A stretch of 64,000 nucleotides of DNA from Calocera cornea HHB12733 (taxonomy: Eukaryota; Basidiomycota; Dacrymycetes; Dacrymycetales; Dacrymycetaceae): positions 62,001-126,000 of the forward strand of contig KV423966.1 in the NCBI GenBank assembly GCA_001632435.1, read 5' to 3'. Under the pieces are notes generated by a model. The model saw nothing but the letters and a program-made list of their open reading frames with translations. It was not told where the DNA came from and searched no databases. The position numbers and the translations under genes were made by a program. This document shows, one piece after another, positions 1-64,000 of the stretch. Within the stretch, counting starts at the first letter, position 1, and each line of letters starts with the position of its first letter.

Positions 1-330
1 TGTGCTCACGTTGAACGTATCATGGCCGTCCCCACCCGTGCCCACGATATCCACCGGAAACTCACTTATTACCCCGCTCATGTCCACCTTGATCGCATGC
101 TCCCTCATCGCTTTGGCGCAAGCAGCGATGATCTCCGGCATATCTTCCTTGTTATGCAACTTGAGCGCCGTGAGGAAGGAGGCCGCCTGGGCTGGCGTGC
201 AGCCACCCTCCGTCGCCAAGTGGTATGTCGCCTCGTATGCCTGCTGAGCGCCAAACCCATCCGGGTCAGTCATCAGCAGCTTCAGCAGCGGCTTGAATGT
301 CTCTGGTGTTAATGCAGCTGGCTTGTTCAT
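1..330 (-). CDS. TRP4: Anthranilate phosphoribosyltransferase, N-terminal part (cut by window edge)
   Basis: Transfers phosphoribose from PRPP to anthranilate, the second committed step of tryptophan synthesis, in the cytosol. 110 codons are present, from ATG at 330 to the left edge, with no intron. The N-terminal helical region (about residues 1-75) is followed by the PRPP-binding signature GTGGDGHDTFNVST at the edge (about residues 97-110), which is diagnostic for this family. Residues such as LTPEEF-like and AQAAAFLTAL-like helices also fit. The start is the first in-frame Met and sits 291 bp from the start of the divergent MFS gene, so the two may share an upstream region. The rest of the enzyme, usually about 350-380 residues in fungi, lies outside. 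Confidence 0.92.
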   Translation of the reverse strand, partial: MNKPAALTPETFKPLLKLLMTDPDGFGAQQAYEATYHLATEGGCTPAQAASFLTALKLHNKEDMPEIIAACAKAMREHAIKVDMSGVISEFPVDIVGTGGDGHDTFNVST

Positions 331-621
331 GGCTGAGATGGAGCTGGAGAGAAAACGAGAATGCGGAGAGGTCCGGCTGAAGAGGCTGAAGTTCGCTCGG
401 CAATCCAGGATGAGGTCGGAGCCGCGTCCGAGTCAGGGTCCTCCGGAATGCCGACGTTTATTTCGGGCATGACTCTCCCGATCCCCCGAGCCACATCTTA
501 TCGTCGGCTACAAGCCAGTAATGTCCTCCACACAACTAATAAAGGCCCTTTCATTATCCTGCTTTGTGCCCCGTCGGTCTTTCTTCTCTGCTCTGATGCA
601 ACACCGGACAAGAACTGGATC

Positions 622-2127
622 ATGCCACCATCGCTCAAGTCCGTGCTCGCCGCCGTCGGACTAGACGCGCTCTTGACCGCCACACGGGACATCCACCTCA
701 TCTTCCTGCAGCGCGCGATCCGACTCTTCGCATATGGCTCGAGCACTCTCATCCTCGCGCTCATGTTCAACGCGCTCGGGTTCACAGACACCCAGATCGG
801 GATCTTCATGACCCTGACCCTGTTTGGAGATGTCCTCATCTCGCTGTTCCTGACGCTTGTGGCGGACAAGATCGGCAGACGGAAGATCCTGGTCGCCGGC
901 GCTGTGCTCATGCTTGCGAGCGGCATCGTCTTCGCCCTGTCAAGCAGCTTCGTCGTGCTTCTCATTGCTGCCATTGTCGGCGTTATCAGTCCCAGGTATG
1001 TACCCACCTGCCCGTCCGTCCATCAGCTGACCATCCCCAGCGGGAACGAGATCGGCCCCTTCCGCTCGGTAGAGGAGAGCATGCAAGCCCAACTAACCTC
1101 CGCCCACCAGCGAGCCGAGATCTTCGCCATCAGCGGGCTGATTGGCTCCCTCTCCACCGCGCTCGGGCAGATCTCCATCGGCTGGTTCACAAAGCACATG
1201 CAGGACGCGGCCGGGTGGAGCGAGCTCGCTACGTACAGGGCGACGTTCGCGCTGTACGCGGCTTGCGCGGCTGTGAAGCTCCTGTTGACGCTCATGATGA
1301 GCGACGCTTGTGAGGTCGAGGGGTTGGTGATGGAGTATATGCCGGTCAGCACGGATGACGAGATTCCCATGAGCGCCAAGGACGAGCCGCCCACCGAGGA
1401 GCCGCCCACGCCTGTCACACCCGTGGAGTCGCACGGTGTTTGGGCAAAAGCTACATCGACGTTCCCGACGTTCTCCAAGGAGTCCAAAAGCACGGTTGTA
1501 AAGCTGGCCCTGCTACTGGGGCTAGACAGCGGTGCTTCTGGACTTGTGCCCATGTACGTCTTCTCGTCCTTCTGATGGGTTCTCGTCCTTCTGATGGGTA
1601 CCTCGCGACTCAACCGAAATAGGTCCATCATCGTCTACTACTTCTCGCAAACATTCCATCTCCCAAACGATATCCTCGGCATAATCTTCTTCACCACCTC
1701 CGCAGTATCCAGCATCTCTCAACTCTTCTCGGCCTCAGTCGCCAAACGCTTCGGCCTGGTCCGCACGATGTTCTTCACACACCTCCCCTCCTCGCTCATG
1801 ATTGGCCTCATCCCCGTGCCGAACGTCTACTTCGCCTCCACCGTCCTCGTCATCCGCTTCTGCACAGGAAGCATGGACGTCGCCCCGCGCACGGCGCTCA
1901 TCTCCCAGCTGGTGCTGAACGACGAGCGCACGAGCGTGATGGGCATACTGAACACGGTGCGGACGCTCGCGCAGGCGATCGGCCCGTGGATCTCGGGCGG
2001 GCTCAGTGAGAGAGGGACGCTGTGGATCAGCTTTGTGATTGCCGCGGGGCTCAAGGCGATCTATGACTTTGGGATGCTGGCGATGTTTATTAATGCGAGA
2101 CCGAGAGAGGAAGAGGTTACATCATGA
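622..2127 (+). CDS. MFS transporter, paralogue 1 of 3
   Basis: Predicted 463-residue, 12-helix major facilitator of unknown substrate. Exons 622-995, 1041-1553, 1623-2127. The first half carries the A-loop motif ADKIGRRK, and a second GxxRT-like loop (ERTSVMG, then TLAQAIGPWISG) lies in the C-terminal half. A Pro/Thr-rich cytosolic loop of about 50 residues separates the halves. The first intron (45 nt) and second intron (69 nt) are confirmed by alignment with the paralogues at 2457 and 20379. An open frame continues upstream to 361, but 622 is chosen because the paralogues start at the equivalent position. Intron 2 carries a 20-bp tandem duplication. The general MFS fold is clear; drug or metabolite export is possible but not shown. 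Confidence 0.88.
1559..1600 (+). repeat. 20-bp tandem duplication inside an intron
   Basis: The unit TCTCGTCCTTCTGATGGGT (19-20 bp, depending on phase) occurs twice in direct succession within the 69-nt second intron of MFS paralogue 1. It explains why this intron is about 20 nt longer than its neighbours and also introduces in-frame stops. Confidence 0.85.
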
Positions 2128-2456
2128 GGCGCGGTGGTGACTGTGAGCAATAAAGTAGCATTTTTCTCCTGTGGTCGAAAGGCAGAGGACCTATCGGATG
2201 TGGGGTTTTCCCCAATGGGCCGGCGATGACTCGATGTCGGGGTGATATGCCGTGATCGACGCCTCTCATAATGCCGGATGCGACCTCTAATGCCGCTCTG
2301 ATGCCGACATTGCGTGCGGACCGTCGGCGCGCGCGGACGCGTCCGTCTGACGATGGCTATAAACAGTCATGTGCAAGCGGCGCCGACGAGCTCGTGCTAC
2401 CTTTCACTATGTGCACGTCGTCCTGAACCGCGTCCCCCCATCTTCTGTGTGTTAGG
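2128..2456. other. Intergenic region between tandem MFS genes
   Basis: 329 bp holding the 3' end of MFS 1 and the promoter of MFS 2. A TATAAA-like box is visible at about 2357-2363, roughly 95 bp before the MFS 2 start. No further gene is seen. Confidence 0.5.
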
Positions 2457-3992
2457 ATGACCTCGTCACCGCAGAACCCGGTGTTGAGGGCACTATGGGC
2501 GATGGGGCTCGAAGCGCTCCTAACGTCCTCCTTCGACGGCGTCCTTATCCTGCTCCAGCGCGCAGTGCGCATGTATGCGTACGGCTCGTCCACACTCGTC
2601 CTCGCCCTCCTGTTCAACACCCTCGGATTCTCCGACACCCAGCTCGGCGCGTTCATGACCCTCACCCTGCTGGGCGACGTCATCATCAGTCTGCTCCTGA
2701 CGCTCGTCGCGGATAAGCTCGGAAGGAGGAACATCTTGATGGCGGGCGCGGGGTTGATGATGGTCAGCGGGGTGGTGTTTGCGCTCAGCAGCAGCTTCAT
2801 CGTACTGCTTCTGGCCGCGATCGTGGGTGTGATCAGCCCGAGGTACGCCTATTCCACCTTGACACCAACCCATCCTAATGCCGCTCCAGTGGAGGCGAGA
2901 TCGGCCCCTTCCGCGCGATTGAAGAGTCGATCCAAGCGCAGATCACGCCTTCCAACCTGCGTGCCGACATCTTCGCGATCGGCAACATGGTCGGCTTCCT
3001 CTCCGCCGCGCTAGGGCAGGTGTCGATAGGCTGGGCGACGCAGCGGATGATCAATACGTGGGGGTGGAGCAATCTCCAGGCGTATAGGGCGGCGTTCTGG
3101 GTGTATGCGCTCTGCGCGGCCTTCAAGCTGCTGCTGACCGTTGCTATGAGCCATGCGAGCGAGGCAGAGCATGAGGTGCATCCCGGCAGTCAGGCTCTTC
3201 GAGCCAATCGCTGACTATATGCAGCAGGAAAAATATATGGCTATCGCGGAAGATGAAGATATCCCGCTGCAGGAAGAGGATGTTGCAGAGCCGGACACAC
3301 CAACGCCCGAGACGCCGACACCCACGACGCCCTCCATGCTGAAAATGGAGATCCCAGCATCGCCCACCCTGCTGTCGAGGATCCTCAGCCTCTTCCCGAG
3401 CCTGACGCCCGAATCGCGGTCAATCGTCTGGAAGATCTCGCTCCTCTTCTTCCTGGACAATGTGGCGAGCGGGCTCGTGCCGAACTCGTTCGTCGTCTAC
3501 TTCTTCCACCAGAAGTTTGGCGTCGAGACGGGCGTTCTCGGGACGATCTTCTCCATCACGTCGATTGTGCAGGGTATCTCCAGCCTCATCGCCGTAGCGA
3601 TATCGAAACAAATCGGGCTGGTGAAGACGATGGTGTACACGCACCTGCCTTCTGCGGTCTTACTCGCCCTCGTGCCTGCGTTCCCGAACGTCTACCTCGC
3701 AGCCGCCTGCCTCATCCTGAAAGCGTCAATATCAACGATGGACAAGGGCCCGCGCACGGCGTTCACATCGATGGTGGTGCTCAAGGAGGAACGGACGAGC
3801 GTCATGGGCTTCCTGAACGTCGTCCGCACGCTTGGACAGGCGACGGGCCCTTGGATGGCCGGGTGGCTTAGCGAGACCGGCCGGTTATGGATGAGCTTCG
3901 TCGCCTCTGGGTTCTTGCAGGCGCTGTATGATGTCGGGATCTTGGCGGTTTTCTTGAATACAAAGCCGAGGGATGGAAGTGTGCAAATGTAA
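2457..3992 (+). CDS. MFS transporter, paralogue 2 of 3
   Basis: Predicted 479-residue major facilitator, closely related to paralogues 1 and 3. Exons 2457-2842, 2890-3175, 3225-3992; introns of 47 and 49 nt at positions shared with the copy at 20379-21921. It shows the same ADKLGRRN A-loop after helix 2, the conserved GGEIGPFRAIEES stretch after helix 4, a Thr/Pro repeat linker (TPTPETPTPTTP), and KEERTSVMGF in the second half. It lies 330 bp downstream of paralogue 1 on the same strand, a recent-looking tandem duplication. Substrate unknown. The second intron is supported by restoring the EAE...YM junction seen in paralogue 3. Confidence 0.88.
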
Positions 3993-4263
3993 TAGCGCGG
4001 GTTGGCATGTAGACTAGATGTAACACGGAAGGTCTTGGATGCACAGGAGGACAATACATGGAATATGATTGTTCATTAATTACATTTCTAATTATCATCA
4101 CATCCATGCGCGGAAAGACTATAAGTTACTAGTACCTGGACGGCCTGCACCATGTCCGACGTTTCACAGTCCTTCCACTAGTTTCTACCCCCCTTCTCAA
4201 ACGGCGGCCGCCACGATCCTCCCTCCTCTAGAGCCAATTTCTCAGGCGTAGACCCTCCCATGC

Positions 4264-4806
4264 TTATCTCTCTCCAGCTGCCTTCCGCACGCTTTCTGGT
4301 ACCGCTGGATGATACGACATCCCCACCGTTCCATAAGACGCCGTCTCGATGAACCCATACTGCGCATACAGCCTTCTCGACTCCCCGTCCGCCATCATAC
4401 TCAGATACGTGCATTTGGGCATATTCTCCTCCACCCATCGAGTAAGCTCGCGCATAATCAGTTTGCCGAGACCGCGCTTTTGGTGTAAAGGGAGGACAAT
4501 GACGTCCACGATCTGCATCGAGAGCGCACCGTCCCCGATGAGACGACCCATCCCGACCACCCGCGGGTCGGGCTGGTCCTCGCCTTCCACGACCGGCCCG
4601 GTGCTTGCGTAATTTGTAGTGTTCGATGTCGGATCGCCGAGAACCAGCACGCAGAAAATGCTGCGCGGGAGACCGATGGCGCATGCCTCGGGCGTCTTGT
4701 CCATCATCCGAACTTCGCGACGCAGATGACGGAATGTTGCAGTGGTTGGCAGTGCATAGGAGACGGAATAGGTGTAGTCGGGAAATGAGAGAGCTGAGCT
4801 AGACAT
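4264..4806 (-). CDS. GNAT-family N-acetyltransferase, copy 1
   Basis: Single-exon protein of 180 residues. The acetyl-CoA site is visible as QKRGLGKLIM (motif A, Q/RxxGxG/A) at about residue 110, after the strand VDVIVLP. The C-terminal half has the RRLYAQYGF strand-turn typical of GNAT motif B. Such enzymes transfer an acetyl group from acetyl-CoA to an amine; the substrate cannot be deduced. It is a clear paralogue of the gene at 12868-13416: shared FPDYTYSVS-like start, EACAIGLPRSIFCV and QPDPRVV blocks. The two copies are in opposite orientation, with the permease, trehalase and histone genes between them. Confidence 0.88.
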   Translation of the reverse strand: MSSSALSFPDYTYSVSYALPTTATFRHLRREVRMMDKTPEACAIGLPRSIFCVLVLGDPTSNTTNYASTGPVVEGEDQPDPRVVGMGRLIGDGALSMQIVDVIVLPLHQKRGLGKLIMRELTRWVEENMPKCTYLSMMADGESRRLYAQYGFIETASYGTVGMSYHPAVPESVRKAAGER

Positions 4807-6264
4807 GTCTGAGTCGGTCTAGCTGGTTGACGAAGTTTTTGAACGAGAGAGTACAACGCGGCCATTTTATGGAGCAAAGCGAAGCTGCGTACGCTCCGCG
4901 CTGCACAGTCGCGAACTGCAGCGCAGTCCGGCTGAAACAGCCCTGATGTCGCGTCCATCGCAAGCACAAGCGCTGGACTGAGAGCCCAGCGCTGAAATCT
5001 GGTCAGCAAAGCGTGAAATTCACAAATCGCAGCGAAGCAGTGCAATGGTGGTTTGGGGGCGTCCGCAGAGTCAATGCGTGCGCCAAATGAAGGTCCGCTG
5101 GTGCGTCAGCTTGCGCAGCACGGCTCGGCTGCTGCCACCGCTATGTAGCTCTAGTCCTCTGGCGCATATCTGCAATCCTCTATGAGGTTCGTCTTCTGTC
5201 GCGTCACAGAAATACATTGTCTGCTGACCGTCAGAGAAAGTCGGACTTGAGACCGGAATCTCAAGATTCCTAGACAGTAATGACTTTGCGAGGTCAGCAG
5301 CCTCCCATTGGCGTGATGTTCCCCCAGCAGAGAGTCTGATCGGTCAATTTGACGATGATTGGGCCACTTGGGCATATTTGAAACCCGCTTGAGGAGCGAT
5401 CCTGGTCGATAAGCCCAAACCACATAGAGCAAGGGCAATTGTATTACACCCCGCAGATTGTCTTGGCAACTCAAAAAGTCCGGAGATGCCGACCGCACGT
5501 GCCAAGCGGCACATGTAAGCGCCCGTGTCAACATTAAGCTTGGAACCTGAGAGTGAAGAGATACTCTGTTCCAGTTCATTATCCATTGTTCAACGGGCAT
5601 CTCAGGGGCCAATCGACGTACCGTTGGTCAGTCCATAGTTCTGTTTTGGACTGTACATACGAAGTCATCCAATCCATGCACTTGGACACGCGAGTCCTAG
5701 GGCGCGTACCTCGGCCGGCTTATCTTCGAACGACGCGATAAAGGTGCTTCTGACGTGCTCCTCAAGGACGACTCAATTCATTTTCATCCAAGCATTCTCT
5801 CGGCGGGCATTTCAAAATCTTAAGCAAAACGTTGGTTTCGGTCTGAACTGGAGCCGATCGCCGGCGAGGTTTGCCTCTCTTGACCATTATCAAGATAAGC
5901 CAGCCTCTGCCGGGTTCTTCCCGGTCCTTCCCCTTTCATTGTATTTTCCCATATGCGGTAAGTAGCATATTGCCTAGCATTACTTCATAATGCCGTTTTC
6001 TCTCTGTGCTCATGCGGTTCTGTAGCTCTACTGAGGCTTGGCACTGATCTCCATGTGCTGATCGATACTTCTGGGACCTGACAACCATGCGGTTTCTTGC
6101 TATCGGAGTCTTCTTATCGCTCCATAGTCGATCTCTCCATTCTGGCTACTGCTGGATGACTGGTTTCAATGTGTCGCTATATCAGAAGTACACCGTTGCT
6201 TCGTATAAGAGGGCGTGGCCGTCTGTCTCGCCCCTGGCAGCCCTCGGTCTGCTCTGCATTCACG
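4807..6264. other. Intergenic region upstream of the amino-acid permease
   Basis: About 1.46 kb. Several open frames of up to 150 codons exist, for example 5151-5612 on the minus strand, but none resembles a protein family or is supported by introns. A pyrimidine-rich tract near 5915-5950 followed by GGTAAGTA may be a 5' UTR splice donor for the permease. Confidence 0.4.
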
Positions 6265-8074
6265 ATGTCGTCCAACGTCGACATGGATCCCGAAAAGGGC
6301 TCGTATGAGGACAAGGCATTCGAGGTGCAGACTGCTGCGATGCCTGTTCTGGACCCGGAGGAGGACATCATCGACTTCGAAGAGAAGAAGGAGCTCAAGC
6401 GTGGCTTGGAGCAGCGGCACATTCAGATGATCGCCTTGGCGGGAACGATTGGAACGGTAGGTTGACAGCATCCATCACTGTGTGATAGCACTGACCACTG
6501 TAATTGCTAGGGTTTGTTCCTTGGCTCCGGTAAAGCCATCGCTCGTGGCGGTCCCTTGGGCGCACTGCTGGGTTACACGTTTGTCGGTATCCTGGTCTCT
6601 GGTGTTGTAATGTCTCTTGCGGAGATGGCCGCCCTCGTCCCATTATCCGGCTCTATCATCCGCCACGCCCATTTCTTCTTCGACCCTGCCCTGTCCTTTG
6701 CCCAGGGCTGGAACTCCGTGTACTCGAACTGCGTGGGATTACCGGCAGAGGTGTGTTGCGATCCTCGGTGACAGACCGCGGGCTCACAAGACCGGTAGAT
6801 TGTCGCTGGTGCCGTCCTCATCGACTTCTGGTCTCACAGCGTATCGAATGGAGTTTGGATCACCATCCTGGGGCTGCTTCTTATCGCCTCTAACCTCTTC
6901 TTCGTTCGAATCTATGGAGAACTGGAATTTAGCTTCGCAACCCTGAAGATTTTGCTGATCTTGGGTCTGATTCTCATGGTGCGTCAGGAAACCAAGTGAG
7001 AGCTTCCCGATGCTTACCCGTACCGGTCTGCAGGGCCTCGTTGTTGACCTTGGTGGGGGACCAGACCATCATCGTCTTGGTTTCCAATATTGGAGGAACC
7101 CCGGCCCCTTCGTACAATACTTAGGTGTACCCGGGTCTCTCGGCCAGTTCCTCGGCTTTTGGACGACCTTCTCTAATGCTGCTTATGCATACTCGGGTGT
7201 CGAGGGAACTCCGAATGTGGCAGCCGAGACTCGCAACCCGAGACGTAACATCCCCAAGGCCGCCAAGCGCATTTTCTGGCGTGTTCTCATTTTCTATATC
7301 CTGGCGATTCTGATCGTCACCATGATCGTGCCGTCCAACGATCCCCGTTTGTTGCAGGCTGGGGGCGACGCAACAGAGTCACCTTTCGTTCTTGCCGCCA
7401 ATCGTGCCGGCATCGCGGTCGTGCCCCACATCATCAATGCTGTTGTCCTCACTTCAGCCTGGTCGGCCGGCAACAGCGGGATGCTCAACGGATCTCGGAA
7501 CCTGTACGGCCTCGCCCGCGAAGGACACGCCCCGGCAATTTTCAAGCGCGTCAACCGCTTCGGTGTTCCCTACGTCGCCGTCTGCTTCCTCGGCTGTTTC
7601 CTCTGCCTTGGATTCATGACTCTCAACACGTCCGCGTCGACTGTTTTCCAGTGGTTCCAGGACCTGGTGTCCGCCGCGGCGCTCGTGCACTGGATCATCA
7701 TCTGCGTGGTGTACCTACGCTTCTACTACGGGATGAAGGCGCAAGGGATCGACAGGAGCGAACTTCCCTGGAAGGGACCATTCCAGCCCTACGCCGCCTG
7801 GGTCGCAGTCATCTCTTTCGCGGTCATCCTGCTCACCGCCGGATACTCCGTCTTTATGAAGGGCAAGTGGTCAACCGAGACGTTCGTCTCAAGCTACTTC
7901 AACATCCCGCTCATCTTCATCCTGTACTTCGGGTACAAGATTGTCCGCCGCACCAAGATGGTCAAACTCGAGGAAATGCCCATAAAGCACTTCTTGCAGA
8001 TTTATAAGGATAACCCGGAGCCGCCCGAGAAGCCGGTCACGGGCTGGAGGAAGCTCAACATCCTCTGGGAGTGA
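6265..8074 (+). CDS. Amino-acid permease (AAT/YAT family)
   Basis: Plasma-membrane amino-acid/proton symporter of 550 residues. Exons 6265-6456, 6511-6750, 6799-6978, 7034-8074; all introns are phase 0 and 48-55 nt. The N-terminal cytosolic tail (about 60 residues, acidic) ends in the family hallmark RHIQMIALAGTIGTGLFLG, the start of helix 1. Further hallmarks are the helix 3 region with SFAQGWNSVYSN, the SGVEGTPNVAAETRNPRR loop (usually E(T/S)xNPRK), and RNLYGLAREGHAPAIFKR after helix 8. The tail carries Lys and acidic residues suitable for ubiquitin-mediated turnover. Specificity (general versus selective) cannot be told. Confidence 0.93.
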
Positions 8075-8377
8075 TGCGCAACGTGTTGTACCTGTTTCCA
8101 ATATATTATTTACTTACGAATGCCGGTGCGGTGGCGGTTCACTGTTTTGCGACTGCATTCAAGTTGTGTTCACAAATGCCCCGAAAGAGCTTCGTCTGCC
8201 AGTGCCTGTATTGTGTTGGGCTGAATTGACGGCACATGTGGACTGTCGTCTTATCAGTTACGTGAGACAATCGCTCCTTGTGCTCCAGCATACGTTGTTC
8301 GTGAAATGATATGCAATTGATTAAATCCGCAAGATGCAACGTCAATATCTCCCCTTCATAGGGTACAAGTACCACCC

Positions 8378-10949
8378 TCAGATCACGCCCAGCTCCCACT
8401 CCTCCCTTCTTCTCCCCATCCACCTATATCCCGCCTCATCCCTCTTCGAACTCGTGCCGTTGCTCGTCGAATTACTAATAATCAGAGTCGGGCAGACGGG
8501 CGGCTTCAGCTGCTGCCTAAACTCCGACACAACCCACAGCAGCACGCCGTTCGTCCATCCAAACCCAGCCTGCACGGTATACTCCCCTCCTCCACCCGCG
8601 GCATCCACGTCCGTCGCGTTGAACTTCTCGAACATGACCCCCGTGCTGGCGGGAGTAGAGCCAGTGACGTTCAGATCCGCCGCCGAGAGCTGGGCGAGCT
8701 CGCCCGGGATCGACCCGCCGGTAGAGTACCAGGAGCAGAAGGCCGCGTCGACGTACCGCTGGGCAACCTCGAGCTGCAGCGCGTCCCTCCACCCGGCGGT
8801 GCCGTTTATGCCCGCGGAGAGCCAGCCCCGGCCGGCGTTCACGTTCGTGCTGACGTTCCCGCCGACTTGGAAGCCTTGCAGTGGGAGGGCGGATGCGGAA
8901 GAGACACCGGTCTGGTTCGCGGGGAGGAGGGAGAAGGCCGTGGGCAGGTCGGGCGTGTAGTCCGTCAGGAGTGGCAGGAAGGTGATATTGCTCGGCATGT
9001 TCTGTAGTGCGCGGAGGATGATATCTACCCCACGTCGTATCAGCACTACCTCTTGCGGAGGTGTAACAAAAAAAGCGCATACATTGATGCGGCGGCCAAG
9101 CATTCGGGAAATCCCATTGCAAGCCCGTGTTCAGGAACGTGACCGGCACAGAGCCGTTGTACATATCCAGCATGAGGTTGAGCGTGCCGAACGCCTGCCT
9201 GAGGCGGGTCGCATTGCTCAGCAGGGAGGGCGGGATGATGTTGTTCCAGAATGGATCTGGTCGATCAGGGATGAGTCACTAGCTGATGTTGAAGGAGGAG
9301 AGCAACTGACAGTAGTGCGCCGCGCTGAACACATCGCCCCTCGCGTTCGCGGTCAAGTTCCAGTCATAGAACGCGACTCTCTCCTCGTCCCACATCAGAT
9401 CGAGCACCGCCCGTCCCAGCTCCTCCCCCTTCTGCGTATGCACCTCCTGCGCCGTCCCGTTCCCCGCTCCTCCCGCCCCACTAGCGCCCTGCATAGCCCC
9501 AGAAATGTTGTACAACCCCGCGAGCATCAGGTGCGCGTTGGCTAGCATGCTGTTCAGGTCTACGGGGACGACCCCGCGCACGTTGAGCGTGCGCAGCGCG
9601 GGGTCGTTGTCCGATATGTTCCCGAGGAAAGGCTGCTTGCACCACCTGCTCGAGTAGTCCCAGCCCGTCTCGGCCCCGCTCGCCAGCTCGGCGTACAGCT
9701 GCTCCGCCTCCCCCGCCGGGAGGGGTGTTTGTAAGCCAGCAGCGTTGGCCGTCTGGTAGTCCTCCAGGTAGGACTCGGGCCGCGGGGCGGTGTTGTTCAC
9801 GCGGTATTGGTAGACTGTGTACGTGGTGTTTGTGCTGGGCGAGCGGACGGTGGTGCTGCGGTTGGTCTGCCACCAGGCGAGCTCCGTCTCCGCGAGCGGG
9901 AGCGCGCGCGCGAGGATAGACGTGTCGTTCGTCGCTTGCACGTATGTATGCAACATCTTCCCCGCAACCCGTCAGTCCCTGTCCGCATATATGCACGGGG
10001 AGAAAAGCGCACCTGGACGAACAGCGGCGGCTGGCTCCGATTCAGATAATACAGCCTCCCGCCATTAGGGATGAACCCGAACCTGTCCAGCTCGTCCATA
10101 AAGTTCTCCAGCGTCGCCTTGGCCACCGCGTACAGCTCGCTCTGCAGCAGGCCTTCGACGATCCAAAAGCTGTCCCAGTAGTACTGCTCGCGGAAGCGCC
10201 CGCCGGGGACAACGAGGGTGTTGTTGAGCGGGATTAGGGAGGAGGTGCAGGTGAGGCCGTCGCAGATTGCCGAGGTGTTCGTGGTGCTGCACCGGGTCGG
10301 TTAGCAGGTGTGAGGTGGGATGAGAGGAAGAAGCGCACCGAATGAGCTGCGCCCAGTACCCATGCACCGTCTGCGCCCACGCCTTCACCAACGGGTCCGC
10401 GATCCCCTTCAAGAACGCCGGGCTGGCCGTAAAGTTGCTCCCCAAATCGAGCGGCACGAGCTCCAACCCCTCTCCCCCAAAGTCCGTCTCCACAAATAGC
10501 GTCAGATTCCCCACCGTCGCATTCATGCCTCCCAGCTGCGCAAAGTCCGCCAGCGTGACATTAGGCGAGAAGATGGTGGGTTTATCGACGAATGTCTTGC
10601 TGTCCGTGTAGAGCTGGGCGAGATCGACGGTCTGCAGGAGTGCGCCCGCGCAGAAGATGGGGCTGGGGCACCAGGCCTGCACGGGCGGGAGGGGCTGCTG
10701 TGAGGGGACGGGGAGGGAGGACGTGAGGGAGGATGGTGCGGAGGGGACGGCGATGGAGATGCTTTGCGCAGCGGCGGAGGAGGACTGGGTGAGCGCTGCG
10801 CTTGCGGAGCTCCCGCCGAAGGAGGCCGAGAGGGTCGTTGCGGTGGGGATGGCCCCTAGTGGGGTGCCCCCGGCGGAGTTTGCGGATTGCGCCCATGCAT
10901 GCGGCAGAGCGAGGCCCACGAGGAGCGCGAAGAGTGGGGGTGGCAGCAT
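8378..10949 (-). CDS. Secreted trehalase, glycoside hydrolase family 37
   Basis: Hydrolyses alpha,alpha-trehalose to two glucose molecules, probably outside the cell or in the wall. 783 residues. Exons, in transcript order: 10339-10949, 10013-10286, 9311-9956, 9083-9256, 8378-9024; introns 52, 56, 54 and 58 nt. Signal peptide (hydrophobic ALLVGLALPHAWA) at the N-terminus, then a Ser/Ala-rich linker. Trehalase signature 1 (PGGRFREQYYWDSFW) lies in exon 2 and signature 2 (QWDFPNAWPP) in exon 4. Many N-glycosylation sequons (NxS/T) and no calcium-binding neutral-trehalase motif support the secreted form. An alternative start 21 nt upstream at 10970 would precede the signal peptide. The third junction restores HYYPFW, conserved in the family. 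Confidence 0.92.
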
Positions 10950-11694
10950 GCTTACTTGCCTAATGCACAAACTAGGGAGAGTCGCCGTCTAGCTTATATC
11001 CCCTCCCCTCCCCTTGCCGTGGCCGCTGGGGACCCAGAACAGAAGGTAGGTGCGCAGGAGGGCGTCATCCCCCCGAGAGAGCGGTCAGATGACGCCTGGG
11101 TGCAGGCTTGTCCGTCCGCTTGGAGCTCCCTGTGCACACGGAGCTGAGCACATCTTGATTCGCTTCGATTCGAATTGATGCGAGCTGGGCAGGCGGCGAC
11201 TGAGCTGGCCAGGACGACGCGGACGTAAACGGGAGTGGAATTGGGGAGTGCATGGTTCGGAAGCGCCGATGATGGCGGGGAAGCACCACCTGCTGACTCG
11301 TGTACTTGGGCGAAGCCTTGCGTGGTGTGCGTGCGATGGCTTGGATGGCAAGGTCAGGGAGATGACGTATTGGGAGGGGCGGTGATGCGGGTGTCTGGGC
11401 GTCTAGGTCACGTGAGACGCGCGCGGCGCGGCGCGCTGTGTATTGTGTTCCGGAGGGCGGTGATGACTTGCATGGCAGGGAGGGGGCAACGGGCAACGGG
11501 CGACCGACGACAAGCAGACAGTGCAGTGTGGATGTCTGGCATAGACCATGGTGTATTATGCAGTCATAGTAGTGTTACAGAGTCTGTACGTCCTCAAGCA
11601 TACAATATCGTTCCCCCGTCATCCCATCTCATCCGACAACCGGCCGCCCCTAGCGAGTGCATACATGCATATACGTAGAGTCATAGCGAGGCAC
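10950..11694. other. Intergenic region, trehalase promoter and histone 3' flank
   Basis: 745 bp. A TATATCC-like element lies at about 10992-11001 on the side feeding the trehalase. Stretches with G-runs and repeats of GGGCAACGGGC occur near 11486. No gene is supported. Confidence 0.4.
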
Positions 11695-12233
<539 letters not shown>

Positions 12234-12867
12234 TGCTATATAAGGTAAGTAGTGGTGGTGGTGAGGTGGTGTGCGAGTTGTGTGTGCGGGAGGTAGTTGG
12301 GGCAGAAGGTGGAGGGCTCTCCCTCGCAACGTAAGCGAGATATATATACCTCCCGCTCTGCAAAGCGGGACCAATTCCCGCTCCAAAACTGATTTCAGCA
12401 ATCACGCACGTGACGCTGGTCTCTGTTTGATTACGGCGGGTTTGGATGCGGGACGGTTCAGGGTACCGGGGAGAACGCGTCAAGAAAGTTGGGAGAGGGG
12501 AGGAACCCTAACTCGCGAGACGCGTGCGCGGAGGTAGGGTTGCGCGCCACTTGAGACGCGCGGACGGCCATCCTTTTGCGCATGCGCAGGTTTCCTCGGC
12601 GGTCTACCCTTCTCCTTGCTACATTAATAATAATCCTATCTACAATCTCTCTCAATAACGGGATTATGCTTCCTCTGTCGACAATGCTTTCATTGATTCT
12701 CTGTGAACAAGACGCTGTGCTGTAAATGCTATATCGCGGACGTCCACTCATCACCTCCAGTTGCCGGTCCGTTTCCGCGGTGCACAGTCACCATCTCGCG
12801 ACATCAATCCCATCTCTGCTTTTTCCCATCGTCTTTCAACCCCTTAGTACCCGTCTCCCGCTTCCCG
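12234..12867. other. Intergenic region between histone H3 and GNAT copy 2
   Basis: 634 bp shared by two divergent genes. On the minus strand a TATATATA element at about 12335-12345 is a candidate TATA box for the histone. A CAGTCAC and pyrimidine-rich stretch at about 12780-12860 lies just before the GNAT start. Confidence 0.4.
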
Positions 12868-13416
12868 ATGACCGCCATCCCCACCTTCTCCGACTACACC
12901 TACACGGTCTCCGGCGCCATCCCCAGCACGGCGACCTACCGACACCTGCGCCGCTCCGGCGGGCTGAGCGACAGGTCCGCCGAAGCGTGCGCGATCGGTC
13001 TGCCGAGGAGCGTCTTCTGCGTGCAGGTGCTAGCGGATCCCATACCAGGGACATCCCCAGCGACCGACGCGAAGCGCAGGGATGGAGACGGGATAGGGAT
13101 GGAGGATGCAGAAGGGGAGCAGCCCGACCCTCGGGCGGTCGCGATGGGCCGCATAATAGGGGACGGCGGTCTCTTCCTCCAAGTAACCGACATCGTCGTC
13201 CTCCCCGCGCACCGGCAGCGCGGGCTCGCAAAGCTAGTGATGGGCGAGCTGATGCGCTGGGTGCACGCGCACGTGCCCGAGAGCTGCTATGTCAGCCTCA
13301 TTGCGGATGGGGAGGCGAGGAGGCTGTATGCGCAGTTCGGGTTTGAGGAGACGAGTTTGGGGGGGAGCGTAGGAATGGCTCTTAGGGTGGCAGGAAAGGG
13401 GAAAGAGAGTGCATAG
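12868..13416 (+). CDS. GNAT-family N-acetyltransferase, copy 2
   Basis: Single-exon protein of 182 residues, paralogous to the gene at 4264-4806. The acetyl-CoA loop is HRQRGLAKLVMGEL (about residues 123-136) after the strand VTDIVVLP; motif B RRLYAQFGF follows. The block EACAIGLPRSVFCV matches the other copy almost exactly. Relative to copy 1 there is an insertion of about 15 mostly charged residues after position 65, and the C-terminus ends sooner. A longer frame reaches back to 12703, but the Met at 12868 aligns with the start of copy 1. Substrate unknown. Confidence 0.87.
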   Translation: MTAIPTFSDYTYTVSGAIPSTATYRHLRRSGGLSDRSAEACAIGLPRSVFCVQVLADPIPGTSPATDAKRRDGDGIGMEDAEGEQPDPRAVAMGRIIGDGGLFLQVTDIVVLPAHRQRGLAKLVMGELMRWVHAHVPESCYVSLIADGEARRLYAQFGFEETSLGGSVGMALRVAGKGKESA

Positions 13417-13524
13417 ACGCTGGTCGGCGGGTGGGGAGGGACGGATGGTGGTTGTATTTCGAGTCAGTCCGCCCTTCCAAAGATCAAATTGATTACGTCT
13501 ACCATCGTGGTCAGCGCATGTATC

Positions 13525-15303
13525 TCATCCAAGCGCACGGCGACCATTTACATGCGTGAAGTACCGCCGCGCGAGCTCTGCCTCCTCCGGTAAATGCACC
13601 TCCTCCTCAAGGTCACCGTCCAGCGCCTCTTGCATTGGGTACCCATACGTACAGTTACCTGTGTGCGGGTCACACTTGACGATGCGGATTTTGGGGAAGA
13701 CGAGCCGCAGTGTGTTCAACACCGACTCGGCGATGTTACGTTCGGTCTCTTCCTCGTACCCCTCTTCGTCGTCGGCGTCCACCGACAAGAATCGGCTAAA
13801 GGGGAAAGAACATTCGGTGATGTCGAATTCGACCAGAGGACTGATGGCCGCAAACTGCTCTACCGTCAAGTCTGCGGGCGTATCGACAAGGCGCCTAAGC
13901 GCGGGAGAGAACATGCGAGATTCGTCGTCTGGGGAGAACCCGACCGGCAGGCGCAGGCACTGCAGGTGCTTCAGCTTCGCTGACAGGTCATACAGGACGC
14001 TGCACTCGACGGGCTTCGGCTGGATGTGCTGGCTGGAATACCGCACATGCCGGCGGATGTCGAGTGTACGGAGGTCGGGCCATGTGTCGGCGGCGATCTT
14101 GAGTTCGCTCTCCTGGAGCGCGTTCAGGTCCTCGCCGACGAGGTGCAGGCGCAGATGTTGCAGGTTTCCGCATGCGCTTAGGAGGGGAATGATGTATACC
14201 AGCCCGCCGTAGGCAGCGCTCAAGGCTAGCTCGACTCCCAACATGGCAGATGCATGTTGCTGGAAAACGGAACCAGCCCAAGCAAAGTCGTCTGGGTCGT
14301 GCGTGCACAGTGTTAGCCAGGACAGCTTGTTCGACGAAATCTCCGGTATCGTAGCCATGCAATGCAACGGGCCGTTCAGACCGCCCGTGGTTCCTAGAGA
14401 GAGTCGATGGAGGACGGGAAACGGGCGTTCCGGATAGGTACCCGGGTCCATATCGGCAGCCTCGGGCACATCGTGTCGCGCGTCGATCGGGTAAAATGGT
14501 TCGAGGCACAGATCTTCAAGGCAAGGAAGACTGGCCAGCACAGGCATTAGTCCATTGAATTCAAGCATCATGTGCAGATCCAAACTCCGGAAAGTGTCCT
14601 TTGGGAGTCGGTTCATGAGGTCGACGATATCAGCTTCCATGGCGCGCAACTCATTTAAAGGCCGTCTGCATATGCTCGACCATGCTTCAAACGAGAAGCG
14701 GACCATTTTTGGAATTCCGGATCCCCGGAGTCCTCGTAAGAGTGTCTTGAAGTTGTGGAAGAACAGATCGGCGCCACGGGAGCTGTGCGGTCCTTCTACT
14801 CGAATAGCCAGCTCAGCCAACTGGAGTGACATGATGAGGTCGATGGACATGTCGAATATCTCGGTGGACAGGATTGAAGTGGTAAAGACAAGACTGAGAG
14901 ACTTGATTCTCAGCCTACACTCTTCCCGACCTTGCTCTTGAGCATGCTGCAGTATCTGGAGTAGTCCGACAGAATTGCCATCCAAATACTGAAGATTTAA
15001 CCTCCGGATGAGGGGAAGATAGGGTTCTGATCGATAAACCTGCGCTCCTTTGTAAGCATTATGGGTAAAGACCAGTCCCCATAAGATACCGACTGTGTCA
15101 TTCCATGGGGTGGTTCCTACGTCATAACGAGGGTGAAACGAGAATGCCTGTCTGAGCTCCGGAAGATGTACGAATCGCCAAAGAGGCGTCCGAAGGACAG
15201 TCCAGATTGATCTGCAGGTTGTTCCAAGGTGATAACAGTCCGCGCTGTTCAAACAAGACGCAATTTCAAGCAGAATCTCCGGTATCTCAAGCAGAGGATG
15301 CAT
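13525..15303 (-). CDS. F-box protein, copy 1
   Basis: Uninterrupted 592-codon reading frame. The F-box (LLEIPEILLEIASCL, then LGTTCRSIWTVLRTPLWR) occupies residues 4-45 and should bind Skp1 in an SCF ubiquitin ligase. The remaining 540 residues form irregular leucine-rich strands such as LIRRLNLQYLDG and LRTLDIRRHV, consistent with a degenerate LRR array that recruits the target. An acidic stretch (DADDEEGYEEETE) lies near residue 540. It is homologous along its whole length to the neighbour at 15761-17340 on the same strand, so the pair is a tandem duplication typical of expanded agaricomycete F-box families. Target unknown. Confidence 0.85.
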   Translation of the reverse strand: MHPLLEIPEILLEIASCLNSADCYHLGTTCRSIWTVLRTPLWRFVHLPELRQAFSFHPRYDVGTTPWNDTVGILWGLVFTHNAYKGAQVYRSEPYLPLIRRLNLQYLDGNSVGLLQILQHAQEQGREECRLRIKSLSLVFTTSILSTEIFDMSIDLIMSLQLAELAIRVEGPHSSRGADLFFHNFKTLLRGLRGSGIPKMVRFSFEAWSSICRRPLNELRAMEADIVDLMNRLPKDTFRSLDLHMMLEFNGLMPVLASLPCLEDLCLEPFYPIDARHDVPEAADMDPGTYPERPFPVLHRLSLGTTGGLNGPLHCMATIPEISSNKLSWLTLCTHDPDDFAWAGSVFQQHASAMLGVELALSAAYGGLVYIIPLLSACGNLQHLRLHLVGEDLNALQESELKIAADTWPDLRTLDIRRHVRYSSQHIQPKPVECSVLYDLSAKLKHLQCLRLPVGFSPDDESRMFSPALRRLVDTPADLTVEQFAAISPLVEFDITECSFPFSRFLSVDADDEEGYEEETERNIAESVLNTLRLVFPKIRIVKCDPHTGNCTYGYPMQEALDGDLEEEVHLPEEAELARRYFTHVNGRRALG

Positions 15304-15760
15304 GGGATGCTCGTAGCAGTATGGACAGGATCAAGCGAAAGCCCACGAAGTCTGTTGCCGCGACACCCGGCGTACCGTAACTATGTAGTTCCCGCAGTCA
15401 GGGGTTTCTGCCGGTTTTGCTCCCGACTTATACAGTACCGGCTGGCTGTTCCAAAATGAAAAAGATTGGCATTGTACTGTCACCTCAAACTTGACCCATA
15501 CGAGACAGTTATCCAAAGGAAGAGACATGCGTAAGGGGATATCCATGATATAAGAGACATTGGCCTGCTGGCATATTTTGCCAGGGTTGGGTTCATCGGT
15601 CTCATGCGACAGCTGGTGGAAAGCGGTAAACGAGGAAATCAGATTGAGGACAGAAAAAAAATTGGAGTGTCGCCATGGTCAGCAACGTAGACGATGAGAA
15701 AAGGTTGCGATGCGAAGAGCTTGTTGAGACTGTCTGAGTTTGATACCTCCGGTATCATCG
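15304..15760. other. Spacer between the two F-box genes
   Basis: 457 bp with no supported gene or repeat. It should contain the promoter of copy 1 and the 3' flank of copy 2. Confidence 0.4.
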
Positions 15761-17340
15761 TTACTGCTTGCAGAGGGCGGTTTGCAGTGACCCACGTTGT
15801 ACAGAATTAAGTGTGTGAGCCGTACAGCTCAGCCGGTGTGTTGTAGGGAAGATAAAGTGCAACCACCGTGCTGCTTCTTCTTCCGAGTCGAATGAGCAGT
15901 CTGTGATATCAAAAACTTCCAACGGATGCGTGTGTTCTCGCATATTCCGAGTGTATTTGTCGTAGTCATTGAGGCCACCTTCGAAGGATAGGTTGATCGG
16001 TTCCGTAAGTGCAATTGGCAGACGCAGGTTCCGAAGATCCTTAAGTCGCTTTGATATATCAAACAGGACAGTGCGTGGCAATGTCCCAAACAGAGTATGG
16101 TCTCCTGGCCGGTAGAGTGGCTCCATGCGTAGTGACCTAAGGTTGGGCCACGCCTCACACGCGAGCATAAGAGTATCGCCAACCAGCGCCTTCAGTTCTT
16201 GCCAGACCATCCGGACCGTCAAGTATTGCAGGTTGCGACACATGTTTAGCTTGGAGTGAACGCGTGCGAGACCTCCAAATGGTGTCGCTCCGGTCAGAGT
16301 GAAATGGATGATCGTCCTTTGATGTTCTTCGACCATCTCTTCGGCCCAAGCGATGGACTTGAGATCGTGAGTGTGCATGGTCATTTCGGAGAATTGTGGG
16401 GAGGCTATCTTGGGAATCACAAGCCTAGAGTAAATGGGTCCATGTGTATCCAAGCCATGAAGAATTAAGCTGCGTAGGGAGGGGAATGGCGCCTTGGGAT
16501 GCTGAATCCGTGCGTGTTCATTGTTTTCATTGTCTTGAGGAAGACTTGCATCATTACACAGATCCAGGTATTCAAGGCATGGAAAGGCGGAAAACATCGG
16601 GAGGAGTCCGATGAAAGATGCAGTCAAGGTCAGCCTGAGCGTTCTGACCTGCTTCATAGGCAAGCGTCTCAGAAGAGCATCAGTTGCTCTTCGTGCCTCG
16701 AGAATCTTGTCAACTGTCGGAGATCCCAAGTCCAAGGAGATGGAATACAGATCGGGCTGATGATCCCAATGAAGCATGTTGATGAAGCGTATCACAAGGG
16801 GCATGAGGGACACAAGGTAGGGGTCATTGTAATTCGGCAACCTCAGGGCGACAGTCTTGAGTGTCCGGCATGATGCAAGGGCAATGGTAGCATCGAACAT
16901 CTGTTCAGAGTGGAAGTACATCCGGAAAGCCAATGAGAGCGATGTGATTCCAGTAAACCTTCTGGATTGGCCGTCCTGGACCTGCTTTAGCATCAGAAGG
17001 AGGCTCAGGCTAGAGGAATCCAGCTGCTGTAGCTCCAGAGTACGAATGTGCGACATGTAGGGCATGACTTTCCTCCTCTGATTGGCTCTATTACTAATGT
17101 TCGGCACAAGTAAGGTGACCAGACTCACAACGTCGTCAGGTTTCCCCCTATCTTCTCCATATATCGGGAGATGCAAAAAGGCTTCGGTAGAGTGGATGTA
17201 CAGTAGCGCCAAAGCTCTCCACGCATTATCTCCCAGAGGGCTTTGCATGTCACTCCAAAGTGAAGGCGATCGGCAGGCGAAGTGATATGCTCTGCAATCT
17301 TCAGAACGAGCTCCGGCAGGTCGCAGAATAAGCGGTGCAT
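15761..17340 (-). pseudogene. F-box protein, copy 2, with a frameshift after the F-box
   Basis: Paralogue of the gene at 13525-15303. The F-box region starts at 17340 (DLPELVLKIAEHI, then FGVTCKALWEIMRGELWR) and stays in frame A down to a stop at 17125. The rest of the protein, about 480 codons with leucine-rich strands, continues in frame B from about 17155 to 15761. The two frames meet at a run of five G (minus strand) near 17153-17157. One extra G would fuse them and give the same spacing between the F-box and the PYMSHIRTLEL block as in copy 1. It may be a young pseudogene, an assembly error in a homopolymer, or a gene with an unusual intron (GTACAT donor at about 17202) that removes the segment. 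The downstream frame is otherwise intact over 480 codons. Confidence 0.7.
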
Positions 17341-17656
17341 GGTTCGGGTGGGGATACGGACGGTGAACCGCACAGTGCTGGCCTTTTATCTGTAACACAA
17401 ATGCCGCAGTTCGAAGCGGGCCTTGCCGTGCTCCTTGAGTCAGGACGGACTCGTGTCACTGACTCATCTTCTCCTGCCGAACATCAAGTCAATCGCCGTT
17501 CAATCGCCAGCCAATGGCGTGGTTGGACCGACACGTCATTAGTGGAGATACCACGGCCGTCACAGGGGCTTCCTTATGAGATACGGTTCCGGCCAGTTAC
17601 AGGTTAGCTTCAGATACATAGAAGAGACTTTGAGGTGATATCATTAATTACAAGCA
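17341..17656. other. Spacer between F-box copy 2 and the carboxypeptidase gene
   Basis: 316 bp. No gene or repeat noticed. Confidence 0.4.
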
Positions 17657-19744
17657 TCATACGAATGCCTTGTTCTCAATCCAATGCTCCACGATGGTTT
17701 TCACCAGTGCAGGCTGGTTCTTTTCGACCTATCAAGTCCACCAAGTCAGCCATGGCAATCGAAGCACACATTTCATAGACATACAAAATGACCAGCTTGT
17801 TTGACGAGAATGTAAGTGAAGTTGCCAGCTCCATCACCGACAGACCGAACAGTTGCGACATCTTCGGTTGGCCATGGTATATCCGGCGTGTTCAGGAATT
17901 GCTCCTGGAACGGGGATTGAAGAAGTTTGAGCTGTTGTCGTGCATATCAATAACATCTCCCGTCTTGTTATGCCAACAGAAACTTACGAAGGCAAAGATC
18001 CCCGGCCAAGCACAGTTAGCGTCCTGAAATCCGACATAGTCTGACTTGATTATCAGTTGGGACCAGGATTGATCCATCAAGCAAAACGCACGAAGCACTC
18101 GGATGCCCGCCTCTAGCAATGGGATGTAGAGTAGCTGAGAGCGTTGGATACTACACACTGATATGAGAAGGTCCAAGTCTATCAGTCTGTTCGTGGGACA
18201 TACTGGTCTCCGTTCTGCCAGAAATCGAACGCGATTTGCTCGGTGATGGCATGATATGCAACATGATCCGGAATGCCTAGCTCTTCGCGAGCATTGGTGC
18301 TATTCAAGAACTCCTCGATCCAAGGGAAGTCGGGATAGCACAACTCGATCTGTGTGGAATCCCCGCACTTAGTGGGCATTAGATACTAGAGCAGCCGTCA
18401 AGAAGTAGACTCAATGCTTACATAATTCCGCACATCCTGAAGGTCCCAGCCATGAGTATCACCAGCAATAATAGGCGCACACGTAGCGAGTGCGTCCTTG
18501 CGGTTCTTGGCAGTTGAGTTGGTCAATCCGTATGAAATGGCGTCCAAGCAAACCGGAAGAAGCGAGAACAGCTCCGTGCATTGGGTTGCGTTGTAAAGAC
18601 TCGTGTAGTAACATCGCTGCTGAAGCGCCCATCTCATATGCATTTCGGCATCCTATCAAGATGAGTTCGCCTGGTCAAGTACTAGCCGTTTGGATGACTT
18701 ACAGACCAGGGATTACTTATCATGAGAGAATCTAAATTGATATGCTTCGCCCCAGGCTGACCATGACCGGAGGCAACCTTCCTGTTCTCTTCATGAACGA
18801 CATGGCCAATATGTGGCACATAGATACCTCCATAAGACCCGCCCGAGACGACGAACTTGTTTCTGAGGTGATCATCAGCTGGTCTTCGAGGCATGTGCAG
18901 GGCGATCTTACTTCCGCAGGTTCGGGTAGAGTCTGTAGAACTTCTGCAAGAAGTCGTACACATCGTACGCCGCACTTCTGCTATTGTTAACACGGGCACC
19001 ATAGGACATGCCAGTGCCTGATCGAAGTCAAACAACCGGCCTTGCGCGGTTAGGTGATTAACATACCAATAGGCTGTTGATATGACGTCATGAGCAAGGC
19101 TACCCTTGTTCCTGTGAGAAGGAATACTCACATGATCCAAGGCTAGCAAGTTGTAATGTTCGGACCATGGGACAGGGTTTGGTCTGGTTGTCGCGTTCGG
19201 CCCCGCTACACAGTGCGATTCTTCTCTGTGTAAGCAGTTATATTGGAGGAAGCATGTGACAAGACATACGGCCAAACAATGGATTCATCAGTCCACTTGA
19301 TCCAGGTCCTCCGCCGATAGTAAGGATGACGGGTGCGTTGTCAGGATCCTTCTGAGCCTGGAACAGCCTGTTCCAGTTTGAGATGTATGCAACCAACGGC
19401 CAGACGACAAAATCATACCAGAAGAAAGAGCGCCTATGGTTATCCGGAGTTTCATCATTGAGCGAGATGTATCCAGCGTGTCCAACGGCGGTGCGATCCT
19501 CATTAGTGCAGATCTTGGTTGTCCTCACACTCGAGTAGAAAGGCGGAGGTTCGACATCGTTCGGGGCATGCACTGTCCCAGAGTGCCAGTGGACGATCTT
19601 CCAGAGATGCAGAAGAGTTAAGAGTAGAAGAGCAAGCACGATAAACTTGGCTGTCTTGCGTTCCTGCCGTTTACGGTAGCCTTCGCTGGGAATTCCACTA
19701 GTGGAGATACCGAGGGGTGCGGGGAGTAATGGCTCTTTCTCCAT
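17657..19744 (-). CDS. Serine carboxypeptidase-like protein, family S10, membrane-anchored
   Basis: Predicted 510-residue type II membrane protein of the secretory/vacuolar pathway. Twelve exons: 19419-19744, 19270-19367, 19132-19223, 19067-19073 (7 nt), 18912-19017, 18703-18862, 18422-18652, 18204-18385, 18092-18150, 17988-18040, 17785-17931, 17657-17728. One transmembrane helix (FIVLALLLLTLLHLW) at about residues 34-48. Catalytic triad: Ser in GGSYGG, Asp in GFQDANCAWPG, His in AGHFV. The oxyanion block reads GGGPGSSG. The usual NGGPGCSS and GESYAG/G residues that hold the C-terminal carboxylate are replaced by Gly. Exon 18204-18385 could start at 18367 instead, because both splices keep frame. 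A longer N-terminus from 19840 is possible. Confidence 0.85.
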
Positions 19745-20378
19745 CGTGACAGTCGCGAGTACGCCTACCGTCCAGACGAGCCAAAGCGAGGCTGCAAAAC
19801 CAGCTCGGGAGGGTTGTATACAAGCACGGTGGAGCAACAAACTATGTCACAAGACGTGTCAGTAGAACAACAGGACGTAGAAGCACTGGGAGCATACGGG
19901 TAGATGACCAGACTGTGCTTCGAGCCTTGATCCCTGATGACGACTGTTCTACGGAGAAGGACTGCGGACGCGTCGCGTCGGCATCCACACGGCCCTAGTC
20001 ATTCTTATTTCGGGCTGACAGCGTGCCTGCTGAGCTGTCGGGTGTATGCGTCTGATGAATACTTTCGTGCTGCATTTTAGATAGCATCGATTGCGCCCAA
20101 TGGAGGGCGTGAAAGGAGTTGGCGTACGTGATGGAGACGATATCCGTGGAAGACCCAATCGCAAGCAGCATCCCCGAACGAGTTATCGTCAGTGCACACA
20201 TTATGGGTTTGGCCTCACGAACTCTGTTATTCCATTTCGACAAAATAAGCCCTCTTCACCTCTGTTTACATTCAAGTTCTAGGGGTATTTCCAATGCTGA
20301 ACCTGGGTATCTCCATGCATAATCCTTGGGTATCATCCAACCCTTTTCCATCCTAGATCAAGCCTTTGTCAAACCACA
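19745..20378. other. Intergenic region
   Basis: 634 bp between the carboxypeptidase start and the end of MFS paralogue 3. Small open frames only; nothing supported. Confidence 0.4.
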
Positions 20379-21921
20379 TTACGTCGTAGCGCTTTCGTCT
20401 CGCGCCTTCTGGTTGATGAATACAGCCAGAATGCCGAGATCGTATGTCACCTTCATTGCACCCGCGACGACAAAGCTTAGCCACAGGTGGCCCGTCTCGC
20501 TAAGCCAGCCGGAGATCCATGGGCCGGCGGCTTGAGCGAGCGTGCGGACGACATTCGCGATGCCCATGACGCTCGTGCGTTCTTCTTTCAGTACGACCTG
20601 CGCGGTGAATGCCGTGCGCGGCGCCCTGTCCATCGAGGATGTCGATGATCGTAGGATGATGCATGCAGCGGCGAGGTACATGTTCGGCGGCGCGGGTGTG
20701 AGCGCCAGGAATATTGCGGACGGCATATGTGTGTACACCATCGTGCGTACCAAGCCAATCTGCTTCGCGATCGCAACAGCGACGAGGCTCGAGATGCCCG
20801 ACACGATCGACGTGATGGAGAAGATGACGCCCAGCACGCCAGTCTCCAGGTCGAACTTCTGATGGAAGAAGTAAACGATGAACGACTGAGGGACGAGCCC
20901 GCCGCCGAGGCTGTCGAGGGCGAAGAGGAGCGAGAGCTTCCACACGATCGACTTTGATTCTGGCGACAGCGTCGGGAAGATGCTGCCTACCTGTGCCAAC
21001 CAGGTATGCGGCTTTGGCATCCTGAGCTTGGACGGCGTGGGGGGCAGAGGAGTCTCCGGGATTGGCGTCTCCGGCTCTTCGATAGTCTCCCCATCTTGAA
21101 GTGGAATGCTCTCATCTGCCGCGACTTGCATGTACTCCTCCTTCTGCATGGCGTCAGTACACGTGTGCTGTATATCCATGCGAATAATATGCGCACCTTC
21201 TGCTCCGCCTCACACTCCTCGCTCATAAACGCCGTTAGCACCAACTTGACAGCCGCGCACAGCGCATACACCCAGAACACGGCCCTATACGCGGCGAGCT
21301 CGCTCCAGCCCCACTCACCCGTCATCGCCTGGGTGAGCCAGCCGATGGACACCTGTCCGAGTGCGGCGGAGAGGAAGCCGACCATGTTGGCGATGGCGAA
21401 GATGTCGGCGCGCAGGTTGTGTGGCGTGAGCTGCGCTTGGATTGACTCTTCGACCGCACGGAAGGGGCCGATCTCGTTCCCGCTGCTCTCGTGTTAGCCG
21501 GGATCGGTACAGGTTAGAATTAGGAGCATGCGTACCTTGGGCTGATGACACCCACAATCGCAGCTAGAAGCAGGATGATATAGCTGCTACTTAGGGCGAA
21601 CACCACTCCGCTCGCGAGCATCATTGCCGCCCCAGCCATCAAAATCTTCCTCCTTCCCAGCTTGTCCGCGACGAGGGTGAGCAGCAAGCTGATGAACACG
21701 TCCCCCAACAGCGTAAGCGTCATAAATGCCCCCAACTGGGTGTCCGAGAACCCGAGTGTGTTGAACAGCAGCGCGAGGACGAGGGTGGACGAGCCGTAGG
21801 CGTACATGCGCACGCAACGCTGGAGGAGGATGAGGACGCCGTCGCGGGAGGAGGTGAGGAGGGCTTCAAGCCCGATTGCCCAGAGTGCGCGGAGCACGGG
21901 CGAGGGCGGGGACGCGCTCAT
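20379..21921 (-). CDS. MFS transporter, paralogue 3 of 3
   Basis: Predicted 478-residue, 12-helix transporter. Exons 21536-21921, 21197-21482, 20379-21143; both introns are 53 nt and sit exactly where those of paralogue 2 do. Near-identical blocks with paralogue 2 include VLRALWA.GLEALLTSS, ADKLGRRK, LPPTPSKLRM in the linker, and KEERTSVMG. It is therefore closer to copy 2 than to copy 1. It is 16 kb away from the tandem pair and inverted. The start at 21921 matches the paralogues, although the frame is open further upstream. Substrate unknown. Confidence 0.88.
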
Positions 21922-22622
21922 GCTCGCCTTCCTCTTCTTCGGGGGATGAGTGCAATGGGGAGGTGGATGCACGCAATTGCCATATAAGTACTCGGAGGAG
22001 TCGAGGTAGGAGCGGGAGCACCCGGTGGAGGGTCGCAGACTGACGCGCATACATCAAATGTCAAGTTTTAGTCCACCAGATAACTTTGGGTGACTTGGCG
22101 TAGTTGGTAGGAGCGAAGCCTTGGTCGAAAGACCCGGTGCCGAGTAGCTCCATAGACATACTGGAGTCACTTGTTCAAGTCTCACAGTGGGTAAATTACG
22201 GATTTCCTACTGTGGGGTTCCTGAAAATGGTCGGGGCCCCTTAACAAAAGATAGCGGATGATGATGCGGGCAGGGTAGAGACTACTGCTTTTGTCCCGGT
22301 CGGGCTTGTCGACCTCAATCATTACTGGCACTCTTAGAGATCACTTCATGTAAGTTAGAGATCCGGATCGTTATTGGTGGTCCTCATAACGCCATCTCAG
22401 AGAGGCGGTTGCTGCAAAGACGGAAGCAAATGGCGTCCTTGTCGGTTGCATCTGGTCAAGTTCGAGCTTACTCTCACTGTTGATAATGATCTATTGATAC
22501 ATACTATTAGCACACCACCTGTGAGTGAGAATAATCAAGCTCGGTGGCTCGGATAGACTGTTGAGGTGGGATCGTGACTGGTGTCATGATCCTGTCGAAA
22601 CTGGTCCTCATGCGAAACGCTC
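21922..22622. other. Intergenic region with a tRNA-like internal promoter
   Basis: 701 bp. The only structure noticed is the A-box/B-box pair annotated separately at 22091-22190. The rest, 22200-22622, has no supported gene. Confidence 0.4.
22091..22190 (+). repeat. tRNA-related segment with Pol III A and B boxes (possible SINE head)
   Basis: A-box TGGCGTAGTTGG at about 22096-22107 matches TRGYNNARNNGG, and B-box GTTCAAGTC at 22173-22181 matches GWTCRANNC, on the same strand, 77 nt apart. The flanks do not fold into a paired T-stem or acceptor stem, so it is not a normal tRNA gene. A tRNA-derived SINE or tRNA pseudogene is the likely reading. Confidence 0.35.
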
Positions 22623-23536
22623 TCAGTTCTGCCTCGGCAGCTGGAGGACCAGCTTCGGCCGCGGGTTGGCAGCAGCAGCCAGCAGCCGATCATAGTCCTT
22701 GACGCACTGCATGCCCTTGCTCGTCTGGACGACGCCGTAGTTGGCTTTGCACGAGCCTGAATAGGCGTCCCCGATCAATCCCTGGCTGCAAGGTGGGCTG
22801 CAGCGAGCACTCACTGATCAGACAGTTGCCCTTGATGCAGCTCACGTCGAGTGCGCCTTCGAGCGCGGTGCAGTCCGTGCCTGCCACGAAACCGAACTCG
22901 TCCGAAATAGAGCATCCGCCGCACGACCTGCCCGGCAACACATCAGCACCGCTCGACCACTCTGAAGCACAAGCACAAGCACGCACTCGAGGTTCGTCAT
23001 CGGATCGATGCAGATCTTGCCCTTCCCATCCGGGCTCGGGCACTGCATCTCAGCGAGGTCGAAGCAGGCGTCCTTTCTGTGCCTCTGGCTGGAGTGCGTG
23101 TGCCATTCGCTCTCCCCGTCATCCACGTAGTCCTCCTCCAGGTCCTCTTCGTCCGCTTGGCTGTCGGAGCCGGTGCCCGACTGATGGGATAAGAGCGAGC
23201 TGGAGGAGGTCCCATCGTGTGACTCGCGGGAGCACACGGAGGAGCCGGGATAGGAGGAGGTGCCCGTGGGGCAGGGGTACATCTCGGAGAAGGCACACAT
23301 GTAGTTCTCGAGGCAGGGTTCGCAGCTGTACGGCAAGTCGCATATATGCGTCAGTTCACGTATGCGCATATAGTCAGTGAGTGGACGCACCCGGACTTGT
23401 TGAAGTACTGTCCCTCGGGACAGGTGATGGTGGGCAGACGGGCATGCCGGCGCAGAGCGGGAGCCGCCTTACCGTGTTTGGCCGAGACGTGCGCAAGAAG
23501 ACCCATCCAAAAGAGGCCAAGGAAGAGGGATCGCAT
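22623..23536 (-). CDS. PriA-like cysteine-rich secreted protein
   Basis: Predicted secreted protein of 243 residues. Exons 23391-23536, 22987-23325, 22815-22927, 22623-22756; introns 65, 59 and 58 nt. Signal peptide (SLFLGLFWMGLLAHVSA) followed by a basic stretch, then Cys-rich segments: CEPCLENYMCAF, a Ser/Asp/Glu-rich acidic linker of about 60 residues, and the conserved tail with ICIDPMTNLESCGGCS, GTDCTALEGA and GNCLISSCKANYGV. The last part matches the C-terminal domain of Lentinula PriA and related basidiomycete proteins (ESCGGC...DCTAIPGA...CxxxxC). The role of the family is unproven; fruiting or zinc-related roles have been proposed for PriA. The final intron is fixed by restoring the CLISSCK junction. 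Confidence 0.85.
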
Positions 23537-24111
23537 TGTGGTTTGGGTTGTGTAATATTTGGGTTGTGCGGTAGCGAGAGTCGTCGGGGAATTAGATGAG
23601 AAAGGAAGATATCGCAAAGGAGCTGGAGAAGGCGGCGCAGTGCGCGCTGGGCAGATGGAGAGGTGTAGGCGAGGTTGTGGTTGTGAAGAGAGTCAGAGGG
23701 GCAAAGTTCAGGTCGGCGGCAGGTCTTAAGGTCTCCCGCGATCAAGACACATTGCATGCAGTTCCACTCTCCGAGTAAGTCCTGCGTGCAGGCACTGCAG
23801 CGCACAATCCAAACATGTCGACGACCAGCTTGACCATCTATGGTCCATTTTCCATGGACAAGTTAGCTTGACATAGCTTTGGGGCTTGTCCTCTCTGGTC
23901 CAAGTGTGCTATCTGCTCCCAAGCGTGTGCGATGGTGACCAGTTCGTACAAAGCACACCCGACTGGGCGGCCACATGTGAAAATGACTGTTCATTAACCT
24001 CACAGCCACATTACGGCCCACCCTAGCCCGCAACTTTTTGGTCGTCCCTCCCGCACCAACCCTCCAACACCTCCTTTCCTCTCCCATACCTGCCTATAAC
24101 GTCTTAAAATC
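23537..24111. other. Divergent promoter region, PriA-like gene and RIO1
   Basis: 575 bp between two divergent starts. A C/T-rich tract with TCCCTCCCGC near 24040 precedes the RIO1 start. No gene seen. Confidence 0.4.
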
Positions 24112-26330
24112 ATGTCAGAAGAATACTCCCACCCCGTCGATGGGCAGTTCGACGACGCCGAGCTCGAACGAGACGTGCTGCTCCAGTCCTCGGCTCGCGT
24201 GCCCGGTGAGGCGTATGTCGACCAGAACCCTGAAGCAGAGCTAGAGTGGTCAGAGGATGAGGAGCCGGACGACGACGATGAGGTGTGGGAGGAGGGCGAG
24301 TATGGCGATGCGGGGATGGACGCGGTTAATGATGAGGATTGGGAGGCAGCGCAACGAGGTATGCACCGGCAATGTATATCCGGCATTGTGGTTGCTGACT
24401 GTCACTGCAGATTTCACAAAACAGTACAACCGACTACGACAGCACGTCGCCGTCCGCACAGGCAACGCAACAGGCCAACAATCCTCGACATCCACCCAGC
24501 CCTCCTCCCTCGCCCCCCTTCCAGCGGTGAACCTCCCCCGCCCCTCGCTCGCCTCCAAGGCGCCCACCTCCGGGCCCTCCGCCTCCGCAGCCTCCAAAGC
24601 GAGCACCCAGGACCAGCTGGCGGCCCTCTCGGCTAAGTACGCCTCGCGCCTTACCGAGCTTGAGCTGCCGTACAGCACGGGCATGGGCGCGAGTGTGAAT
24701 AGGAAGGGCGCGATGGATCGCGCGAACGCCAAGGATAAGGCGGATCGGGCGACCAATGAGCAGGTGTTGGACCCGAGGACCAGGATCATCCTGTTCAAGA
24801 TGATTGGGAGGGGCTTAGTGGAAGAGATTAATGGGTGTATAAGTACAGGGAAAGAGGTGTGTTTTCTAGTTGAGCTATGCTGTGCTTGGAGACTCACATT
24901 GTGATGCAGGCCAACGTCTACCATGCCCTCAGCCCTTCCTCTCCACCTCAGCACCTCGCCCTAAAGATCTACAAAACCTCCATCCTGGTCTTCAAAGACC
25001 GTGACCGCTACGTAACAGGCGAGCACCGCTTCCGGCACGGCTACTCGCGGAAGAACCCGCGCAAGATGGTCCGCCTCTGGGCCGAGAAGGAGATGCGCAA
25101 CCTGAAGCGTTTGTGGACGTCGGGCATTCGCTGCCCCGAGCCTGTGGAAGTCAGGGAGAACGTACTAGTTATTGGGTTCTTGGGAGATCGGGAAGGGTGG
25201 GCGAGCCCGAGGTTGAAGGACGCGGAGCTGCCGGCGGAGAGGGTGCAGGAGCTGTATGTCGAGCTGGTGGTTGCGATGCGGAGGATGTACCACGTGTGTC
25301 ACTTGGTGCATGCCGATCTGAGCGAGTACAACATCCTGTGCGTCTCCTTCCCCTCTAAGTCTCTTGTGGATACTCATACGACCCAGATATCACAACTCCC
25401 ATCTCTACATAATCGACGTCTCCCAGTCCGTAGAGCACGACCACCCGCACGCGTTCGACTTCCTCCGACAAGACATCAAGAACATGGACGAGTTCTTTGC
25501 CAAGCTCGGCGCGCGCACCCTTGGGCTGAGGACGATGTTCGAGTTTGTGACGCGGGATCGGGTGGGGGAGGCGGAGGTGCTGCCGGGTCAGGAGGAGGAA
25601 AGTGGAGAGGAAGCGCTGAGCGAGGTGCTGAGGCGGTGGATCGACGACCCGACGACATACTCTGCGTTTTCCAATGCTGCCGCGCCGGAGCCTGCGGCAG
25701 ACGGTGTAAATGGTGCTGCGGCTCCATCCAGGACGACAAGCAATACAAATGGAGTACCCACGCCCGAGGAAGCGGTCGCAGCGGCGTTAAGCAAACCGGC
25801 GCCGGGCCCTTCTTCGCCGCAAGTCACAGAAGCAGCGCAGAACGACGACGAGGTGTTCCTCAAGTCCTACATCCCGCGGACGCTCAACGAAGTGTACGAC
25901 CCTGAGCGGGACGTCGAGCGGCTGCAGCGAGGCGAAGGGAAGGAGCTGATCTACGGCGATCTTACGGGGGTGGTCAAGATTAATGATGCGGCGAAGGAAA
26001 TGGAGAAGCTCAAGGGGGAGAATGGCGAGCCCGATGCGGCCACGAATGGACATGACGGTTCGGAAGCTGAAAGTGACGAGGATGAAGATTCGGGGTCTAA
26101 TAGTGCCGAGGAGGACGGTGATTTCAAGGACAGAGCCCCACGAGGCAAGAGACACGAGGATCGCGAGGCTAAAAAGGTCAGTATTGTGCGCTATTCGGTT
26201 CATGCAGGCATGCTTATGGGTTTGCCGCCAGGAACGGAAGAAGGCCGTCAAAGAGGAAGCCCGCGAGAGGAGGAAGCACAAGCTCCCGAAGGCCGAGAAA
26301 AAGAAGCGGATCAAGGCAACCAAGCATTAA
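24112..26330 (+). CDS. RIO1: RIO1-type atypical protein kinase/ATPase
   Basis: Releases factors from pre-40S ribosomes during the last cytoplasmic steps of small-subunit maturation. 669 residues; exons 24112-24358, 24411-24856, 24910-25337, 25387-26176, 26232-26330. The kinase core has the RIO P-loop STGKEANVYHA, the catalytic loop [12 protein letters not shown] and the metal-binding loop [15 protein letters not shown], all hallmarks of RIO1 rather than RIO2 or RIO3. An acidic N-terminus and a long C-terminal tail, acidic and then Lys/Arg-rich ([14 protein letters not shown]), match fungal RIO1. An Ala/Pro-rich insert of about 70 residues follows the kinase domain. The intron in the catalytic loop is fixed by NIL-YHN. 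Confidence 0.95.
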
Positions 26331-26418
26331 TTAACCGGCATCAGATACCCCCACGCAATGAGACGATCGTGATCAGTGTATGTATATCTACCACCCTAAT
26401 CTGTAATGGATATCGCGC

Positions 26419-28737
26419 TTATGCGTCGGTCACGCAGCCGTGTGCTGCATCGGTGACCGTTTTGATGTACTTGTACAACGTGCCTTGAGAGACCTTGTAA
26501 GGTGGAGGCGACCAAGCCTTTCTCCTCGTCTCGAGTTCCTCGTCGGAGACATCCATGTCGATCGAGTTCTTGACAGCATCAATTGTGATGGTATCACCGT
26601 CCTTCACCAGGGCTATCGGGCCACCGACCTGTGCCTCCGGCACCACATGTCCAATCACGAAACCGTGCGAGCTTTTCCGAGTCAATTTAAGCGCACTCGG
26701 GTTCACAACAATTACTACTCACCCGCCGCTGAAACGACCATCAGTCACGCAGGCAACATCCTGACCCAGGCCAGCACCCATAATAAGACTCGTAGGCTTC
26801 AACATCTCTGGCATTCCTGGATTAAGGTTAGAATGGCATGTGGCGTTAGAGTCCAGGGCATTCTTACCTGGGCCGCCTTTCGGACCAAGATACCGCAATA
26901 CAACGACAGTCTTTTCGCCCTTCTTGATCGACCCAGATTCGACCGCGTGGACGAAATCTTCCTCATTATCAAACACGCGTGCCTTGCCAACAAACCGTAG
27001 CCCTTCCTTGCCCGTGATTTTAGCAACAGCCGTGCCAGGAGCGAGGTTGCCCTTTAGAATGCTATATTAGAGTTGCAAGGGTCAGCCGCGCCGAGATTGC
27101 CGAAATGAATGCACGGACCGAATATGACCGGAGCTCTTAATGGGCTTTTCCAGAGGCTTCAGCACTTCCTGGCCCTCCGACAACTCGCCGTATTTGGCAG
27201 TCCAGCGCTCCAAGTTCTCGCCGAGCGTCTTGCCGGTGACAGTCATGCCGTTACCGTCAATTAAGCCATGCTTCATGAGGTAAGCAAGGATTTCTGCAAA
27301 GCAATCAAGACGGGACACATAATCAAGCAGCAAACACGCATACTGGGAATGCCGCCAATCTTGTAGACATCCTCCATCACGTACTTTCCGCTGGGCTTGA
27401 GATCTGCGATGAACGGCACACGGTCGGACACAGACTGGAAGTCGTCAGGCGTGAGGGTGATGCCGACGGAATGGGCGACGGCGATCAGGTGTAAAACTGC
27501 ATTCGTAGATCCACCAAGAATCATAGTGAGAACCTAGATTCCAACACGTTTGTCAGAGCGGCAAGTAGGCTTTTGTGAGTAAAGGTGTACCATGGCGTTC
27601 TCGAAAGCCGTCCGGGTCATAATGTCGCGAGGTAAGATGTTGTTTTCCAGGAGGTTCAGCATCACAGAGCCAGCGTTATCGCATTCTGCAAGCTTCTCGG
27701 GATATACCGCAGGGAAAGACGACGATCCTGTGACGGTCATGCCCATGGCCTCCGCAGCGCTAGCCATGGTGTTGGCAGTGTACATCTGTAGAAGTGATCA
27801 GGATTATGGGCAACCTGACGGAGCTGACCACTTACCCCACCGCAAGCGCCGGGACCAGGACAGGAAAACCGCACGGTGTCACGGCGAACCTTCTCCGCCT
27901 CCTCGGTCTGTCCATTTTGCAGGTAATTCCCGTACGACTGGAAGGCAGATACAATATCCAGTTGAGGTTGCCCAGCACACGAACCAGGCTGAATTGTGCC
28001 ACCATAGATCATGAACCCAGGACGATTCAAGCGACCAACTGGCAAGCCGCTTCAGTGGGTGCGCATATATGCATAGCGATCACGACGTACGTGCCATCAG
28101 CACCCCAGGCATGTTCTTATCACATCCTGGAATAACAACCATCCCATCCAGCCAATGACCTCCAGCAGCTGTCTCGACTTGGTCTGCGATGAGGTCCCGC
28201 GACTGGAGGGAGTACGACATCCCGAATGTGCCCATGCTGATTCCATCGCTCACACCAACAGTACCAAACTGGTACCCGATCAAGCCAGATTTGGCCATTG
28301 ATTGCTTAACATGCTGTCCAAGGCCCAACAGATGACGGTTGCATCTGAAGATACATGAGCAAAGGACAAGGCCAGGGATAGGGCCGCGTACGGATTGCCT
28401 TCATACCTAACACGGGTCTCAGCTCAGTCTCAACATTACTGACCATATTGGCGCACCAAACACTCGCAACACCAATCATAGGCTTGTTCAAGTCATTCTC
28501 ACTCTCGACACCCTCCGTCGCATACAGCATCGCCTATCCGTCCCGTTTAGAACCACGGCGCAACACCGTGGGCACACCACACACCTGACTTGCACCCTGA
28601 TCCTTTGGCTGGGTGACAGTCCGACTGTACCGGTTGAGGCCATCAGTCTGGCTAGCATATCCTCTCTTCAGCAATCGTTCAGCAGCAGCCAGACGCTGCC
28701 CTCTCGCCCGTTGGGCGATTTTGTGAGCGCTGTACAT
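26419..28737 (-). CDS. ILV3: Dihydroxy-acid dehydratase, mitochondrial
   Basis: Dehydrates 2,3-dihydroxy-isovalerate and 2,3-dihydroxy-3-methylvalerate, the third common step of valine, leucine and isoleucine synthesis, using an Fe-S cluster. 600 residues in 11 exons: 28585-28737, 28457-28533, 28392-28406 (15 nt), 28091-28344, 27836-28038, 27591-27785, 27344-27533, 27119-27293, 26868-27061, 26723-26816, 26419-26671. The N-terminus ([17 protein letters not shown]) is basic and lacks acidic residues, as in mitochondrial presequences. Fe-S ligands lie in [12 protein letters not shown] and GACGG. The C-terminal motif GRFSGGSHGF is complete. The 15-nt exon is needed to rebuild WYEGNPCN. Convergent with RIO1, 88 bp apart. 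Confidence 0.95.
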
Positions 28738-31661
28738 GCGGTCCAGATTTTGAGCTCGAGTGGCGCGCCTGTGTGGGGAGTGAATGGTCCCTTACAGCTC
28801 GAGCGCCTGACGAGGTTTTCTTCCGGTCGAGTCACGTTGTCAGAATTCGTCAAGCCGCGATGATTGTCAAGCGCCACCAGATAATGAACTCGTCCCGTCC
28901 CTCACTTGGCCTTCAAACGCTAAACGGCACCGGACACGATCAGCCGTGAGAATAGAGAAGCTCGGTCGGCCCGCGGGGATAGCAACGCGGCGCGCGTGCC
29001 TGACCCCGAGCTTCTGATGCTTCTCACATGCCATGACGGCTCCGTACGCCTCGGGTCACGCGTGGACGCGGCCCGAGGCAACCTTGCCACAAAAGAGTCG
29101 GCGACTACTCTTGTCGTAACTACGCATAACTTATAACGTGCGGATTTGGTGGGGTCGGTGGAGGGGCTCCGATCACAACATTGTTTACCTAAATCAGATT
29201 ACCCGCATCGGGACGTTATTCTGATGAAGCACGATCTTGATGAACGTCAGGGCAGGTGGCAAGCAACGCCAAGGTTCGAATGTAACTGCCCCAATGCACT
29301 GGAGGAAGCGCTCAATTCAGACCAATTTGAACAGAAAATATTCACATGTTGTGGCCATATTATGCCGTGCATCATTGTTTAGGAAGCTGACTCTCATTCC
29401 AGGTATGTCAGTGGAGTCCTTACCGTGACAGCTTCTGCGACACCCCCTATAAATCCGTTGGGGTTCTGGATGAAAGACATCGGGTGCATGACGCATTGGA
29501 GGCCTCATGCGACGCTGCCATTGAGCCGCAAAGCCTATGGGACTTTCCTTGAATGGGTTGCCACGTTCAGAGACAATAACGAGGGGTGTTTGTGGGCCGA
29601 TGGACGGTATGGTATATTCGGCTCCTGCTCGGATCACTCGCGCCACTTGCTCCATCTGTTCTTCTTCTCACTAGCGCCAAATGGAGAGCTCCAGATGCTC
29701 AGAGCCTCGTTGCTTTCGACCTGCCGACCTCGCATCCGTCACCAGAAGAGTTGATGCATTCTGCTGTTCGTCACAGACTGTGTGGCTGCTGGGCGCTCTG
29801 CGGTAACCAGGGCCCCTATTCAGATCGGGCCGCTGAATATATTGCGACCCTGATCTTCACTGATCTTCGTTGATCTTCGTATGTAAGCGGCTATCAGCGC
29901 ATGGAAACAAATTTGCGGCAGAAGCAGTCCTGGAAATTGAGGAACGTACATCAGTCATTATCGCCCTCCCAGCACGTTGGCGCAAGGGATGCGCACAACA
30001 ACGCATTCGCTTCTCTGGAGTCGGAGGCCACGGAATCGCCGGTCAGGGCAACACCGACATGTCAACGGTCATTTCACCGACTCTGAGGCCTTTCCGTTGA
30101 ATATCTAGCTTTGACCGGGCCATGGACTACCCTGCTGTTTGCGCTATAGCGTCCGATTCGCATCAGTCAACTTTCCGAAAGCGGGTTGGCGTGAACATTC
30201 CGGTCGGCCAAGGTAAACACCTTCTGCCACGTGAAAGGAGCTATTTAAGCGCCCTAAATACCCCCCGTTATGGTAAGGTGCTCTGTCAGCTGACGTCGTT
30301 GCTCTCACTCTGGTTTGTGTACGTGGGCCGCTATGTGCAGAATAGAAATAAGAGGTTTCGGAAGTGTAACGGAAGCGGTCTCCGGCGTGTCGGCATCTAT
30401 CGGAAGAAAATGGGAGCGGGAAACTTGAAAGCGTAAATCTGCTTCCGGGTGGAAACACCCACGGAACTTGAGACAATGACAAGCCAAATGGCCGATCGCG
30501 CCATGTGGTGGTCTCAGACAGATGGACCGGCGAAGATCCGCAGCGCTGCCGGATATGGCGGGGGGGACACGGTCGTGCGGCGATCAGTGATGGATGCGCG
30601 GGAAGTGGAGGAACAAAAGGGGTCGGGTGAGCGGATTCTGACGTCTTCTTGACGGCGATGGGGTTCTGAATGAACCGAGGCTACGTGTTACATGGATGGC
30701 AAGGCATGTGGCCGTATTTGCGTGGGGTAGTGAAGGGGCGAAGTGCCGCAAAAGCCTCCGGGTAGCCGAGGGATACGATACAGATCGCAAGTGGCACTCA
30801 GTGGAGATTGATTTTTGGACGATTTTGTGGCAGTTGACGAGCCCTGGCGGCAGGAGGGTGACTGGGGGCCTAGCACAAGGGCCAATCACCGGGTGCGCCA
30901 GCCTTCTTTCCCACGCGGGCCGGACGCAAAAAGAACTTGTTCGTTGGGTGGCCGCCAGTTGGCTTGGGTGCCCGATTTCACAGTCGGCCACAAAGAGAGT
31001 TAGGGTCAGCCGCTGCCGCCCAGCTCCGGTGGAACTGGCTGCGTGATGTGCGTGTGTTGCGTGTGTGTCGTATGGCATCAGCCTCCAAGCTGGGGTGACG
31101 ATGCAGGTGAAGTTCGGAGGGGGCCGAACCGACCGAGGAGAGTCAGTGGCCAGGGCCCGTGGCGGGGGTGGGGGGACCGATTCCGTTAAAATGCTTGGAT
31201 GGCGGAGGGCACGGGGGGGCGCGAAGGGGTTACTTACAAACACGCGAACGGTCGCTTTTCTGCCTCCTCCTTGCGCTGCCTCGTTCGATTTCTTCCCCCG
31301 CGCGCCGTCCCCCTTCCAGGCCGTCCTCTCGGTCCCTTCCGTGGCCTGTGCCCGCCTGCTGGTCCCGTCGTCCCGCCTCTGTGTCCGTCCTTTCCGTCCT
31401 TTCAGTTCAGTTTGGTCCCTCCTGACATTCCCCCGCGTCGCGCCCCACAGAACCGGGAACGAAAGGATACGGACGCTGAGCACGAGCACGAGCACGAGCG
31501 CGAGCGCGACGAGGCTGAACCCGAACCCGGTGTTGTGGCATAGCCGCACGGCAGGGAGCAAGCGCACCGCACGCCGACGCACGACCCGAACACGCCCACG
31601 CCCACGAACACGAACACGACAGCGAAGGGGAGCGCGACGAGGCGGCGTCTAAACAGCATCC
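28738..31661. other. Long intergenic region
   Basis: About 2.9 kb. Open frames on both strands are short, or G+C-driven as at 30584-31582 on the minus strand, and have no family resemblance. Near 31480-31530 a (GAGCAC)n/(GCGAGC)n simple repeat sits in the likely 5' UTR of the Zn2Cys6 gene. I see nothing else that can be supported. Confidence 0.4.
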
Positions 31662-32696
31662 ATGGCGTCCTTCCCGAGCTCGGACGACCCCTCGTCCTTC
31701 GACCCCAGCATGAACTTCCACCCACCCGGAGACGCGCAGCAGGGCGGCGGGGGCAGCCACGGGCCCACGCAGCAGGGGCAGCCCGGTGCGGCGGCGGACA
31801 GACGCGACCCGCGCGCGGACGCGCCCCCGCCGGGCCACTACCCCGTGCACCCGTCGCTCTTCCAGCCGCCGCCGGGGTACCCAGCGTACGGGGACCCGAG
31901 CCGGCGGCTGAGCGGGTACGGGCCCGGGCCCGACGCGCGCGACCACCTGCCGCCCGGGCTCATGCCCATGTACCCCGGGTACCCGCCGGCCATGCACCAC
32001 GGGTGGCCGCTGGACATGTATGGCCGGCCGCAGCCGATGCCCCCGCCCGACTACAGGGCGGGCGACCCGCGCACGGCGATGCTGCGCATGCCTGGGAGCG
32101 CTGGTAAGTCTCGGTCCCAACAGCGTACCACGAAATGGAAGCAGAGGCTCACGAGGCAGCGTATCATCCAGGCAAGGGGCGCGACAGCATGGGCATGCCC
32201 GGGGACGAGAGCATGGAGAAGGAGTCGAAGAAGCCGCAGAAGAAGACGGAGGTGGCGTGTGATTTCTGCAGGAGTGCGTCCCCGGTTCCCCGCACCAATC
32301 GAGCAGCAGAGTGTGCTGACAGTGCTTTTCCTGCTTGTGGTTGTGGTTGTAGCCCGCAAGCTCAAGTGCGACGGTGTGCACCCGCAGTGCGGCCAGTGCT
32401 CGCAGCGCGACCAATCGTGCCACTACCAGACGGGGCCTCCGAATCGGCGCGGGCCAGGGAAGAAGAACCGGATGGGGTCGATCGGGTCCGACTCTCCCGG
32501 GGGCCCGGGGCCCGTGTCGCCCAGGCAGCGCGCGAGCAACAGCAGCAAGAAGAAGAGCAGCGGGAATATGGAGACGATGATCCTCGACCTCGGCGGCCCG
32601 CCACCGCCCCCGCCGGGCGTTATGGGCGTCATGGGCCCACCGCCTGGGTACCCCTTGCCGTACCCTGCGCCCCCGCCGCCTGGCCCGCCACAGTGA
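31662..32696 (+). CDS. Small Zn2Cys6 zinc-cluster protein
   Basis: Probable nuclear DNA-binding regulator of 295 residues. Exons 31662-32103, 32172-32273, 32353-32696; introns 68 and 79 nt. The N-terminal 150 residues are rich in Pro, Gly and Tyr (PPPGHYPVHPSLF). The binuclear cluster spans exons 2-3: CDFC, then RKLKCDG, CGQC and CHY, giving C-x2-C-x6-C-x6-C-x2-C-x6-C. The tail is basic, then Pro-rich (PYPAPPPPGPP). No middle homology or coiled-coil dimerisation region is seen, so it is much shorter than typical Gal4-type factors. The residue at the second junction is Thr (RTRKLKC). Targets unknown. Confidence 0.85.
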   Translation: MASFPSSDDPSSFDPSMNFHPPGDAQQGGGGSHGPTQQGQPGAAADRRDPRADAPPPGHYPVHPSLFQPPPGYPAYGDPSRRLSGYGPGPDARDHLPPGLMPMYPGYPPAMHHGWPLDMYGRPQPMPPPDYRAGDPRTAMLRMPGSAGKSRSQQRTTKWKQRLTRQRIIQARGATAWACPGTRAWRRSRRSRRRRRRWRVISAGVRPRFPAPIEQQSVLTVLFLLVVVVVARKLKCDGVHPQCGQCSQRDQSCHYQTGPPNRRGPGKKNRMGSIGSDSPGGPGPVSPRQRASNSSKKKSSGNMETMILDLGGPPPPPPGVMGVMGPPPGYPLPYPAPPPPGPPQ

Positions 32697-33765
32697 GCGG
32701 GGCCGCTGGGTCCGGCATGATGTGGGGTGTTGCCCTGCGCGGAGGGAATGCCGACGTGAAGGCGACGGCACCCAGCGAAACTGATGAAGCGTTAGCGAAT
32801 CAAGTCCGCTCGGAGCAACTTGAAATAAATGAAATGAAGCAAGCAAAGCAACAAACAAATATATCAGAAGAAGAAGAAGAAGAAGAAGAGGTCTTGGAGA
32901 AGTTTCATCACCCTTTTGGTTTAACGAGAAACTGGGGGCGCGGCGGGCTCACCTGCTGGCGCGTAATGTGCGCTGCTGGTGATGCAGCTGGCGGCAGTGG
33001 TTATCGTGGTCCTGGTCCTGGTCCTGGTGTGTGTGGTGTACCGATTCTTGGTGTAAAGGTGCCGTGTGTCGTTATCCTCTTCCTCCTCTTCCTCCTCTCC
33101 TCCTCTCCGTCCTCCCGCGTCCGACCTCCCTATATTTGACTTTCCGCTCCGTTCTCCGTCCTCCCTCGTTCCTGGCGAACGCGTCTCCCTCTCCCGCCGT
33201 TATTGCAGCTATTAGCGTGTACTCACCACCCTCCGTTCTTGCTCCCGCCCCTGTTGTCCTTCCCCATCCATTTCCCGCTCCCGCTCTGTTCGATCTATCT
33301 ATACTTGTTCTGCTGCAGTCCGTAAACCGCGCATGAGCGGCATCCCATACACACGTAATAATCCTGGCTCACCTGCGGTCCCAGTAGCAGTCACTGAATA
33401 TAGTATGGCCATTTGGGACCCTTAGGCGGTAACCCTAACTCTCGAGTGGCGCGGGGGCGGTTGCCATGTTGCGCCTGAAAGAAGCGCTGATTGATTCCTA
33501 ACGCGTCGCTGAGCGGGACGGCGGGCAGTCGCCCTCCCACGCGACGCCCGCCCGCCGATGCTTCTTTTTGTCCAGTCCGCGTTTTCTCGTTGCGCCCCGC
33601 TTGACGACGCGGCCGGTCTGTGCTTGCCTCTGCTCAGCACCAGCACAGAGCACAGGACAGGCAGCACATCTGCCTGAGCCGCGTGTCGTCATCGTCGATC
33701 CCCATCCCATCCCATCCCATCCCATCACCCACACCCACACCCGCACCCACTAACACACCCGGACA
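32697..33765. other. Intergenic region with simple repeats
   Basis: About 1.07 kb. Contains (GAA)n at about 32866-32890 and (GGTCCT)n near 33007-33024 in the likely 3' flank of the Zn2Cys6 gene, a pyrimidine-rich tract 33075-33300, and (CCCAT)n at about 33703-33726 just before the septin-like gene. Confidence 0.5.
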
Positions 33766-35886
33766 ATGCCCTCGATCTGTGCGCACTCCCGCCTCTCCCC
33801 CATCCCCAACTAACGCCAGCTAACCCCAACGCCCCACAGTCTCCCTCTCCAGGCGCAAACGCCGCCCCACCGTCTCCGAGACGGCCTCGACGGCGTCCCT
33901 GCCCAACCTCGACCCCTCAGAGCCCGGCCTCGGCGCCTGGCCCGAGTCCCTCATCGATGCTGACTCCCTCTCACACCCGGACGACGACCCCGGCGCGCCA
34001 GGGAGCACCCAGACGACGCCTACCAAGGCCGGGGCGACGCGCTCCGCCTTCGCAGTCCAAGGCGGCACCATCTCCTTCCACCGCCCCTTCCGCCCGCCGC
34101 CCAGTGCATTCAGTGCAGCCGCAGGGGGGATGAACGGCTCCGCGTCGGTGCCTTTGAACCTCGCCTTAGACGCGCACAAAGCGCGGTTCGACCCCTCCCT
34201 CTCCGGGCCCAACACGCCGACGCACAAGCGTCCCCGCGCGCCTGTGCAGACGTTCAACCTGCTCGTCGCCGGCGCGCGGGGCAGCGGCAAGACCTCGCTG
34301 CTCAACCTCCTCCTCGCGACCTCGCACCTGCCCCCCGGGTCGCGCGCGGCCCAGCGGCCCAGGCTGCAGCAGCACCCGACCGCCGCCATCGTAGAAAGGA
34401 AGATGGAGGTGCAGCAAGGGCTGCGGCGGTACATGCTGCAGGTGGTGGACACGCCCGGGCTGGAGCTGGCCGAGGGCCGCGAGCTCGAGTTCGACCGCGC
34501 CGTGCAGGACCTGGTCAGGTATCAGGAGAAGAGGATGGGCGAGGCATTGGTTATGGAGAGCAAGGTCGTCAGGGAGATGGTCGCGGATCAGCTCGTGCAT
34601 ATGTGCGTTGTCGCGTTTCTTTTCCGGGCTTCCCGCTCTGGGGGGACGGTGCAAGGTGGAATCTGATACTCCCCGGCAGATGCATCTACCTCGTCGACCC
34701 GTCCAGCGTGCTCCCGCGGCCCGCTCCCTCCAGTACCACCAGCACCAGCACCAGCACCGACACGGCCTCCCCCAAGCCCGCCCCCAGCGCTGCGCAAGAC
34801 CTGCGCATGCACCCGCGCGACATCCTCGCGATCCGCCGCCTCTCCGCGCGGTACCACGTGCTCCCGCTCATCAGCAAGAGCGACACGCTGACCGATCGCC
34901 AGCTGAGCAGGGTCAAAGCTGCGGTCAGGAGGGACGTGGGCGAGGGGGGTGGGTGGGGCGTTTTTGGGTTTGGGGTGGAGGGAGCGGGGGAGGGGACAGG
35001 GGCGGGGGAAGAGAAGGAGAGGGAGAATGGGGAGGGGGAAGGGAAGAGCAACGGCAACGGGAAGGCGAGCGAGAATGGGAACGGCAACGGCAACGGCCAC
35101 CCTGCCGACCCCGAGGCCGACCCCTCGTCCTCGTCCGACGACGACCCCTCAGGCCGTACGACGCCCAAGCCTCGCTCGCGTGTGATCCACATCCGCCCGA
35201 CCTCCGCCCTCTCCAGCGCCACGGCCCAGCCGAAACTGCGCCGCGCGCGCTCGCTCTCCCGCGCGCGGCCGAGTGCCGACAGCAGCGACAGCGACACGCC
35301 CACCATGTCCACGCCCGCGGGGGAGAAGCGCGCGCTCGGGCAGCTGCTGCCCTGGGCCGTGGTGGCCCCGGAGGAAGAGGAGGAGGAGGAGGACGACTAT
35401 AATACGGTGAACAAGGGCGCGAGGGCCGCGCCTGGGGGGATGGAGGGGGACAGGGACGGGGAGGGGGAGGGCAAGAGGTGGCTGAGGCAGTACAGGTGGG
35501 GCGAGATCGACGTGCTTAACAAGGAGCACTGTGATTTCTGGGCGGTCAAGCGCGCCGTCCTCGGCGTGTATTTCAAGGTCCGTTGCCTCCCCTGCTTCTC
35601 CTCTTCCCCTCCTGTATCCCTTCTCCTTCCGGCGTTTGCTTTGCGCCAGTTTGGGCCTTGCTGGGAAGGGGACGTGAGGACGCACGCTGACACGCTTACT
35701 GTGTGTAGGTGCTCAGGACCGACACCCGCAGGGTGCTGTACGAGAAGTACCGGACGGAGAAGCTGCTCGCGAGGCGGGCCACGCGCGCTAGTGCGTCTCG
35801 TCTCTCCCCTCCCTTCCCACTCCTGTGTTCTGATCACTCTTGTCGCAGTGTCCGAAGAAGAGCGCAAGAAGATTCTGGGCCTCTGA
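33766..35886 (+). CDS. Septin-like GTPase
   Basis: Predicted 597-residue septin-type G-domain protein. Exons 33766-33778 (13 nt), 33840-34602, 34680-35577, 35709-35790, 35849-35886. Starts MPSIFSLSRRKRRP. The G domain has a P-loop (GARGSGKTSLLN), a switch II DTPG motif, a YLVDPS strand and SKSD at the G4 position. After G4 there is a long low-complexity insert (Gly/Glu/Asn, then Ser/Asp) of about 200 residues. Near the C-terminus FWAVKRAVLG and YEKYRTEKLLARR resemble the end of the septin G domain (YExYRxxxL). It is too divergent to call a core septin (Cdc3, 10, 11 or 12); a septin-like cortical GTPase is likely. The 13-nt first exon is inferred from a GTGCGC donor. Confidence 0.75.
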
Positions 35887-36573
35887 GCGACGCGCTGTGC
35901 ACGCCCCGTCCGACCACCGGATTTCCGCGCCTTGCCTATGTTTATGTTTCTTGTCCCATCCCTCTTTCCGATTCGCGGCTTCTTCTGGCTCTCTGGCTCT
36001 CCACATGCTTGGTCATCGCGTCCCATACCTCGCCCTCACGCTCCTTACCCGCCGGCCGGCTCCCCCCAGCGCTGGCAGCACCCGGCAGCCGCCTTCCTGG
36101 CTTTCATGCACACTTTACAAGTTCTACCGGCTTCACGACACTCCCAGCTCAAAAGCGGGATGATACACCCTCCCTCGATATCCTCATTCCCATTCCGCGC
36201 TCCGTATCCATTATCCGATATTCACGGTGGCATCCACGTTCATCTATGCCCATTTCCACTGCTTCCCAGCCGCTCGGTTTCGGTCCCCCGCGTTTAGTGT
36301 TCGGTGTTCGGTGTTCGGTTTTCGACTCGTTTCTTGATTAATAGCCCCCTGACCTCGTGCAGTGCCCGGGTCTGGTTCTGGTCTCAGTCTATACAGTGTA
36401 ACCCCCCAAGAATCCGATCTGATCCGACAATCTGTACACTAGCCTGCTCCTGCCGCAGGTGTATATACGCTGTAATCATACGTCTTTTTGACCGAAGAAG
36501 AGGGCCGCAAAACGTCTCGACGCGATGAGGAACTAGAGAGGGGTATATGAGGGAGAGGCAGGGCACGGAGAGG
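35887..36573. other. Convergent 3' flanks
   Basis: 687 bp between the 3' ends of the septin-like and chorismate mutase genes. A short direct repeat TGTTCGGTGTTCGG lies at about 36298-36312. No gene seen. Confidence 0.4.
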
Positions 36574-37795
36574 CTATTTCTTCGCCGGCTGGTCCATTAG
36601 GTCTTGGATCTCCTTCTCCGAGAGGCCGTCTAGCCGCTGGATGAGGTAGTCGACCTGCATGCGTGTCAGTTGAGAGACTCAATCTGAAACGTACAGGGCC
36701 GCTGACCTCGACCTCCTTCGTCAGCGGGATGATCCAGCTCTCGTACAGCTCGACCACGCAGTCCACGTCGATCTTCCACTTGCCCTTCCCGCCCTCCTCA
36801 TGCCCGTTCGCCCCCACCCCATTCCCATTCCCATTCCCAAGCCCGCTCACCGGCTCGCCATCGGGGCCCATCTCCTGCCCATACAGGCTCGCCTTCTTCC
36901 GCAGCCGCCGGAGCAGCGCCCGCTCCACCTCGGGCTTGGTGATCAGGTCGCCGAGGGCGTCCCGGTTCTGGGACTGGATGTGCGGGATGAAGGCGGAGGG
37001 GTGGGCGCGGAACTTTGTTTCGGAGACGAATTTGCCTGCGGGGGAGGGCGTTAGCCCGGTTGCTCGATCGGGCAGAGGAATGAAGGAAGGAGGAAGGAGG
37101 GAACGAAGGCCGGGTGAGAGGGGAGACAGGGGGCATACCGTAGTGCACCCGCTTGCTAATCGCCTGCAACACGCTCACATCGACCGTCGCGGCGCTCCCC
37201 CAATTCCCATCGTCTTCCCACTCGCCCGCGCCCTTGACACCCTCCGCGCGGCGCTTGGCCGCCAAGGCCTGGGTCGCGCTCGCGGTGATGCGCGGGAGGA
37301 TGAAGTGGATGTAGAAGTTGAGGATCGTCGGGTTGACGTTGACGGTGTTGGGGTGGAGGATTGGGGGGAAGTTGAGCGGGGGCAGCAGGGGCGGAGGGAG
37401 GTTCGACGTGAACGGGTACTCGTCGGGCGAGGTGTAGCGGCGCGCTTTCGCTGCATAGCACGACGCATCTCAGAATCATTTGCGCAATGTAGTGCCCATG
37501 GAATGCGGGCGCACCGTGGAAGCTCTCGATCTCGGCCAAGAACCACTCGAGCCATGAGCCGTCGAACCCGAGCTCCTTCAGCTGAGCGATCGCGCCCTTC
37601 TGGTAAATCGTCGGGTTGAGCGCAAACTGCGCTCGCTCAATGAGCGCTGTCCATCCCTGTCAGCACCCCCACCTTCCCCAGTACCCACGACAAGGCAGAC
37701 GCACAGAAGATGATCGTCTCCTCCAGCCGGATGAGCACGCCGCGGATCGACTCGAGCGAGAGCGGATCCGCGCTGAACAGGTTGTTCTGCGCCAT
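36574..37795 (-). CDS. ARO7: Chorismate mutase
   Basis: Converts chorismate to prephenate, the branch point to phenylalanine and tyrosine; eukaryotic all-alpha, normally allosteric dimer. 314 residues; exons 37705-37795, 37515-37646, 37139-37450, 36707-37035, 36574-36654. Hallmarks are [18 protein letters not shown] at the N-terminus, [14 protein letters not shown], then [14 protein letters not shown] and [18 protein letters not shown]. The C-terminal part has FVSETKFR. It is about 50 residues longer than yeast ARO7, mainly because of a Gly/Asn-rich insert ([14 protein letters not shown]) in the region of the regulatory loop. Introns 58, 64, 103 and 52 nt. Confidence 0.93.
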
Positions 37796-38862
37796 GAGCT
37801 TCCTCTTTCCTGACGCTTTGAGCGGGGCGAAGGAGTGCCTGGAGTTGTGGGCTAATGTGAGCAGGGCCAGCGTGGGAGTGCGAGAGGGGAGGGCTTGCGC
37901 TTTGGCTTTGCAGTTGGCCGGAGGTACTACTCACTGTGAGTGACGCTGCGGGGCTGATATAGGGACGCCGGGCTAGGTAGGGTCGGCCGGAAGGGAAGGA
38001 AGGAAATGTTTGAGCTGCCGATCGGTCGCCGGGTTAGTTGGTGCTTGGCGAGCGGCGATCCGTCCGTCAAGAGTCGTTTGGGGATGGCGAGTTGTACAGT
38101 TCCAGTAATGGTCCTGCAGTGCCGCTCGGTCCTGTCCTGTATGGGGCGACTGGAGGGGAGGCCCGGGTCAGCGCGCGTCTCGGCCGATAGCCTGGAGCGC
38201 GAAGGAAGCTCGCAGAACGCAACGCAACGCCGGGGACGGAAAGGTCTGCACGCACGACAGAGCAAGCAGCACCGGGCCCACAGGGAAGGGAACCCGATTA
38301 TAGGCCCTCCTGCCCATCCCGCGCAGAAGGCGCAGCGGCCGTACGTGGTCTATGGGGCCGGTTTGAGTCGTCTGACTCGGGCGCGTTCTCTCACATCTTC
38401 CTTCCACGCTTTACGCTTTTCACGCGACCATCGTTCATCCGCCCGGTTCTGAGGCGTTCTCACTCCACTTTTGGCTGCATTTGGATTGACAGACTGCCGG
38501 GTCCGGCCAGGCGCGTTACTTATCCTTACGGTGCTGGAACCGCGGGTTTCTACTGGACGAGGGGAAGGCCCGATGGAGCTCGTTCGTCTCAGCTTGCATC
38601 CTGTATCGGGCTGGGGATGCTACATGGAGCCAGCTCCTCCCACGCGATGCACGATCACGCACCGCTGCAAACCAGAAGGCAAGCAGATCCAGCACCCAGC
38701 ACATAGTTTCTCAAGTGTATTGTAACGTCCCTGCCTACCACATTCTACCCCCCGATCCTCCACCCTGGGGCAGAGGAATGGAAAAGGACACGGTAATTTT
38801 GGAAGAGTAAGGATATTACGCGAGTCTTTGGACGCATAGTTCTGGTGTCGGTCGAGAGGCGT
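37796..38862. other. Intergenic region
   Basis: About 1.07 kb upstream of ARO7 and downstream of the V-ATPase gene. G/A-rich and C/T-rich tracts, no supported gene. Confidence 0.4.
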
Positions 38863-39773
38863 TCAGCCACACTGTGGGGTTGGTTAGCATGTGATGGGGA
38901 GAGGGAGGAGGGAGGAGGGAGGGGGACGTACGACACCGGCAGTGCCGTTGGTCGCATTGGTGTTCATGATGAGCGCGACGATGAGCCCGTACAGCCCGAG
39001 CACCTGTACCAGTCATTATTAGCCACTCTCCCACCAGGTTGCCGGAAAACCAGCTCACCTCGGCGAAAATCAGGATCAGGATCATGCCGACGAACAGCCT
39101 CGGCTGCTGGGCCGTCCCGCGGACACCGGCGTCGCCGACGATGCCGACTGCGAACCCTGCGGCGAGGCCGGCGAGGCCGACGGAGAGGCCTGCGCCGAGC
39201 TGGATGAACCCGGTGTAGAGGGGCATCGTCGCCGTTACTGCGGCGCGGAAGGCCATGTGAGTACATGGGAGAGTACGGGCGGAGGGGGAGGGAACGCACA
39301 GGAGCCGGAGATAAGCACCGCTACGACGAGCCCGTAGATCTGTGCGACTATCAGCATTGCAGAGCGGAAGAGGGAGGGGAAGGGACAAACAGCAATGATA
39401 CCAGCCATGATGACGGGGACGACACACTTCATCATGAGGTCGGGCCGGAGGACGGACATGGCGGAGATGCCGACGCCGGACTTGGCCGTGCCGTAGCTGT
39501 TTCAGGAATGTTAGGACGTGCCCCTTCTAGGGGAACGCAAGGCAGCGGACCTAGCGCCGAGGCCTGCAGAGGATGTTAGTGACATCAGTGAGGATGAAGG
39601 AAGGTAGCGTACAGGTGAAGACGATTGCGCTCGTGCATCCCTGCAAAGCCGGGAACGTATCAGCACTCATTCCTCCTCACACAACACCTCCAACAGCAGG
39701 CGCAGATCGAACGACGTACGAGAGCGCCGAAGAAGGGAGCGTACACGGGGCAGTACTCTGTTAGCCCTGACAT
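38863..39773 (-). CDS. VMA3: V-ATPase proteolipid subunit c
   Basis: Forms the proton-carrying ring of the vacuolar ATPase. 166 residues, four transmembrane helices. Eight exons: 39720-39773, 39613-39640, 39551-39563 (13 nt), 39391-39496, 39300-39339, 39059-39237, 38932-39003, 38863-38871 (6 coding nt plus stop). Characteristic blocks are [86 protein letters not shown]. The essential Glu is in LIFAEVLGL, split by an intron. The many tiny exons are each needed to rebuild the conserved reading. The start is 321 bp from that of the divergent syntaxin gene. Confidence 0.95.
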
Positions 39774-40094
39774 ATTGGCTTGCTGAATGTCGGGGAGTGG
39801 GGAAACGAAGGAGCGAGGGTGGGCTGCAGGAAAGAGGAGGAGGAGCAGGGAAGCAACGTTAGCGTGTGAGGGTGGCGTCGATGGAAGGGCGAACTGCTCC
39901 CGCCAGGCGTGGGTGCGCGTCATTCGCACCGCTGATCGCTCGAAGTACAGGAGCAGCAGGCGAAGCGCAGCAGTGTCCCTTACTATTTCCAACTGGTCTT
40001 GTTGCGCACAGAACTGTGCTTCACATTCCTTACTGTGCGCGACGACGGGCCTCCTCGACTGTAAACCCCCACTTGAACCACCTAGCCAGCCAGG
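39774..40094. promoter_or_regulatory. Bidirectional intergenic region, VMA3 and syntaxin
   Basis: 321 bp between two divergent start codons, both for endolysosomal proteins. No TATA box is obvious on either side. The short size makes shared regulatory elements likely, but no specific site is identified. Confidence 0.45.
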
Positions 40095-41119
40095 ATGTCC
40101 TTCAACGACCTCGAGCGGGGCCTCCCCTCCGCCCGGCTCCCCGCGCCGACGTCCAGCTCCCCCTCCCCCTCCCTCCCAGCATCAGCCGACCCCGCCTCCT
40201 CCCAATTCCAGAAACTGCAGTCCTCTCTCTCCCTCCAGATGTTCAAGATCAACGCAAACGTCCAGGGCATGCTCAAGCTCGTCGACCAGCTCGGCACGAC
40301 ACGGGACGGGAATGTCGTCCGCAAGGGGCTGCATGACCTCACCGAGGCGACGCGGGAGCTCGTTAAGAGGAGCACGGCGGATCTGAAGACGCTGACGGAC
40401 TTGCAGCAGTCGTTGGTGCGCCACTCTTCACCCTTTTGCTCCCAATGGAGCATGTACTGACGGCCCTGTAGCCAGATAAGAAGCTCGCGCTGTCCAAGAC
40501 GTCCTCCGACCTCCAAACAGCGCTCATGGCCTTCCAGCGCGCCCAGAAACTCTCCGCAGAAAAGCAGCGCACCGTCGTCGATTCCGCCAAGCGCACCGTC
40601 TCCGCCGCCGGGATCGTACCAGGTGAGGAGGGCGCGGGTGCGGACGACGGGGCGGGGGAGACGGGCAGGCTGCTCGCTGAGACGGAGATGCAGATCCAGG
40701 CTCAGGCACCGTGAGTCTTCTTTTGTTTTCTGCTTGATGCTGAACGTTGCTGACGTGTGATGTCTGGTGGCCGCAGGCAAATCTCCGTCCAGGAGCTTCA
40801 ATTTCAAGAGTCGCTGATCGCCGAGCGGGAACAAGACATCCAAGAGATCGAGACGGGGATCCACGAGCTGAACGAGATCTTCCGTGACCTCGGCTCGCTC
40901 GTCGTCGAGCAAGGCGGCATGCTCGACAACATCGAGTCGAACATCACTGCCGTTGCGCGGGACACGTCAGGCGCGAACGAGGAGCTGCGGACGGCGAGCG
41001 ACTACCAGCGGAAGGCGGGCAGGAGGGCCTGCTGGCTCATGATCATCATCAGCATCGTCATCTGCATCGTGCTGCTCGCTGTGCGCCCGTCTTTTCTCCT
41101 CTACACGTACCAGATCTGA
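40095..41119 (+). CDS. Syntaxin (Qa-SNARE), Pep12/Vam3 type
   Basis: Membrane fusion protein of late endosome or vacuole. About 300 residues; exons 40095-40415, 40472-40710, 40777-41119. N-terminal helices (LQSSLSLQMFKINANV, then VVRKGLHDLTEATREL) form the Habc domain. The SNARE motif runs from about residue 205 to 265 (EREQDIQEIETGIHELNEIFRDL, with the central-layer Gln in VVEQGGMLDNIE). A C-terminal anchor follows (WLMIIISIVICIVLLA). The last 12 residues may be lost if a possible 33-nt intron (GTGCGC...CAG) before 41113 is used; that would leave only Ile after the anchor. Compared with plasma-membrane syntaxins, the short linker and Pep12-like helix A favour an endosomal role. Confidence 0.88.
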
Positions 41120-42635
41120 CCGTCCGAACCAGATCCTGTCATAGCCCGACCAGTGGCCGGCATATATGCGCACGCGTACACTTATTTCTTCAAGCGGATA
41201 GAAAGCAGCCTTTCTGTGTAGTATAACTTCTACTTCTACGGATCATACCCCCTTTAGCACAGTGTTGACAGTATTAATCCAGCGACCGTTCTGTCTCGCA
41301 CTTCGGCGCCGGGCGAGCCACTGCTGGTCCTCCGGCCCTGTCTGATTCGTCGGGTGCAGCTATGTCTGTTGGCGTGCGCGCTCACTCACCAGCATCTCGT
41401 CATCCCCTGCATGCACATCACGGTCCGGAACTTCACATGGGGCAACCTCCCCTGCCCAGCGGCTTTCATTCCAAGCGGCCCAGCGACCGGGTCACCGCCA
41501 GGTATGTGCAGCAAGGCCCGGGGCCGAGGCTCGCACGGCCCGTGTGTCTGTATGTACCTGGGAGTGCCGGCCGGCAACCGCGCCGGTTGGTCGGCGTACC
41601 CGGGTTTCCCCTGAGTGCATGCTGCGTCGTTCAATTTGGCTTCGGGCCTATCCCATGGCCGGGAAGGCGTCGGAGTTGTACTGTAAGACTGGAAGCTGCC
41701 CGGCTCTTGCCGATGCATGCAGTGGGATCTGGAACACTTAGTTTAGACGGAAGTTCCAAGCGCTTTGGGTTGCGAATCCGACTGGGCTATATTCCCATGC
41801 GACAACACGTCCTTCTATCCGCGCAGGATGACACTTGGCACTGGTCGTGCCCTGTGAGAGTCCAGTTCCCAGACCTTCGTCACCGCGCTTTCCAGTCTAT
41901 TGCGCGCTAATCGTATCCTCGTCACCTACTCCGATTCGCCCCTGCACGCAAACAAAGGAGATTGCGTGCGCCCGGGGCGCCCGAATGGGAAGCCAGTCCG
42001 ACATTTGGATTCCTCCGCGGTGCTTCTTTCGCCTGTCCTTTGGCCGGCGGGGCGCGGGAGCGAATGAGGGTATTCAACTGCGACCGCCGATGCTATTTCG
42101 AATACCGCATGCCTCAGCTCGGATCGGTCAACTGAATGCTCTCTCGCAGGACGGCTAATGTATCTACTGATCTACTCACTTGCTCAGCCTGCGAGCGCTC
42201 TTCCTGCGGCCCGCGAGGGCCGACCAGGGTGCGCCATCGGGACTCTGCCTGGATTTAGCGGCCCAGCGCGACAGCAAAGCAGGCGAGCTTCAACAGGCTA
42301 GCGCACGTGTAGGACACCGTCTTCTGCGGGGTAGGACGCTCTGCTTCGCCTGCTTCTCCTCGGCTACCAGGGCCGACTGCCCCATGGGGCATCAACCGCC
42401 GTCGGGAGCTCCAGAGTGGAGATGTCGCGCAACCCGGGGGTGAAGCTGCATAGGCGACGACGCCGCCTATACAGCGGCGGGCCGGCGGGGTCATGGATGC
42501 CGCCCTTGTCTTTGGTACTTATTCTTCTGCGCGCTCGCGCGGGTTCTGGACAAGGCTTCTTCTCTTGCTATCGCCCGTTCGCTCGCACCACCTGTGGTGT
42601 GTACATTCGCCGACACTCCACACAACCTCACGAGA
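41120..42635. other. Intergenic region
   Basis: About 1.5 kb. A frame of 182 codons at 41362-41910 has no family resemblance and biased composition; I do not call it. Otherwise nothing supported. Confidence 0.4.
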
Positions 42636-44448
42636 ATGAGTAACGAGAAGGCCGAGTTTGAGCACGGTCACCCAGACGACCGGACGACGCCGTCGCCTGT
42701 TCCTGATGTGATCAAACCTGAGGGACCGAAAGCGGGGAACCCGCTCCAGCAGGTGCTGATAGACGAACCTCCTCATCCTTTCTCATGGCCTATGCTCCGC
42801 CTCTACGGCTGCCTCTGGTGTGCATATCTTTGCTCGATGACCAATGGGTAGACTGCTTCATTTCTTCTCCGTTGATTAGTGCTAATGGAGTCTACAGCTT
42901 TGATGCGAACACCTTCGGTGGCTTCACGGCCATGCAGACATTCATGGACTACTTCGGCGTTTATGGAGGCTCCGAGCTAGGTAGGCGGTGCATGTCCTGT
43001 TCTCGACGCTTCAACAACTTAAATCTCGCCGTTCAGGTTTCATGGTGACGATGTATATTATCGGGAACCTTGTTGGTACGTTTCCCCGAATGATGTCTCC
43101 AGATGCCGTGAGATACTGATCTCTAGCGCGCAGGTGGTGTCTTCGCGGGACAGCTGACAGATCCTTACGGTCGGCGGTTCGGCATGGCTATCGGTTCTGT
43201 GACCTGCATCATGGGTTCTGTGATGCAGACGGCAGCTCAGAACAAGAGCACGATCCTCGGCGGTCGGTTCTTCCTTGGAATGGGCGCTGTGATTGTCCAG
43301 ACTGCCGGTACGACCTACGCGGCTGAGCTTGCCCACCCGGCATACCGCGCCATCCTTACTGGTGGCTACCAGTCCTGCTTCTTCATCGGCACGATGACCT
43401 CGACCTTCATCGAGTATGGTCTGAGCGCCCCGGCCAACCCCGGTAACATTGAATGGCGCATCCCGTCCATCATCCAGGCAGCGCCGTCGGTCCTTCTGCT
43501 CTGCTTCGTCTGGTTTATTCCTGAGACACCTCGTTGGTTGGTTGCCAATGGCAAGGTTGAGAAGGCTCGCGAGGTCCTCATCAAGTACCATGGAGAGGGG
43601 AACCCGGACAGCAAGCTTGTCAAGCTCGAGATGGCGGAAATGGAGGCGCACATCAAGACCGATGGATCTGATAAGCGCTGGTGGGATCTCAGGTAAAGTC
43701 ATCATATTGTTCATGCCTGTTGTGGAAGCTGATACAGTCTTCCAGGGAGTTGTTCAGGACTCGTGCGAGCATTCATCGCATGATCATCTTGCTCGCCTTT
43801 GCCCTGTTCCAGAATCTAATTTGGCCACCCACATCCTACTACCTTCCGCTCATGCTGAAGAACGCAGGCATCACCGACTCCCGTCGCCAACTCCTTCTCA
43901 ACGCCGTCCAGACGCCCGTCATGATCGGTGGTGCAATCATCAACGCTTTCATTGTCGAGCGCGTCGGACGTCGTCACCTGCTTATGTTTGGCTCATGCGG
44001 CATGGTTGTCACACTTTCCGTCCTCACCGCTTGCACTGCCCTGCAAACTGATCATCCAAACCTCGGCACACCAGGAGTCGTCTTCATCTATCTCTTCTTG
44101 CTCAACTTTGCCATGACATGGGTGCCGATGATGACGCTGTATGCCTCCGAAATAGTGCCTTTCGAGACGCGGGCGAAGGCGATCGCCCTCTACAACCTCG
44201 CAATCAACGCCTTCTCGCTCATCAACTCGTACGTGCCGCCGGTAGCCTTCGACAACATCGGATGGAGGTTCTACCTCTTCTATCTCGTCTTCGATTTTGT
44301 TGGAATCTTCGTCGTCTACTTCCTCTTCATCGAGACGCGCAAGCGTACTCTGGAAGAGATCGAGGAGATCTTCCAGTCTTCCAACCCGGTGAAGACATCG
44401 AAGGAGATGGGTAGGCGGGCTGCTCAGCTGGACCACGAGTTCGCTTGA
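42636..44448 (+). CDS. MFS sugar transporter
   Basis: Predicted plasma-membrane hexose or disaccharide/proton symporter of 531 residues. Exons 42636-42847, 42898-42980, 43037-43075, 43134-43692, 43746-44448. Sugar-porter signatures are DPYGRRFGM between helices 2 and 3, GRFFLGMGAVI in helix 4, PETPRWL after helix 6, VERVGRRHLL after helix 8 and ETRKRTLEEIEEIF after helix 12. The N-terminal tail (about 60 residues) is hydrophilic. The motif set is closest to fungal lactose-permease or hexose-transporter groups; the exact sugar is unknown. Not related to the three MFS copies at the left of the window. Confidence 0.92.
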
Positions 44449-44555
44449 GCCCGACAGTGCTTTGCTTCTCTGACTGTCCTTTACGTCCTGTTACGTCTCA
44501 TGTCCGCTGGATGATAGCACAAGTATTACAGAATTACAGAAATGGCAGTAACGCG

Positions 44556-45237
44556 TCATGCGCCCTTGTACTCATATTTAAGCTTGTTCAGCCCTTCCGG
44601 ACCTTGCTCGCCTTCGCTGCCCACTATCATACCGTAGGCTGTGGTGCAGACTCCGATCAGAGCTGTTTCTGAAAACCACCAGAGCGTCTGTGATCGGTGT
44701 CTTGCGAGGAAGAAAGATAATGCCGGAGCGGCAAGAGAGACAAAGGTAAGATGCTCGTGTGTAATCTTGGCAAAATATGGGAGGGGCCGCGGATTCCCCG
44801 TGATGTTGTAGCAAATTCCGGTCAACACCACCGATAGTAGTGCAAATGCAGGTGCGACGGGAATCGGCTCGCCGGTGAATAGGATTGGTTCCCTGTGCTC
44901 CGCCGACGCCTGGATGATTAGGACGAGGCCCACAACATTTCTGAAAATTCTGGTATCAGCCATGTTGTCTCACCCCACGACAGCATGACGTACACAAGTA
45001 GACCGCAAAGCATGAATATCTTGAGGATCTGGATCCATTGAGAATTCGACTGTTGATTCTCGTCCGTCAACGTTTGTACGACGTCTTCTTGTTCTATACA
45101 AATCACACTCGATCATCTGGTCAGTAATTGATTGAGAACCACTTACGCTGCTCGTCCAGAACAGTGTCTTCCTCTACCAGAGGCGGCGCATCCCCTGTTT
45201 CCGCCGTGAACGGACGTCGTGGCTTCGCGGTCGACAT
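44556..45237 (-). CDS. Small multi-pass membrane protein, unknown function
   Basis: Predicted 194 residues. Exons 45147-45237, 44994-45093, 44556-44949; introns 53 and 44 nt. The N-terminal 60 residues are hydrophilic (RRPFTAETGDAPPLVEED). Four hydrophobic stretches follow, about residues 52-75 (ILKIFMLCGLLV and on), 90-110 (VAPAFALLSVVLTGICY), 124-140 (LTFVSLAAPALSFFLA) and 148-166 (WFSETALIGVCTTAYG). I do not recognise the family. Head to head with the PRMT3-like gene, 166 bp apart. Confidence 0.72.
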
Positions 45238-45403
45238 GGTCGCAGCAAGGGAAGCCGGCACGCGCTCCGAAACTCTGGGCGCGGGGATCCTAATTACGAG
45301 AACGTGGCCGTTAGGGTCCGGTCTGCGTGTGATTTTCATCGTCCTTGGCATTTGCACCTCATCCACCATACCCAACAGCGCGCATTCAACAGTACGCGTC
45401 ACA

Positions 45404-46282
45404 ATGTCAACACAAGCATCTTCTTCCAAGGCATCACCTGCATATTTTAGCCCCGATAACGATGACTTCGATGATGCGGAACTATACGACTCTGACGACA
45501 ACAAATTTGACGACTGGGTCGAGGAGGAGGAGAACAAACCGTGCTTGAGCCTCTTTGGCCCTGAGAAGATGTTTGAGTCCTTAGAAGCGGCCCTTGAGGA
45601 CACCAAGAAGAACACGGGTGTTGATCTCGGGGCTCTCTGTAGCATGCTAGGTGAGTACTCTGTTGCATTGATGAACCCGGGCTACAACTGATAACTTTGC
45701 AGAGCTGGACTTCTACGATCGTATGAGATTGGTGAATTTCCTCAGGAAACAGGTCCGTTCCCCTGGTCTACATCACAATACGTCCTAAGCCTAATACGCG
45801 CCCCCTAGCGACCGACACCCGATGTCGTGGCTGGTCTTACTGGGCGCGAACCGTTCTTCTCGGATGATGCCTACTTGATCCCCGCGATCGAGGATGATCC
45901 GCTCCTTCGTCAGTTCTGCAAATCGCACGGTGACGCAGCGTTCTGACTATTTTCTACAGACATGCCGCAAGATGATGCTTGGTCGGATGACGATGATACA
46001 GTCCCGAAGCCAGCTTCCGCTGCGGCACCGTCCTCGTCTCAATCTATCGACCCCTCTCGTGAGCTTCGTCGAGCAAACCGAGCCATCCGCTCGCTCCAGC
46101 AACAACTCTCTCAAGCGAGGCAAGATCTGGTGGACTATAAAGGGATAGTGAACAAGACGCTGGGAGTCAGTGACGTCAAGCAGTGGGTCGAGATGAAGAC
46201 TGGTGGTGAGGGCGGCCGAGAAGACCCGCAGTACTTCGATGCGTACGAGGACGTCGCCGATGATGCTAATCTCGAGATATAA
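45404..46282 (+). CDS. PRMT3-like N-terminal domain protein lacking the methyltransferase
   Basis: 239 residues; exons 45404-45650, 45703-45752, 45809-45908, 45960-46282. The sequence matches the N-terminal region of protein arginine methyltransferase 3: an acidic stretch (DDNKFDDWVEEEE), the zinc-finger segment starting KPCLSLFG, LDFYDRMRLVNFLRK, PTPDVVAGLTG and DEAYLIP-like AYLIPAIEDDPLL, then a coiled coil (LRRANRAIRSLQQQLSQA). In PRMT3 the text around YFDSYA leads into the SAM-binding domain; here QYFDAYEDVADD is followed by a stop. The second Cys and the His ligands of the finger also look lost. No methyltransferase exons lie downstream before the GCFC gene at 46558. Truncated or neofunctionalised copy. 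Confidence 0.75.
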
Positions 46283-46557
46283 TTTGGAAGGCTGCCGCCC
46301 ACATTGATCTTGTTAATACCAATCCACTTTACTGTTTGCAAGTATTCGTCTGTGTTAGGCATTGTTTAGACCACACCTTTGTCGGAACCCTTCCGGAAGC
46401 AAAATTTCATGATAATCAGGGTCGCGCTCCTGGCGCTTCGCGGCACGGCGCCGTCGCGCGCAATACGCAAGTCATTTGTCGACCATCGACCCACCTCTTT
46501 TGGCCTGGATATACCCTTTGCTCCATTAAGGCTCATCGTTCACACCGTCACTTGATC

Positions 46558-49500
46558 ATGGACGACGACCCTGTTCCGCTCATCAGGAAACGCCAAGCCC
46601 GTCATTTGCGTCCAGCTGGGAGAACACGCCTGGGAGAGGACGAGGCTGAGACGGCCGCTGAGGGCTCGACCGATGGGTCCAGGCCAGGGACCCCATCCGA
46701 GTCGCCTGCCACGCTCGCTGCAAAGCTGAAGAAGAAGAACAAACTTGCAACGCGGTTGAGCTTTGGTGGAGACGAAGAGGTGCGTATATGTACTCAAGCT
46801 ACACACAACATCCCCTCTGACTCACAGGCTGAATTCAGGAAGGACCGGCGTTCAGTGTGAAGAAGTCAAATCTCTCGCGAAACATCTCTCTCAGGGAACA
46901 TCCAAATCTGTCGTCCGATGTGGGCCCTGCGACGCCAGCAGCCGCTCAGCGACCATCGTATTCCGCTGAGGAGCTAGCGAGCCTGAAGGCCAATACCCCT
47001 ACAACGGCATTACGGGGAAGAGCCCGACATCCCTTCGTGCTTGATGACGATGACGATGGTGCAGGGTCTGGAAGTGGCATGGATGAGGCGACATACGAGC
47101 ACTTGATGGGAAAAGTGGATGACATGGAGCTTGATGCGGTCGCTCCTGGTACGCACCATGTCTTGCATACATTCGTGCTCTTTCTGACCAATCTCCAGGC
47201 ACACCCTCTGCCGATGACTTGGCCATCCCCACACAGTCTCACATCGCAGCAGCACGAGAAAAGCGAACAACAGCGCGGAAACTGCCCATACTGACAGATC
47301 CCGAGAACGTCTCCTTCAACAATGAGGAAGACTATATCTCCCTCGACGTGAGCAGGCCGTTCGGCGAGCGACCAAAAGAAGGGAGTGGTCCTCACCCTGA
47401 AAGCCGACTCATGAGGGAAGACGATGAAGTCGGAGAGGGGGATGACGGTGAGTCTGCGTCCTGCATGCACTCTTCCTTTCTGCACTTCAGAAGGCACCCC
47501 AATACTGGCGGAGGGCTCGGCTTCATGCACTCTGGCCCACTGCCATTTCTTTCTTGCTGGTATCAAGTTGTCGTATGCGTCACGGTGCCCCATAATTACG
47601 CTAAGGCGAATTTGTGGGCACCCTGTCTTCGTCAAGCTATGTGGCATGTCTGAAGATGGGCTGAGGCCCACAAGAATATCGTTGCGTCGGCCGAGGGTCG
47701 GCAATCCAGCCAGAGGCTCCTGGTGCCACTCTTTCAGCAGGGGCGCCCTTTCCTTTTGTCCGCCGACTCCGAAGATCATCATAATCCGTTATTTGTGCTT
47801 GCAGTAGCCATTTCTGGCAACTGTCTCTGCACCAGTGTCAGGTGGCCCCAGCATCTGCGGAGATTTTCCGGGAGGACCCAGTGCTGAGACCCTCTCACGC
47901 CATTGATACGTCAGCACATAGTCTCTGGTTATCGCGGCGTTGCATGTTCGTGGCAACCTCCCTGCTTACTCGTGCAGTGTCCGCGGGGACGGGAGCTATG
48001 CTCCTTCGGCTCAATATCGGTCCCTGCGGCAGTGGTTCAGCCTTGTATCAGTCTGCCCGCGGTGGCGGAATCAAGGGCGCTTCTTGATCACAGACATTCT
48101 TGCTTCGACTCGCGGCTTTTTTCCTCACTGCTTATCAACCCAAAGTTACAGCATACTACTGTGTTTCCACTTCTTCTTATCGACTCATGATGTCTGAAGG
48201 AGGGAGCTGATGGGTTCTTGACAGATGCTGCGGAGTACACAGGTGCTCAAGAGCGAATAGCGATAGGCAAGAAAGCACGTGAAAAGGAAGCCAAAAAGCG
48301 ACGAGCAGATCTCGTAGAAGTGATTGATGAGGCGTAAGCGGACCCCGTAACGCTCTCGGAGGTGGCAAAATGGCTGATATTCTTTTTAGGGAAGCGGACT
48401 CAGATGATTCCGAATCACGAGAATGGGAACTCGCCCAAGTAAGGCGAGCTGCCCCCGCTCGCCTATCTCCGCCTCCCGAGAGAAAACGTGAAACCTACCA
48501 TGCACCGCCCATTCCCACTGTCACCCCGATACCCACGCTGGCTGCCCAACAAGCACGACTTTCTTTACTTCTCGAGGATCTCACGGATCGACACGTGCAG
48601 AATACCAAAGCACTGGACGGTGTAGAGAAAGAGCGTGATGATTTGACCAAGAACGAGACACGCGTTAGGAACGAAGTTGAAGCCGTTGGTATTCGATGGG
48701 GCGAAGCCAAGGCTCTGAGGGAATGGGTTGAAGCCTTAGCTGAGTTCCTCGATGTCAAGGTGAACCACATGCCAACCCGTTGACGTGAAGAACTAACGGG
48801 GACTCCAGTTTCCGCTCCTAGAAAAGCTGGAGGACGAACAGATCTCTCTCCTTTCCGAACGCGCTGGAATGATTAACCAGCGACGACAAGAGGACGACTC
48901 CGACGACGTGGCCCTTTTCCTCGGGATACCGCATACACGGCCGTTATCAGATGACCAAACCGATGCGGCCGACGGACTCGGCGGTGCCCCTGCTGGCGAT
49001 TCTGCGTATTCTGCCACACGGCGAGGACGTCGGCTTGCGCGCATGAGCCGCCGAAGCTCACGACCGCCTCGTACGATCAACAAACAGTATGGTCGAGAAG
49101 AGGAGGAAGGCTTCTCGACGGACTCCGACCTCCCACCTGGAGAGAACGCTGATCTTCTTGCCGCACTCGGCGACCTGTCCGAAAGGGTCTCCACTCTTCT
49201 GAGTGATGTGAGGTCTGAGGAGTTCAGGGATCCACGGAAGGGAGTCGGTAGAAGGTTTTCTGCGTGGAGGGAACGAAGCAAGGATGAATACGAAAATGCA
49301 TGGGGAGGACTTGCCGCGGTCGGAGCGTGGGAATTCTGGGCGAGATTGGAGATGGCTGGCTGGAACCCGTTAGATGTGAGTGTGTGGTGTCACCATCTAG
49401 ATGGACCTGCTGACCTGTATGCCAGGATGACCGTAGCCTGGATTCTTTCCAGTGGTACGATGCTTTGTACCAGTATTCACGGCCACGAGAGGACGAAGAC

Positions 49501-50144
49501 GATCCCATGGAGGAACCACCCCTAGGTCCCGATGGCGACCTGGTGTCATCTTTGGTCTCCTCAGCCATCGTCCCCAGGCTATGCACCCTCATCAGTGGAG
49601 GTGCATTTGATCCGTATTCCGCAAACCATGTACGACGTATCATCGAAGTCACGGAGCAAGTGGAAGCGTGTATCGGACGCGAAGCGGACAAGTTCAAGGT
49701 GAGTCCGAGTGCTCGGTGATGAGTACCGACCTAGCTGAGCACCGGACGCAGGTTTTGTGTCGTACGGTGCTGCATTCGTTCACCAATGAAATCACTGCAA
49801 GTCTCACGATGGTTTTGCCTCTGCTGGCTGAAGGAGGGAAGGCGACCTTTGATCCGGCTGCTATCCCTGCGCGCAAACGTTATCTTCAACGCCGTCTGAA
49901 GCTCTTGTCTAACCTTCTTGCATGGCGCAAGTATGCGGGAGGAGGCGAAATTGACATCGATAGGCTACTGGGTCAAGTCATGACGCCGATAGGTGTAGCT
50001 GGATGGGAAGCAGGTGGTGAGGACGTGCTGCGCAGAGTGTGTTCGTCTCAGTATTGATTCGTTAATCAGCTGACACGTATGTAGGCTGCTGCGATGGTTC
50101 CAACTCAGCTACTACCTCCACGACTCTCCGCGAGGTTAATGTAG
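46558..50144 (+). CDS. GCFC/PAXBP1-type protein
   Basis: Fungal homologue of GC-rich sequence DNA-binding factor (PAXBP1, plant ILP1), a nuclear protein linked to splicing. 814 residues in nine exons: 46558-46779, 46839-47148, 47199-47447, 48225-48333, 48390-48759, 48809-49375, 49426-49698, 49752-50036, 50085-50144. The N-terminus is disordered and basic/acidic. EYTGAQERIAIGKKAR and a long helix (LLEDLTDRHVQNTKALDGV) lead to the GCFC domain with WEFWARLEMAGWNPL and FQWYDALYQYS. The C-terminal part has RRIIEVTEQVEA and LLSNLLAWRKY. The third intron is 777 nt, against 48-59 nt for all others. Its borders are set by rebuilding DD-AAEYTGAQER. Confidence 0.85.
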
Positions 50145-51143
50145 TCAAAGGCGGGCATGGAGTGCTAGACTTTCGGGGGCATACTAGTCGTGGCAACTCC
50201 CAAGGGCCAAACGAAACCAATCCCAACCTTGGGACGGCAACGTTGAGCTCGCCGTTGTCCACGGGCTGTACAAATGCTCACTCGGGATACATGCCATGTC
50301 GGTCAAGTCTTCACTAGACAAGCATTTGACATCATCAGTCTGTCTGACGTGTTGTGTGTTCACTGTTGCATTATCGAGAATTCACACTGTACTACGAGTC
50401 ACAGCCAACCAGGATGGGAATCGTCTGCTATGTGTAAAGGCAAAGAGCCGGATATATCGATTTGGCAGCCGGGCCAGCCCACGTTTGGGAAAAGTGGATG
50501 TTCGCAAGAAGCCCCCCGGCCGCTGCATGCGTTCTCGGCTCCTGAATATGAGGCGTCGAAGGGCTCTCAAATGGGGGGGAGGGTGGAAGGAATGCTTCGA
50601 GTTGGTCATGATGGGCCTAAAGAGTGGGTCTGAACCAACCCCGTGGGACTCCACGCTATCTATGATTCTTGCTGCGTTGGCTGACAATGGGATGTTCGGG
50701 TCTTTTCCGCATCCACAAATCAGGGCCCAGCGTCGCAAACCATTGTCCGCCGATAGCCACCTTTGGATGTCTCTCGCGTTCGTCTCCCCCTTTACTCGTC
50801 TCTCACTTGCCGCTGGAATGGGCAACATCGAGTATTCCAATCCTGTCGGGTCACCGTGATCACCCTGTCTGGCTAGCCCTGTGTTTCCAGAAGAGAAGAG
50901 CCGGTGACTTTGAAGTGCCGGACATCCTATTGCCAGCGCGTTCCTGGCTCTAAGTTAAGAGCCGGTGACTTTGAAGTACCGTACATCCTACTTCAAATGA
51001 TGTTCCTTGTTCTAAGTTAAGTCCACCAGTCACTGATACATGGCTTCTTCAATGGTATATAAGGGCTCGTTTTCCACTCAATGAACGCCAAGTGGTACTT
51101 GAACTCCTCGCAAAACCAATAGACGTACAACTCCTGCCTTACT
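50145..51143. other. Intergenic region with a tandem duplication
   Basis: About 1 kb. Apart from the 61-bp duplication at 50897-51018, no structure or gene is supported. Confidence 0.4.
50897..51018. repeat. 61-bp tandem duplication
   Basis: Two adjacent, diverged copies, 50897-50957 and 50958-51018, each starting AGAGCCGGTGACTTTGAAGT and ending TCTAAGTTA. About 16 mismatches concentrate in the middle. Confidence 0.85.
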
Positions 51144-51551
51144 ATGGCAGCTCTCCCAGTGGACTTTAAACCATCGACTTGTCGCCCGAACGAGCAGCCC
51201 AGCATCATTACACTCTGCCGAAACGCTGCCCGTAACGTTCAAGCCCTCCGAAGCTCGCGCTCGGCGACGGTCTATTCGTAAGCCCCACTCCTTTTGTATT
51301 GATAGAGCTGAATTAAGACTCTCGGTGGCAGGCATAAAGGTACCTGGTGGCACGCAAACGACAACGATGACAAGGAACACATCACCGTGAGGTTCTTCGC
51401 CGCCGAAGTGACCGGCAGAGTACACATCTATAGGGATGGAACGGTGAATCTGAGACCACATAAGCCTACGCGCTTGATAGAAGCGACTGAAGAAGACGAC
51501 GGCTACGATTCTGTGCCCGAGCTCGAAGGTGAGGTTTTCGAAGATGAGTAG
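51144..51551 (+). CDS. Small orphan protein
   Basis: Two exons, 51144-51277 and 51332-51551, joined across a 54-nt GT-AG intron, give 117 residues. Exon 1 reads MAALPVDFKPSTCRPNEQPS and exon 2 continues with TWWHANDNDKEH, ITVRFFAAEVTGRVHIYRDG and an acidic end (EEDDGYDSVPELEGEVFEDE). The clean junction, strand-like alternation and acidic tail argue for a real gene, but I do not recognise a family. No signal peptide or membrane segment is seen. Confidence 0.55.
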
Positions 51552-52639
51552 GGAAGCGGAGAGATTCTCTGTACCGCCTTGTCTTTGCAACCAGACCGTA
51601 GCGTTTGTCCAAGAATGTAATGCTAATCAGAGTCCAGGCAAGTCCACCACCTCCAGATTACCAAGACGTGTCATAATATACGAAGTTGGGAAATCAAATT
51701 ATACCCGTGTTGCATGTAGAGTATAATTGATCTATGCCGTTCAGCACAGCTTTGAGCCCATGCGGACTCAGATGTTTCTGGCAATCACGCGATGAAAAAT
51801 ACACAAGAAAGTCTAGCTTACCCCGGTGGCCTATTTCCGTGTCCAAACGAACCGCCACACCTATCATGCACTTCACATTTCCCCCCATCGTGCCAACTCG
51901 CAGGGTGCGAAACAGGCACGACTGCCTTTTCGATGTATTCAGCCGTCGACATGAGCTCCAAAAACTCAAGGGTCTAGATGGAGTCGAAAGAGAGTGATGA
52001 GAGCGAGGACGAAGCATTGGTGAGGCTGAAGGCCGCGGTCCGCTGGAGGTCGTAGATGACCCTTCTCATGACGATTAGGACTCAACGACGATGGAAGCTC
52101 CATTGAGACTACAGTGGGATGGAGTAACGCTTGCAGGATAGCGCCATGATAGAAGCCAGCAAGTGGCCAAGGCAGATTCTACATATTCTGGTCCCTCTGC
52201 AACAAACTTTTGGGCGGCTGATTCTGTCTCGGAACATACTTGCAGAGATGAACGATCGGCGAGACATTCTTGCGAAAGCGGCGAAGCTTTTTGGCTAACG
52301 CGGAAGCTTATCAATCTCTGTTACGTAAGCTAAATGGCAATCGGGTTGCCGGAGCCTCGTGTTGTGCTCGTGGCGGCGCCTGAGCGGGCCGTCCTCGATG
52401 TCGACATCACCGTCCACGTTGGCTGGAAATTTTGCGAGCCCCTTGCTCGTTGTCTACCATCACATCAACGACATCTCCCATCCTTCGTTAAGCTCCAGCA
52501 CGATAATGGTCATACAAATGGCACGTGTTCAGAAGAGTGGTTCTATGTACGGCAAAGGAAGTTTGGCGCGAACGCCCAGCATCCGCTACAATCGTTCAGT
52601 GGAGGGTCCGTGAATGGCCCCACAACGCGCCCCTCCCCA
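51552..52639. other. Region with weak coding signals
   Basis: About 1.1 kb. A 50-codon frame at 52146-52298 (plus) reads naturally (LILSRNILAEMNDRRDILAK), and 51978-52055 codes a short acidic peptide. They may be exons of an unrecognised or decayed gene, but I cannot connect them with certainty. Confidence 0.3.
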
Positions 52640-54112
52640 TCAGCCCATGGGAGTATCCTGGGCATCGTCCGCCGCCAAGTAACTGTCATCCCTTTCGCCC
52701 TCTGCATCCTCGGATCCATCTTCGGCCTCGACGAGCAGGTCCTCTTCTTCTTCTTCTTCCGGTTCGAGCTCGTCCACTGGAGTGCTCTGCGCTTGGCTCT
52801 CGCCTCTTGCTCGGGCCAGCTGGACGCGCAGTTTCATCATCTCTCGTTCATGTTCTCGCTGCTTCTCTCTCTCTTGCAGCTCGCGCTCCATCCAACGCTC
52901 CCGAGCCTGTTGTCGACGCCTGTCGTCCGCTCGACTCTGTTGGTCCAGACGTTCGATGAGCTGACCCAGAATTTCGGCGATGGAGGGACCCTCCCTGGGA
53001 GGTGATGGGGTTAGGAAGGAAGGGAAGGAACCGAGTCCGGGTTGAGGGCCGTGCGCACTTCGGGGGGAGAGAGTTGGGCGAGTGGCGAAGGGAGCCCCAC
53101 GCCTGGATGCGCGGAGGTCCTCGATCGAAGGAGCGTCCTTACGCTTCAATGATGGACCCGCATAGAACTGTCCGATACCAGACGCAGACGAAGTGCCTGG
53201 TCTGGTGCCTTCCGGACTCTGTGGCGTTCCTTGAGCGGGCAGCCTAGCGAGAATATCGCGCAGACGCCAGAACTGTGGAAACTTCTCCCGGACTTGAGCT
53301 AGATCTTGGTGAGTCAATGCGCACATACATCGTATCACGGACTCACAAATAATACTCAGCTGTTCTGGTGTGAGGGTGGCTTGGTCCACGTCCTGAGCCA
53401 TTTCTGCAAGGTCGCCAAGAGCAGTTCTGCAGTCATTGTAAAGACCTTGTAGTCTACGCAGTACGGATTAGGATGGTGCGTCCTGAATGACTGATACTGT
53501 AGCGTACTTGAAAAGCTTGTTCTTGACACTGACCGCAAGGGCCTCCCACTGAGTCTTATCGTTTGCAGCATATCGCGAGTCATCTGCAAATAGGTGACGA
53601 GCGATCTCCCTATGCAGATCGCGCTTGGGTACGCCAGGAAGACCAGGTCGCGGATGAAAGCCTTCACCACTGGCGGGCGCTTGGGCGAACACGGCAATCC
53701 AGCGGTCGCTCACTTGTATGCATTGAATAAGCCGGTCCGTCAGATCGCCTTCTTCCCATCTGAGTGCGGAAATAAGGACAACGGCGAACAAAGGACGCGC
53801 TCAATAGCCGTACCTGACAGATACCGTCGGCCGTTCACGAGGCTCTTTCTTCCCCGGGCCCCTTGCTCCCTTCCGACGAGCGCTTGTAGGGGATTCAGCT
53901 TGGACCATGGAGCGATTGGATTGTTGAGCAGAGTAAGGGTGAGACATAACAGTCGCCTTCAATTCTTGAGAGGGGGAGGGGGATTTAGAGGGCTGCGCCT
54001 GGGGCGCAAAGCCACTAAGCGGCGTGGAAGCTTCGTGGTTAGAGGTAGGCGTTAGCTGTGCAGGACCCACACGCGAGGGCATCGAGGAGGGCGAAAGTTC
54101 CGACATCGCCAT
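52640..54112 (-). CDS. SANT/Myb-like coiled-coil protein, transposon-related
   Basis: 440 residues; exons 53814-54112, 53508-53759, 53347-53453, 52640-53304; introns 54, 54 and 42 nt. After a Ser/Pro-rich basic N-terminus the conserved part begins at WEEGDLTDRLIQCI and continues DRWIAVF, REIARHLF, SVKNKLFKLQGLYNDC. This spacing of Trp and Leu matches the trihelix/SANT-like domain common in basidiomycete transposon-associated proteins. The C-terminal half has a charged coiled coil (RDDRRRQQARERWMERELQER) and an acidic end. The 42-nt third intron keeps frame, so it could be retained. No transposase lies beside it. DNA binding is inferred. A relation in type, not obvious in sequence, exists with the gene at 58629. 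Confidence 0.7.
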
Positions 54113-55171
54113 AAATGCAGATCAAGAACAGCCGACGGGCGGGCGAGGATAGCGTCAGGAATCGTATACTACACCAGAGGGGGGCGCGGTAGCCTAGTGG
54201 TGTTGCCTCGAGGGAAACCTCGTGTTTGAAGTCGTAAGTAAACAACGCGGTTGACGGACGCTTACGCGTCATACCAGTGCTGCTCTTAAAAGCCGCGAGG
54301 CGGGCGTGGAGGGTGAAGGTAAACCGATGCTATAGGGATCCGTGACCTTGAAGAGCGTGTTAAGCGCGGCGATATCCGGAACAAGATCTTCCTCATTGAT
54401 AGCCATAAGGGTGCCAAACCCTTCCAGAACTGAGAGAACAACAAGTCATGAACGCACTCGGAAGCTCCAACAGCGTCTTGGGCGGCTCGGGTTCCCCCAG
54501 CAAGAATTGTCCCCAGCTGTGTAGAGTGCGAGAATCACCCGATGGATCTGACTGCCGGAAAGAGACACCGCCTCGTGTCCTTTGTCGACGTGCCTTTCGG
54601 CTAGCGCGTGGCCTGGGCGTGTATAAAATTAAGCCCGACTAGGTCCGCCACTTTCGATAAATACGACGCAACCTCGTCATCAGGGGTCCTCCTTGCCACG
54701 GCGGAACCGACAGGCGTACCGCTTACTGAACGTTTTTTTGGCCAACAACATGGTGGACATGATTGGATCGAAGCCGGACCCGTACGACAGACCGTCGAAG
54801 ACTCTCGCGTCAAGCCGAACCGAAGCCTACATCATGTGTGCCCACCCGCTCTGACGGTACTGGACCGGATCTTCCCAGAGACCGGACGTGAATCATTCGC
54901 GCAGCTACAGGCCATCTGGCAGCCTTCTAAGAACAGACGCGGCCGTATCGTCGCCAGACTGTTGGGTAGCAAGCAGGGAGAAAGGCCCAACTGACGAGAA
55001 AAGAGTAACCATGGGGCGATGCCTCCTCGGGACCAGGGCCGTTTTGTCTCCGTTCTCCCCATCCAACGGCCATCTCGACGCCGTTCTGCTCTCTCCAGTG
55101 TACCTTCACGCCAATAAACACCGCCGATACCCGCTGCTCCTAAGCTTCCCCAGTTCTTGCTACCCACAGCC
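54113..55171. other. Region with weak coding signals and a tRNA-like box
   Basis: About 1.06 kb. On the minus strand, open segments at 54440-54637 and 54269-54424 read like protein (GFGTLMAINEEDLVPDI), but joining them needs a 28-nt intron, too short to trust. On the plus strand, 54180-54235 contains TAGCCTAGTGG, an A-box match, with GTTTGAAGTC downstream. I call no gene. Confidence 0.3.
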
Positions 55172-56368
55172 ATGGCTACGAGATACTATGAACGAGGACG
55201 CGAACGATACCCACGTACCGACGAGCTCTGGCTAGACCCTCCCGGCAATCTGTTTCGCGACGATCGGGTCGATGAGAGGGTTGGGCCGTATGAGCATGTA
55301 TTGTCGTTGCCACAACACAATGGCGAGTCACGACCTTTGTCCACCCTACATGACCGAGCTCTTACGTCAATCCATGCGGATGGCTTTGCAGGAGACGGCG
55401 CGTTCGCTGCGAACGCCTCACGTGGATATCCCTCCCCAGCGACCGAATCCTCGCGATATTCCCTCAATTCGTCTCTGATTGACTCGGTAGCGGCTCGGTC
55501 CCCTGTCAGCAGCGAGCCGGTGCTTGTGTCCCGCGAATCGGCAGCATCGGGATCGTTCGCGTCGTGGCAGGATGTCGGTACTCTTGCGATTGCGCCCGGG
55601 CGTCAATCACGCAGCCAACACTCGCTTCAGCCAGCAGATGAGGTCTGGCAGTGGTCTGCCAACACGTCGTTTCGCGTTGGTGATGAGAGTGACTGGGTAT
55701 CTCCTTCCTTCCCATCCTCGTTCACTTTCATCTCGGGCTCCGATTCGCAACCGTCGGGTGCGGACAGCTTGGAAATGAGTATCGATTCGGAGCAGTGGCG
55801 ACGTGTCCGCGCGCGTTCCCGAAACATCTCGACGTCCACTCTATCCCGTGCAGAAGCAGAAGCGTATCTCGCTCGTCGAAAGCAGATGGAGGGAGCCGAG
55901 CCGCTGAAGGAGACGTTTTGGGAGGCTCTGTTGCGCACGCTGTTGATGCTCGACGGTGCGACCTTGCGGCTGCTCAAGGGTGAGGAAGGGGGCTCCTTGT
56001 TCTTCGACGGCAAAGAAGCGCCGCTCCTTGCGGAATCTGTTCCAGCGGCCGAGGAGACCTCCAAGCCACCCCAGGAGCGTGCACTCACCACCTTTCTATC
56101 TCACGTCGCTTCTTCTCTATCGCCCGCTGCCGCATTGAAACGCGGCTTATCCATCCTCCCCTTGCGCCATCCTCCGACTCCTGTTTCGGCGGCCGCGACT
56201 CCTCCCAAAGTCCATCCCGATGATGCCAAGCATGCGACCCACTGGATGGCATCGACTGCCGGAGCGGTGGCATGGTATGCGCTGTCTGCACTCCCTCTGC
56301 TGATCTCTCTTGAGGCAGGTGGTAGAGTTTGGCGGGTCTGGCGGGTCGCCGAGTCCAGAGATGCGTGA
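55172..56368 (+). CDS. Hypothetical protein with C-terminal hydrophobic segment
   Basis: Single exon of 398 residues. The start at 55172 has a good context (ACAGCCATGG); an in-frame Met five codons earlier exists. The first 250 residues are Ser-rich and polar (SSRYSLNSSLIDSVAARSP). Then come an amphipathic helix (WEALLRTLLMLDGATLRLL) and, near residues 362-382, one hydrophobic stretch (GAVAWYALSALPLLISLEAG) followed by a basic end, which could anchor it in a membrane. I do not recognise a family. The frame is long, intronless and of normal codon composition. Confidence 0.6.
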   Translation: MATRYYERGRERYPRTDELWLDPPGNLFRDDRVDERVGPYEHVLSLPQHNGESRPLSTLHDRALTSIHADGFAGDGAFAANASRGYPSPATESSRYSLNSSLIDSVAARSPVSSEPVLVSRESAASGSFASWQDVGTLAIAPGRQSRSQHSLQPADEVWQWSANTSFRVGDESDWVSPSFPSSFTFISGSDSQPSGADSLEMSIDSEQWRRVRARSRNISTSTLSRAEAEAYLARRKQMEGAEPLKETFWEALLRTLLMLDGATLRLLKGEEGGSLFFDGKEAPLLAESVPAAEETSKPPQERALTTFLSHVASSLSPAAALKRGLSILPLRHPPTPVSAAATPPKVHPDDAKHATHWMASTAGAVAWYALSALPLLISLEAGGRVWRVWRVAESRDA

Positions 56369-58628
56369 TTTCCCAATCTATAGCTGATTGGTAATTTCCC
56401 CGTATTGATCCCCGCGGACTGCCGTTGTATTTCTAGGCTGTACAATCTAAGTATGCTCAATAGCCGAATAAGGAGATGTTTGCTATCAGTAGGATGTCCG
56501 ACTCTGCGGCTTTGTGATTGGGAGGGTGGTTCGTTGTGCGGGCAGGGTGTGTCATATCCGCGGCAGCAATATCCGGCGCGGGTGGAGCACGTCATGAGAA
56601 GCGAACACGCGTAAACCGCGTTGCTTTTGAAGGTTTTCGCGCCGAAACCATGCGTCGAAGCTGCGCTCGGCTTCCAAGACCGATACCCAACAACGTGGAA
56701 AGCAGGAAAAGCGCTGATTGTGACTTCAATATGACGTGACTTTTCGATGACCTGGAGGACCCCGGACCACCAGCTCCTTCGATGCTTTTCATCGCAATAC
56801 CCGAATTTTGGAATGTGGCGCTGTCCGTGCCTCAGATCATGCCCGCGACCTATTGATATTATCAATCCCGGCCTCCACCCTTCTTTCCTCCGTGCATACG
56901 GGACTTGCTTGTGGCTGGTGGCAGTACCCGGCGACATCTTCTCCGTCCGCTTTTAGGATTTATTAGACCAGGGACGGATCTATTGTATCGGAGGACATTC
57001 GAAGGCGGGGAGCGGGCGCCGGGCATAAACGCGCAGGAAGCTGTGCTTCACGCTCGAGCCAGTGCGCACTGCCCATATCGGAAACCGAGCTTGGAGCTAA
57101 AGCTGTGACTAGCATTGGAGCGCACTGCGGGACCCCACCTCGAAATCATGAGGGCCGAACCAGACTAGAAAATTGCCCGCTTAAGACATGCGGGGCCTAG
57201 CGTCGCCCATTCGCGCCTCAACTCGGAGCCCGGTGCCACAGCCGGCTCCCCGCCAAGGTCCGGAATGGATAGCGACACATGACGAGGATGGGCGCTGTCG
57301 CCAGCTTTCATCTTCCGCGTGCGAAGAGGTCAGTAATGCTATATCCATGTAATGCGCAACCGCACATTTTCGCCACAACGGCTGGTAAAGTTAGTTGAGA
57401 ACCCAATTACCCCGCTCCAGAACGGTCGGACGCCCTTTGTTCTTGTCATCTAAATCCGCTGAGCTCCTTTGTCTGTGTCTCATGTCGCGGACCGCGGATC
57501 TAGACCCGTTGCAATGGAAACGATCATGAGACATTCTGTCCTTTGATCCGGTTGCGTGACAATGGATCATGGCATGTGCTGCTTGCCCTAGACAGGTTCT
57601 GTAGAGAAGTCATTTTCTAGTGTTGAATATTCACAGTCAGTCAGTAGTGAGTAAGATGACTAAACCTGCTGCCGTTGATCGACGAAACTAGATCCACCTA
57701 GAGAGCCTTTCTCGCCGCATGACGAGCCATGCTGTCTTATTTTTGGATGAAACTGTTCGCGTACTGAAATGGATGTCAAAAGGACGTGCAAGCCGTAGGA
57801 CTTGTATTAGTAGAGTGTACTGATTCCTGGAGACGTCTCGTCGGCAGCAAAGTTTCTGATAAGCAGGAGTACCGTAACAACACATCTGTTCGCCGACCAT
57901 TAACTGCATTATGATGCGCCCACTTACGTTTACCTTCGAGGGAACGACACAGACCAGGGAACGCTCGCTGAAGCACTGCCCTCACAGCTGCTCGCCGAGC
58001 ACGATGACAATGGTGGCCAGTGGATAAGTGCGACACTGAAACTCAGAGTGACAGGATGTCTCTGTAACTCTGCAAATCATGAGTGCAAGCTGTGACTACA
58101 TTGATATTGCGGAGCGTTCCAGCTCGGGCATTTTGTGGAGAGCGGCAGCTCCGAGTCGACCATGGGCGAATCTCGATTGTGAGATCCGCGCCAATGGCCG
58201 GAGCACGTGCATTGAAAACTGTATAGAGTGCGATAATTGTCAGTAATAAGGACGACCATTCCAATGGTCGTTGCGGTTTAGGTTGCAAGTGGATGACTTG
58301 CCGTAGACATAAAAACCCAGATTTCGGGCTCCCAGATGCGCCACATAGGGTCTGCCGAGGTGCCGCTGTCACAATTCAAACTCCGAAGCACTTCCAGATT
58401 TATGCAGGGCGATCCTAGATTGCGAATCTGGAAGAGGGGGTCGACCCCCTCTTCCAGATTTTTTGGCCGACCCAGACCTTCACGGAACCACATCTCATCA
58501 CAAGTGTTTCACGGCGCGCACGGCACACTTCAGGATGCGCCAATCACAGGCATGCAATGTACATTGTCATCTTGGTATCTTCATCAGCCCGCAGATTGCG
58601 CATCCTGCCTACCACGACCATCTCCACC
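56369..58628. other. Intergenic region left of the mobile-element genes
   Basis: About 2.3 kb. 56369-58300 has only short or shadow frames. From about 58327 the first half copies of the TGCGC motif appear, a 36-bp perfect palindrome lies at 58425-58460, and another AGGATGCGCC occurs at about 58533. This may include the left end of the element. Confidence 0.45.
58425..58460. repeat. Perfect 36-bp palindrome
   Basis: Two 18-bp arms with no loop, centred on GTCGAC; each arm reads AATCTGGAAGAGGGGGTC. A further direct copy of CTTCCAGATT stands at 58391-58400. It is placed at the left border of the motif-rich region and could mark an element end or a junction of two ends. Confidence 0.9.
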
Positions 58629-59912
58629 ATGTCCGGCTCCTCCTTTCGCGCACCCTCTCCGACGCCCACTCCCTCCTACGTCCCTTCAACCTTTCCGCAG
58701 CCTTCCGCAACCTATGTGGCTCCCACCGCACCTTTTGCAACACCTGGCTATGCTTCTCAGTGGGGCTCCGGCAGCCCCTACAGCCGCAGCCCAAGAACAA
58801 TGCCCGACTCACCTCAACTGGACGCCGACGGCTTCCCGCGCACCCTGGACGATCTACGCAGCTACGCCATGGCTTCCGAGCCTGTTGCCCACGCAGCACA
58901 GGATGCGCAGCCTGCCACAACCACCCGAAAGCGCAAGGCAACAAAAGCAGTGGCGGAGGGTGCGCCTGATGCAAAGAAGACTCCCAAGGGCGGCCGGGGT
59001 TCAGGTGTCCGCAATTTCAGCATGGCTGAATTGCAGGAGTTGATCGAGCTCATTGAGAGCCACCGCCCCATTGGCTCTGATGGATGGGAGGCTGTGATGG
59101 CGGGCATGCAAACTTATTGGGCATCCGAAGGCATGGATGCCCGTACTCCTGAGAGCCTCAGGCGGAAGTTTGCTGAGGTGCGCAGCCTGGGAAGGATGCG
59201 CAACACCTCCCACTGACCCCCGTTGTAGCTGGCACGGAAGCCAAAGCCGACTGGCGATGGCGAAATGCCAGATCTCATACGGCGCGCCAAAGATGTCGAC
59301 CGCGAGATTCAGAATGACGTTCACATGGGCAACCTACAGGACGACGAAGATGTCGAAGAGGTTATCCCATGGTCACCCTCTGACCGAGAGGATGCGCCGG
59401 GGCCAGCGCAGCCTGCGCGTGGTTCGCACACACCCAGCACATCTGCAAATGATGATGTCCTGCTCCGCCAACGCCGTCATGTCACCCACGGCACCAAGTC
59501 CAGTGGTCGCCCATCACAGACTGCAACCTTGCTGGCCAATGTCAGCAGGGCCTTTGACCCCGACGCGCAGACTGAACGGATGCAACGGCGCGAATCAATC
59601 CGAGCCGAGCGCAGCCTGTTCCAGAGTGAAATATCCTCGCTCCAGGCTCAACTCCGAGACAAGCAGTACGAGCTGGTGACGGTCAGCATGGAGAAAGACA
59701 AGCTTATTGAGTCGCTCAGGACTCAGGTCCTTCAGGATGCGCGAGCCCTCCTCGTCGTACAGGGTGAGCTTGATGTGGCCAAGGCCAAGCTTGAGATGCA
59801 GGAAAGGATGCGCACTATGATGATGGGCATGGGAAACATGGGTCAATTAATAGCGCACTCTATGAGTCTGTCGCCACAAGAGGGTGCTCACTCATCTTCC
59901 ACCACAATGTAA
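58629..59912 (+). CDS. Myb/SANT-like DNA-binding protein of a PIF/Harbinger-type element
   Basis: 410 residues; exons 58629-59177 and 59229-59912, one 51-nt intron. After a Ser/Pro-rich N-terminus and a basic stretch (TTRKRKATKA), the conserved domain runs from about residue 128: NFSMAELQELIELIE, PIGSDGWEAVMAGM, ESLRRKFAELARKPKPTG. The Trp spacing and GW...R(R)KF pattern match the SANT-like/DUF6818 type. A coiled coil (LQAQLRDKQYELVTV) follows, ending Met-rich. It lies tail to tail with the DDE gene, overlapping by 25 bp. SANT-like plus DDE is the standard PIF/Harbinger pair, in which the SANT protein helps the nuclease bind DNA. Copies of the TGCGCA palindrome lie in the intron and in the coding sequence. 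Confidence 0.82.
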
Positions 59913-61257
59913 TGAAATTTCGCCACTCTGTCTGCCTTCCGAATGTCCGGGAAGAACATTTCTCGCAGAGACCCCCAGACCTGCTTCTGCTCCTTTGTTT
60001 CGGTCCAAATTGGCTCGTATACGCTGCGCAACTGGTTGATGCCAACCAGGCGCACCCTGATCTGATGGAGTCGAAAGACGGTCTCCAGCAGGGTGCGCCG
60101 TGCCCTCCCATCGTTTGCATCCAAGGGGAGGCGCAGCCTGCCAAAGGAGCCTTGGATCGCCCGCATCCCCCATTCGGCTGATTGCCGGAATGAAACCAAT
60201 TGATCAAGGAATTGGACTTGTTCCCGGGTGGTTCGTGTACCACTCTTTACTGGTGTCTTGATCTTACTTCTGAGCGTACTTCGATTATGCGGGAACGCGG
60301 TGTCGGCAGCAAGGAAGTATGGGTCCGGTGTGTTTTCCTCGAGCTGAGCATAAATCCCACTTGATACTCTGGAATCATGCCAGCTGCCGGGTGCATTGAT
60401 AGCTGCATGGAGCAGTTCGCCTGGGAGGAAGGTTTGTGCGTCAGTGCATCCTCAGGCTGCGCATCCTGAAGCGTACCCCGAGTAGAGAATACAAGCACGT
60501 TGCTTGTGAAATGCCCATGCAACCACCCATTGTACTGCGCATTCTGCCAGCGCTCGTCACTGGAGGTTGCTGTGGGCAGGTTGAGCCCGTCGACAGAGCC
60601 GAACGCACCCTGCAGCAGTGGATGCCTTGCAACGACCAGTTCGGATAGCTTTTCCATGTCTTCTTCTTCAGGCCATACTATTCGAGCTTCTGGAACACTT
60701 TTCAGGGTGCGCAAAAGGAGATCCAGGGCAAATGCGCGATATCGTGTGATTGTCGATGGGATGAGAGCGAAGATTTGGGCCAGGGACTTGTCGAGCATCG
60801 TGGAGTTGAGCCAGTACAGTACTAACCCCAGACCTCCGGCAGCATTGAGGGACCTTTTGCCTGGCCTTGCTTCTCCCCAGGCAGATACATCTGGACGGGG
60901 GATCGCTGAAGTATTCCAGAGGTCTTCGAATCCGGCCTCCAGGATGCGCTTGAAGGTCTTCACGTCCAGCCCCATCGTGGTGATGTACGCGCGATCGACC
61001 TCACCTGTCAGCACGGTCTGGAAGGGGGTGCGCAGCCTGGGGTTCCGAAGGAGGTCTCGCCGGGAGAGGTAGGCGCGGTGCGCTCGACGGTCTCTTGCTC
61101 CGTGCAGCGCAGCCTGATGATCAACCACTATCAAGAAGGCTGCGCCCTGTAATTGCTCCTCGGAATCGTCATCAGAGGAGTCGCTCGCAGTAGTTGATGA
61201 GTAGGTGGAAGGTGATGGTGAGGGTGCGCGCTGTATCCCCCGTGGTACACGGTGCAT
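59888..61257 (-). CDS. PIF/Harbinger-type DDE transposase
   Basis: 437 residues; exons 60477-61257 and 59888-60420, one 56-nt intron. A helical N-terminal part precedes the nuclease fold. First catalytic Asp in GAFGSVDGLNLP, second in AINAPGSWHDSR (completed across the intron), and the Glu in QSAEWGMRAIQGSFGRL, followed by FGRLR. This is the HARBI1/DDE_Tnp_4 signature. All three residues are present and the frame is intact, so it could be active. Its stop lies inside the 3' end of the SANT-like gene. The intron contains a full TGCGCA palindrome (60453-60468). Typical Harbinger ends and a 3-bp target duplication were not found. Confidence 0.88.
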
Positions 61258-61442
61258 ACTGTGCGGCGGTTAACCTCTGCATTTGCGGTTGGATGTTCAC
61301 TGGCGAGCCAGACTTCAGGATGCGCACCCTGAAGTCTCAGATTCATGTATTGCACCGGCCAAACAAAGCAAAGTAAATGGAATTCATTACACGCGCGACG
61401 CGACGCGACACGCGACGCGTCAGAGTACAGCACATGCTAGCC

Positions 61443-64000
61443 CTACGATTTCTTCACAAATTCGGTAACAATCCACTGGTTCCGGCCCTTCCACTGTATG
61501 GGGTGTCAGAGCAGTCACCCGAGCAGGATGCGCGCAGCCTGATCTGTACTCACCGGCCCGTGCTGCTCCGTACGTGCTTCCACGGTCATGAGCCAGCGTT
61601 TCGTCTCCAAATTGTCGACGGCCCAACGGGCCAGGTTGTACTGCTCAAACTGGCGCGCAACCGGTCAGGATGCGCGCAACCTGTCAGGATGCGCACTCAC
61701 ATCGTTGTTGTTGAGGTCCATTCTTTGCCGCATGTACTCAGCCGACATCCCGAGCGCACCCTTCGTCGCCGTGTCGAATGCCACGGCCTCGTGAACGTCC
61801 CCGTTACGGTCCTTGATCCTGAATCGCATACGATACCTGTGTTTGGAGTCAGTGGAGTGTATTTGGCAGTTAGGCTGCGCACCCTGAGGATGCGCAGCGC
61901 CCCACATACCTGCCCATACCTTTCTCGAAGACGTGATCGCAGCGCGCGCATTGGTATTGGGTCGGACTAATGGCGTTCCCGGCCTCGACCTTCTTGTTGC
62001 AGTGCGGGTTGGCGCACCCTACATAGGTCACCGACCCGGGGTTCAGCACCTGAATATGCCCCTCGATCTTGAAGTGCGACGGAACCTGGTCGAGCCCGAG
62101 ATGTTGGGCCTCGACCTGAGCCATAGAGAGCGTGGGGGCACGCGTAGTGAGCCCCCACCTGCGCAGAGCCTTCGAGCCTTCCGCGCTGCAGCTCAATGCG
62201 AGGACGTTCCACTCGGTGTCGTTGGCGAGCATCATGTTCCACCTGGCAAGAGGGGTTAGGATGCGCATCCTGGGAGGCGAGGCGCAACCTCAGGCTGCGC
62301 CGTGCTCACCAAGCTACCATGTCGTTGTACGCCGCCGCAAGCATGGGATGGTCCTGCCCGAGCCAAATCTCCGTCAGTCCGTGCTGGGTCTTCAGGCAGA
62401 TGTCATCTTGGCGGGTATCGTCCATGAGCACGTTGTGCAACATGACGACCTCGCCATCCCGTCCGTAGAGCTGCTCTGGGAACTCGTCCCATGCCATGAG
62501 GCGGCGAGCGATGAGCGTCTTGTCGGTGACCCAACACTCGCAGCGAGTCAACGAAGGAGGGGTCGTCCAGCCCTGTCTATTGTCAGACAGGTTGCGCACC
62601 CTGTACGGCTGGCTCACCTTCGTCGCGTCTTGCTTGGGCTTGCCTGGTATGATCGCGCTTGTGTTCATGATCACACACCATACATCTGGTGTGCAATCAG
62701 CACAGGATGCGCAGCCTGTAACGCATCCACGCACCAATCGATTTGTTGTAGAAGCCGCGCTCGAGCTGGTTGAGACGGCGAGGGCGGATGATGTAGTCGG
62801 GGATCTGAGGGTCTTCTTGCTGTATGCAAGTCAGCAGGCTGCGCACCCTGCGAGGATGCGCAACTCACCTCGTAGATCTTGCAGGACTTGTCCAGGGCCA
62901 GTTGCGCCTTGTGAAAGGTACGGCACCATTTCGCCGTCGCTACAACCTTCACGTTGAACAGCTGATAGCAACGGCCGATGCGCAGCCTGTCCACGTATGG
63001 CTTCAACTCAGGGCGAACAACGGCATCCATTGTGGTGTACGGGTCGTGCACGACGAGGTCGATCGTGCTATTCTTGTTCTCGATGCGCGTCACGCGTACA
63101 ACTGCATTGCCGATGTTGCCGGGGCCCAGCGATGAAAGGAGGTCCCACCCAGGGTGCGCCGGATGGTTCTCTGGGAGGGGAACGAAGGCTGTCGGGTAGG
63201 CGAAGGGCTTGAGCAGCTCGATATAGGGGTTGGGGGCAGGGGCGGGCTGTTGGGCGATGGCGGGGTTGACAGGATGCGCACCCTGTCGGGCAAGGATCTC
63301 TGTTGGGTTGGCACCCCAACGGTAACCCCAGCCAGGTACGTCGCAGACCGAGTTCAATCCCTCCTGGACCAGGCCGTTGGCGTCGAGCGGTGTCCACCCT
63401 GGTGGGATCATGTGGCGAGCAAAGTTGGGGAGCGGCTCGCCCACGGTGAAGAGCCATCCACCCATCGGCGCACCCTGGAGCGCAGGCTGCGCATTCTGTG
63501 GGGCGTGGTTGTTGTGTCCGTCGACGGGGATGTTCGCATCCAATCCACGGAGCAAGGGTGGACCTTGCGAGACCAGTTGCCGATAGGCCGGTGGCACCCA
63601 TTCGTAGCTCTTTGGGTCGCCGCGTACTGATGTATATGCGTTTGCGCGAGCGAATACGATGTCGGTTCGTTGCGCTGGTCGGCCGATCTTCTCAGGGTGC
63701 GCCTGAACTCGAGCGACGTTCCAGACGAGGATGGAGACACTAGAGTAGGGGTTAGCGCATCCTGTGGGGGACGTGGGACAGCAGGGTGCGCACCAGTGCT
63801 GATTGTCCAATGGCGGAAACCACACCTCATGCCCAATCAGCCGGACTTCGTCGTAGCACTGGAGATGCCCGGACTGAATCTTGTGGACGACATCGAGACC
63901 GGCAACGACAGGGATGGTGAGCAGGCTATCGCTGATCCAGAGGCTGCGTACGCGTCAGGTTGCGCATCCTGAGGAGCATGCGACTCAACTCACGTCCAGA
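61443..64000 (-). CDS. RPA1-like single-strand DNA-binding protein (5' end outside window)
   Basis: At least 676 residues; exons 63994-64000, 63824-63943, 62869-63739, 62735-62819, 62618-62685, 62310-62572, 61910-62242, 61701-61836, 61554-61649, 61443-61493. An OB fold is visible around VVRVTRIENKNSTIDLVV and RIGRCYQLFNVKVVATAKW, a second around IDVWCVIMN. A C-terminal domain has a four-Cys zinc ribbon (VGCANPHCNKKV, then CARCDHVF) followed by YRMRFRIKD and GALGMSAEYMRQ, as in the Rep_fac-A C-terminal domain. In RPA this subunit coats single-stranded DNA. A long Pro-rich segment lies before the first OB fold. Every one of its nine introns carries the TGCGCA palindrome. Whether it is a mobile-element gene or the host RPA1 is open. 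Confidence 0.78.

Follow-up and report, generated by a model that had tools for sequence, protein, structure and literature searches.

A palindrome-filled PIF/Harbinger transposon at the end of the window

The window, i.e. the whole stretch of 64,000 nucleotides analysed here, ends inside a palindrome-filled PIF/Harbinger transposon of 6168 bp (58291..64000 in the window), delimited by its terminal inverted repeats (TIRs), its target site duplication (TSD) and its copies at C2, C62 and C83. TIR comparison placed the left TIR, GGATGACTTGCCGTAGAC (18 bp, plus strand), at 58291..58308, and the left copy of the TSD AGT at 58288..58290; AGT flanks both sides, with the right copy beyond the window end. 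The right end of the element is the equivalent of window position 64458, and the transposon therefore extends 458 bp beyond the window. The 18-bp TIRs and a 3-bp AGT/ACT target duplication were present in all four full-length copies (including C2, C62 and C83), the target departing from TWA, which is usual for PIF/Harbinger.

Pfam matches identified a SANT-like gene (DUF6818, PF20681) at 58629..59912 on the plus strand, whose product has a coiled-coil-like region at its C-terminus; the second exon by itself stayed under the DUF6818 cut-off of 27 bits (2.6e-05, 25 bits), which was passed (41.6 bits) only with neighbouring stretches added. A transposase gene of at least two exons (DDE_Tnp_4, PF13359) lies at 59888..61269 on the minus strand, as determined from reading frames and a domain match of 44.7 bits against a cut-off of 24.8 (E 1.4e-11). 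It is followed on the same strand by an RPA1-like gene (Rep_fac-A_C, PF08646) at 61443..64000, the model of which extends to 64167, beyond the window end, and has an uncertain exon 1-2 junction. The RPA1-like product matched the Rep_fac-A_C domain at E 4e-08 and RPA70 chains at E 7e-08 to 2e-05; the profile of its exon found no relative among solved structures at E up to 5, and its fold, predicted from the single sequence, had a mean pLDDT of 30. The DDE_Tnp_4 transposase, the TIRs with a 3-bp TSD and the Myb/SANT-like second gene assign the element to PIF/Harbinger. The initial annotation had seen here a region of several genes, and its SANT-like, DDE and RPA1-like gene content holds, but the region is one single transposon reaching past the window end.

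Distribution of the palindrome within the element

Allowing two mismatches at most, the palindrome CAGGNTGCGCANCCTG has 13 matches in the window, all of them within 58592-63971, compared with a mean of 0.45 and a maximum of 3 in 100 shuffles of the window; 45 of the 47 window occurrences of the half-site CAGGNTGCGC fall in the final 6 kb. Counted via AGGNTGCGC on either strand, site centres number 51 per 6168 bp, with 49 in the window from 58538 to 63963 (site field 58531..63971). This bears out the initial annotation, by which the motif recurs dozens of times in this end region and apparently not elsewhere in the window; its estimate of one site per 130-150 bp was right as to recurrence, and the true spacing is slightly tighter (mean gap 114 bp). 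Exact palindromes are CAGGATGCGCAGCCTG at 58899..58914 and again at 62703..62718, CAGGCTGCGCATCCTG at 60453..60468, CAGGATGCGCACCCTG at 61316..61331 with a second copy in a coding exon of the RPA1-like gene at 63270..63285, CAGGTTGCGCACCCTG at 62588..62603, CAGGCTGCGCACCCTG in an intron of the same gene at 62835..62850, and CAGGTTGCGCATCCTG at 63956..63971. Across the modelled RPA1-like gene span, exons hold 13 of 26 sites, and the motif occurs in seven of the eight modelled introns as well as in the SANT-like gene intron (59178-59228, judged by eye from the sequence). Within the window, the element contains only one short tandem array (61653-61694).

The element ends carry a different word. 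In each of five elements, the terminal 300 bp hold 5-10 copies of CNNAGAT and the body 0-1, and an inverted pair of this word is included in a perfect 36-bp subterminal palindrome (hairpin, 58425..58460), in which 65 of 65 cells over 13 pairs were paired across five copies, with four pairs changed on both sides. With the element length divided into 20 bins, the first bin holds 4 of the body palindrome sites, the last 7 and each of the others 1-19; the outermost sites are separated from the element ends by 248-308 bp (first site) and 92-198 bp (last site). Since the ends use a separate word, ordinary end recognition is ruled out as the role of the palindrome, and its pattern is, as had been noted at first, unlike that of subterminal transposase repeats. 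Subterminal transposase-binding repeats cluster at the ends, as the CNNAGAT set does here within 300 bp, whereas the palindrome runs through the whole body.

Selection acts on the DNA word itself

The four full-length copies of this element type are 66-72% identical, i.e. 28-34% of positions differ, and nevertheless 66-75% of sites were kept in place across them, namely 458 of 612, or 406 of 612 with motifs masked before alignment, compared with 151 of 1167 for 300 permuted-letter words across the same copies. At the free N base, identity was 0.53 versus 0.51 in the flanks (257 co-aligned half-sites). Among codons for the same amino acid, the third position matched in 406 of 433 cases (94%) inside motifs and in 2602 of 5435 (48%) outside. 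The half-sites have no preferred orientation relative to genes (103 sense versus 116 antisense), ruling out an RNA-level signal. Kept positions, a drifting N base, frozen third codon positions and the use of both orientations strongly support the selection on a two-fold symmetric, putative binding site that had been suggested initially, and selection on the DNA word itself, exons included and whatever its reader, is well supported.

The alternative raised at the outset, i.e. a functionless micro-repeat propagated by mutation or gene conversion, would explain the high local copy number and nothing else. Sites missing in one of the four copies mostly align gap-free (0-3 gaps per ordered pair). 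Because site positions are common to diverged copies and the N base drifts while third codon positions inside motifs are frozen, we reject micro-repeat spread as having next to no probability.

The palindrome is confined to certain transposons

Genome-wide, 44 exact palindromes were counted versus none for a reversed control pattern, and 451 versus 195 when up to two mismatches were allowed. Of the 44, 43 lie in regions with at least nine half-sites plus transposon genes, and the lone exception (C13) has two half-sites. An exact palindrome was located within 10 kb of two of 39 MULE-domain matches and of none of 36 Helitron_like_N matches. As controls, three 3-kb stretches were examined: in two, no word exceeded shuffles, and in the third a purine-rich 6-mer did (11 versus 10). 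Thus, the motif is restricted to certain transposons and is distributed over almost their entire length.

TGCGC-cored words occur in four superfamilies that have no genes in common, and some of the elements concerned lack RPA1-like genes; three dialects exist in the one genome, namely CAGGN arms, ACNN arms and a TGCGCCA core (classes A, B and C). Of 40 sites in a motif-filled MULE pair (C11/C27, 84.3% identical), 36 are common to both copies; the pair has C at the N base in 90 of 95 half-sites and contains an RPA1-like gene. The C36 Helitron combines an RPA1-like gene with 31 complete ACNNTGCGCANNGT over the 12.5 kb analysed; smaller Harbingers and one Tc5-type element have a motif without RPA1. 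The C34 and C268 Harbingers encode Myb_DNA-bind_3 proteins and differ in their arms (B and A, respectively). No SANT/Myb domain was found in six scanned MULE open frames or in the scanned Helitron frames, nor any recognised SANT or DDE_Tnp_4 domain in the scanned frames of motif-bearing MULEs and Helitrons. In the C16 Harbinger, a different dispersed word, GACCAGCA, occurs 14 times versus a shuffle maximum of 5; an RPA1-like partner for it was looked for and none found. Word counts were marginal in C63 (16 versus 14 in shuffles) and in C198 (15 versus 13), where the word is not of the motif and AGGNTGCGC half-sites number 14. The C140-like GCGCCA word of the C1 Harbinger did not exceed shuffles (10 versus 12), and the repeats of two further loci (L023 and L026) form local clusters and are not element-wide.

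Motif dialects and RPA1-like proteins

Among 19 RPA1-like loci tested, 10 had a word of length 6 above all 60 shuffles, while nine, host RPA1 among them, had none; the word-less loci C7, C48 and C3:150554 lie 11-17 kb from Helitron_like_N matches. On a tree of 17 RPA1-like domains, which is short, has long branches and supports the A group weakly (58/29), the motif classes require three changes, the minimum possible, versus a mean of 8.4 for shuffled classes, with 0 of 200 shuffles as low as three. The window RPA1-like protein matched its MULE counterpart at E 3e-41 and, among Helitron-type proteins, gave a best match of 3e-08, with no match past E 1e-3 to the C36 protein. The MULE RPA1-like exon is roughly as similar to the motif-less C48 protein (E 3e-19) as to motif-bearing ones outside its pair (2.6e-28 to 1e-6). 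Judged from these sequences, the motif dialect follows the RPA1-like protein grouping and not the transposase superfamily.

Candidate readers of the palindrome

We tentatively propose, as the leading though by no means secure reading, that DNA transposons carry the palindrome as a body-wide cis code, most likely read by the RPA1-like protein and possibly serving anti-silencing. A predicted protein dimer would bind the palindrome on double-stranded DNA, and its occupancy along the element would mark the entire transposon as self. The likeliest reader would be the RPA1-like protein encoded by several of these elements, because the gene is common to motif-bearing Harbinger, MULE and Helitron elements and the dialect appears to follow the RPA1-like grouping; smaller elements that lack the gene would depend on this reader in trans. 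The least certain step is that such a coating may shield the element from host DNA methylation or small RNA silencing in a VANC-like manner. Against an RPA1-like reader stand the motif-bearing elements without RPA1, the C16 word with no RPA1-like partner found, the word-less RPA1-like loci, the comparable similarity of the MULE exon to motif-less and motif-bearing proteins, the missing match between the window and C36 proteins, and the limits of the tree.

A SANT protein or the transposase is a less likely candidate reader than the RPA1-like protein, because forms of the code also occur in a MULE and a Helitron in which neither a SANT nor a DDE_Tnp_4 domain was recognised. A rival reading, in which the Harbinger SANT/Myb-like accessory protein recognises the palindrome and assists in recruiting transposase to the element, fits the DUF6818 match in each of five C53-type elements and the Myb_DNA-bind_3 proteins of C34 and C268, and in zebrafish a Harbinger Myb-like protein reportedly binds a subterminal palindrome; we hold it unlikely, as C34 and C268 differ in their arms (B versus A) despite SANT proteins of one kind, the CNNAGAT end words that a transposition complex would need differ from the palindrome, and the scanned MULE and Helitron frames with the code gave no SANT/Myb domain. 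A host DNA-binding protein, on whose word the superfamilies converged for the benefit of open chromatin, replication timing or transcription, would account for TGCGC-cored words in four superfamilies without common genes, some without RPA1-like genes, and is to be judged unlikely to a like degree: a host factor would be expected to have targets of its own, and it is odd since the exact palindrome is practically confined to elements, and the dialects vary among elements of one genome. RPA1 family proteins bind single strands, and the RPA1-like protein might thus load at each site in transposition to protect or organise single strands, with a site spacing that covers the entire element body. RPA genes are indeed described for plant Helitrons in the accessible text of PMC4683698. 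This strand-handling role is nevertheless improbable, and more so than either reader above, given a two-fold symmetric palindrome of double-strand type and many half-sites in both orientations. No need for single-strand body coating is known in cut-and-paste Harbingers or MULEs.

Extending the RPA1-like reading, the superfamilies may share a public DNA identity code, in dialects of a TGCGC-cored palindrome that run through the element bodies and their exons, with RPA1-like readers passed between superfamilies and RPA-less elements copying the code so as to exploit the reader of another element, which we regard as possible but rather doubtful. RPA1, which handles single strands in replication, would in that case have turned into a self-recognition factor for a specific double-stranded sequence. 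Should the body-wide reading be right, transposons would label their full length by a code to which their coding sequence has to adapt and which is not limited to one superfamily. Sequence-specific self-recognition by transposons would then be known from a second, independent system in addition to plant VANC, there would be a reason why transposons carry RPA1-like genes, and the role of these genes could be tested directly.

Relation to known systems

VANC proteins are anti-silencing proteins of Arabidopsis VANDAL (MULE) elements with their own motifs, which, in the accessible text of PMC5735166 and PMC10398659, are tandem repeats of one orientation that lie mainly in non-coding sequence and are rapidly gained and lost. 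As there, an element-specific short word is enriched along the transposon and scarce elsewhere, dialects vary by family, and the reader is proposed to be encoded by an additional gene other than that of the transposase. Unlike the VANC words of those accounts, the word here is a palindrome that runs through coding exons with positions kept, in place of non-coding tandem arrays, and is common to unrelated superfamilies, with an RPA1-like candidate reader; Pfam scans of the element frames gave families other than VANC, or none. Binding and methylation loss, which these accounts show for VANC, are putative for the palindrome code.

The plant Helitrons of PMC4683698 resemble the present case, as far as described there, in an RPA1-like gene within a Helitron, which is observed at C36 and, by inference, at C118 and C140, and differ in that RPA1-like genes here also occur in PIF/Harbinger and MULE elements with a matching body-wide word; the available portions of PMC4289320 and PMC5148889 report an RPA-like gene as absent from the fungal Helitrons studied. 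TET/JBP genes have been captured by many fungal DNA transposon lineages, and likewise represent a single accessory gene with a proposed anti-methylation role passed among unrelated fungal superfamilies (accessible text of PMC12730594), but encode an enzyme, not a sequence reader. That text mentions neither RPA nor replication protein and describes no body-wide motif, and the literature searched for such a body-wide palindrome code gave no description.

CpG transitions in motif-bearing copies

The host genome has seven DNA methyltransferase and 20 Piwi domain matches. Among the near-identical motif-bearing copies C14, C18 and C78, 20 alignment columns vary, every one by a transition and 17 of them in CpG context, and such continued CpG transitions in the newest copies speak against an anti-silencing function. 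Also against it, CpG observed/expected ratios were equally low in RPA1-bearing MULEs (0.70-0.74) and RPA-less Harbingers (0.63-0.73). In small numbers, the motif-centre CpG accounts for one of the 17 recent CpG transitions versus 22 of 149 CpGs.

A dispersed palindrome marks a Harbinger transposon and its sister copies

The initial annotation had placed a 16-bp TGCGCA-centred palindrome with CAGG/CCTG arms in a single region holding SANT-like, DDE and RPA1-like genes. Its confinement was verified, with all 13 near-exact palindromes of the window lying at 58592–63971. Comparison with sister copies on contigs C2, C62 and C83 revealed that the region is one PIF/Harbinger transposon, bounded by inverted repeats of 18 bp and a duplication of 3 bp (AGT/ACT), which extends from 58291 beyond the window to the equivalent of 64458. 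The gene content was likewise recovered, with genes for a SANT-like protein (DUF6818), a transposase of the DDE_Tnp_4 family and an RPA1-like protein. The four full-length copies span 6168–6255 bp and share 66–72% identity, while a fifth on C155 misses its right part and gave no match to the RPA1-like domain Rep_fac-A_C.

The window corresponds to positions 62001–126000 of contig C53, the genome totalling 32.1 Mb and 302 contigs. On both strands, AGGNTGCGC has 47–55 centres per full-length copy (204 in the four), compared with an average of 1.3 occurrences and a maximum of 41 for 300 same-letter words, of which those with the highest counts probably overlap the motif. The exact palindrome was counted 44 times across the genome versus 0 for the reversed control; 43 of these fall within regions of 9–40 CAGGNTGCGC half-sites around transposon genes, and the remaining one, on C13, is isolated with 2 half-sites.

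Selection acts on the DNA word

Among the four copies, a site was found at the same place in 458 of 612 ordered comparisons versus 151 of 1167 for control words, and 406 of 612 kept it when the motifs were masked before alignment; of the 51 sites in the window copy, 26 recur in all four copies (20 with masking). The free base N of the half-site was identical in 53% of 257 co-aligned half-sites versus 51% for the flanks. Four coding stretches were compared, two of them across four copies and two across three; where codons specified the same amino acid, their third positions matched in 406/433 cases inside motifs versus 2602/5435 outside, and amino acids in 568/712 versus 5568/8342, counts whose ordered pairs are not independent, with the contrast large in every stretch. 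Half-sites are oriented both ways relative to the genes (103 sense, 116 antisense). The conserved sites, the drifting N, the third positions and the two orientations thus show selection on the DNA word itself, in exons, introns and spacers alike; selection had been one of two readings proposed from the sequence. In the modelled RPA1-like gene of the window, introns are densest (13 sites per 406 bp versus 13 per 2319 bp of exon), and 7 of 8 carry the motif. An intron of this gene also holds a short tandem array of motif pieces (61653–61694, 19-bp unit, 2.2 copies).

Related words occur in other superfamilies

Three motif classes were distinguished, i.e. A (CAGGN arms), B (ACNN arms) and C (TGCGCCA core). 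C11 and C27 each contain a MULE (PF10551) that includes an RPA1-like gene; the pair is 84.3% identical, has 36 of 40 sites in common, and N is C in 90 of 95 half-sites. On C36, a Helitron (Helitron_like_N, E 6.5e-31; PIF1, 9.4e-19) encodes an RPA1-like protein and a short coiled-coil-like one. There ACNNTGCGCANNGT is present in full 31 times over the 12.5 kb examined and stops sharply on the right side. Genome-wide, ACNNTGCGCANNGT was counted 161 times versus 37 for its control, and it also lies near the RPA1-like genes of C118 and C258; the TGCGCCA form lies near that of C140. Both C118 and C140 have a Helitron_like_N match 8–9 kb away, and C140 also has a helicase-like end (stretch L053, read by eye). 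By contrast, just 2 of 39 MULE and 0 of 36 Helitron matches had the exact A palindrome within 10 kb. For the B word, whose listed occurrences cover C1–C36, this held for 1 of the 10 Helitron matches on those contigs.

Motif-bearing elements with 0 RPA1 matches comprise the class A Harbingers of C38, C198, C268 and C14/C18/C78, the last three being near-identical 2.9-kb copies (L008:4138–7035, L009:4134–7031 and L016:2892–5789, numbered within the stretches read); a C34 Harbinger with the B motif, inverted repeats and a TGA duplication; and C76, which combines a Tc5-type HTH (PF03221, E 2.2e-05) with the CAGGN motif. The C14 protein appeared SANT-like by eye, and its Pfam scan returned 0 matches. 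A C16 Harbinger (L049, C16:87800–90799) has a different word scattered through it, GACCAGCA, counted 14 times over 3 kb where shuffled sequence gave at most 5, and palindromic pairs, e.g. GACCAGCAGCTGGTC, were seen there as well. In the accessible part of the literature, mostly without subscription papers, we found described neither a body-wide palindrome common to transposon superfamilies nor RPA1-like genes within Harbinger or MULE elements.

The RPA1-like protein is a candidate reader

A 6-letter word exceeded all 60 shuffles at 10 of the 19 RPA1-like loci tested (C2, C53, the window's own contig, C62, C83, C11, C27, C36, C118, C258 and C140). The same 10 loci gave the top profile scores (63–167 bits versus ≤42 for the others), a gap partly by construction as five of them went into the profile. 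In a tree with 17 RPA1-like domains, where class A is weakly supported and long branches call for caution, the distribution of A, B, C and no class can be explained by 3 changes, the minimum possible. The window protein matched that of the MULE at E 3e-41 over most of its length and that of C118 at E 3e-08, with no match to the C36 protein at E 1e-3 or better; the MULE exon also matched the motif-less C48 (E 3e-19). Taken together, these sequence comparisons make the RPA1-like protein the strongest, though unproven, candidate for the palindrome reader. No dispersed word stood out clearly at further RPA1-like genes (C9:237792, C40:138163, C83:124906, C7:130646, C48:48402 and C3:150554), three of them 11–17 kb from Helitron_like_N matches. 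At three RPA1-like genes (L046:2620–3144, L043:366–1073, L037:23–970), a short coiled-coil-like protein is encoded alongside on the opposite strand and could be a partner of the putative reader.

CpG decay and possible function

The host genome encodes DNA methyltransferase and Piwi domains, which together with its short introns would probably point to a fungus. Among the youngest copies (C14/C18/C78), all 20 differing columns are transitions, 17 of them at CpG, which makes up only 298 of 1588 cytosine contexts. This indicates that methylation-driven decay reaches motif-bearing elements too, and points to recent damage by CpG methylation in the genome. CpG observed/expected was 0.99 for window sequence beyond the element, 0.86–0.89 for the four copies of the window type, 0.75 for C155, 0.89–1.07 for the Helitron, 0.70–0.74 for the MULEs and 0.63–0.73 for the RPA-less Harbingers, with C63 apart at 0.40. 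This mixed picture fits a silencing pressure and does not by itself speak for protection by the code. Any likeness to VANC, the anti-silencing proteins of Arabidopsis VANDAL elements, as described in PMC5735166 and PMC10398659, would therefore be in likely function only, not in membership.

A second word marks the element ends

Two codes are present, the palindrome through the body and CNNAGAT within 300 bp of the ends, in a form specific to each element: CCCAGAT in the window copy (7 at the ends, 0 in the body), CCTAGAT in C2 (5, 0) and C62 (10, 0), CGTAGAT in C83 (9, 1) and CGCAGAT in C14 (6, 0). The palindrome is sparser there, its first site lying 248–308 bp and its last 92–198 bp from the ends. 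Near the left end, a perfect 36-bp palindrome (element position 135–170; window 58425–58460) forms a subterminal hairpin, in which 65 of 65 cells (13 pairs, five copies) pair, one as G–T. Four pairs changed on both sides, a number reached by 48 of 500 shuffles, and 0 of 500 reached the covariation score. The hairpin letters differ between sister copies with pairing kept, since each element's own terminal word is present in the hairpin as an inverted pair.
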